Assembly (NCBI GenBank): GCA_003218375.1 | Contig: QHNH01000017.1 | Location: forward strand, 1-35,889 | Length of the DNA: 35,889 nt | From: Verrucomicrobiota bacterium | GTDB lineage: Bacteria; Verrucomicrobiota; Verrucomicrobiia; Chthoniobacterales; UBA10450 | Direction: 5' to 3' | Shown here: in pieces, positions 1-35,889 of the stretch | Layout: every line of letters begins with the position of its first letter | Position numbering within the stretch: the first letter of the stretch is position 1 | Made by a program: the position numbers and the translations under genes | The notes under the pieces: model-generated | What the model saw: the letters and a program-made list of their open reading frames with translations, nothing else | Databases searched by the model: none | Told to the model about the DNA's origin: nothing

Positions 1-2
1 AG

Positions 3-1178
3 ACCTTCAGCATCGAGTTATTCCAGCGTCTGATTCTTCACCGGGTGCTGGAGCTTGGCTGGACAACGGAGCGATTCGGAGAATTCGACGACCGAGTCTT
101 TTCAGCCGGCCGCGAATCTCGCAAACCAGAACGCGTTGGGAAGAAATACCAGTGGATCGCCTACGACGAGTTTCACGCCCGGATCAGCGACAATTTTGGC
201 GTTGCTGAAACTGATATGCCGGTTATGCCAGATCGTGACTGGGAACAAGGCTTGTGGCCTCTCGAATTCCGAGACCTTGATCCGTCCCTGTTGCTCAAGG
301 GAACTCCGAGAGATGGTTGGGGTGTCAATCACTTCAATTGGTGGACTCCCTGTCGTTACGACGCTTGGACATCACAAGCCACGCCGTCGCAGTGGCTGCA
401 ATCCCCCGCTGATTTACCTCCACCAACTGACTTCTTTGATTTAGCGGAGCCTGATGGTGGCAAACGCTGGCTCATGCTGGAGGGATACTCGCATTGGCGT
501 CAAAAAGAAGCCGTCGCATTTGAAGGCAGGGAAGCCGACAAGCAAGAACTTCATTACATCATTCGCTCGTATCTCACGCGGCGCGAACACCTGCCTGCAA
601 TAATGGCATGGGGTCGCGAACAGAATTGGATCAACGATCGATTACCTCAGCCGGATGGTCGGTATCGGCAGCATCTTCATGAGCATCATTGGAGCGCACA
701 CTTTGATAGCCAGCTTGAAGACGAGTGGATTTCGGGACTCTGGCGTTCTACTGACCTGCCTCACCCAATGGTCGAAACAACGGGTGAATACGTGTGTGAG
801 TATAACACCTATGACTGCTCTTTGGACTCAACAGTAATCATTTCGCTTCCTTCCCGTTGGTTGGCGGAAAAGATGAGTTTGAAAATGGTGGGGCGGCGCG
901 GCGACTTTGTGGATGGTGCTGGTAATCTCATTGCCTTCGATCCCTCGACTAGGGAAAGCGGCCATGGTGCGTTAGTTGTCCGAAAGGATGCCTTGCGTGA
1001 GCTCTTAGATCGAGAGGGGTTGGCCTTGTTTTGGACTTTGCTGGGAGAGAAGAACATCTACCCGCCGGAGATGATTAGTAGCTGGCTTGGCCGCTTGACG
1101 ATTCTCGGGGTTTACTCGTGGGACGGTGAAGTGATAGCCGGCGATTTTCGCACTGAATTCCAACAGGGTCGCCGTTGA
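3..1178 (+). CDS. C-terminal part of a large protein, possibly a defence-type ATPase (5' end outside window)
   Basis: The frame is open to the left edge, so this is only the 3' part of a gene; the GTG at 45 is probably internal. No Walker motifs or other catalytic signature lie in the visible 391 codons. The start has the pattern L-GWT-ERFG-FD followed by KPERVGKKYQWIAYDEF and RDLDPSLLLK. From memory this resembles the conserved C-terminal region of very large ATP-binding (STAND-like) proteins proposed to act in phage defence; I could not check it. The protein is rich in Trp and has no signal peptide or membrane segment in view. Downstream is a long repeat-filled gap. The reading frame is certain; the family assignment is weak. 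Confidence 0.7.
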   Translation, partial: TFSIELFQRLILHRVLELGWTTERFGEFDDRVFSAGRESRKPERVGKKYQWIAYDEFHARISDNFGVAETDMPVMPDRDWEQGLWPLEFRDLDPSLLLKGTPRDGWGVNHFNWWTPCRYDAWTSQATPSQWLQSPADLPPPTDFFDLAEPDGGKRWLMLEGYSHWRQKEAVAFEGREADKQELHYIIRSYLTRREHLPAIMAWGREQNWINDRLPQPDGRYRQHLHEHHWSAHFDSQLEDEWISGLWRSTDLPHPMVETTGEYVCEYNTYDCSLDSTVIISLPSRWLAEKMSLKMVGRRGDFVDGAGNLIAFDPSTRESGHGALVVRKDALRELLDREGLALFWTLLGEKNIYPPEMISSWLGRLTILGVYSWDGEVIAGDFRTEFQQGRR

Positions 1179-1319
1179 GTAAGGGCGCAAGGGGTCTGTG
1201 AATCTCGGCGGTGGCGGCGCCCCGCGCGCCAGCAAATCCCCGTTTCAGAGCCAAATTCCAGAAGGCAGAAAGCGTCAGTCTTGTTGAATCTCGGCAAAAG
1301 TGAGAACCCAAAGCCGAAA

Positions 1320-1343
1320 TTCTGAAAAGCTGAAACGCTGAAA
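1320..1343. repeat. CTGAAA-rich short interspersed motif, copy 1
   Basis: Short motif of the form TTCTGAAAAGCTGAAACGCTG followed by AAA. It occurs at three intergenic sites in the window, with small variations and in the same orientation. Function unknown. Confidence 0.55.
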
Positions 1344-1574
1344 CCGGGCGGCCTTTTTCGGCTGGATCCGTCCAGCGTCGGCTAGAGAAACCTTTGTTAA
1401 CTTCGTTTTCTCCTGTTGACCTGTTCCGGAGTAAAAACAGAAGGCAGCGAAGGAAGCAAAGATGGCAACGGAGTTGCGAAGAGAATTGTTGCTCCTAAAC
1501 GGAGTTTGGGAACGAGGAGATCGTGGATTGACTGTTCGCGCGGGGTGGGGACACCAAACTTTCATGGGCGCTGT

Positions 1575-1601
1575 CTGCGGGTGGGGACACCCGCCACTAC
1601 A
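1575..1601. repeat. Half copy of the GCGGGTG palindromic repeat
   Basis: This is the right arm only (GCGGGTG-GGGA-CACCCGC followed by ACTACA) of the repeat found complete at three nearby sites. A degenerate GGGGTGGGGACACC lies about 30 bp to the left, so this may be an eroded full copy. Confidence 0.6.
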
Positions 1602-1698
1602 CCTAAGCTTTCATCCTGCGTTCCTGATTAATCCTCTTTTCAACACGCAATCGTTCCTGGTCTCATGGTTTCCAGATCTTATTATCCGCAGATGGGGA

Positions 1699-1763
1699 TT
1701 GTAGGGCGACCGCACCGGTTGCCGAATCCAACGCCGACGGCAGGCGGTGCGCCTGCCCTACAA
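1699..1763. repeat. TTGTAGGGC palindromic repeat, copy 1
   Basis: A 65-bp element that begins TTGTAGGGC and ends GCCCTACAA-like (CTGCCCTACAA), so its ends are inverted repeats. It contains an inner perfect hairpin CAGGCG-GTG-CGCCTG. Three copies are in the window. Here and near 3.6 kb it is followed, after about 22 bp, by the GCGGGTG repeat, forming one composite unit. Confidence 0.75.
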
Positions 1764-1785
1764 ACAAAACGGCGGGGCGACCAGG

Positions 1786-1871
1786 TGTAGAGGCGGGTGT
1801 CTCACCCGCAGATGTTTTAGTTTTGCGAATTGGGTGCTGATTTTCTGCGGGTGGGGGCACCCGCCGCTACA
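1786..1871. repeat. TGTAG/GCGGGTG palindromic repeat, copy 1
   Basis: An 86-bp element bounded by TGTAG and CTACA. Each arm is itself a hairpin (GCGGGTG-TCT-CACCCGC on the left, GCGGGTG-GGGG-CACCCGC on the right). A conserved T-rich spacer (GATGTTTTAGTTTTGCGAAT) lies between them. This design is MITE- or REP-like. No RAYT-type transposase is visible in the window. Confidence 0.75.
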
Positions 1872-1934
1872 TCGCCGCGTCCACGCGCTATGCCTTACAG
1901 GATCGCGAGTGGTTGGAGGGACATGAATAGCCAG

Positions 1935-2498
1935 CTACTCGCTCTTCTTCACGCTTTGCAGGATGGCTTGCAGCTCCGCAGCCCGGGCCTTCATCGGCGC
2001 GGCGTCTCCGGCTTGGACCAGAATCACCGGTAGTGTCGCCTTCACGTAGCCCACATCCTGAACGGCCGCACCGCCATCAATGGTGTCGGACTGGTGCACA
2101 TACTCCAACTCATTCACCGTGTCGGTTTGTTCCGGCCCCGGTTTGAAATCTTTGGCTTTCTTTTTCACTGCGTCGCGCATCGCGGTGATTCTCGTTTGAA
2201 GGTCTTCCTGCTCCGTGGTGATGAAACCGAAGGCCGCGCCATCCTTGCTCATCACGCGGTAAATCGGACCGACCGGACCGGCCATCTCTTCAAGCTTCCA
2301 GTCCTTGGGGACCAGGAATTGGATTCCAGCAGCCTCAATTTTCTGGGTCGCATTCTCGGTTGCGATGCCGGGCTTGGCCGCGGCTGTTGATTCGGTGGTT
2401 GTCTTCTTCGTGGCAAGCGATCCACCAAGGCCCTGGGCCTGACCGTTCATCGCGGCCGCTATCATAAGTATTACTGCAATCTTGTGGGTTTTCGTCAT
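1935..2498 (-). CDS. Exported protein of unknown function
   Basis: 187 residues. An N-terminal signal peptide (MTKTHKIAVILMIAAAMNGQAQ) is followed by a low-complexity Thr/Ala/Lys linker to about residue 50. A single small globular domain follows, with the pattern GIQFLVPKDWKLEEM then YRVMSKDGAAFGF. The shape (amphipathic strand, PKDW, then short strands) is like small periplasmic DcrB/PsbP-type alpha-beta domains, but no family can be named firmly. It is transcribed away from the HAD phosphatase gene upstream and separated from it by a palindromic repeat, so it is probably expressed from its own promoter. No cysteine lipobox was seen. Confidence 0.75.
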   Translation of the reverse strand: MTKTHKIAVILMIAAAMNGQAQGLGGSLATKKTTTESTAAAKPGIATENATQKIEAAGIQFLVPKDWKLEEMAGPVGPIYRVMSKDGAAFGFITTEQEDLQTRITAMRDAVKKKAKDFKPGPEQTDTVNELEYVHQSDTIDGGAAVQDVGYVKATLPVILVQAGDAAPMKARAAELQAILQSVKKSE

Positions 2499-2581
2499 GG
2501 TCAGCGGTGTAGAGCAAAAACGGGACCTTTTTGCGAAGATGTTGTAATTTCTTGTTTGCGCGGCGCTGTTGCGACGGAACG

Positions 2582-2666
2582 TGTAGGGCGGGTGTCCGAC
2601 CCGCAGATGTTTTAGTTTTGCGAATCGTGTCCTGGTTTTCTGCGGGTGGGGATACCCGCCGCTACA
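2582..2666. repeat. TGTAG/GCGGGTG palindromic repeat, copy 2
   Basis: Full copy with both hairpin arms and the T-rich spacer. The left arm has GTCCGACCCGC instead of GTCTCACCCGC. It fills most of the gap between the HAD phosphatase start side of the cluster and the exported protein gene. Confidence 0.75.
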
Positions 2667-2688
2667 TCATGCGTCTGACACAAACGCC

Positions 2689-3546
2689 CTACAAATTTGA
2701 GCCAAGAATGAAGTGCTCGATCGCGCTCGCGAATCCTTCTTCTTCGGATGAGGTGGTGACGTGGGTCGCAGCGCGTTTTACTTCCTCGCTGCTTTGGCCC
2801 ATGGCGATGCTGCGGAAGGATTTTTCGAACATGGAGATGTCGTTAGGCATATCGCCAAGGGTAGCAACTTCGCTGGGATCGATCTTGAGCATCTTCCCCA
2901 GCGCGATGACGACGGCGCCTTTGTTGGCCTCGGGATGGGTGACATCGACGTAGTAAGGTTGGGAGCGCGCGGCGAAAACGGCGGGCGGTTGATGATCGCG
3001 ATGCGGGGTAGTCTTTTTGCAAAGAACATTGGTCGAAAATTGGCGGACGATGTCGGCTTCGCAGCGCGCTACCGCGTCCAGATCGTCGCTGATCCCGACG
3101 ACCTTTACGACTTCGTCCATCTTATCGGAAAAATCGGGAACGACGGTAGGTGGGAATTTCACGGTCCATTCTTCGCGGTCGACATGCGGTCCGTGGCGTT
3201 CGCGCACGAACCAATCGTTGCCGCGATAGATCCAGGAGTCGAGCTGGTGCGCCGCGATGATCGCGAGAACGGGTTCGACGGCGTCTCGGGCCAGGACGCG
3301 CTGTTCGATCAACGAAAGGTCCGGCCGGACAAACTGCCCGCCGTTGAAGGCAGCGAGCGGAGTCGTTAGGCCGAGCGGTTCGACGAACATTTGCATTCCG
3401 CGCGGCGGGCGGCCGCTCGTGATGGCGAAGGCGATGCCGGCGCGAGCCAAAGCCTGCACGCTCGCGATGGCTCGCGGGGTCAGCACCTTCTCGTGAGTAA
3501 CCAGCGTGCCGTCGACATCGGCCAGGACGAGCTTGATCGGAGTCAT
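2689..3546 (-). CDS. Cof-type HAD-superfamily phosphatase
   Basis: 285 residues, the usual length for Cof/YidA-type (class IIB) HAD phosphatases. Motif I is DVDGT at residues 10-14 (nucleophile D10, acid/base D12). Motif II is TSGRP at 43-47. The motif III lysine is probably K209 in PEANKG. Motif IV is GDMPND at 231-236, which binds Mg2+. The large C2 cap lies between motifs II and III. These enzymes dephosphorylate sugar phosphates, nucleotides or pyridoxal phosphate in the cytosol; the substrate cannot be read from sequence. It is flanked by palindromic repeats on both sides, which argues against tight operon linkage. Confidence 0.93.
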   Translation of the reverse strand: MTPIKLVLADVDGTLVTHEKVLTPRAIASVQALARAGIAFAITSGRPPRGMQMFVEPLGLTTPLAAFNGGQFVRPDLSLIEQRVLARDAVEPVLAIIAAHQLDSWIYRGNDWFVRERHGPHVDREEWTVKFPPTVVPDFSDKMDEVVKVVGISDDLDAVARCEADIVRQFSTNVLCKKTTPHRDHQPPAVFAARSQPYYVDVTHPEANKGAVVIALGKMLKIDPSEVATLGDMPNDISMFEKSFRSIAMGQSSEEVKRAATHVTTSSEEEGFASAIEHFILGSNL

Positions 3547-3599
3547 TTTTTCAATCTACGGCAAGGATTGGACGAAATGCTAGAGTGCCAAGCAACCAA

Positions 3600-3664
3600 T
3601 TGTAGGGTGACCGCTCCGGTTGCCGAATCCAACAACGATGGCAGGCGGTGCGCCTGCCCTACAA
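3600..3664. repeat. TTGTAGGGC palindromic repeat, copy 2
   Basis: Close copy of the element near 1.7 kb, including GTTGCCGAATCCAAC and the CAGGCG-GTG-CGCCTG hairpin. The left end reads TTGTAGGGTGACC, so one arm base differs. It is part of a composite with the GCGGGTG repeat that follows. Confidence 0.75.
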
Positions 3665-3685
3665 ACAAAGCGGCTGGCGATCAGG

Positions 3686-3770
3686 TGTAGAGGCGGGTGT
3701 CTCACCCACAGATGTTTAGTTTTGCGAATCGTCTTCTGATTTTCTGCGGGTGGGGACACCCGCCTCTACA
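3686..3770. repeat. TGTAG/GCGGGTG palindromic repeat, copy 3
   Basis: Full copy. The left hairpin is slightly degraded (CACCCACAG), the right hairpin is perfect, and the T-rich spacer is conserved. It lies between the end of the antiporter gene and the start of the HAD gene. Confidence 0.75.
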
Positions 3771-3777
3771 CCTAGCG

Positions 3778-5352
3778 TCACGTTGCTCGCCGTTGGAGGC
3801 GGGCTTCGGCGAGGTCGATGTCGTGCTGGATGTGGCGGAGGACTTCGTCGCTGATCGATCCTTCGTTGCGGAGAGCTATGACCGTTTCACGTTCGGTTTC
3901 CAACGCTTCGCGAGCGAGTTCTTCGAAGTCGCGTGAGTATAAGCGGTGAAGGCCGCCGCCCTGCGATGGTTCCTTGCTCAGTTGCCGGATGCGATCGGCG
4001 TATTCGGAGCGAAGACGCTCGACGCTCTGGGCCCGGGCGCGATTCGATGAGCCCATGTCTTCGACGCGCGCCAGAGCCGCTTCGTTCGCTTTCAAGCGCG
4101 CCAGTCTTTCTTCTTTCTCGGTAACGTGGTCGTCCACAATGCTCAGCCAGCCGACCAGAGGCTTAAGGGTGAGTCCCTGAAGGACGAGCGTTCCGAAGAT
4201 GACGCAGAACGTGAGGAGGAGGATGAGATCGCGGCCGGGAAACGGTGCGCCATCAGCCAGGACAAAAGGAATAGCGAGCGCGCCGGCCAGCGAATCGGCG
4301 CCGCGCATTCCGGTCCAGGCGATCAAGGCTGTCTGTTGCCAGGGCGCCGGATTTCTCCGGCGAAATGCCGGGCTGAAGAGACGAGGCAAGTAGGTGGCAA
4401 CGAATAGCCAGACAAAACGAACGAGGATGATCGCTAACAGAATCAGCAGCGCCAATTTCACGATGGCGACCGTCGATCCTGGAGGAAGGGCGTGGATCAC
4501 CTGCGGTAGTTGCAGGCCGATCAGCATGAAAAGGATTCCGTTCAAAATGAACGTGACCATTTGCCAAACCGGCACGGCTTGGAGCCGCATTCGGCCACTC
4601 AGGACACGCGGGGCGCGCCAGCCGTAATAAATTCCGGCAATCACTACCGCCAGAATGCCGGAGACGTGCAACTTTTCCCCGCTGAAGTAGGCGACGTAAG
4701 GAGTTAGGAGCGAGAACATGGTTTGGACCGGCGGATCGTCGAGGCGTTTCTGCACCTGGGTCGCGAGCCAGCCGGTGGCGAGACCTACAGCAATGCCGCC
4801 CGCGGCGACGAAAAGAAACTGCGCGCTCGCCTGACCCAGGGAGAAAGTCCCGGTCAGCACGGCGGCCACCGCGAAACGGAACGAGATGAATGACGTGGCG
4901 TCGTTCACCAGGCTTTCGCCTTCGAGGATGACGATGATTTTGCGCGGCACTCTGAGATCTTTGGTGACGGCGAGCGCCGCGACGGCATCGGGCGGCGAGA
5001 TGAGAGCGCCGAATACGAACCCCACCGCCAAAGGTAATCCGGTGAGGAGATGCAAAGCGTAGGCGGCGGCGGTCATCGTGAGCAGGACGAGAAAAATGGC
5101 GAGCGGAAGAATCGAACGAAGGTTGGCGCGGAAATCTCGCCAGGAGGTGTAAACCGCCGCGGGATAAAGGAGAGGCGGGAGAAACAGATTGAAGACGAGC
5201 TGGGGATCGAGGTGGACTACGGGAAGCCCGGGCACCAGAGCGAGCAAACCGCCGGCAACGGTGAGGAGGATCGGATAAGGGACGTCGATTTTCCGCGCGA
5301 CGATCGCGAGGAGCGCGACAGTCACGAGGCAAATCAGGATTAGTTCGACCAT
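3778..5352 (-). CDS. CPA1-family Na+/H+ antiporter
   Basis: 524 residues from the ATG at 5352. I chose this start because the membrane domain begins at once (MVELILICLV). A longer frame would read through the CTGAAA repeat and into the divergent gene. About 12 hydrophobic segments span residues 2-420. The ion-binding motifs of the NhaP/YjcE type are present: ISPPDAV at 118-124 and EGESLVNDATS at 144-154, and later GMRGADSLA. A charged C-terminal tail of about 100 residues is predicted to be cytoplasmic and helical, as in long CPA1 members. It should exchange Na+ or K+ for H+ in pH and salt homeostasis. The 88-bp gap to the divergent DUF2911 gene should hold both promoters. Confidence 0.93.
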   Translation of the reverse strand: MVELILICLVTVALLAIVARKIDVPYPILLTVAGGLLALVPGLPVVHLDPQLVFNLFLPPLLYPAAVYTSWRDFRANLRSILPLAIFLVLLTMTAAAYALHLLTGLPLAVGFVFGALISPPDAVAALAVTKDLRVPRKIIVILEGESLVNDATSFISFRFAVAAVLTGTFSLGQASAQFLFVAAGGIAVGLATGWLATQVQKRLDDPPVQTMFSLLTPYVAYFSGEKLHVSGILAVVIAGIYYGWRAPRVLSGRMRLQAVPVWQMVTFILNGILFMLIGLQLPQVIHALPPGSTVAIVKLALLILLAIILVRFVWLFVATYLPRLFSPAFRRRNPAPWQQTALIAWTGMRGADSLAGALAIPFVLADGAPFPGRDLILLLTFCVIFGTLVLQGLTLKPLVGWLSIVDDHVTEKEERLARLKANEAALARVEDMGSSNRARAQSVERLRSEYADRIRQLSKEPSQGGGLHRLYSRDFEELAREALETERETVIALRNEGSISDEVLRHIQHDIDLAEARLQRRAT

Positions 5353-5371
5353 CGTTAAAGCAAAAGCTGAA

Positions 5372-5395
5372 TTCTGAAAAACTGAAACGCTGAAA
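5372..5395. repeat. CTGAAA-rich short interspersed motif, copy 2
   Basis: TTCTGAAAAACTGAAACGCTG followed by AAA lies in the 88-bp divergent promoter region between the antiporter and DUF2911 genes, so it falls in the antiporter leader. Confidence 0.5.
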
Positions 5396-5440
5396 AAAGG
5401 TAAACTAGACGCCATCGGGGGACGCGGCGAGTCTTGCGTC

Positions 5441-5977
5441 ATGAAATCAATTCGATCGATTCTTTTTGTTGTTACTGCTCTCGCCCTGACGTCGCCGCTT
5501 TTCGCCCAGGATAAGAAACCGCGGGTGAGTCCGCATGAGACGGTGAACGCGAGCGTCGGTGACGCGAAGATCACGATCGTTTACGGGCGGCCTTATACGA
5601 AGGACCCGAAGAGCGGGGAGAAGCGCAAGATCTGGGGCGGGCTGGTGCCGTACGGAAAGGTTTGGCGGTTGGGGGCGGATGAAGCGACGATCCTGACGAC
5701 GGACAAAGACATTTCGATCGGCGGGACGCCGATCAAGGCGGGAAGTTATTCGTTGTATCTGCTGCCGTCGGAGAGTGGCGCGAAGTTGATCGTGAACAAG
5801 CAGACGGGGCAATGGGGAACGAAGTACGATGAGAGCCAGGACCTGGTTCGAATCGATTTGAAGAAGCAGGCGGCGGATAAGCCGGTGGATCAATTCACGA
5901 TCGCTATCGACAACGGCATTCTAAAGCTGATGTGGGAAGACACGCAGTATTCGGCGGAGATAAAGGCAAAAAGCTGA
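5441..5977 (+). CDS. Exported DUF2911 family protein
   Basis: 178 residues. The signal peptide ends near LTSPLFAQ (about residue 23). The rest is a DUF2911 domain: SPHETV, ITIVYGRPYTK, IWGGLVPYGKVWRLGADEAT, then LIVNKQTGQWG and a C-terminal strand. The family is common in Bacteroidota, Acidobacteriota and Verrucomicrobiota, is predicted to be periplasmic, and has no established activity. The stop codon lies inside the CTGAAA-type repeat that follows, so the last residues may derive from the repeat. It starts a plus-strand run of small genes. Confidence 0.9.
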   Translation: MKSIRSILFVVTALALTSPLFAQDKKPRVSPHETVNASVGDAKITIVYGRPYTKDPKSGEKRKIWGGLVPYGKVWRLGADEATILTTDKDISIGGTPIKAGSYSLYLLPSESGAKLIVNKQTGQWGTKYDESQDLVRIDLKKQAADKPVDQFTIAIDNGILKLMWEDTQYSAEIKAKS

Positions 5978-6004
5978 AACGCTGAGATCCTGAAAAGCTG
6001 AAAG
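5971..6004. repeat. CTGAAA-rich short interspersed motif, copy 3
   Basis: AGCTGAAACGCTGAGATCC followed by TGAAAAGCTGAAAG. It overlaps the stop codon of the DUF2911 gene, which is read from the first TGA of the motif. Confidence 0.5.
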
Positions 6005-6013
6005 TCCGCGAGA

Positions 6014-6077
6014 TTGTAGGGCGACCGCTCCGGTTGCCTCACCAAATAATCCGGCAGGCGATGCGCCTGCCCTACAA
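6014..6077. repeat. TTGTAGGGC palindromic repeat, copy 3
   Basis: Same ends (TTGTAGGGC and GCCCTACAA-like) and inner hairpin as the other two copies (here CAGGCG-ATG-CGCCTG), with a different centre. Unlike the others it is not followed by the GCGGGTG repeat. Confidence 0.72.
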
Positions 6078-6173
6078 TCAAGACCCTTCCCAGCCTCCTG
6101 GCTTCCTCCATTCCTGGCTTCCTGATTCACTCCCTTCGGCTTGCGCGCTGATTCCCTGCGCGCACTGTGTGCC

Positions 6174-6644
6174 ATGCAAAGGATTACTCCAATGTTGTGG
6201 TTTGACGGCCAGGCGGAAGAGGCGGCGAAGTTTTACGTCTCGGTGTTCAAGAATTCGAAGATCAAAACGATCACGCATTACGGGGACGAGCCGCCGGGAA
6301 GGAAGGGACAGGTGATGACGGTGGATTTCGTCCTGGACGGGCAGGACTTCACGGCGTTGAACGGCGGGCCGCAGTTCAAGTTCACGGAAGCGGTCTCGTT
6401 CGTGATCAACTGCGACACCCAGGAGGAAGTCGATTATTACTGGGAGAAACTGACGGCGGATGGCGGCGAAGAAGTGCAATGCGGCTGGCTCGCGGACAAA
6501 TACGGGCTCTCCTGGCAGGTGGTGCCGACGAAGTTCTTCGATGAATGGGTCAAAGATCCGGCCGGATTGGAGCGCGTGATGCACGAGGTGATGCAGATGA
6601 AGAAGCTGGATCTGGCGAAGCTGAAGAAGGCGTTCGAAGGATAA
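6174..6644 (+). CDS. PhnB-like VOC superfamily protein
   Basis: 156 residues from the ATG at 6174; the upstream TTG at 6141 is less likely because the domain starts right after MQRITPMLWFDGQAEEAAKF. The PhnB/'3-demethylubiquinone-9 3-methyltransferase-like' branch of the VOC fold is shown by FYVSVFKNSKI, then DGQDFTALNGGP, the CDTQEEVDYYWEKL helix, and CGWLADKYGLSWQVVP. This family forms small cytosolic dimers. Members are often misnamed as methyltransferases, and the substrate is not known. No strong ribosome binding site precedes the start. Confidence 0.88.
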   Translation: MQRITPMLWFDGQAEEAAKFYVSVFKNSKIKTITHYGDEPPGRKGQVMTVDFVLDGQDFTALNGGPQFKFTEAVSFVINCDTQEEVDYYWEKLTADGGEEVQCGWLADKYGLSWQVVPTKFFDEWVKDPAGLERVMHEVMQMKKLDLAKLKKAFEG

Positions 6645-6676
6645 TTGCAGATTGTAGATTGCAGACTTCAGATTGA
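6644..6676. repeat. Imperfect ATTGCAGATTGTAG tandem in a gene spacer
   Basis: The 32-bp spacer between the VOC and DUF1684 genes is made of about four imperfect copies of an ATTGCAG / ATTGTAG / TTCAGATTG unit that runs up to the next start codon. Confidence 0.45.
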
Positions 6677-7558
6677 ATGAAGAAGAGATTCATATTTCTC
6701 GCGATCGCTCTTGGCGCGCTGAGCTCTGGGCAAGCGCAAACGAATTACGCGAAAGAGGTAGAGAAGTGGCGGAGTGAACGTGAGGCTAACCTGAAGAAGG
6801 AGACGGGGTGGCTGACGGTGGCGGGATTGTCTTGGTTGAAGGAGGGGATCAATACGGTCGGCGCGGGCGAGAAGTTTGATGTTCGACTGACGGACAACTT
6901 CAAGCAGGGGAAGTTCGGCGAGATCGAGTTCAAGGAGGGCAAGGCGGTATTGAAGGTGGAGAGAGGCGTGGACGCTCAAATCGATGGGAAGAGTGTTTCG
7001 GCACCGGTTGAACTGATGTCGGATGAGAAGGGGAAGCCGACGGAGATTCGGACGGGGACTCAGACCTTTTACCTGATCAAGCGGGAGGAACGGTTTGGGA
7101 TCCGGCTAAAGGACAGTAACAGCGAGGCGAGACGGAACTTCAAAGGACTGCATTGGTTTCCGGTTGATGAGAGTTACAAAATAACGGCGCAGCTCGAAGC
7201 GTTTCCCGAGCCGAAGGAGATCGCAGTGCCGAATGTCCTGGGTGGTAATTTCAAAATGAAGAGCCCAGGTGTCCTGAAGTTTTCCCTCAAGGGAAAAGAG
7301 TATTCGCTGCAGCCGGTCGATGAAGGAGAGGGAACGTTGTTCATCATCTTTCGCGACAAATCGAGCGAGAGCGAGACTTACAAATCAGGAAGATTTCTCT
7401 ACGCGGAGAAGCCGGTGAACGGGGAAACCGTTCTTGATTTCAACAAGGCTGAGAATCCGCCGTGCGCGTTCACTCCCTATGCGACCTGCCCGTTGCCGCC
7501 GCCTGGAAATAGCATCGAAATGGAGATCAAGGCGGGGGAGAAGAGGTATGGTCATTGA
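6677..7558 (+). CDS. Exported DUF1684 family protein
   Basis: 293 residues. A short signal peptide (MKKRFIFLAIALGALSSGQAQ) is followed by the DUF1684 domain. It has WRSEREANLKKETGWLTVAG near the start, then WFPVDESYKI in the middle. The family-typical C-terminal motif NPPCAFTPYATCPLPPPGN contains two cysteines. The strictly conserved Cys/Pro motif suggests a binding or catalytic role, but no activity is established. It lies between the VOC and DUF1232 genes with short, repeat-like spacers and may be co-transcribed with both. Confidence 0.92.
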   Translation: MKKRFIFLAIALGALSSGQAQTNYAKEVEKWRSEREANLKKETGWLTVAGLSWLKEGINTVGAGEKFDVRLTDNFKQGKFGEIEFKEGKAVLKVERGVDAQIDGKSVSAPVELMSDEKGKPTEIRTGTQTFYLIKREERFGIRLKDSNSEARRNFKGLHWFPVDESYKITAQLEAFPEPKEIAVPNVLGGNFKMKSPGVLKFSLKGKEYSLQPVDEGEGTLFIIFRDKSSESETYKSGRFLYAEKPVNGETVLDFNKAENPPCAFTPYATCPLPPPGNSIEMEIKAGEKRYGH

Positions 7559-7562
7559 AGAA

Positions 7563-7583
7563 ATGACGAATGACGAATGACGA
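7563..7583. repeat. Heptamer tandem ATGACGA x3
   Basis: Three perfect copies of ATGACGA lie in the 31-bp spacer just before the DUF1232 gene. They contain ATG triplets but no sustained reading frame. Confidence 0.6.
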
Positions 7584-7589
7584 GAACAG

Positions 7590-8090
7590 ATGAAGAAACG
7601 TAAGGCAGTATCGAAGGCGGCGAAACAGCGGAAGAAAAAGGCGGCGGCGAAACCTACCATGGCTGAGCAGGCACGGCTCGCCGGAAACGAGATCACGCAG
7701 AGTTCGGCGTTTCGGAGGGCGACGGTGGACGCGGAATTTTATGCGGGCGATCCGAAACGGTTGCGGAAGCTGGTGGAGGATGCGCTGGGGAAGATCAACG
7801 TGATTCCACGCGGGCCTTTCGGTGATACCTGGCCTTATCTGCTGGCGATGATCCGGGTGGTCCGGGATTATCACCGTGCGGAATATCGCGACATGCCCGC
7901 GCCGAAGCTGCTCATCATTATCGCGGCGATCATCTATTTCGTTTCACCGTTCGATGTGATTCCGGATTGGATCCCGGTGCTCGGACATATCGATGACGCG
8001 TTTGTGGTAAGTCTCGCGCTGAAATCGGTCCGCTCCGATCTCGACACGTTCATGGCGTGGGAGACGGCGAGGATCTGGCCGACGAGGTAG
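7590..8090 (+). CDS. DUF1232 (YkvA-like) small membrane protein
   Basis: 166 residues. A very basic N-terminus (Lys/Arg-rich to residue 20) is followed by a helical region. The DUF1232 core at about 103-142 is clear: PAPKLLIIIAAIIYFVSPFD, then VIPDWIPVLGHIDDAFVV. The core forms one hydrophobic segment with a conserved SP-D-IPD motif. The function of the family is unknown. The last 157 bp overlap, tail to tail, the 3' end of the minus-strand OPT gene, which includes part of the conserved core. That overlap is better explained by damage to the OPT gene than by damage here. Confidence 0.88.
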   Translation: MKKRKAVSKAAKQRKKKAAAKPTMAEQARLAGNEITQSSAFRRATVDAEFYAGDPKRLRKLVEDALGKINVIPRGPFGDTWPYLLAMIRVVRDYHRAEYRDMPAPKLLIIIAAIIYFVSPFDVIPDWIPVLGHIDDAFVVSLALKSVRSDLDTFMAWETARIWPTR

Positions 8091-10301
8091 AGGAGGATGG
8101 AGAGCGTGAGGAAGGGAAGCATCGCAAGGATATCGGACCAGGGGCCGTCGAAGATTGGGTTATGCGCGCTGGCCCATTTTTCCCAGCTGTCGAGACGCTC
8201 TTTCCACGGGATGGCCATGAAGGCGAAGAGGACGCCGGCGAGGGTACCGCCGGCGATGTAGCCGGATGAGAGAAGGACGCCGTTACTCTTGTCGCCTTCG
8301 GCCACGAGCTGATCTTCGGTGAGTTTGGCGCCGGCGTGTTTGCGGCGCGTGTAACGATCGACCAGCCAGCGCACCATTCCGCCGACGTAGACCGGCGCGG
8401 AGGTGGAGATGGGAAGATAAACCCCGACCGCGAAGGCGAGTGCGGAAACGCCGGAAAGCTCGAGCACGATCGCGATGAAAACGCCGAGGAGAACCAGGCC
8501 CCACGGCAGCTTGCCGCCCAGGATTCCTTTAATGATGTAGGAAACGAGAGTGGCTTTGGGCGCGGTAAATTTCTGGACGCTCGAGCCGTCGGGGCGCTTG
8601 TCGTAGACGCCGTTGATGCCGGGATCGGCGAGGTAAACCGGTACGCCGTCTTTATTCACGAGATAACGGCCGGCGGGTCCGTTGTCGGCGTTGGTTTTGT
8701 GGTAGACGAAATACTCGTTAGGATCGCCGCCCGCTTGCGCGCCGGACAAGTGCTCGCGTTTCGGCTGGCCGCTTTCGTCCTTCAGGTAATCGGCCGGATC
8801 GGCGTGGTAGCTGGAAGGAAAGGCGAAATCCTTGTTACCGAGGACCGGAACGTAAACTGTGCCAGACTGATTAAACTGCAGCAGGATCGGACCGAGAATA
8901 AGGGCCGACGCGAGCGTGCCGATCAGGATCGCGATTTGTTGAGATTTCGGGGTCGAGCCGACAAGGAAACCGGTCTTTAGATCCTGCGAAATAGTTCCGC
9001 CGTTTGACGACGCGATGCAGACGATGCCGCCGATCGAAAGGGCGGTGACAAAATACGGCGGCGCCGTCCAGCCGATAATGAGAAAGATGAAACACGTCAG
9101 TAACAGCGTCGCGATCATCATCCCTGAGGTCGGACAGGACGATGAGCCGACTTCGCCGGTCAGCCGCGACGAAACGGTCACGAAAAGGAAACCGAAGGCG
9201 ACGATGAGCAGCGCGCCTAACAAGTTAAATCGCAAATTCAATTGCGGCGCGATCATGATGACGATGAGCAAGGCGATGATCCCGCCGATGACCCACTTCA
9301 TCGAGAGGTCTCGATCTGTGCGCGGCACGTCTGCGCGCGCGACCCCGGAGCCGCGGAGGTCCGCGAGCCCGCCTTTCAATCCATGCCAGATGAGGGGGAT
9401 CGAGCGGAAAAGACTGATGATGCCGGCGGCGGCGACGGCACCCGCGCCGATGTAGAGGATGTAACCCTTCTGAATCTGCTCGACCGACATGTCGGCGATG
9501 CTGTGCGCCGTTTCCGTCGGCAGCGGCAAGGTTCCGGCGGCGCCGAAATATTTGATCGCCGGCTTCGAATGGCTTCGCGAAAATTTTCTCCGGCACTTCC
9601 TTCATGATTTTGAAGATCTGCTGCAAACCGTAATAGATGAAGCCGATGGCGAAGCCGCCGATGATGATCTTGCCGCCGCTGACCGCTTCATCCGCCGCGG
9701 CGCGCGCCACGGCATCGCTGGCGTGCGCGGCATCGCGCGATTCAGGCGAGGCAGCGGCCTTCAACACTTCCGCGCAGGCCGTGCCCTCCGGATACTTGAG
9801 GTAACCGTGCTGTTGCACGATGAGCGCGCGGCGCAGCGGAATCATCATCAGGATTCCAATCAGTCCGCCGAGGATCGCGACCAGCATGACGCGCGTGATC
9901 TCGAGATCGAATCCGAGGATCATGATCGCGGGCATGGTTACGCCGAGACCAAAGGCGATCGATTCGCCGGCCGAGCCCGCGGTTTGCACGATGTTGTTCT
10001 CGAGAACGGTTGAATCGCGCAGGCCGATTTTGGAAAGGATACGGAAGATCGTGATCGAGATGACTGCCACCGGAATCGACGCGCTCACCGTCAACCCGAC
10101 TTTGAGGACGAGATAAAGCGAGGACGCGCCGAAGACCATCCCGAGCAGCGTGCCCATGATGAGCGGCAGCGGCGTCAGCTCGCGTAACCGCGCGCCCGCC
10201 GGAATGAACGGACGAAAGCGCGCGAGGATCGGGTTCGTAGGGTGCGGCCCGACGATGTCCGGAAATTCGTTAGGTGGATTGGACGGATCGATGTTTGCCA
10301 T
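7934..10301 (-). pseudogene. OPT-family oligopeptide transporter, disrupted by an internal deletion/frameshift
   Basis: Two overlapping frames together make one OPT protein (TIGR00733-like). The N-terminal frame has the motifs LYLVLKVGLTVSASIPVAVI, NNIVQTAGSAGES, PLRRALIVQQHGYLKYPEGT and ACAEVLKAA, and then runs to EKIFAKPFEAG. The C-terminal frame resumes at PAIKYFGAAGTLPLPTETAH and continues through SSNGGTISQDLKTGFLVGST to the last helices. Comparison with the intact neighbour paralogue shows about 40 codons missing at the join (about 9555-9566), in addition to the change of frame. The 3' end also runs past the expected last helix (LLYLVG) for 46 codons, antisense to the DUF1232 gene. It is probably non-functional, or else an assembly error. 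Such carriers move oligopeptides or metal-peptide chelates with protons. Confidence 0.82.
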
Positions 10302-10334
10302 GGCAATCCGTGCTGGCCTAACGAGTCACGCGCT

Positions 10335-12350
10335 TCACGCGGACCGCTTCGATGCCATTCCCAAGATCCAGCGATACAACAGGAACCCTATGCCTACGAA
10401 GGCGAGGCCGCCCATGATGATCCCGGCCGGTTTCCAAAACCAGGGCCCCTCAGCGGAGCTCAACGAGAACGGTGCGGCTATGCCGGAGAACACGACGATC
10501 GCGGAGAGCACCACGCCGATGATGCTTTCGCCGACGATCAGACCCGACGCGAGCAACACGCCGAGCTGCTTCGTGGATTCTGGTTTCGGTGTCCGGTCAG
10601 CGGAGCGGTCGAAGATATAACCCACGATCGTTCCGACTACGATCATGAGCGTGCTCGCGGTCGGAAGGTAAATTCCGAGGCCGACGGCGAGCGGAGGAAC
10701 GCGCATGTGTTTCGTCGACTTCGACAAGACGAAGTCGAGGATAATGATCGCGACGCCGATCATGGCGCCCATCCGGATGAGACTCCAATCGATGTCCGCG
10801 GCGATGACGCCTTGCGCAAGCGATGAGATCAGGCCCGCTTGCGGCGCGGGTAATGGATTCGGCCGCAAATCCGCGCCCGGCGCGCCCACGAAACCGTAAG
10901 CCTGATTAACAAGGTTGAGCACCGGAGGAATGACGACCGCACCAGCGAGGACACCGATGACCAGTGCGACCTGCTGTTTCCATGGCGTCGCATCGACCAG
11001 CTGCCCGGTTTTCAGATCCTGCAGGTTGTTGTTCGCGATCGCGGCGACGTTGAAGACTACCGCCGTGGTGAAAAGCGCGAAGGCCATCAACGCCTTGACC
11101 GCATCCGGTGAAACATACGGCTTGACCCCAAACACCAGGAGCAATGCCGCGCCGATCACTACCAGAATACCGATGCCGGAAAGCGGGCTGTTCGACGAAC
11201 CGATCAGCCCCGCCATGTAACCGCAGACTGTCGAGACGAAGAAGCTCATCAGGAAAACGTAGGCCACGCCGCCAATGACAAGCGTGGTCATGTGCGCGCC
11301 GAGTCCGCTTTCGTTTGCGAAGTAGCCCAGAACCCAACCGATCGGCAGCATGCAAACCAGCGTGATAAGACCGACCATGCCGATGGGAATATCGCGCTCG
11401 GTGATCGGCAGCGTGTCCGCTTTGCCAGCCTTCCGCGCGCGGGACGCGGCCATCGCGCCAGCCAGACCGCTCACGACAGGTTTGACCAGCTTCAGCAGGG
11501 TCCAAATCGCGGAAACGCCGATCGCCCCCGCGCCGATGAACCGCACTTTGCGGCTCCAGGTGACTTGCGCGAGTGCGCCAGCAGCAGTGGTCAGGTCGCC
11601 ACTAAGCGAGGAGTAAAACGGCACCAGCCAGCCCCAGCCGATCGTTGCGCCGATGAGCATGGCGATCCCGACGGACAGGCCGCACAGGTGACCGATCGCA
11701 AGCAGCGCGAACGAAAGATTGAAATCGTAACCGCTGACCGCGCCGCGTTTGCCGATGCGGAAAGTCTGCGCGACATCAGCAGCGAATAATTGCGTCGCGA
11801 CGACAATGGCAAAGCCCGCGGCCACGATTGATCCCCACACTACTGCGAGCAGTCCAGAGCGGCTGTGTTCGACTTCGCCGGCATTCGCCTTGTCGCCGCT
11901 GCCGATCTTGAGCACCTCGGCGCACGCGACGCCTTCGGGATAGGGCAAGTCGGAGTTCGTCACCAAGGCGCGGCGGAGCGGGATGGAGTACATAACGCCG
12001 AGAATGCCGCCGAGGGCGCAGATCAAAAACGAGATCCAGAACGGAAACCCGGTCCACCAGCCGATCATGATCAGACCTGGCAAGACAAAGATGATTGACG
12101 AGAGCGTTCCCGCTGCTGAGGCCACGGTCTGGACGATGTTGTTTTCCTGGACGGTGGCATTTTTGAAACTCCGCAGGATCGCCATCGAAATCACCGCCGC
12201 CGGGATCGAGGTCGAAAAAGTCAGCCCGGCTTTGAGCCCGAAGTAAACGTTGGCGGCCGTGAAGACCAGCGTGATGATCACACCTACGATCAGGCCGCGA
12301 ATCGTGAGCTCAGGGCGCTTTTTCTCGTCGATGTCGAGGTTCCCGTTCAT
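10335..12350 (-). CDS. OPT-family oligopeptide transporter (intact paralogue)
   Basis: 671 residues from the ATG at 12350, chosen because MNGNLDIDEKKRPELTIRGL gives a normal cytosolic N-terminus. The family landmarks appear in order: ANVYFGLKAGLTFSTSIPAA, QENNIVQTVASAAGT, PLRRALVTNSDLPYPEGVAC, GSSNSPLSGIGIL, NNNLQDLKTGQLVDATPWKQ. About 14-16 membrane segments are predicted. It is a proton-coupled inner-membrane importer of oligopeptides or peptide-metal complexes. It lies 33 bp upstream of the broken paralogue in the same direction, so the two were probably one operon. A 79-bp divergent gap separates it from the DUF3142 gene. Confidence 0.93.
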   Translation of the reverse strand: MNGNLDIDEKKRPELTIRGLIVGVIITLVFTAANVYFGLKAGLTFSTSIPAAVISMAILRSFKNATVQENNIVQTVASAAGTLSSIIFVLPGLIMIGWWTGFPFWISFLICALGGILGVMYSIPLRRALVTNSDLPYPEGVACAEVLKIGSGDKANAGEVEHSRSGLLAVVWGSIVAAGFAIVVATQLFAADVAQTFRIGKRGAVSGYDFNLSFALLAIGHLCGLSVGIAMLIGATIGWGWLVPFYSSLSGDLTTAAGALAQVTWSRKVRFIGAGAIGVSAIWTLLKLVKPVVSGLAGAMAASRARKAGKADTLPITERDIPIGMVGLITLVCMLPIGWVLGYFANESGLGAHMTTLVIGGVAYVFLMSFFVSTVCGYMAGLIGSSNSPLSGIGILVVIGAALLLVFGVKPYVSPDAVKALMAFALFTTAVVFNVAAIANNNLQDLKTGQLVDATPWKQQVALVIGVLAGAVVIPPVLNLVNQAYGFVGAPGADLRPNPLPAPQAGLISSLAQGVIAADIDWSLIRMGAMIGVAIIILDFVLSKSTKHMRVPPLAVGLGIYLPTASTLMIVVGTIVGYIFDRSADRTPKPESTKQLGVLLASGLIVGESIIGVVLSAIVVFSGIAAPFSLSSAEGPWFWKPAGIIMGGLAFVGIGFLLYRWILGMASKRSA

Positions 12351-12429
12351 GGCCGGAGCAAAGCGATTCCGCGAAGCGAATGCAATCGCAAAAGGTTGTC
12401 TGTCGCGGGCGATGAGTGGATGATTCGCT

Positions 12430-13815
12430 GTGCGCATTCCGGTCGCGCTCGCTCTTGGAGCGGCTTTGTTTTGTTCTTCAGCGGGGGCGTTCGAGACGGC
12501 GTTTTGGGTTTGGCAGCGAAGCGAGCCGTTATCCGAGGCGGAGCGTGCCGAGCTGGCCGCGCAGAATGTGCGAACAATTTACTGGCAGATCGGTGAGCTC
12601 GAAAATGTCGGGCAGGCGTGGAGGTGGAAGGCTCGGTTCACCCGGCCGCGGTCTGAGACCGGTGAATTAAAGTTTGTCCCGGTCATTCGATTGGAATCGC
12701 GCGAGAGATCGCCTTTTTCGCCGGCGTCGCTCGATTCATTGCTCGGAGTGCTCTCGCCCGTGGCGAAGGATGCGGATGAACTGCAACTCGATTACGATGC
12801 GCCCGACCGTCTTCTTGCGGATTACGCGGCGGCGCTCAGGAAAATTCACACGGTTGTTCCGCGGCTGAGCATAACGGCGCTGCCGGGTTGGAGTCGCGAT
12901 TCGGTCCGGCGTCTTTTTGAACGGAGCGTGGATGAATTACTGCCGATGCTTTACGATTTTGAGCCTGATCCGATCGTCGAGGGCGCCGCGCCATTGCCGC
13001 TCGTGGTGCCGGAGAAATTGGAACGATCGCTCGGGGAATGGGACCAATGCCGGATTCCATGGCGACCTGGGCTTCCCGCTTTTGCGCGGCTGACGCTGTT
13101 CGATCCATCCGGAAAATCGCGCGGGCATATTCGCGAGTGGAGCTGGGACGCTCTTTGTTTCGACAGATCGCTCGCAACACTTCGGCCAATCGACCTGGGA
13201 GTCACGCTCTTAAGGCCGCGCGCTGCGACGCGGGTCGCGAACACGCCGGTCAACGCGGATCAGCTTCTGGCGGTTCGCTGGCCCGATCGCGCGGCCCTGA
13301 TGCGCGTCATCGATCGAGTGAAAAAGACAAGCGCGCGGGGCGTGGTTTTCTTTCGGATGCCGGATTCGAGTGCAGCGAGTGGATGGTCGCTTCGCCAATT
13401 GGGGCATCTGGAGGCAACGCCCCATCTTGTCCTCCGGCAACGAACAGAGTCGCACGAACTCGAGCTCGTGAACGAAAGTGACGCCGACCTCGAGCCGCGG
13501 CTTTCCAGCACGACCAGCAAAGGCGAGCTCGATCGTGGATATGCTTTAGAGCTCGATGCGCCGGCTGCAATTTTTCGCGACGCGCAGGAAGGCGATTTCT
13601 GGCGGCTCATCGGACACGTGGACCCCGACGGCGCGCATCGAGCGGTGACGGTGCCGCTGGCGACACGGCTCACGTTTTGGTTTAGTCATTTGCGCGCCCG
13701 GCAATCATGGCGAACCGGCGTGATTCATCTCGCCCCAGGCGAATCTTTTGATCAGATTCGTTACCGGATTCGCAACAGCGCTGGAGATTCCGAATGGAAA
13801 AGCATCGCCAAATAA
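12430..13815 (+). CDS. Exported DUF3142 family protein
   Basis: 461 residues from a GTG start. The signal peptide (MRIPVALALGAALFCSSAGA) is followed by AFWVWQRSEPLS. The DUF3142 core includes LQLDYDAPDRLLADYAAALR (about 118-137), then LSITALPGWS. The fold resembles a TIM-barrel glycoside-hydrolase-like domain, but no catalytic activity is established for the family. The C-terminal third, about residue 330 onward, has an ELVNESDADLEP stretch typical of a beta-sandwich. Its last 22 bp overlap the start of the TPR gene, so the two should be translated together. Confidence 0.85.
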   Translation: MRIPVALALGAALFCSSAGAFETAFWVWQRSEPLSEAERAELAAQNVRTIYWQIGELENVGQAWRWKARFTRPRSETGELKFVPVIRLESRERSPFSPASLDSLLGVLSPVAKDADELQLDYDAPDRLLADYAAALRKIHTVVPRLSITALPGWSRDSVRRLFERSVDELLPMLYDFEPDPIVEGAAPLPLVVPEKLERSLGEWDQCRIPWRPGLPAFARLTLFDPSGKSRGHIREWSWDALCFDRSLATLRPIDLGVTLLRPRAATRVANTPVNADQLLAVRWPDRAALMRVIDRVKKTSARGVVFFRMPDSSAASGWSLRQLGHLEATPHLVLRQRTESHELELVNESDADLEPRLSSTTSKGELDRGYALELDAPAAIFRDAQEGDFWRLIGHVDPDGAHRAVTVPLATRLTFWFSHLRARQSWRTGVIHLAPGESFDQIRYRIRNSAGDSEWKSIAK

Positions 13816-16800
13816 TTCTGCTCGTAGCCGCTGGCGCTCTCTGGGCAGCCGGTCCATTGCTTTATGCCACGGGCGGCGATTCTTTTGACGAGCCCGCGAT
13901 TTCTCTGGGCGATGCCCTGGATTTTCTGCCGGGCAAATCTCTTGGCGAAATTTTTCTCGAAACGGACGCGCATCCTTCCGACAAAGAGACGCCGGATTTC
14001 GATGACAAAATCCTGAAACTGGCGCAGCGTCTTCGCTCCGAACCGGCCGCGCCGCTAGTCGCGGTGGCGGACGGTTTGCTGGCGCAGGCGCGGCAGCATT
14101 ATTCCAAGGGAGGCGACGCGTGCAATCTCCTCCACGATGTGCGCGATGTGCTCGTCGGCTCGGCGGAAAACAAAGCCGCGGCTGCCGATTACCTCAAATG
14201 GCGAGTCGAGAACAAGACTCCGTTTTCGACAGCGCCGAAAAAAACGGAAGGAGAGGAGGAGGAACAGGGCGAATCGAAGAAGAGTTCCGCCGACACAGTT
14301 GATCTGGAAAAAAGGGCGCAGGAAGTATCGGGCCCGCTGAAGGCGCATTGGCTCTATCTGGTTGGAGCCGCGACTTTCCGGGAAGGCGATCGCACGAAAT
14401 GCCTGCCGTGGTTCGAGCGGGTGACGAAGGAATTCCCGGCGCATCCGCGCGCGGAGATCGCGTTGTTCATGCAGGCGCGCTGCGCTTTTTCGGCATCGCG
14501 GCGCGGCATTGACTCCCAGGATGAGCGCACGGATAAGCAGGCCCGGGATCGCGCGCCGGCGCGGGAAAAAGCGGTGGCGATGTTCGAGCGTTACCGGAAG
14601 CAATATCCGCGGGGACGCTTTGAAGCGGATGCGCTCGGTTGGTTGGGCGCGCTGGCCTTTGACAGCGAGGATTACTTGAAGGCGCTCGAGTATTACATCG
14701 GCCAGGCCGAAACGCCGGGACACCCCGAGACCATTAAGTCGGCCGTTTTCATGTGTGAGAAATGCCTGGTCCACGTGGCGGAAAAGCCTGACAGCACGGC
14801 GGCGTTCGCCATGATCGCGCGCCATCCGCGGATCGCGATGGGATTCACTTATCTCGTGCTCAGCGCGCCCGAGGCGAAGAACTACGACGGCCAGATCGAT
14901 AAGCCGGCGGACGTAAAAAAATGGCGTCGCACAATCCTCCCGCGGATCGCCGCGGAAGTGGTGAACCAAAAACAAATTTATCAATCCGGCGACTGGAAGC
15001 CTCGATACCTGGCGATGCTGGCCCAGGCCGCCAGTGCGACGGGGAACCAGGACCAGGCATTGCAGTTGACCAATCTTTCGCCGGCGGAGCTGGAACGGAG
15101 CGACGATCTGCTCATGGTGCGCGCGCTGGCGTTTCAACGCGCGGGAAAAGCGGCGGAAGCAATCGAAACCTATCGCAAGTTTCTCGCGAAGTTTTCAAAG
15201 TCGCCCCTGGCGGCCGGCGTGCGTCTTCGTCTCGCTCTCGCCCTTCAGGATAATCATCAGGCTGGCGCGGCGGTGGTCGAGTTGAGGCGGTTGCTCTCCA
15301 AGCCAAAGGAGCAGGACTCCAAGACCGAAGCGGAGGACGCGGACTCTTCCGATTCTCTTGAGTATCCGATCTCGCGCTACACGTCGGGTAACTCATACCC
15401 GGATGGCGAAGACGAATGGGACCTAAAGGAAAGCGCCGTCTATCCGAACCTCACCGGCGCGGATGTCGAGCAGATCCAGCAAGCGATCGATACGCTGCTC
15501 AACTTCGCGCCGCTGACCGAGCTGGTCACGGCGATCGCGGATCCAGGCTTCAGCGAGGAGAACAAAAAGGAATTTCGCGCCATCATCGCTCAACGCTACC
15601 TGGCGCAGGAGAATTTTGCTGAGGCGAAGAAGTTCATGGCGCCGGATGAATTCAATCGCCTCGCCGCTAAGCTTCAAACTCTTACACTGGCGGCCGCGGG
15701 TCCGCCGAAGGAAAAAGCCGAGGAGATGTTGCGCCTGGGAGATGCCTGGGCGGAAGCGCGCGGCCGGCTCTTGCGCGCGCCGCTCGATAGCGTGGTGCAT
15801 CTGCTGAAACGAGGCGGCGGTGCGCTCGATGCCACGGCGCGTCGCGAGAACGGCCGTTCGATCCGGCTCAAGAATATCGATGCCGAACTTTCTGAGCGCG
15901 ATGAGTTGCGCCATGCCTCTCGTTGGTGGTTAAGCGCCGCGCGGGCGCGACCCGGGACACCGCTGGGAGCAAAAGCGCGATGGAAAGCGCTGGAGGCGAT
16001 GCCGAAAATTGCCGTTGCCTCGGAATATGCGGAGCAGCTGGCGCGCGAAATAAAAGGAGAGGCGGTGTCGAGGGAAATTTACGATCGCTTGCGCGCGGAA
16101 GCTCCGGATTCCATCGAAGCGAAACGGCTGGCCGCTTATTGGAGTTTTCCGCCGCCGCCCAACTCCGTGGCCCAGCGAGATTACGTCGATGTCGACACGC
16201 GGGACGCCCATATTCTCGGCTACCCCTATGATGATTTCGGGGCGTTTAGGAAGAAGGAAAATTCCGAAAAGGATTGGGCCACCTGGAGAGACATGAGGAA
16301 ACGCGTCGCCCAGCTGCCGGAGAAGTCTTCGAGCGCGAGCCCGGCGAGCATGGCCACGGAGATTCAGGAAATCGACACCTGGTTCCGGAAGAACATCACT
16401 GAAATCGACGATGCCATTACAGTGAACTTTCTGGACGATCTCGCCCAGTTTTTTGGCGAGCAAAACATCACCCAGGAAATGCAGAAGGTTTATGTCGGCA
16501 TCCGGTTCGATGTGCTGGAGAGCAACGGTTTTGCAGCATTGGGCGGCGACTACGATTCGCCGAGAAAAAAGGACAGCGATATTGAGGCGGAGATAAACGC
16601 GGCCCTGAAAGATCCGGTAATGCAGCCGGTAGCCGATTATCTCGAATTCAGCCTGATTGGATTGAAGGCCGGGGACCGGGTGATGGTCGAGACGGAGATC
16701 GCCGATCAGAAAAGCGAGGATGGCAAGGCCGCTTACACGTCGCGCGATCACGCCGGAATGGAGGAGATGGCTCGCGATTTCCTGAAGAAATATCCGAAGA

Positions 16801-17345
16801 GCCGGAAGCGGGAGGCGGCCGTTTTCGTCATCGCCCGTTCGGTCCATTCCCTCTCACGCCAATACCTGTTTGATGTCGGCGTGCCGCGGGCGGGAAGCGA
16901 GGGCGCGGAAGACCTCGAGGTTGTGCAAAAATGGCATCAACGGGAAGCGTTCGATCCCAAGCGCGTGCTGGGCTCTCTGGATGAATACGATCGCGAATTT
17001 CCGAATGGCCGGTATGCCGCAGACGTGCGCAACCTGCGCGCGATGACGCTTTGGCGAATGCACGACTGGCCGCAAGCGCTCGATCTCACGCTGGCGCAAT
17101 TGGATGACAAATCGAAGCCGGATCTCCAGCCGGAGGCGGCGCTGCGATTAGCGAATATTTTTGCCGACCTCGCGCAGGCGGAATATCGCGCTGACTTGAT
17201 TGACGCGATCCGGACGCGACCTGCGGCGATGTCATACCTCAAGGTATTTCTGGGCAAGGCTGAGACGGACCGCGCCCATCCATTGCGTTACCTCGGTAGT
17301 TATTTGAGCGATCAGCTCAAGTTGAGCGCGGTGGCCAGTAATTGA
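13794..17345 (+). CDS. Very large exported TPR-type repeat protein
   Basis: 1183 residues. The N-terminal signal segment (IILLVAAGALWAAGPLLYA, about residues 7-25) indicates export. The rest is nearly all helical. It has TPR-like units recognisable by pairs such as FERYRKQYPRGRFEADALGW (about 263-282) with LAFDSEDYLKALEYYIGQA, and AGKAAEAIETYRKFLAKFSK (about 453-472). Later there is FLKKYPKSRKREAAVF, the pattern of outer-membrane lipoprotein-like TPR scaffolds. A low-complexity Glu/Lys stretch lies near 145-165. No enzymatic motif is seen. It overlaps the DUF3142 gene by 22 bp and is followed after 91 bp by the SIR2-TIR gene. The partner is unknown. Confidence 0.85.
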   Translation: MEKHRQIILLVAAGALWAAGPLLYATGGDSFDEPAISLGDALDFLPGKSLGEIFLETDAHPSDKETPDFDDKILKLAQRLRSEPAAPLVAVADGLLAQARQHYSKGGDACNLLHDVRDVLVGSAENKAAAADYLKWRVENKTPFSTAPKKTEGEEEEQGESKKSSADTVDLEKRAQEVSGPLKAHWLYLVGAATFREGDRTKCLPWFERVTKEFPAHPRAEIALFMQARCAFSASRRGIDSQDERTDKQARDRAPAREKAVAMFERYRKQYPRGRFEADALGWLGALAFDSEDYLKALEYYIGQAETPGHPETIKSAVFMCEKCLVHVAEKPDSTAAFAMIARHPRIAMGFTYLVLSAPEAKNYDGQIDKPADVKKWRRTILPRIAAEVVNQKQIYQSGDWKPRYLAMLAQAASATGNQDQALQLTNLSPAELERSDDLLMVRALAFQRAGKAAEAIETYRKFLAKFSKSPLAAGVRLRLALALQDNHQAGAAVVELRRLLSKPKEQDSKTEAEDADSSDSLEYPISRYTSGNSYPDGEDEWDLKESAVYPNLTGADVEQIQQAIDTLLNFAPLTELVTAIADPGFSEENKKEFRAIIAQRYLAQENFAEAKKFMAPDEFNRLAAKLQTLTLAAAGPPKEKAEEMLRLGDAWAEARGRLLRAPLDSVVHLLKRGGGALDATARRENGRSIRLKNIDAELSERDELRHASRWWLSAARARPGTPLGAKARWKALEAMPKIAVASEYAEQLAREIKGEAVSREIYDRLRAEAPDSIEAKRLAAYWSFPPPPNSVAQRDYVDVDTRDAHILGYPYDDFGAFRKKENSEKDWATWRDMRKRVAQLPEKSSSASPASMATEIQEIDTWFRKNITEIDDAITVNFLDDLAQFFGEQNITQEMQKVYVGIRFDVLESNGFAALGGDYDSPRKKDSDIEAEINAALKDPVMQPVADYLEFSLIGLKAGDRVMVETEIADQKSEDGKAAYTSRDHAGMEEMARDFLKKYPKSRKREAAVFVIARSVHSLSRQYLFDVGVPRAGSEGAEDLEVVQKWHQREAFDPKRVLGSLDEYDREFPNGRYAADVRNLRAMTLWRMHDWPQALDLTLAQLDDKSKPDLQPEAALRLANIFADLAQAEYRADLIDAIRTRPAAMSYLKVFLGKAETDRAHPLRYLGSYLSDQLKLSAVASN

Positions 17346-17364
17346 GAGAACAGCTGCGCTGCGG

Positions 17365-17386
17365 GCGCGGCGCTCTGTCGCCGCGC
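17365..17386. terminator. GC-rich hairpin between the TPR gene and the SIR2-TIR cassette
   Basis: A perfect 8-bp stem GCGCGGCG-CTCTGT-CGCCGCGC lies 20 bp after the TPR stop. A run of seven T residues follows, but about 14 bp beyond the stem, so it is not a textbook intrinsic terminator. It may still separate the cassette transcript from the upstream operon. Confidence 0.35.
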
Positions 17387-17436
17387 GATCCACCGTTGCG
17401 ATTTTTTTCGGTTCCTGACAATCTTGCAGCCGAAAA

Positions 17437-18798
17437 ATGAGTGACGATTCGAAACAGTGGAGCAAGCTGCTCCAATCCATCGCCAAGGGTGTGGTGATTC
17501 CGATCGTTGGGCGGGATCTGCTCCGGATCGAAATCGAGGGGAAGTCGCAGTTGCTTTACGAATTCCTGGCGCAGCGCCTGGCGAAGGAACTGGAGGTCGA
17601 TGAGTGCGGTCCCTGCTCGAGCATCGATCAGGTTGTCGCGGCGTACCTAAACGCGAGCCGGCGAAATTCTCGCGACGACGTGAATGTCAAGACCTTCGAA
17701 ATCCTGAGCGAGCTGCGCGATGGGCAGGGGCAACTTCCTATTCCCGAGCCGTTGCGGAAACTGGCCACGATCGAGCCGTTGCGTTTGTTCGTCAGCACCA
17801 CGGTTGATTCGCTTCTGACGAAGGCGTTGGGTACGCCGGCCGATCATGTTTTCGCCTATGCGCCGAACTCCACGCTCACGGATATTCCGCGCGATTACGC
17901 GCGCTCGCCGCACCGCATTGTGTTCCATCTCTTCGGCAAAATTTCCGGCATCCCGGACAGCGCGTTGATCGACGAAGAGACTCTCGAGTTCATCTGGAAG
18001 CTGCACGAAGAATCGATGTCCGGCCGGCTCGCCAATCTCTTCGATGAACTTCGCACCAAGCGTTTGCTCCTCATTGGCAACGCGCACCCTGACTGGCTGG
18101 CGCGTTTCTTCGTGCGGCTGAGCCGGCGCGATCGGCTCTACAGCGGCAACGAAGCGCGCGAGTTCGTCGCCGATGGCGCGGTGGTGGCGGACGTGCATCT
18201 GCGCGATTTCCTGGAAAACTTTAGCCCGCAAACCAAATCGTTCGGGGTCGCGAACCCGATCGAGTTCGTCGATCAGCTCGCGGAGAAATGGGAGGCCTTC
18301 ACGGAGAAACCGGCCGTTACCGAAGTCCACGCATCCTTCGCGACGAAGAAGCCTCCGGCGGTTTTCGTCAGCTACGCGAGCCAGGATGTGGAGTCCGTCG
18401 AGCGGCTGCAAAGCAGTCTCGGCAGTGCCGGTCTCGACGTCTGGTTCGACAAAGGCCGGCTCGGCTCGGGCGATCCCTGGTGGCCGGTGATCGAGCAGAA
18501 CATTGCGAGCTGCGACGTTTTCGTCCCGGTCATTTCCGCGAACACGAACAAGCGCGACGAAGGCATTTTCATCCGGGAATGGAACCGCGCCTTGGAACGA
18601 TTGCGCGACATGGATCGGGCGACGGCGCGGTTGATTCACCCGGTGATCATCGACGACACGCCGGAAGCGGCGGTCAGCTTCAGCGGTTTTCGCGACTTCC
18701 ATTACACCCGCGCGACCGGTGGAGAAGCGAAGCCGGAATTCGTTAAGACGCTTACCGACATCGTGCGCGAACGTCGCCTGAAGGCCGCCGCCCAATGA
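17437..18798 (+). CDS. SIR2-like domain fused to a TIR domain (predicted NAD-consuming effector)
   Basis: 453 residues, no signal peptide, so cytosolic. Residues about 15-285 are a divergent SIR2-like Rossmann domain: VIPIVGRDLL (20-29), LRLFVSTTVDSLL (115-127), VFHLFGK (162-168), LLIGNAHPDWLARFF (211-225). In the sirtuin-style alignment the NAD-site Asn of T-Q-N-x-D is replaced by T122 and the catalytic His of L-H-G by F166, so this half may bind but not cleave NAD. Residues about 305-430 are a TIR domain: PAVFVSYASQD (307-317), VWFDKGRLGSGDPWW (335-349) and FIREWNRALERL (378-389), where E381 is the likely catalytic Glu. TIR domains in bacterial immunity hydrolyse NAD+. The stop overlaps the next start (ATGA), tying it to the STAND gene. 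Confidence 0.88.
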   Translation: MSDDSKQWSKLLQSIAKGVVIPIVGRDLLRIEIEGKSQLLYEFLAQRLAKELEVDECGPCSSIDQVVAAYLNASRRNSRDDVNVKTFEILSELRDGQGQLPIPEPLRKLATIEPLRLFVSTTVDSLLTKALGTPADHVFAYAPNSTLTDIPRDYARSPHRIVFHLFGKISGIPDSALIDEETLEFIWKLHEESMSGRLANLFDELRTKRLLLIGNAHPDWLARFFVRLSRRDRLYSGNEAREFVADGAVVADVHLRDFLENFSPQTKSFGVANPIEFVDQLAEKWEAFTEKPAVTEVHASFATKKPPAVFVSYASQDVESVERLQSSLGSAGLDVWFDKGRLGSGDPWWPVIEQNIASCDVFVPVISANTNKRDEGIFIREWNRALERLRDMDRATARLIHPVIIDDTPEAAVSFSGFRDFHYTRATGGEAKPEFVKTLTDIVRERRLKAAAQ

Positions 18799-21700
18799 AC
18801 GGTTCGGGAGCCGATCGGGCCGACGCCCAGCATCCGTGGATCGGGCTCGCTTCCTTCACGGAAGGGGACCGCAGCTTTTTTGCCGGACGCGGCGACGAGA
18901 TCGAGGACCTGTTGCGGCTGGTCCGGCGCGATACGCTCACCCTGCTCTACGGCGTGTCGGGCCTGGGGAAAACCTCGCTGGTCCAGGCCGGCCTGTTCCC
19001 CGCGGTGCGCGAGGAAAATATTTTGCCGGTCCCGATCCGGCTCGATTACCTCGAAGGCGCGTTGCCTCTGGCGCATCAAATCTTCAATGCGATCACGGCC
19101 GCCGCCATCGCGGCGAGGGTGGAAGCGCCGCAGCCACGCCCGGACGAGACGTTATGGGAGTATTTTCATCGCGAAGGAAACCATTTCTGGAGCGCGCGAA
19201 ACGATCTGGTTACGCCATTTCTCGCGTTCGATCAGTTCGAAGAATTCTTCACCCTCGGACGCGAGACGCCAGCCCGGGCCGCGCAGGCGAACGCGCTCGT
19301 CATGGAATTCGCCGATCTCGTGGAGAACCGTCCACCGGCGGCGCTCCGCGACGATCCTTCGCGCGTGAAGGGATACAATTTCAAACCTGCGCCGCTCAAG
19401 GTGCTGCTGGCGATGCGCGAGGATTACCTCGCGGACCTTGATCGCATTCGCTCCCATTTCCGCGCCCTCGGGCAAAACCGGCTGCGCCTTCTCCCGATGG
19501 GCGAGAAACAGGCGCGGCAGGTTATCGCGTTGGGAGCGCCGCTACTGGCGCCGGGAGTCGAGGATCGGATCGTGCAATACGTCGCGGGCGGGGCGGGAGA
19601 CGCGGACGAGATGACGGTGGCGCCCGCCCTGTTGAGCCTGGTGCTCCGCGAGCTGAACGAGCGGCGACTCGCGCGCGGTCCCGACGCGAAGATCACGCCA
19701 GACCTTCTCGATGTAGAGCAGCACAAAATTTTTGAGGACTTCTATCTTCGGACCCTGGCTGATTTTCCACCGGCGGTGCGGCTCTTCATTGAAGACGAAC
19801 TGCTGACCGCAAGCGGACACCGCAACAGTTGCGCGCTCGACGATGCCCTGACCCGGCCGGACGTGACGCTCCCGGTTCTCAATGAGTTAGTGAACCGCCG
19901 GTTGCTCGCTTATGAGGACCGGCACCACACCCGGCGCGTCGAGCTTACCCACGACGTCCTGGTTCCTGTGATCAAGGCGAGCCGGGACTCGCGCCTGACC
20001 CGCGATGCATTAGCCCAGGCTGAGCGCCTCCGCGCGGAACAGGTAGCGCAAAGGCGCAAGCAACGCGTAACCCTGGCCGTAGCCTGCGCCCTGGCGGTAG
20101 CTCTGATAGCTACGATCTGGGGCGGCTACTACTTCTTTGTCCAGGAACACAAGGATTACTTCACGGATTTCTCGAAGCGGAACGGTTTCCCGGTCGGCAC
20201 CACAACGATTTCCGAGGCGGACGCGCGGCATCATGCCGTTTCTTTTTTGCTGATCCACAAAGGCATCACTCGGGATGGTTGGAAGTGGCATTGGAAGCCC
20301 GCCTTTCGCATGATAGCTATCGATTCGCGGTTGAAACCGACGACGAACCATTCTGTCGGCACTTATTTGTGGAAGCGAGATTCCGATAGCGGCGACACGG
20401 AAGGGAGCCAATCCCAGGCGCGTGCGGAGCGGCTCGGTCTCCAGACGGTTTGCCAGTGGGAATTCGTTTCCAACGCAAACGGCGAAATCATCTATGAGCG
20501 CGCGCTCGATCGCGACGGTCTCATGGTCTTTGGTTTCATTTATTCGCCGCCTGGCTCAGGCCCAGCCGCCACCCGCCTGGCACGCTTCGTGGGTCCGGAC
20601 GGGTTCCCGCAGTTGCAGCGGAGCTCGCAGGCCGAGTACGTCTCGATCCACTACGACAAGGATGGCTGGGAAGATCGCATCACCTATCGAGACGGCAAGA
20701 ACCTGCCGGCGGCCGGGCCGGATGGCGCTTTTGGCCAGGACATGAGCCATAACTCTCGCGGCCAGGTCACGCAGTTACTCTCGCTCGACGCCGATCGCAA
20801 GAACATGATCGATAACGCCGGTAACTGCGGCCTCATCATTACCTACAACGACAAAGGCTGGATGACCGAAGTGCGCTCCATTGGCCCCGACCTGAAACCC
20901 ATGCCGGTCAAGGACGGCTGGTATAGCTCGAAGAACGAATACGACGCGCTGGGTCGATCGACCAGGACTACCTATCACGGGGCCAAGGGTGAGCCCATCC
21001 TGCACAAGGACGGCTATCACGGCATGGAAGCGGAATACGACGGGGCCGGGAACCAGGTTGCAACTATCTATGTAGGGCTGGACGGAAAACCGACCTCGCT
21101 CGGAGCCGGCGTAGCTATCTACCGATCGGTTTATAACGGCCAGGGCAAGGTAACGCGGATGACTTACCACGGCGTCAACAACGAGCCCGTGTTGCATCGC
21201 GATGGTAACCACGCCTGGGCCCTGCAATATGACGACCGCGGCAATAGCGTTGCCACGACCTATCTCGGCCTGGATGGTAAACCGACTCTGGTCGCCGCCG
21301 GTTACGCCTCGATGACCTCCAGCTACGATGCGCGGGGACGGAAGACACGCCAGAGCTATCACGGGGTGAACGGGGAACCATTGCTCCATAAGGATGGTAA
21401 CCACGCCTGGGAATCGGAATACGATGAGCGCGGCAACGAAATCGCGACCACCTTTATCGGCATCGATGGCAAACCGGTCGTCATCACCAGCGGCTACGCC
21501 ATTGTCCGCAGAAAATACGACTCTGATGGCAACGAATTGGAGGAAGCGTATTTCGATGCGGCGGGCAAGCCGACCCTGGAACGAGATTCCGGCATCCACC
21601 GGGTCGTGAATATCTTCGACGGTCGTGGCAAGGTCACACGCAAAAGGTATTGGGGACCTAACGGCGAGCCGTTCCTGCATAAGGATGGCAATCACGGATG

Positions 21701-22748
21701 GGATGGCCAATACGACGATCGCGGCAACCGGATCGTGACAACCTATGTAGGTCTCGACGGAAAGCCAGTCCTGTTGACCGCCGGCTTTGCCACCATGAAG
21801 TCAGTGTATGACGCGGGTGGCCGAGAGACCCGAATGAGTTTACACGGAGTAAACGACGAGCCGGTCCTGCACAAGGACGGGCATCATGGTTGGGAATCGA
21901 AATATGACGACCGCGGCCGCCGGATCCAAAAGACCTATCTGGGTCTGGACGACAAACCGATCCGAATGCCGGATGGGTACGCGAAGGTGAAATGGGAATA
22001 CGACATCCACGGTAACATCACCCAGGTGACTTACTATGGCGTCAAAGGGGAACCGGTTCTCTACAAGGAGTCGTACCATGGGTGGCAATCCCGTTATGAT
22101 GAGCGCGGCAACGAGACCGCAACGATCTTCATCGGTCTCGACCAAAAGCCAACCTTGATGGCTGAGAATTATGCCATCATGAAAGTGACTTTCGACGAGC
22201 ATGGCAAGGCCACGCGCACCAGCTATTACGGGGTCAGCGAAGAGCCTATCCTGCACAAGGAGGGTTACCATGCCTGGCAGTCGCAATTTGACGAGCGCGG
22301 TAACGAGCTGGTTCGGACCTTCATCGGGTTGGATGGCAAGCCGGTAGCGCGCGGGCTTGGTTTTGCCACGATGAAGGCCGGATACGACGCGCGCGGGAAA
22401 GTGGTTAAAGTCACGTTTTTCGGGAACAACGGCGAGGCGGTTCTGCATAAGAACGGGTATCACGGCTGGCAATCGCAGTTCGACGAGCGCGGTAACGAAA
22501 CCGCGACAACTTACCTGGGACTGGACGAAAGGCCCGCGCTGCTTCCGTTGGGCTATGTGACCGTTAAGTTCACCTATGACGGGAGAGGAAACATCATCCG
22601 GCAGACTTATCACGGCTTGAATGACGAACCAGTGGTGCTCAAGGATGGCTACCACGGTTGGGAAGCTACCTATGACAGTCGTGGCCAGCAGGTGGAGAAG
22701 GTTTACATCGGCCCCGATGGGAAACCGGTCCGCCTAAAGACAGGATGA
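18795..22748 (+). CDS. Transmembrane STAND NTPase with a C-terminal array of 22 YD-like repeats
   Basis: 1317 residues. The nSTAND1-type NTPase is residues about 14-400: PWIGLASFTEGDRSFFAGR, Walker A GVSGLGKTS (53-61), Walker B region FLAFDQFEEFF (142-152), the MREDYLADL motif (207-215), and the winged-helix end ELTHDVLVPVI (383-393). A basic stretch (QRRKQR, 419-424) precedes one membrane helix (about 424-449). By the positive-inside rule the NTPase is cytosolic and the C-terminus outside. Residues 450-610 are a linker domain. From 620 to the end lie 22 units of 32 residues. Most STAND sensors are cytosolic WD40 or TPR arrays; this one would be extracytoplasmic. Start and stop both overlap the neighbouring genes by 4 bp (ATGA). 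Likely role: ligand-triggered switch that activates the SIR2-TIR protein. This role is inferred. Confidence 0.87.
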   Translation: MNGSGADRADAQHPWIGLASFTEGDRSFFAGRGDEIEDLLRLVRRDTLTLLYGVSGLGKTSLVQAGLFPAVREENILPVPIRLDYLEGALPLAHQIFNAITAAAIAARVEAPQPRPDETLWEYFHREGNHFWSARNDLVTPFLAFDQFEEFFTLGRETPARAAQANALVMEFADLVENRPPAALRDDPSRVKGYNFKPAPLKVLLAMREDYLADLDRIRSHFRALGQNRLRLLPMGEKQARQVIALGAPLLAPGVEDRIVQYVAGGAGDADEMTVAPALLSLVLRELNERRLARGPDAKITPDLLDVEQHKIFEDFYLRTLADFPPAVRLFIEDELLTASGHRNSCALDDALTRPDVTLPVLNELVNRRLLAYEDRHHTRRVELTHDVLVPVIKASRDSRLTRDALAQAERLRAEQVAQRRKQRVTLAVACALAVALIATIWGGYYFFVQEHKDYFTDFSKRNGFPVGTTTISEADARHHAVSFLLIHKGITRDGWKWHWKPAFRMIAIDSRLKPTTNHSVGTYLWKRDSDSGDTEGSQSQARAERLGLQTVCQWEFVSNANGEIIYERALDRDGLMVFGFIYSPPGSGPAATRLARFVGPDGFPQLQRSSQAEYVSIHYDKDGWEDRITYRDGKNLPAAGPDGAFGQDMSHNSRGQVTQLLSLDADRKNMIDNAGNCGLIITYNDKGWMTEVRSIGPDLKPMPVKDGWYSSKNEYDALGRSTRTTYHGAKGEPILHKDGYHGMEAEYDGAGNQVATIYVGLDGKPTSLGAGVAIYRSVYNGQGKVTRMTYHGVNNEPVLHRDGNHAWALQYDDRGNSVATTYLGLDGKPTLVAAGYASMTSSYDARGRKTRQSYHGVNGEPLLHKDGNHAWESEYDERGNEIATTFIGIDGKPVVITSGYAIVRRKYDSDGNELEEAYFDAAGKPTLERDSGIHRVVNIFDGRGKVTRKRYWGPNGEPFLHKDGNHGWDGQYDDRGNRIVTTYVGLDGKPVLLTAGFATMKSVYDAGGRETRMSLHGVNDEPVLHKDGHHGWESKYDDRGRRIQKTYLGLDDKPIRMPDGYAKVKWEYDIHGNITQVTYYGVKGEPVLYKESYHGWQSRYDERGNETATIFIGLDQKPTLMAENYAIMKVTFDEHGKATRTSYYGVSEEPILHKEGYHAWQSQFDERGNELVRTFIGLDGKPVARGLGFATMKAGYDARGKVVKVTFFGNNGEAVLHKNGYHGWQSQFDERGNETATTYLGLDERPALLPLGYVTVKFTYDGRGNIIRQTYHGLNDEPVVLKDGYHGWEATYDSRGQQVEKVYIGPDGKPVRLKTG
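20652..22745 (+). repeat. 22 tandem 32-residue (96-bp) YD-like protein repeats
   Basis: Repeat starts (Y/F-D-x-x-G, or a decayed form) fall at residues 620, 652, 684, 716, 748, 780, 812, 844, 876, 908, 941, 973, 1005, 1037, 1069, 1101, 1133, 1165, 1197, 1229, 1261 and 1293. The spacing is exactly 32 except for one step of 33. Two unit types alternate with a 64-residue period. Type A has YDERGNE...GLDGKP; type B has YDARGKV...YHGVNGEPVLHKDGYHGW. The alternation slips once, where two A-like units (876 and 908) are adjacent. The first three units are the most degenerate. The pattern recalls Rhs/YD and related beta-hairpin repeats. Confidence 0.88.
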
Positions 22749-23437
22749 AAACTCTTCGCTTCGCGACGATAACGGCGGCTCTTTGTTTCTGGATGGCGGC
22801 ACTGGAGACAGCCTGGGCAAGGGCGGGAGGCGGTGGTGGCGGTAGTCACGGCAGGGGTGGCTGGCTGAATCTTATCGTGCTTCCTATCATGCTTCTTTAT
22901 TCGGCGATCATCACCCTAAAGGTCCGGGAAAAAAGCCAGGCGTGTAAAGAACTTCTCGCCAGGTTGGAGAAGCAGGACCCGGTCTGGGACCTTGATGCGA
23001 TCCGCCGCCGGGTGTCTCAGGTGTTCTTCAAAGTGCAGGAGGCCTGGATGGAGCGGGACCAAAACCTCGCGAAAGATTGCATGAGCAAGGCAATCTTCGA
23101 TAAGCACAAGATGCAAACGGACCAGTTAATCGCGGAGCACCGCAGGAACGTGCTCGAGGACATCAATCTGGCCGAGATCGAGATCGTCGACGTGGAAGAC
23201 TTCGCGGATAACAAGCGAGATCGGTTTTGGGTCTACCTTAAAGGCTCAATGAAGGATTTCATGGCGGACGATAGAACGAGGGACATCGTTTCCGGGAAAG
23301 ACTCGCAGGAGAGCTTTGCCGAGCTATGGAAATTCATTCGGGAAGGCGACACCTGGGTCCTGGATGAAATTGACCAGAAGGTGTCTTTGTTCGATCTCAA
23401 GGGGTTTAAGGCAACAACCGACAGTTCGGGCGTTTAA
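22745..23437 (+). CDS. Membrane-anchored Tim44-like domain protein
   Basis: 230 residues. A signal-like N-terminus (to about residue 26, AWARA) is followed by a Gly-rich stretch (GGGGGGSHGRGG, 28-39). A membrane helix follows at about 40-58 (WLNLIVLPIMLLYSAIITL). The C-terminal Tim44-like domain (about 78-218) has DLDAIRRRVSQVFFKVQEAW, then a MSKAIFDKHKMQ helix, and ends with the typical SFAELWKFIREGDTWVLDEI. This alpha-beta cone fold binds hydrophobic or membrane ligands; bacterial members are mostly uncharacterised. The ATG overlaps the STAND stop (ATGA), so it is made with the cassette and may contact the STAND protein at the membrane. It ends 13 bp from the converging TPR gene. Confidence 0.85.
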   Translation: MKTLRFATITAALCFWMAALETAWARAGGGGGGSHGRGGWLNLIVLPIMLLYSAIITLKVREKSQACKELLARLEKQDPVWDLDAIRRRVSQVFFKVQEAWMERDQNLAKDCMSKAIFDKHKMQTDQLIAEHRRNVLEDINLAEIEIVDVEDFADNKRDRFWVYLKGSMKDFMADDRTRDIVSGKDSQESFAELWKFIREGDTWVLDEIDQKVSLFDLKGFKATTDSSGV

Positions 23438-23450
23438 TTACGCTGCTATA

Positions 23451-25391
23451 TCATTCACCCGGACCTTGCCGGTAGGGTTGGCGCTTCTGGTAGAACTCAA
23501 GCCGGCGTTGCGCATCTTTGCGCTGTTCCGAAGTAAGGAGTTTCAGACCGAGATAGCGTTTCTCCCATTTCACCGCTTCGTCGAATTGTCCCTGCTCCGC
23601 GCAAACCGCCGCCTGGGTGTCCCAGATCCGCCCCTCGTTAGGCATCAATTCGATTGCTTCCTTGATCGCCTCTGCCGCTTTCGCGCCATCGCGAATCTTG
23701 TCGTCGTCCGCGGTCGAAAGGAGCCAGGCCAGGTTATTATAGAACCAGGCCGAGCGGCTTCCCATTCGTTCCGCTTCCTCCAGCTCCCGCTTTGCTCCGG
23801 CATAATCGCCAATGCGAGAAAGCGCATAAGCGTAGTTCAGGCGAGGCATCGGGTCCGTCGGCGCCAGTTCCATCGCTTTCTGGCAATCCTGGACCGCTTC
23901 GTCGAAACGTTTTAAACGATGCTTAACACCGGCGCGAATCTGGAACGCGGTTGTATTTTTCGCATCGAGAGCGATCGCTTTGTCTACGTCCGCCAGGGCT
24001 CCGTTCAGGTCGCCTTTCTTCAGCTTGGCTGAAGCCATGATTAACAAGGACGCCGGCGCGAGTTTTTCATCGAGCGCCATGGCTTTACTCGCATCCGCGA
24101 TCGCAGCGTCGAATTGCCCGTCGCCTTCATAGGCCAGCGCGCGCCGGAAAAACGCATCGGGCCGCTCCGGCTTTGAGCTGGCTAGCTGTTTGAAGTCAGC
24201 GCTGGCCTTGTCCAGTTGGCCGAGTTGCTTGTAGGTATCGGCCCGTCGCAGGCGCGCCTCGAAGGATGCCGGATCAACCTTGAGCGCCGCGTCAAAATCC
24301 GCCAGCGCCCTGGCGAATTGCGAGAGCTGGTAGTACGCCGACCCGCGTCCAATCAGCGCCTGGAGATCCCGTTGGTTCAGCCGGATCGCGAGCGAAAGAT
24401 CGGCAATGGCGGGATCGAGTTGCGATTTCGCCAGGAGCGCATTCCCCCGGGTCTGATAGGCCTCGCTAAATCGTTCCTGCAACCGGATCGCGTTCGTCGC
24501 TTCCGCAATCGCTTCATCATACTTCTTCAGGTAGAAGAAACAGAAGGCTTTCTCGGCGTAAACGTCCGCGGCCTTGTCATTGATCTTCCGGGCTTCTTCG
24601 GCATCGGCCAGGGCCGCGTCGAACTTGTTCACGCCATCCTGCGCATAAGCTCGGACCAGGAACGCGTAATAGTTCTTGGGATCGAGCCGGACTAACTGTT
24701 CCGCGTCTTCGAGGGCGCGCTTATGTTCCTTCCAGATCGACCAGATCCGGCTGCGCGGTCCATAGGGGCGCGGTTGTTGCGGGTCGAATCCGATCGCAGT
24801 CGAGAGATCGACGATCGCTTTCCGATATGTTCCCTGCACGTAAAAGAGTCGGCCGCGGGTCGTGTAAGCGTCCGCATAATCTTCCGCCAGGCCGATCGCC
24901 TTCTCCACGTCAGCCAACGCTTCCTTGTAACGATTCTCGTCCGTGAAAACGCGGGCCCTTCGATTCAAGGCGCGCGCATTCTTCGGGTTCAGCTCGATCG
25001 CTTTGGTCAGGTCGGCAATGGTCTCGGCATTCGGGCGCTTCGTATACTTCACCCAGCCGCGCACGTCGTAAGCCAGGGAATTTTTCGGGTCCAACTCGAT
25101 CGCCTTGTTCGCATCGGCGAGCGCCTTCTCGATATCGCCGGCGGCATCCTGGGCGGCGGCGCGATCGAGATAGTTACCCGCCTTCTGCGGCTCGCGCTCG
25201 ATCGCCTCCGTATAAGCCTTGACCGCTTCATCCCACTTACTCGCATTCATCGCCGCGTCCCCGCGCTCCGTGGGATTCTCTGGCGGCGTTGGTTCGGCTG
25301 CGAGTGTCAGGACGCTCGAAAACAGCAAAAGGACCGCGGACGTGGCCACGATACAACTCTTGAATGTTCCGGGTGGCGCGTGCCGTTTCAC
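23451..25391 (-). CDS. Exported TPR-repeat protein
   Basis: 646 residues. The signal peptide (VATSAVLLLFSSVLTLAA) ends near residue 31. About 16 consecutive TPR units of 34 residues follow, such as KWDEAVKAYTEAIEREPQ, DIEKALADANKAIELDPKNS and FARALADFDAALKVDPAS. The final module (NNLAWLLSTADDDKIRDG, then WDTQAAVCAEQGQFDEAVKW and a YRQGPGE-like end) is shared with the divergent TPR protein next door, so the two are paralogues. A periplasmic scaffold role is likely; no enzyme motif is seen. It converges on the STAND cassette. Confidence 0.9.
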   Translation of the reverse strand: MKRHAPPGTFKSCIVATSAVLLLFSSVLTLAAEPTPPENPTERGDAAMNASKWDEAVKAYTEAIEREPQKAGNYLDRAAAQDAAGDIEKALADANKAIELDPKNSLAYDVRGWVKYTKRPNAETIADLTKAIELNPKNARALNRRARVFTDENRYKEALADVEKAIGLAEDYADAYTTRGRLFYVQGTYRKAIVDLSTAIGFDPQQPRPYGPRSRIWSIWKEHKRALEDAEQLVRLDPKNYYAFLVRAYAQDGVNKFDAALADAEEARKINDKAADVYAEKAFCFFYLKKYDEAIAEATNAIRLQERFSEAYQTRGNALLAKSQLDPAIADLSLAIRLNQRDLQALIGRGSAYYQLSQFARALADFDAALKVDPASFEARLRRADTYKQLGQLDKASADFKQLASSKPERPDAFFRRALAYEGDGQFDAAIADASKAMALDEKLAPASLLIMASAKLKKGDLNGALADVDKAIALDAKNTTAFQIRAGVKHRLKRFDEAVQDCQKAMELAPTDPMPRLNYAYALSRIGDYAGAKRELEEAERMGSRSAWFYNNLAWLLSTADDDKIRDGAKAAEAIKEAIELMPNEGRIWDTQAAVCAEQGQFDEAVKWEKRYLGLKLLTSEQRKDAQRRLEFYQKRQPYRQGPGE

Positions 25392-25457
25392 AAAAGAGGA
25401 ACGGATTCCGCTGCTGTGCCGGTCGCCCGCCGCGGTGTTTTATCGCTGCAATATTGG

Positions 25458-25580
25458 GCGATCACTTCGACATGTAGCCTTGGACCGAGATTGCCTTTGC
25501 TATGAAGGTGTGCGCTGACGGCGTTCGCTTCCAGGCAGCGGTTGCCGATGACGAACATCGCGTGGACTTTCATTTGCTCG
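25458..25580 (-). pseudogene. Decayed copy of the thrS 3' end (about 41 codons)
   Basis: The minus strand encodes EQMKVHAMFVIGNRCLEANA, then VSAHLHSKGNLG, closely matching the C-terminal anticodon-binding domain of the thrS gene at 31.2 kb (EQMKVHTMLVIGNRDLEANA, VSVRVHGQGNLG). By my hand count 98 of 123 bases match without gaps, but only about 27 of 41 residues. Nucleotide identity above protein identity means no selection for the protein, so this is a remnant. It has no start codon of its own, no catalytic domain, and the frame degenerates past the match. It lies between two divergent TPR genes and in the same orientation as the complete thrS. Confidence 0.85.
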
Positions 25581-25661
25581 AGGCAAATAACTCCACATCG
25601 GTCCGTGCGCCTGGTGCAGCCTGCCAGGCCAGGGCTGGGAATGAGGGTCGCGGGCAATAAG

Positions 25662-27356
25662 ATGACGAGATTCACAAAAATCGCGTTGGCAGCCGGCGGG
25701 GTCTTGTTGCTTGTCTTCGGAGGTCTGACGGCGCTTGGGATTTTCTGGTTCCAGCGCGATCGCGAGCAAGACCTCGCTTTGGAAAAAGCTGGAACTGCTC
25801 TCAGCGAGCACAATTTTGAAAGCGCGATCGCACTCTTCGATCAAGCGCTTCAGCTGCGTTTGCCGGCGGCGAAGGCGGCCTCTGCCTATTACGGCCGGGC
25901 TCATGCGGAAACTGAGAAGGGGAGATACAACGACGCTATCCGGGATTTTTCGGAAGCGATCCGGCTTAATCCCAACGCAATTGAAGTTTATTGGGGTCGT
26001 GGTTACGCCTACCAATCGAAGGGCGACTCGGACAACGCCCTGCGCGATTATGCCGAGGTCTTGCGTCATGATCAAAATGCAGGCTGGGTTTACTTCAATC
26101 GAGGCCTGATTTATGTGCAACGCAAAGAGTGGACCTTAGCTGTCGAGGATTTTAGTGAAGCTATCCGCTGCGAACCGCAATGGAGCTACGGCTATCTCGA
26201 CCGCGGTTCTGCTCTCGCCGAACTAGGTGACCTCGATGGCGCTCTCGCCAGTCTCGACGCGGCGATCTCGCTTGATCCAAGACTGGCCCAGGCCTACGAG
26301 GCTCGTGCGGCGGTTTATCGACGGAGAAACGAACCAGAGCGCGCCCGAAATGACGAGCTAACAGCGATGCAATTCGCGCCTGGGAAGCTTCCTTCGGCTT
26401 CGGTCTCCCCGATGTTTGGTCCCAATCGGTCCGGCGCTGACCTTCTCGACGCGGCCAGGCTAGCTGAGATGGCGGGACGTTACGATGAAGCTATCGATCT
26501 TTGTGACAAAGCGCTCCAGATCAAGCTTAGTCCTTCCTTCCTGTCAAACGGCTACATGACGCGCGGCAACGGGTATGCCGGCAAAGGCGACTGGGACCAC
26601 GCGCTGCGTGATTACGACGAAGCGATCAAGGTCCAGCCGATCAACTTCGACGCTTTGACGAACCGCGGGAATGCCTACGCGCATAAGAGACAGCGAGATA
26701 AGTCAACCCAGGATTATAACGAAGCAATTCGGCTCAATCCGAAGTTGTTCCAGGCGTATTGCAATCGCGCTCTCAACTTCCTCGACGCCGGCGATCTTGA
26801 TCGCGCCCTGACTGATCTAAACGAATCCATCCGGTTGAATCCAAAATTCGCGGAAGCTCACTCGAGACGCTCGGTTGTTTTGCTGCGCCTGAAACGACAA
26901 GATGACGCGCTCGCCGACGCGGACACGGCGGTCGCGCTCACGCCCGATAATCCGGAAGCGTATTTTTACCGGGGCCGTTTGCGATCCGCCCGGAATGAAT
27001 ACTCCCAGGCGCGTGCCGATTTCGAGCGTGTGCTTGAGCGCTCTCGCGATCCCCAGGCGCGGGTCTTGAACGCGGTGGCCTGGTTCCTGGCCACCTGTCC
27101 GGACGAGTCGGCTCGAGATGGGAGGAAATCGGTCCCGCTGGCGACTAAAGCGTGCGAGCTCACTCAGTGGAAAAATGCGAGCCTGCTCGACACGCTTGCC
27201 GCGGCCTACGCTGAGGCCGGCGACTTTGACCAGGCGATCAAGTGGCAGTCCGAGACGCTTAAGGTGTATGATGACGCCGGTGACTCACGCCCCGCAATGC
27301 AAAAACGACTGGCGCTGTATCAACAGCACAAGGCTTATCGTGAGGATAATCCTTGA
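25662..27356 (+). CDS. Membrane-anchored TPR-repeat protein
   Basis: 564 residues from the ATG at 25662; an in-frame ATG at 25641 would add seven residues. A single N-terminal membrane helix (about 5-28, IALAAGGVLLLVFGGLTALG) anchors it, with the rest outside. It holds about 13 TPR units, for example GRYNDAIRDFSEAIRLNPNA and DLDRALTDLNESIRLNPKFA. The protein is an internal duplication: the block HNFESAIALFDQALQLRL recurs as GRYDEAIDLCDKALQIKL. The C-terminal module NAVAWFLATCPDESARDG, then DTLAAAYAEAGDFDQAIKWQ and a KAYR end, matches the TPR paralogue on the opposite strand. The partner is unknown. Confidence 0.88.
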   Translation: MTRFTKIALAAGGVLLLVFGGLTALGIFWFQRDREQDLALEKAGTALSEHNFESAIALFDQALQLRLPAAKAASAYYGRAHAETEKGRYNDAIRDFSEAIRLNPNAIEVYWGRGYAYQSKGDSDNALRDYAEVLRHDQNAGWVYFNRGLIYVQRKEWTLAVEDFSEAIRCEPQWSYGYLDRGSALAELGDLDGALASLDAAISLDPRLAQAYEARAAVYRRRNEPERARNDELTAMQFAPGKLPSASVSPMFGPNRSGADLLDAARLAEMAGRYDEAIDLCDKALQIKLSPSFLSNGYMTRGNGYAGKGDWDHALRDYDEAIKVQPINFDALTNRGNAYAHKRQRDKSTQDYNEAIRLNPKLFQAYCNRALNFLDAGDLDRALTDLNESIRLNPKFAEAHSRRSVVLLRLKRQDDALADADTAVALTPDNPEAYFYRGRLRSARNEYSQARADFERVLERSRDPQARVLNAVAWFLATCPDESARDGRKSVPLATKACELTQWKNASLLDTLAAAYAEAGDFDQAIKWQSETLKVYDDAGDSRPAMQKRLALYQQHKAYREDNP

Positions 27357-27452
27357 GCGATCGGTTTATCGCCGCCCCCCTTGACTTGGTTTTATCTCGC
27401 GTTGCTGATTCCCATCGAACAGGTTCCCAGAGGCGAGTGCGGTAATGGAATC

Positions 27453-28376
27453 ATGAACCGAAAATGTTTGGCCAAGATCGGGTTAGGGACGGCGCTTCTC
27501 ATTAGTCTGCCGACAGCCGCGACGTCGGAAGAGCAACCTGAAGTCCTTTCCACTAGTCCGAGCGGGGCCTTTCGAATCGAATCCAGGATTCCCGACCACT
27601 CTGCAGACGATGCAATGGCAGACGTCTGGGTCGTTTCCACGAAAGACCCGGCGCAACGCGCGAAGCTGCCCAAGCAGTCAGCCGACTCGCCGCCCGACGA
27701 TGAGTTTCACTTTTCGCCTAACGAGGAATGGCTCTTCGCCTCGCGGCACATCGGCTCCGGCCTCCGCTACGGCAACATCTATCACCTGCTGCGCCCGCTC
27801 CGTGTCGAGGTGGCCGGAGAACAAGGTGCATTTAACGAGGTGGTCTGGAAGCAGGCCGTCAAGCTCGGAGCCTTGAAGAAGGACTATGGCGCGATGGGCT
27901 TCTATGCCATGACTGCCTTCATGAATTGGAGCTTCGATTCGAGTCGTCTCCTGATCAGACTTTGTGGAGGCGAGGAAAAGCGAAACATGTTCTGCGGCTT
28001 CCTTTATTTTAATACTCGCACGAACAAGTTCGAGGTAAGCGATTATTCGCGGAAGGTGAACAAGGCAAAGCCGGACGTGTTGGCTTGCGCCGAGCCGATC
28101 GATCCCCTGCCATCTGAAGCTGAGTTGAAACAGAGGTTCGATACCTTGGATCGAGACCTAAACAAGAAGTATGCTGAGATTCTCGCCAAAACGGACAAGG
28201 ACCGCGTCCAGGGTTTGCGTCAGGCCCAGCGCAAATGGCTGAAGGGTCGTGACGCGGGCGAGAAACTCTACATCGACTCCTTTCCATCTGCGGAAAAGGC
28301 TAGTCGCCGGCTTCAGTATCTTGGCGACGTTACCGCCGCGCGCATCGACCTACCACGGGACCAGTGGGAATGGTGA
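27453..28376 (+). CDS. Exported protein with a C-terminal LprI/DUF1311-like domain
   Basis: 307 residues from the ATG at 27453, which gives a normal signal peptide (CLAKIGLGTALLISLPTAAT); the upstream frame lacks one. Residues about 30-205 form a domain I do not recognise, with FHFSPNEEWLFASRHIGSGL and an AMTAFMNWSFDSSRLLIRLC stretch. The C-terminal 80 residues (LDRDLNKKYAEILAKTDKDR, then VQGLRQAQRKWLKGRDAGEK) match the LprI/DUF1311 helical domain, best known from a mycobacterial lysozyme inhibitor. The paired conserved cysteines typical of that family are not obvious here. It follows the TPR gene by 96 bp. Confidence 0.78.
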   Translation: MNRKCLAKIGLGTALLISLPTAATSEEQPEVLSTSPSGAFRIESRIPDHSADDAMADVWVVSTKDPAQRAKLPKQSADSPPDDEFHFSPNEEWLFASRHIGSGLRYGNIYHLLRPLRVEVAGEQGAFNEVVWKQAVKLGALKKDYGAMGFYAMTAFMNWSFDSSRLLIRLCGGEEKRNMFCGFLYFNTRTNKFEVSDYSRKVNKAKPDVLACAEPIDPLPSEAELKQRFDTLDRDLNKKYAEILAKTDKDRVQGLRQAQRKWLKGRDAGEKLYIDSFPSAEKASRRLQYLGDVTAARIDLPRDQWEW

Positions 28377-28415
28377 CGATACCGGAATCGTTTTCATCGC
28401 GGCGCGTGCCGTGCC

Positions 28416-30428
28416 TCAGTCCAGTTCGTAAATTTCCACGAGGCCGACCCCAGTCGTGCTGTTCACGCCGCGCACGATCGCGGTATAGTTACCGGCGGCG
28501 AGCGAATCGTAAACCGCCGACTCGAGATTGTTTGTCGGCGCAAGGCCACTGTTCGTGATCGCGGTTTTATTTGCGCTGTTCATCCAGTCGTCGTTTGAAT
28601 CGATCAACATCCCCTGCGCGTTGTATAACTCGAGCGATGGATTGGTCAGAGCGCCCGGGACGCCCACGTTCGCGAGCGAAGGTCCGAGGCCGCGCACAAT
28701 CATGTTCGTCGCGACGCCTCCGCCGAGAATGAAACCACCGATCATGACGTTGTCGCTCGTCTCGACCCGGCCGCGGGTGGAGAGATTCTTCAGGTGAATC
28801 GTGGCCGCATTATCGAGATCATAGATTTCCACGAGACCGACGCCAGTGGTGCTATTCGCGCCCCGCACGACAGCGGTGTAATTCCCTTCCGCCAGGCTCG
28901 CGATGAGCGCGGATTCCTGGCTGTTGAGCGGCGGAATATTGCTGTCGGCAATCGCGCGCCGCTGATCGCTGTTCACCCAATCATCGTTCGACGCGATCAG
29001 CATGTTCGTGCTGTCGTAGAGTTCGAGCGTCGGATTTGCCACCACGCCAGAGACGGCCGCTTGCGTCAGCGACGGCCCGATGGCGCGCACTTCCACCTTC
29101 TTCGTGCCGCCGCGGATGATGAAGCCTCCGATCAACACGTTGTCATTCGTTTGCACGAGGAGGCGAGTCGAGCTGTTCTGCAAGGCGTGCGGCGGCGGTG
29201 TCGGAGCGCCGCTCGGATTGTTCGTGAAGAAATTCGTCACTGCTTCGCTGATGCTCGTGACGGTTCCGCCGGCGGGAGTGCCGTAGAATTGCCGGCCGAG
29301 GTTGAATGGAAAGAGCGGAGTGCCGTCGGCCGCGATTGTCTCGAAATAGGCGTAGGTGCCACTCGGGAAATCCGGCGTCACGCAAAAACGGCCATTGTAT
29401 TTATCGAGGTCGAAATCGACGCCCTGGGTTTTCCCGAGATCGCCGAGGTGATCGTAATCCTCGAGATAATGCCCGATCGCGTAGGTCGTGCTGACATTGG
29501 GCCCATACTGCGAGGGCGAGAGCGTGGCCGATCGATTCTGCGCGATCGCCGCCCACGCCGGCAACGTGTGGCGTCCGGCAGTCGTTAGGTTAGTCGTGCC
29601 GTTCGAACTATCCCGCGCGACATAGCCCGACACCATGCGCCGGACGCCGCTGCTGGCGTTTGTCGCAGTCGAGTAACCGTACGGCCCGTAAACCGGATAA
29701 CCGTCCGCCGCCCACGCCAGAATGGGCGAATGCTGCGTCTCGATAACGCTGCTCTCATTGTAGCGATTCGTCTTCGCGTTGTAATCGACGTGATCGCCCA
29801 GCTGATAACGAAGAGCGATCGCCTGCGCGTGGTAGTGGTACTGATTTCCAGCCTGGTGCGCGAGCGCGGCGTCGAACGACACGCTCTCATTGGCATAAGC
29901 TTCGCGATTCCAAATGCCGTCGCCGAGGCCGATGCCCGCCATCGGATCGGCGTCGCGCCCGTTCGCATTGGAATAAGAAAAAGTGTCGCGATTATCGAAG
30001 AGCGCGACGCCGTTAACGAAATAGCCGATGGCGCCGCCGGGTGTATTCGTCTTCGTCGACGGCACCGTTGGCGAGCGCGGGATGCGGTAAATCGTTGCGG
30101 TATCCGTCGGCAGATTCGGGAACAACTGCGTCTTCGCGGCGTCGAGATACCAAGGGCCCATGAGATGGCTCGCGAGGCCTGATGACTTGATATAGACCCA
30201 GCTGTTTGAATACGACACCTCATGCACGCCAGCGTAAACCGGCGTCGATTGCGTCGTCGTGCCGCGACTCCAGGTTGTCACGGACGTGCCCGAGGTCTCC
30301 GCCGCGGTGGTAGTAAATACCCGCGCGTACTGGTCGGACGTGGCTGTGAACCACGACGTGAGCTGTGGATCAGCGTGAACTTTCGGGCTGATGATGAGCA
30401 GGAGAGCGAAAGCAATTTTCATTTTCAT
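28416..30428 (-). CDS. Exported YHYH-domain protein with two C-terminal repeat domains
   Basis: 670 residues from the ATG at 30428, which starts a clean signal peptide (MKMKIAFALLLIISPKVHA). The YHYH domain covers about 20-395, with QYHYHAQAI at 196-204, DGYPVYGPYGY later, and the DYDHLGDLGKTQGVDFDLDK segment. YHYH proteins have no proven activity; the conserved His/Tyr motif suggests metal or ligand binding. Two copies of a domain of about 125 residues follow. Each starts near STR.RV.T.DNV.IGGFI.GG and ends in NYTAIVRGVNSTTGVGLVEI and YDLD/YELD. I associate this repeat domain with Verrucomicrobiota surface proteins. The gene is isolated, convergent with the LprI-like gene. Confidence 0.85.
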   Translation of the reverse strand: MKMKIAFALLLIISPKVHADPQLTSWFTATSDQYARVFTTTAAETSGTSVTTWSRGTTTQSTPVYAGVHEVSYSNSWVYIKSSGLASHLMGPWYLDAAKTQLFPNLPTDTATIYRIPRSPTVPSTKTNTPGGAIGYFVNGVALFDNRDTFSYSNANGRDADPMAGIGLGDGIWNREAYANESVSFDAALAHQAGNQYHYHAQAIALRYQLGDHVDYNAKTNRYNESSVIETQHSPILAWAADGYPVYGPYGYSTATNASSGVRRMVSGYVARDSSNGTTNLTTAGRHTLPAWAAIAQNRSATLSPSQYGPNVSTTYAIGHYLEDYDHLGDLGKTQGVDFDLDKYNGRFCVTPDFPSGTYAYFETIAADGTPLFPFNLGRQFYGTPAGGTVTSISEAVTNFFTNNPSGAPTPPPHALQNSSTRLLVQTNDNVLIGGFIIRGGTKKVEVRAIGPSLTQAAVSGVVANPTLELYDSTNMLIASNDDWVNSDQRRAIADSNIPPLNSQESALIASLAEGNYTAVVRGANSTTGVGLVEIYDLDNAATIHLKNLSTRGRVETSDNVMIGGFILGGGVATNMIVRGLGPSLANVGVPGALTNPSLELYNAQGMLIDSNDDWMNSANKTAITNSGLAPTNNLESAVYDSLAAGNYTAIVRGVNSTTGVGLVEIYELD
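28419..29183 (-). repeat. Tandem duplicated C-terminal domain in the YHYH protein
   Basis: Two adjacent copies of about 125-131 residues (offset about 393 bp) share DNV.IGGFI, GPSL, NP.LELY, ESA..SLA.GNYTA and TTGVGLVEIY. The DNA is also visibly similar, so the duplication is real and fairly recent or kept similar. Confidence 0.8.
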
Positions 30429-30556
30429 AATCGAGTGAAGTGCCCCGGTCTTCATTCCGGCCGTCCCTCTCACCCTACGGTCGGCGATCGCCAAGTCTCT
30501 GAAGCAATTTGCGCAGGTTTATCCTACCGGGATGTCGTCGCTTTTGCGAGATGCGA

Positions 30557-30799
30557 TCAGGCACCGACCTTTTCGATCAACCCAACGAGCGGCTGCCCGG
30601 AAATGGAAGGCACCTCCGAGCGGCGCGTCAGTTTGAAATTGTACTTATCCAGAATCTGCGCGACGCGTGATTCAGGGAGACCAGTTTGTCTAGCTACCGC
30701 TGACTGTGTCCTCCACGTATAGCTGGGGCCGTCCAAAGCAGCGAACACCTTTCGCTCTTCCGGATCGGTGATGATTTCCTCCCAGCTCATGCCAAACAT
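30557..30799 (-). CDS. Small winged-helix-like protein of unknown function
   Basis: 80 residues. After MFGMSWEEIITDPEERKVFA comes a helix-turn-helix-like segment (SAVARQTGLPESRVAQILDK, about residues 33-52) followed by a basic wing (YNFKLTRRSEV). This shape fits a small winged helix. It starts 4 bp after the stop of the membrane protein gene and so belongs to the thrS-linked cluster. It could bind DNA or a partner protein. I do not recognise a named family. Confidence 0.65.
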   Translation of the reverse strand: MFGMSWEEIITDPEERKVFAALDGPSYTWRTQSAVARQTGLPESRVAQILDKYNFKLTRRSEVPSISGQPLVGLIEKVGA

Positions 30800-30803
30800 T
30801 GCT

Positions 30804-31160
30804 TCACAGCGGTGAGTTTTTCAAGCACTCGGCTTTCACATTAGTAATGATAAGGTCTTCGACGGCATCGTTCAGCGCCGAAGGATCGAGCGGGGGACTC
30901 AAATATTCTTCCTTGCCGTACAACAAATTCTTCGGGCTGAAAATGGTTAAACCCACAACAACAACCACGACACCGATAAAGATCCCGACCATCCATAAGA
31001 AGCCCGGCCAAACGTACTGCTCGGGCAGACGCGACTTACTGAGCACGATCCCGAGGGTCACTTCAACGATGAGTAAGGCGAGAACGAAAAAGCCAAGCGG
31101 CGTCGTGATCGAGCGGATCAAATCGGCCCGTCCTTTACCGCCGGGGGGTTTCTTCGGCAT
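30804..31160 (-). CDS. Small membrane protein downstream of thrS
   Basis: 118 residues with two hydrophobic segments (about 21-41, LGFFVLALLIVEVTLGIVLS, and about 50-73, WPGFLWMVGIFIGVVVVVVG). The N-terminus is Lys/Gly-rich and cytosolic, and the charged C-terminal tail ends ECLKNSPL. No catalytic motif. It starts 9 bp after the thrS stop and ends 4 bp before the small helix-turn-helix gene, so these three are probably one transcript. Function unknown. Confidence 0.72.
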   Translation of the reverse strand: MPKKPPGGKGRADLIRSITTPLGFFVLALLIVEVTLGIVLSKSRLPEQYVWPGFLWMVGIFIGVVVVVVGLTIFSPKNLLYGKEEYLSPPLDPSALNDAVEDLIITNVKAECLKNSPL

Positions 31161-31169
31161 GCCTTTGTC

Positions 31170-33206
31170 TTAACCGGTCCGTTGCCTAATCGACAACAAA
31201 ATTCTCGCGATCGCCTCATCGCGCGGCTTGGCGCCGAGATTGCCTTGGCCATGAACGCGAACACTGACGGCGTTCGCTTCCAGGTCGCGGTTGCCGATGA
31301 CGAGCATGGTATGGACTTTCATTTGCTCGGCGTTGGCGATCTTGGCTTTGATGTGGTCGGTGCTGGCGTCGAGTTCGCAGCGGACCTGCTGGGCGCGCAG
31401 TTCGGATTGAACGGAGCGGGCGTAGTCGAGCAACGGCGCTTCATCGCCGATTGGTAGGATGCGGACCTGCTCGGGAGAAAGCCAGAGGGGGAAGTTGCCG
31501 GCGTAATGTTCGATTAGGAAGCCGATGAAACGTTCGTGGGTGCCGAGCGGCGCGCGATGAATGCAGAGAGGAACCTTCTCGGTGTTGTCGCGGTCTTTGT
31601 AAACGAGACTGAACCGGCGCGGCTGGGCGAAATCGACCTGGTTGGTGGCGATGGAAAACTCCCGGCCGATGGCGCTCCATGCTTGCACGTCGATCTTCGG
31701 TCCATAGAACGCGGCCTCGTTCGGCACCTCGACGAAATTGATTCCAGAATTCTTAAGAACGTTTCGCGTCATCTCTTCGGTCTGTTTCCAAAGCTCCGGC
31801 TCATCGACAAATTTCTGTCCGAGCTTCGACGGATCGTGGGTTGAGAAACGCATAAGGTATTTCTCGATGCCGAAGAGCTTGAAGTAATTGAGATACATCT
31901 CGTTGACGGCATTGAACTCTGATTCGAACTGCTCCGGCGTCATATAAAGATGCGCGTCGTTCATCTGCAACGAGCGCACCCGCATAAGGCCGAACAGCTC
32001 GCCGCTCTGTTCATAGCGATGGCAGGTGCCGTACTCCGCTAAGCGCAACGGTAAGTCTCGGTAGCTGCGCGGTAATGCTGCATACATCTTGTGATGGTGC
32101 GGGCAGTTCATCGCTTTGAGGTAGTAGCGTTTGTGCTTCATGAGTTCCTCGAGCCGCTCGGACCATCTACTGATTTGGGCCTTTGCTTCATCGGTAGTGG
32201 ACTCAATGAGTTGCACCTCATCCACAGGGTCATAAGGCGGTTCATCGTCCGACGTAACGTTCACATCCAAACGCCCTGCGATGCGAGCGCGATGGAGCGC
32301 GGCCTTGTCGATCTGCTCTTCTAGGTCGGCTATTTCTTCCTCGATCGAGTCGTCTGCCGGGACTTCCATCGGCGGAAACATTGACTCTTTGTAGTAAGGC
32401 AAGTGTCCGCTCTTTATATATAAGCTTTCGCGCGCAAGATTGGTTGAGCGGACGCGTTGATAACCGGCGGCGAACTCTGTTTCTCTCGCCAGCTTCTCGA
32501 GCTCGTCGATTATGGCGGCGCCGCGGGGGAGCCAGAGAGGGAGGCCGGGACCGACGTCGTCGTCGAAGGTGAATAGCTCTAACTCCTTGCCGAGCTTGCG
32601 ATGGTCGCGCTTCTTCGCTTCCTCGAGCATGGCGAAGTATTCGTCGAGCTGGGTCTTGTTCTTGAAGGCGGTGCCGTAGATGCGCTGGAGCTGCGGATTC
32701 TTTTCGTCGCCTTTGTAGTAGGCGCTGGCGACGTGGGTGAGCCTGAACGCGCCGATGTTGCCGGTGCGCATGACGTGCGGGCCGGCGCAGAGATCGGTGA
32801 ACTCGCCGTTGCGATAGAGTGAGATTTCTTCGCCCTCGGGAATGTTCTGGATGATGTCGAGCTTGAACTTCGACGGGGAAGATCGCTCACCGAGCGCGCC
32901 AAGGACGCCACGCTGGGCCATGTCGAGCGCTTCAGCGCGCGGGACGACGACGCGCTCGAAGGTGTGATTCGCTTTAACTTCCTTTTTCATCTCGGCCTCG
33001 ATTTTCTCGAAGTCATCAGGCGAGATGCGGTGCTCGAGTTCGAGATCGTAATAGAATCCGTTCTCGACCGGCGGCCCGGCGGCGAACTGGGCCTCGGGCC
33101 AGATTTTCAAGATCGCCGTCGCGAGGACGTGGGCAGCGGAATGACGCAGCCGCTCGATGTCGGTCATCTGGGCGCGTTGTTCTAAAGTTTTGCGTTCGTC
33201 GTTCAC
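31170..33206 (-). CDS. thrS: Threonyl-tRNA synthetase with an unusual core insertion
   Basis: 678 residues. It charges tRNA-Thr with threonine in the cytosol. The usual N-terminal TGS domain is absent. The frame begins with the editing domain (RHSAAHVLATAI, 21-32, and DLCAGPHV, 138-145). Class II core motifs are SGHLPYYKESMFPPM (266-280), RYEQSGELFGLMRVRS (397-412) and RAPLGTHERF (551-560). The zinc ligands are C368, H419 and probably H550. The anticodon-binding domain starts near residue 578. Between MFPPM (280) and RYYLKAMNCP (360) about 75 extra residues are inserted, acidic and coiled-coil-like, where most ThrRS have only a few. The start is GTG; an internal ATG at codon 14 (33167) is a plausible alternative. 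Confidence 0.95.
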   Translation of the reverse strand: MNDERKTLEQRAQMTDIERLRHSAAHVLATAILKIWPEAQFAAGPPVENGFYYDLELEHRISPDDFEKIEAEMKKEVKANHTFERVVVPRAEALDMAQRGVLGALGERSSPSKFKLDIIQNIPEGEEISLYRNGEFTDLCAGPHVMRTGNIGAFRLTHVASAYYKGDEKNPQLQRIYGTAFKNKTQLDEYFAMLEEAKKRDHRKLGKELELFTFDDDVGPGLPLWLPRGAAIIDELEKLARETEFAAGYQRVRSTNLARESLYIKSGHLPYYKESMFPPMEVPADDSIEEEIADLEEQIDKAALHRARIAGRLDVNVTSDDEPPYDPVDEVQLIESTTDEAKAQISRWSERLEELMKHKRYYLKAMNCPHHHKMYAALPRSYRDLPLRLAEYGTCHRYEQSGELFGLMRVRSLQMNDAHLYMTPEQFESEFNAVNEMYLNYFKLFGIEKYLMRFSTHDPSKLGQKFVDEPELWKQTEEMTRNVLKNSGINFVEVPNEAAFYGPKIDVQAWSAIGREFSIATNQVDFAQPRRFSLVYKDRDNTEKVPLCIHRAPLGTHERFIGFLIEHYAGNFPLWLSPEQVRILPIGDEAPLLDYARSVQSELRAQQVRCELDASTDHIKAKIANAEQMKVHTMLVIGNRDLEANAVSVRVHGQGNLGAKPRDEAIARILLSIRQRTG

Positions 33207-33319
33207 GATTACGGCGAGAGGTTCCGCGACTTCACGCTGCTTGACAAGAAGTTGTCTCGCAGCCGCACATGTGGGCGCCGCTAAGAGACTAGGATTTGCG
33301 GTAGCACGATGCGTCAGGG

Positions 33320-33769
33320 TTAATCCGACCCTATGCGACGCAACGCAGCAATATCGATCTGGTCTTTTTCTCGAGCAGAATCCTGTTTCAACCGAATCAG
33401 GGCGGCGGCTCTTAGAAAAGTGACTGGGGTTCCGTTGATCTCCGTCCGTCCGGTTTGATCGATGAGATCCCGATACACCTGCCCGCGCATGATGGTGAAA
33501 ATATCCAGCGGGAAATCCTCGACGACACGAACGGCGCCTTCAGTTTCGGCAAAGTCCGTCAGCGAAAGCTCGCGAGCGTGTCCCTGACCGAAGGAGGCAA
33601 GACTCGTCAAAAGACGGTTAACGTTATCGGGCGAACTTTCGATCAGAATGTCGACGTCTTCAGTCGTCCGGACGAACCCATTCAAGGCGACCGCGACTCC
33701 GCCGACCACGATGAATTTAACTTCGCCGCGGGCGAGGTTGACCAACAGTTTTTCGTACGGGGTATCCAT
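33320..33769 (-). CDS. Nucleotidyltransferase-fold protein (DUF6036/AbiEii-like)
   Basis: 149 residues. The polymerase-beta-type nucleotidyltransferase core is clear: FIVVGGVAVALNGFVRTTED (19-38) followed by VDILIE. The Gly-Gly of the nucleotide loop is at 23-24, catalytic Asp D38 and D40, and a probable third Asp D89 in PLDIFTIM. The C-terminal LRAAALIRLKQDSAREKDQI and DIAAL pattern is typical of the group. Such proteins are often parts of toxin-antitoxin or abortive-infection modules and can attach nucleotides to tRNA or proteins. Its start lies inside a small upstream frame. Confidence 0.85.
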   Translation of the reverse strand: MDTPYEKLLVNLARGEVKFIVVGGVAVALNGFVRTTEDVDILIESSPDNVNRLLTSLASFGQGHARELSLTDFAETEGAVRVVEDFPLDIFTIMRGQVYRDLIDQTGRTEINGTPVTFLRAAALIRLKQDSAREKDQIDIAALRRIGSD

Positions 33770-33896
33770 CGTCGGCTGAGCGCTGATTGAGATGCGCCGC
33801 GAAACTGTTGAGTCGATAGAGCCGATCCCAAACGTCCCCCGGCTTACGTTTTCCCACGATCTTTTTCAGTGTCTCCCCGGAGTTTTGATCAGGCAT
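33717..33896 (-). CDS. Possible small gene overlapping the nucleotidyltransferase start
   Basis: 59 residues from the ATG at 33896: polar and basic, with VWDRLYRLNSFAAHLNQR as its only helical stretch. It overlaps the nucleotidyltransferase start by 53 bp in another frame. It fits the position of an antitoxin or partner gene, but there is no family match and the compositional evidence is weak. It may be non-coding or a gene remnant. Confidence 0.35.
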   Translation of the reverse strand: MPDQNSGETLKKIVGKRKPGDVWDRLYRLNSFAAHLNQRSADDGYPVRKTVGQPRPRRS

Positions 33897-33898
33897 GG

Positions 33899-34423
33899 CT
33901 ATTTCACCGCCGCCAGCTTTTTTACATCGATGCGCTTGAGCCAATCCTGGAGATCTTTCGCGTCCTGGTTTTGGGTCTCGATGGTGAGGACGTAACGCTT
34001 GGCCACCATCAGCCAGAGGGTGCCGTGTTTGCCTTCGTTCTCGAAGGTCTCGAAGCCGGGCATGCCTTCGATGGTGAGGGTCTTGGTGTAGCCCTCCGGG
34101 GTGGACGTGCTCATGTTCCAGGCGGCGGTGGTGGACGAAACGTAATCGGGGTTCGCCGCGGAATCGAGAATGCTGATCGACGTCGTGGGCGCGGTATCAC
34201 CGTCGCCTTTTTTGTAATCGCGATGAACGCTGGTGATCTTCGTGCCGCCGATGTCGTCGGTGGAACCTTCGGCTTTGTCGGCGGTCCAACCCTCCGGCGG
34301 ATTCGGCAGGATCGGCAGGAGCTTTGAAAAATCGACGACCTCGACGAGCTGCGGCTCTTCGGCGGCGCGGCCAGCCACGCTGAAAGCGAGCGCCAGAGCA
34401 AGCAGAGTAGCGGCGGTTTTCAT
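33899..34423 (-). CDS. Exported protein of unknown function
   Basis: 174 residues. The signal peptide (MKTAATLLALALAFSVAGRA) is followed by a single domain: SKLLPILPNPPEGWTADKAE (33-52), an alternating strand region, TLTIEGMPGFETFENEGKHG, and a C-terminal helix DLQDWLKRIDVKKL. It resembles other short secreted Verrucomicrobiota proteins with a PPEGW motif, but no function is known. It is divergent from the membrane glycosyltransferase gene. Confidence 0.78.
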   Translation of the reverse strand: MKTAATLLALALAFSVAGRAAEEPQLVEVVDFSKLLPILPNPPEGWTADKAEGSTDDIGGTKITSVHRDYKKGDGDTAPTTSISILDSAANPDYVSSTTAAWNMSTSTPEGYTKTLTIEGMPGFETFENEGKHGTLWLMVAKRYVLTIETQNQDAKDLQDWLKRIDVKKLAAVK

Positions 34424-34489
34424 TCCGGGAATGCGCGAAACGCGTGTACTCGATTGACTTTAACGGGGCGGTTTGTCAAGACGCGATGC

Positions 34490-35889
34490 GTGTTGCGCGG
34501 CAAATGGATGGTGCTTTTTATCGTGGTGGCCGCCTTCGTGGTGCGCCTGATCGGGATCGACCAGCCGTTCATCGATCCCTGGAGCTGGCGGCAAAGCGAC
34601 GTGGCTGCGATCGCCCGGAATTTTCTCGAGAACGGTTTTCATTTCACCCGGCCGCAAATTGACTGGGCCGGGAACCAGCCAGGATTTGTGGGAACGGAAT
34701 TTCCGGTTTTGCCATTTCTGGCGGCGCTGGCTTACCGGAGCGCCGGCGTCCAGGAATGGATCGGGCGGATCCAGGGCGTGTTGTTGTTTATCGTGGCGCT
34801 GCCGTTTTTCTTCGGGCTAGTCCGGAGGATTTTTGGCGAAGTCGCGGCGGTGTGGGCGACATTTTTCTACGCGTTCGCGCCCCTCAGTATCGTCGCGAGC
34901 CGCGCCTTCATGCCGGATATGCCTTCGCTCAGCCTGGCGATCATCGGTCTCTATTTTTTCCTGCGATGGCTGGACGAGGACCGGTTCCGGTGGCTGGTTT
35001 TGTCGGCCGTCCTGGTTTCGCTTGCGTTGCTGATCAAACTGCCGACGGCGATCATCGGCGCGCCGTTATTTTATCTCGCTTCTCGAAGGGACTCGCTGCG
35101 GCGAGTCCCGGACGTGCAGAAGCACGTCCCTCCGACGCGGAATTTCTTCGCGCGTTGGGAGCTTTGGTTTTTCGCGGTGGTCGCGTTGGTTCCGTCCGCA
35201 CTTTGGTACTGGCACGCGCATCGGATCGCGATGGGCTTTTATCCTTACCACTTTTTTGGCGCGGGCGGTTTTCGGATCATGAGTCTGGGGTGGTATTGGG
35301 AGCTCGTTCGGCAGACGGCGTTCTCAAGTCTGACCCTGGCGCTTTTTGCGCTCGCGCTCCTGGGCGCTCTGGTTGTCGCGCGCGGGAAATATGTGCGTCT
35401 GTTTCACTGGTGGTTGGCTGCCGTGCTGTTGTTCGTTTTCGTGGCCGGCTATGGCAATCGCCATCAATGGTATCAACTTCCGCTGGTCCCGATCGCGGCT
35501 GGGTTTGCCGGGTGCGCCTGCGCCTGGATCGCGGCGCGGGCCCCAATTCCGCGACCGCTTCTTGCGCTGGGCGCAGCACTGCTGGTGTTCTCGTTCGCCG
35601 TCTCTTCTTACTTCTGCGTTCAACCGCTCTATCGCCCCGCCGCCGCCGCACTTCGGAACCTCGGTCTGGAACTAAATGAGGCGACGACCGGGAACGCGTT
35701 GATCATCGCGGCCACCGATGGCGACCCCACCGTCTTCTATTACGCGCATCGCAAAGGCTGGCATTTTCTGGGAGACGGAGTTTACGACGGGAACCCGCTG
35801 GACAGCGCCCAGATCACCGCGAATCTCGAAAAACTCCGGAGCCGTGGGGCGACCCATCTCGTTTTTTACGCGGGCACACAGTGGTGGCT
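34490..35889 (+). CDS. Membrane glycosyltransferase, ArnT/PMT-like (3' end outside window)
   Basis: A frame of more than 465 codons runs off the right edge. The exact start is unclear: GTG 34490 places basic residues (LRGKW) before the first membrane helix; TTG 34454 and ATG 34508 are also in frame. The first outer loop has IDQPFIDPWSWRQSDVAAIA, with the acidic residues expected of GT39/GT83-type lipid-sugar transferases. AFMPDMPSLSLAIIGLYFFL is a later family-typical segment. About ten membrane helices are visible before a C-terminal soluble part (AATDGDPTVFYY). Such enzymes transfer a sugar from a polyprenyl phosphate to an outer acceptor. Codons near 200 come from an inserted hairpin repeat. 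Confidence 0.87.
   Translation, partial: MLRGKWMVLFIVVAAFVVRLIGIDQPFIDPWSWRQSDVAAIARNFLENGFHFTRPQIDWAGNQPGFVGTEFPVLPFLAALAYRSAGVQEWIGRIQGVLLFIVALPFFFGLVRRIFGEVAAVWATFFYAFAPLSIVASRAFMPDMPSLSLAIIGLYFFLRWLDEDRFRWLVLSAVLVSLALLIKLPTAIIGAPLFYLASRRDSLRRVPDVQKHVPPTRNFFARWELWFFAVVALVPSALWYWHAHRIAMGFYPYHFFGAGGFRIMSLGWYWELVRQTAFSSLTLALFALALLGALVVARGKYVRLFHWWLAAVLLFVFVAGYGNRHQWYQLPLVPIAAGFAGCACAWIAARAPIPRPLLALGAALLVFSFAVSSYFCVQPLYRPAAAALRNLGLELNEATTGNALIIAATDGDPTVFYYAHRKGWHFLGDGVYDGNPLDSAQITANLEKLRSRGATHLVFYAGTQWW
35088..35129. repeat. Twin-hairpin repeat lying inside the glycosyltransferase reading frame
   Basis: Two adjacent perfect hairpins: GGGACTCGC-TGCG-GCGAGTCCC and GGACGTGC-AGAA-GCACGTCC. This form is typical of REP-like intergenic elements, but here it is in frame and adds about RDSLRRVPDVQKHVPP to the protein, between two membrane segments. 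Confidence 0.7.

What the first reader, a model, noticed from the sequence alone, without database searches (positions are those of the whole stretch)
1699..3770. Composite palindromic repeats: TTGTAGGGC element plus TGTAG/GCGGGTG element
Two families recur, twice joined in the same order with a similar spacer (1699-1871 and 3600-3770), plus single copies at 2582 and 6014 and a half copy at 1575. Each has hairpin arms and inverted ends, as in MITEs or REP elements. All lie in the first 6.1 kb and none was seen from 6.1 kb to the right edge, so the left end may differ in history from the island-like centre.
Basis: seen in the sequence. Interest (0 to 1): 0.5.

Follow-up and report, generated by a model that had tools for sequence, protein, structure and literature searches.

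The report
RAYT-linked paired REP hairpin repeats
The repeats are small DNA hairpins in head-to-head pairs (REP elements) of a kind already known in bacteria, and one of the two families has consistently mismatched halves whose order follows the gene for the enzyme that probably moves them.

Summary
Confirmed. Window 1-6.1 kb holds two families of GTAG-tagged REP palindromes in inverted pairs: A (67 nt; 1698, 3599, 6013) and B (87 nt; 1786, 2582, 3686, half at 1574), plus a third REP (C) at 2671-2692. They are REP head-to-head dimers (BIME/REPIN in the broad sense); nothing supports classical MITEs. A is at 11 places of this genome (one partial) and in 38 of 58 relatives. Its probable transposase, a RAYT with A REPs beside it, was found in seven relatives but not in this genome, so the local A copies look like orphans. 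The A+B composite was copied with both borders at the outer REP ends. Element content varies between species at an orthologous site. New detail: A arms are near-obligate heteropairs. Each arm keeps its own stem, yet both arms share a stem type in only 3 of 75 listed pairs (26 expected). Beside A-type RAYTs, arms on the gene's strand are never AG type (0 of 14) and arms on the other strand always are (12 of 12). Heterodimer preference was published in 2013 without explanation; distinct ends, or avoidance of one long hairpin, could explain it. 'Left end of different history' is not supported.

The parts
1698..1764 (.). family A REP pair (A1): REP 1701-1723 (+), REP 1739-1761 (-); stem codes GAC / AGG
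1786..1872 (.). family B REP pair (B1): REP 1787-1809 (+), REP 1847-1870 (-)
1699..1871 (.). composite A+B unit, copy 1 (homology to copy 2 starts and ends at the outer REP feet)
1574..1601 (-). single B REP (half copy)
2582..2667 (.). family B REP pair (B2)
2671..2692 (-). single family C REP (GTAGGGCGTTTGTGTCAGACGC); its foot holds the TAG stop codon (2689-2691) of the HAD-like gene 2689-3546; a degenerate C-like REP is next to the same gene in sister genome G005
   Evidence: read; C REPs beside RAYTs
3599..3665 (.). family A REP pair (A2), codes GAC / AGG
3686..3770 (.). family B REP pair (B3)
3600..3770 (.). composite A+B unit, copy 2
6013..6077 (.). family A REP pair (A3), codes GAC / AGG

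Best explanation
The repeats are GTAG-tagged REP elements arranged as head-to-head pairs, non-autonomous units mobilised in trans by Y1/HUH transposases of the RAYT (TnpA-REP) family. Each A arm is a GTAG foot plus an 8-bp stem and 3-nt loop, which the RAYT would bind and cleave as single-stranded DNA. Family A is the RAYT-less form of an element whose two ends differ in stem code: beside A-type RAYT genes the end on the gene's strand is GG or AC type and the opposite end AG type. The mismatch keeps the single strand folded as two separate REP hairpins rather than one long one, and/or tells the enzyme left from right. In this genome the A-type RAYT was not found, so the A copies are probably no longer moved; the A+B composite moved or was copied earlier as one unit bounded by its outer REP feet. 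Shown: structure, distribution, RAYT association and polarity in relatives, variation at an orthologous site, composite borders. Inferred: single-strand transposition, the role of the mismatch, present inactivity. B's own RAYT is only approximated (B-like REPs beside RAYTs L167, L187 and L346).
For: Per-arm stems: 97.7% of cells paired and 17 cells with changes on both sides, each 0 of 500 shuffles as high. A pairs in 38 of 58 relatives (8 of 8 same genus, 27 of 29 other same-family, 3 of 21 other same-order). A-RAYT in G006 with A REPs on both sides: NF047646 86.3 bits (cut-off 80), TnpA-REP 4er8 E 3.4e-7. Homologues in G017, G034, G010 and G033 and a broken copy in G024 also have A-type REPs on both sides (in G033 the gene-strand REPs differ at the apex); G028, cut by a contig end, on its readable side. 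Polarity at these seven loci: 14 of 14 gene-strand REPs non-AG, 12 of 12 opposite REPs AG; five of the 14 are variant or decayed, and one AG-type arm with a decayed foot in G034 was left out. Composite borders at the REP feet. Variation at one orthologous site in eight congeners. Pfam Y1_Tnp in the own genome: 12 matches.
Against: No A-RAYT in the own genome: of its 12 matches the 7 listed are 36-43% identical, and the best-scoring one has other REPs; the assembly is a 52-contig draft, so a missed copy is possible. No excision, movement or strain-level variation was observed; all genomes compared are different species. In one search two of five measures do not exceed shuffles (pairs with a double change 4 against 3.2, 213 of 500; further pair types 7 against 8.5, 500 of 500). 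One long hairpin, part of the strict REPIN definition, is not favoured for A. 33 of 75 listed pairs are GG x AC without an AG arm, so the polarity seen beside RAYTs does not cover all pairs. Target duplications or excision scars were not shown.
Confidence: 0.88

Rival explanations
1. Palindrome avoidance: arms differ only because perfect inverted repeats of about 25 bp with a 12-nt spacer are lost (e.g. SbcCD-type cleavage, replication slippage), not because the transposase needs two ends.
For: Loops also avoid identity (7 of 75, expected 15.7, P 0.003), and loop type is not strictly tied to stem type. Making the arms identical in silico turns 72 of 72 pairs into one long hairpin, by about 15 kcal/mol. 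The two clean homopairs have long spacers (24 and 23 nt), though a heteropair of the same genus has 25. Di Nocera 2013 (PMC3733652, section read) proposed protection from such enzymes.
Against: Homotypic REP pairs of other families exist beside related RAYTs (GTAGGGGAAGCTGTTAGCTTCCC in G017, G030, G024) and elsewhere, also in the own contig (GGCGGTC type). Strand polarity relative to the RAYT gene is not predicted by avoidance alone.
Confidence: 0.35
2. Classical MITEs of a DDE transposase.
For: Inverted ends, short length, multiple copies.
Against: GTAG foot plus separately folding hairpins, a RAYT beside the same repeats, and no target duplication evident at the one aligned site. No DDE partner was searched for.
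Confidence: 0.02
3. Local segmental duplication alone explains the cluster in the window.
For: Three B copies share an inner spacer and are the only full-length B matches in the genome. The three A copies share the GAC/AGG codes.
Against: Homology stops at the REP feet on both sides of the composite and of the single copies; flanks are 10-35% identical over 20 and 40 nt, compared without gaps.
Confidence: 0.1
4. Transcription terminators or RNA elements without mobility.
For: Terminator-like pattern in 1150-6200: 12 found against 5.9 (sd 2.7) in shuffles, 4 of the 12 at A or B arms.
Against: Explains neither the RAYT association nor the site variation. No Rfam family in 1-7000. Terminator use may be a by-product.
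Confidence: 0.1

Closest known systems
GTAG-tagged REP repeats, head-to-head dimers (Di Nocera 2013, PMC3733652; abstract and four sections read)
   Same: GTAG foot, 6-13 bp stem, HH dimers, heterodimers common, RAYT nearby; Opitutus terrae (Verrucomicrobia) called highly enriched
   Different: Whether A or B equals one of its 24 families could not be checked (the figure is not held); that paper left heterodimer preference unexplained
E. coli BIMEs / REPtron with Y and Z2 REPs (PMC6006769, passages)
   Same: Inverted pairs of two REP subtypes around one TnpA-REP gene
   Different: E. coli REP stems carry a bulge (PMC8266576, passages); here short unbulged stems with three interchangeable code types
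REPINs of Pseudomonas fluorescens SBW25 (Bertels and Rainey 2011, PMC3116915, passages)
   Same: Inverted REP doublets, extragenic, linked to RAYTs
   Different: There the two halves pair into one long hairpin with compensatory changes across it; in A the compensation is within each half and pairing between halves is avoided

Membership tests
[quoted passage not shown]
   A and B arms; C arms
GTAG-tagged REP element, head-to-head dimer (BIME/REPIN in the broad sense) | Two REPs inverted, GTAG outside, spacer up to about 100 nt | tested here: met
   A spacers mostly 8-15 nt; B1 37 nt (coordinates)
GTAG-tagged REP element, head-to-head dimer (BIME/REPIN in the broad sense) | Many copies, mainly extragenic | tested here: inconclusive
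   Copies: A 11 distinct BLAST places, one partial; B pattern 20 hits. In the window the A and B elements lie between the main genes; placement genome-wide was not counted
GTAG-tagged REP element, head-to-head dimer (BIME/REPIN in the broad sense) | RAYT gene flanked by the same REPs | tested here: met
   Met for A in relatives; not found in the own genome; for B only B-like REPs beside L167, L187 and L346
REPIN in the strict sense (two REPs forming one long hairpin) | Arms pair with each other into one long hairpin | tested here: not met
   Family A: arm-arm pairing below all 500 shuffles; two hairpins favoured in 60 of 72 heteropairs. Not tested for B
RAYT (TnpA-REP) for the G006 protein | HUH motif, catalytic Tyr region, NF047646 over cut-off | tested here: met
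   86.3 bits against 80; MPDHLH and EKWLYVEENPVRAGLV in the sequence (which Tyr is catalytic is recalled); PDB 4er8. Pfam Y1_Tnp 20.7 bits is under its cut-off of 23
MITE (DDE-dependent) | Terminal inverted repeats with target-site duplication and a related DDE transposase | tested here: inconclusive
   No duplication evident at the one aligned site; no DDE partner was searched for

The most novel reading that the evidence does not exclude
Some RAYT lineages build their REP pairs from two obligatorily different hairpins, a left-end and a right-end code, whose stems evolve by compensatory change. This keeps the single strand folded as two separate recognition hairpins and gives the element a direction. 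It would answer the question left open in 2013, why REP heterodimers are preferred, and would separate heterotypic-ended from homotypic-ended RAYT systems.
Probability: 0.45. Interest if true: 0.6.

Novelty: new member of a known kind. Interest (0 to 1): 0.42.

Why it matters
It extends REP/RAYT biology to these bacteria with a clear enzyme-repeat match, and turns the known but unexplained heterodimer preference into a testable rule: stems kept within arms, identity avoided between arms, polarity following the RAYT gene.

Tried and rejected
The first transposase candidate near an A pair (IS200-like gene at C51) was rejected: other palindromes flank it and it matches IS200/IS605 NF033573 over its cut-off. 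The broken gene at C28 was set aside because other palindromes flank it. Among 80 named RAYT loci none had an A arm within 350 nt of the match. The A-RAYT surfaced only through a search with another own RAYT (L040) and then with the G006 protein.

A 'REP foot supplies the gene's stop codon' effect was tested. In 20 of 144 ORFs of 100 or more codons that end near an A foot, the stop is the foot's TAG (next commonest single distance: 6 cases). But open frames of that length reach the foot in the three frames 26/17/27 times (of 192 feet), with no excess for that frame, so only a hint remains. The aligned site suggests that a pre-existing TTGTAG gene end served as foot in three species; this is read from the alignment, not tested.

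A universal physical need for unequal arms was rejected. Of 80 named RAYT loci, 48 have GTAG hairpins on both strands; 22 of these 48 share an identical stem start on both strands. Same-strand hairpins are still identical more often (85 of 113) than opposite-strand ones (37 of 176; 0 of 2000 permutations).

Rfam found nothing in 1-7000.

Full report
What is there. The first 6.1 kb of the window (contig C47 of a 3.96-Mb, 52-contig genome) holds family A pairs at 1698-1764, 3599-3665 and 6013-6077; family B pairs at 1786-1872, 2582-2667 and 3686-3770; a single B arm at 1574-1601; and a single C REP at 2671-2692. The A and B elements lie between the main genes (HAD-like, Na/H exchanger, DUF2911 and others). 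Each arm is a GTAG foot plus a short hairpin; two arms face each other with the feet outside.

Copies. A has 12 BLAST matches in the own genome, at 11 distinct places, one of them partial. B has three full-length copies, only here, and 17 matches in all; its hairpin pattern has 20 hits against 0 for the reversed pattern, and among the seven congeners only G006 has it (8 hits). A covariance model of A matches 38 of 58 relatives: 8 of 8 in the genus (own included), 27 of 29 others in the family, 3 of 21 others in the order. Counts per genome are lower bounds, since 92 of up to thousands of candidates were scored in each.

Structure. In 11 aligned A pairs (10 own, one from G005) each arm pairs with itself: 97.7% of cells, 17 double-change cells, covariation score 0.311, each 0 of 500 shuffles. 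The number of pairs with a double change (4 against 3.2) and of further pair types (7 against 8.5) does not exceed shuffles. Pairing arm with arm scores below all 500 shuffles. The variable part is a 3-nt stem code (types GG, AG, AC by its last two bases). Among 95 distinct pairs, mostly from loci fetched as model hits and including a few degenerate arms and one C-A pairing, 1 has equal codes (expected 23.1, sd 3.9). To avoid a model bias, a degenerate pattern that allows any code was run on 83 family genomes: 44 have it, and the reversed control has none. Of the 75 forward matches in the cut listing, 3 have equal stem type (expected 26.4, sd 3.9; 0 of 20000 shuffles), one of them with an arm that is not self-complementary. 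Loops are identical in 7 (expected 15.7, P 0.003). Types: GG x AG 34, GG x AC 33, AC x AG 3, AG x GC 2, GG x GG 2, AG x AG 1. The two sets overlap. DNA folding gives two hairpins -18.3 and one long hairpin -15.7 kcal/mol on average for 72 heteropairs (long favoured in 12). Arm-identical versions fold long in 72 of 72 for either arm; the three equal-type natural pairs also favour the long fold.

Enzyme. The own genome has 12 Y1_Tnp matches. Four RAYT-like genes (L035, L037, L038, L040) have GTAG or GTGG hairpins of other sequence on both sides; L040 is under the NF047646 cut-off (75.1 against 80). The A-type RAYT was found in G006: 145 aa, NF047646 86.3 bits, PDB 4er8 E 3.4e-7, two A pairs upstream and one downstream. 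Homologues in G017 (74%), G034 (70%), G010 (61%) and G033 (60%) have A-type REPs on both sides; G028 (70%, cut by a contig end) on its readable side; a broken copy in G024 on both sides. In G033 the gene-strand REPs have another apex. In gene orientation 14 of 14 REPs on the gene's strand are non-AG (five variant or decayed) and 12 of 12 on the other strand are AG; one AG-type arm with a decayed foot in G034 was not counted. Related RAYTs have other pairs, heterotypic (GGCGGCC/GGCGGCG type, C type) or homotypic (GAAGCT type). In the own genome 7 of 12 matches are listed, 36-43% identical; the best-scoring has other REPs. None lies in C47.

Movement. Composite copies 1 and 2 are homologous from ATTGTAG to CTACA, and their flanks are like random. 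In sister genome G005 the HAD-exchanger gap, with the same genes on both sides, lacks the A+B composite, though the gap sequence is not alignable and a decayed A-like hairpin may remain in it (read). Downstream of DUF2911 G005 also lacks A, but the next gene differs there, so this is not a clean empty site. At one aligned site in eight congeners: A pair in G000 and G006, decayed A in G002, another REP pair in G003, a double-foot REP in G001, other palindromes in G004, G005 and G007. So element content turns over between species at that site; movement within a species was not observed.

Neighbourhood claim. Over the whole contig 21 GTAG hairpins with stems of 8 or more were found (eight Markov-3 controls: 0-2): 5 in the first 6.1 kb, 1 in the rest of the window (17296), 15 in the remaining contig, including pairs of the families that flank the own RAYTs L037 and L038. 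The left end is therefore not special in carrying REPs; only families A and B are clustered there.

Comparison. GTAG repeats, their dimers and heterodimers, and their abundance in Opitutus terrae are published (PMC3733652; abstract and the sections on GTAG families, associations, dimers and transposases read). That paper states that heterodimer preference has no obvious explanation and suggests protection from nucleases. A library search for Verrucomicrobia, repetitive extragenic palindromic and transposase gave only that paper, as did REP-associated tyrosine transposase plus heterodimer; of 87 papers with Verrucomicrobi and RAYT the 10 listed showed no other relevant one. E. coli TnpA-REP recognises single-stranded REP but not its complement and cleaves at CT beside it (PMC8266576, passages), which fits two separate hairpins as substrate.

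Verdict. Ordinary in kind (REP pairs with a RAYT), new as a member, with one non-trivial regularity, the near-obligate heteropair with polarity, that deserves a bench test.

Noticed in passing
L006 and L293-L300 (G000:C22:46744 and orthologous sites): One convergent intergenic site holds a palindromic element in all eight congeners, but of at least four different kinds; a hot spot.
   Followed up: partly
window 2689-2691; L221 after 10175; L234: The TAG of a REP foot can be the in-frame stop codon of the neighbouring gene, including the A-type RAYT gene itself in G006; a frame control does not show an excess.
   Followed up: partly
L087:5400-6050 and L088:3460-4500: IS200-like and Y1-transposase-like genes of the own genome with other palindromes (CCAGCGCTTCAGCGCTGGG; GGGGCAACGCCCC), the latter next to a truncated A arm.
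   Followed up: no
window 1301-1351, 5361-5403, 5953-6011: Short runs of an 8-nt unit around GCTGAAA, also present near the same genes in G005.
   Followed up: no
L348 (G002:C85), L368 (G005:C18): Broken RAYT genes flanked by C-family heteropairs, a likely relative of the source of the C REP in the window.
   Followed up: partly
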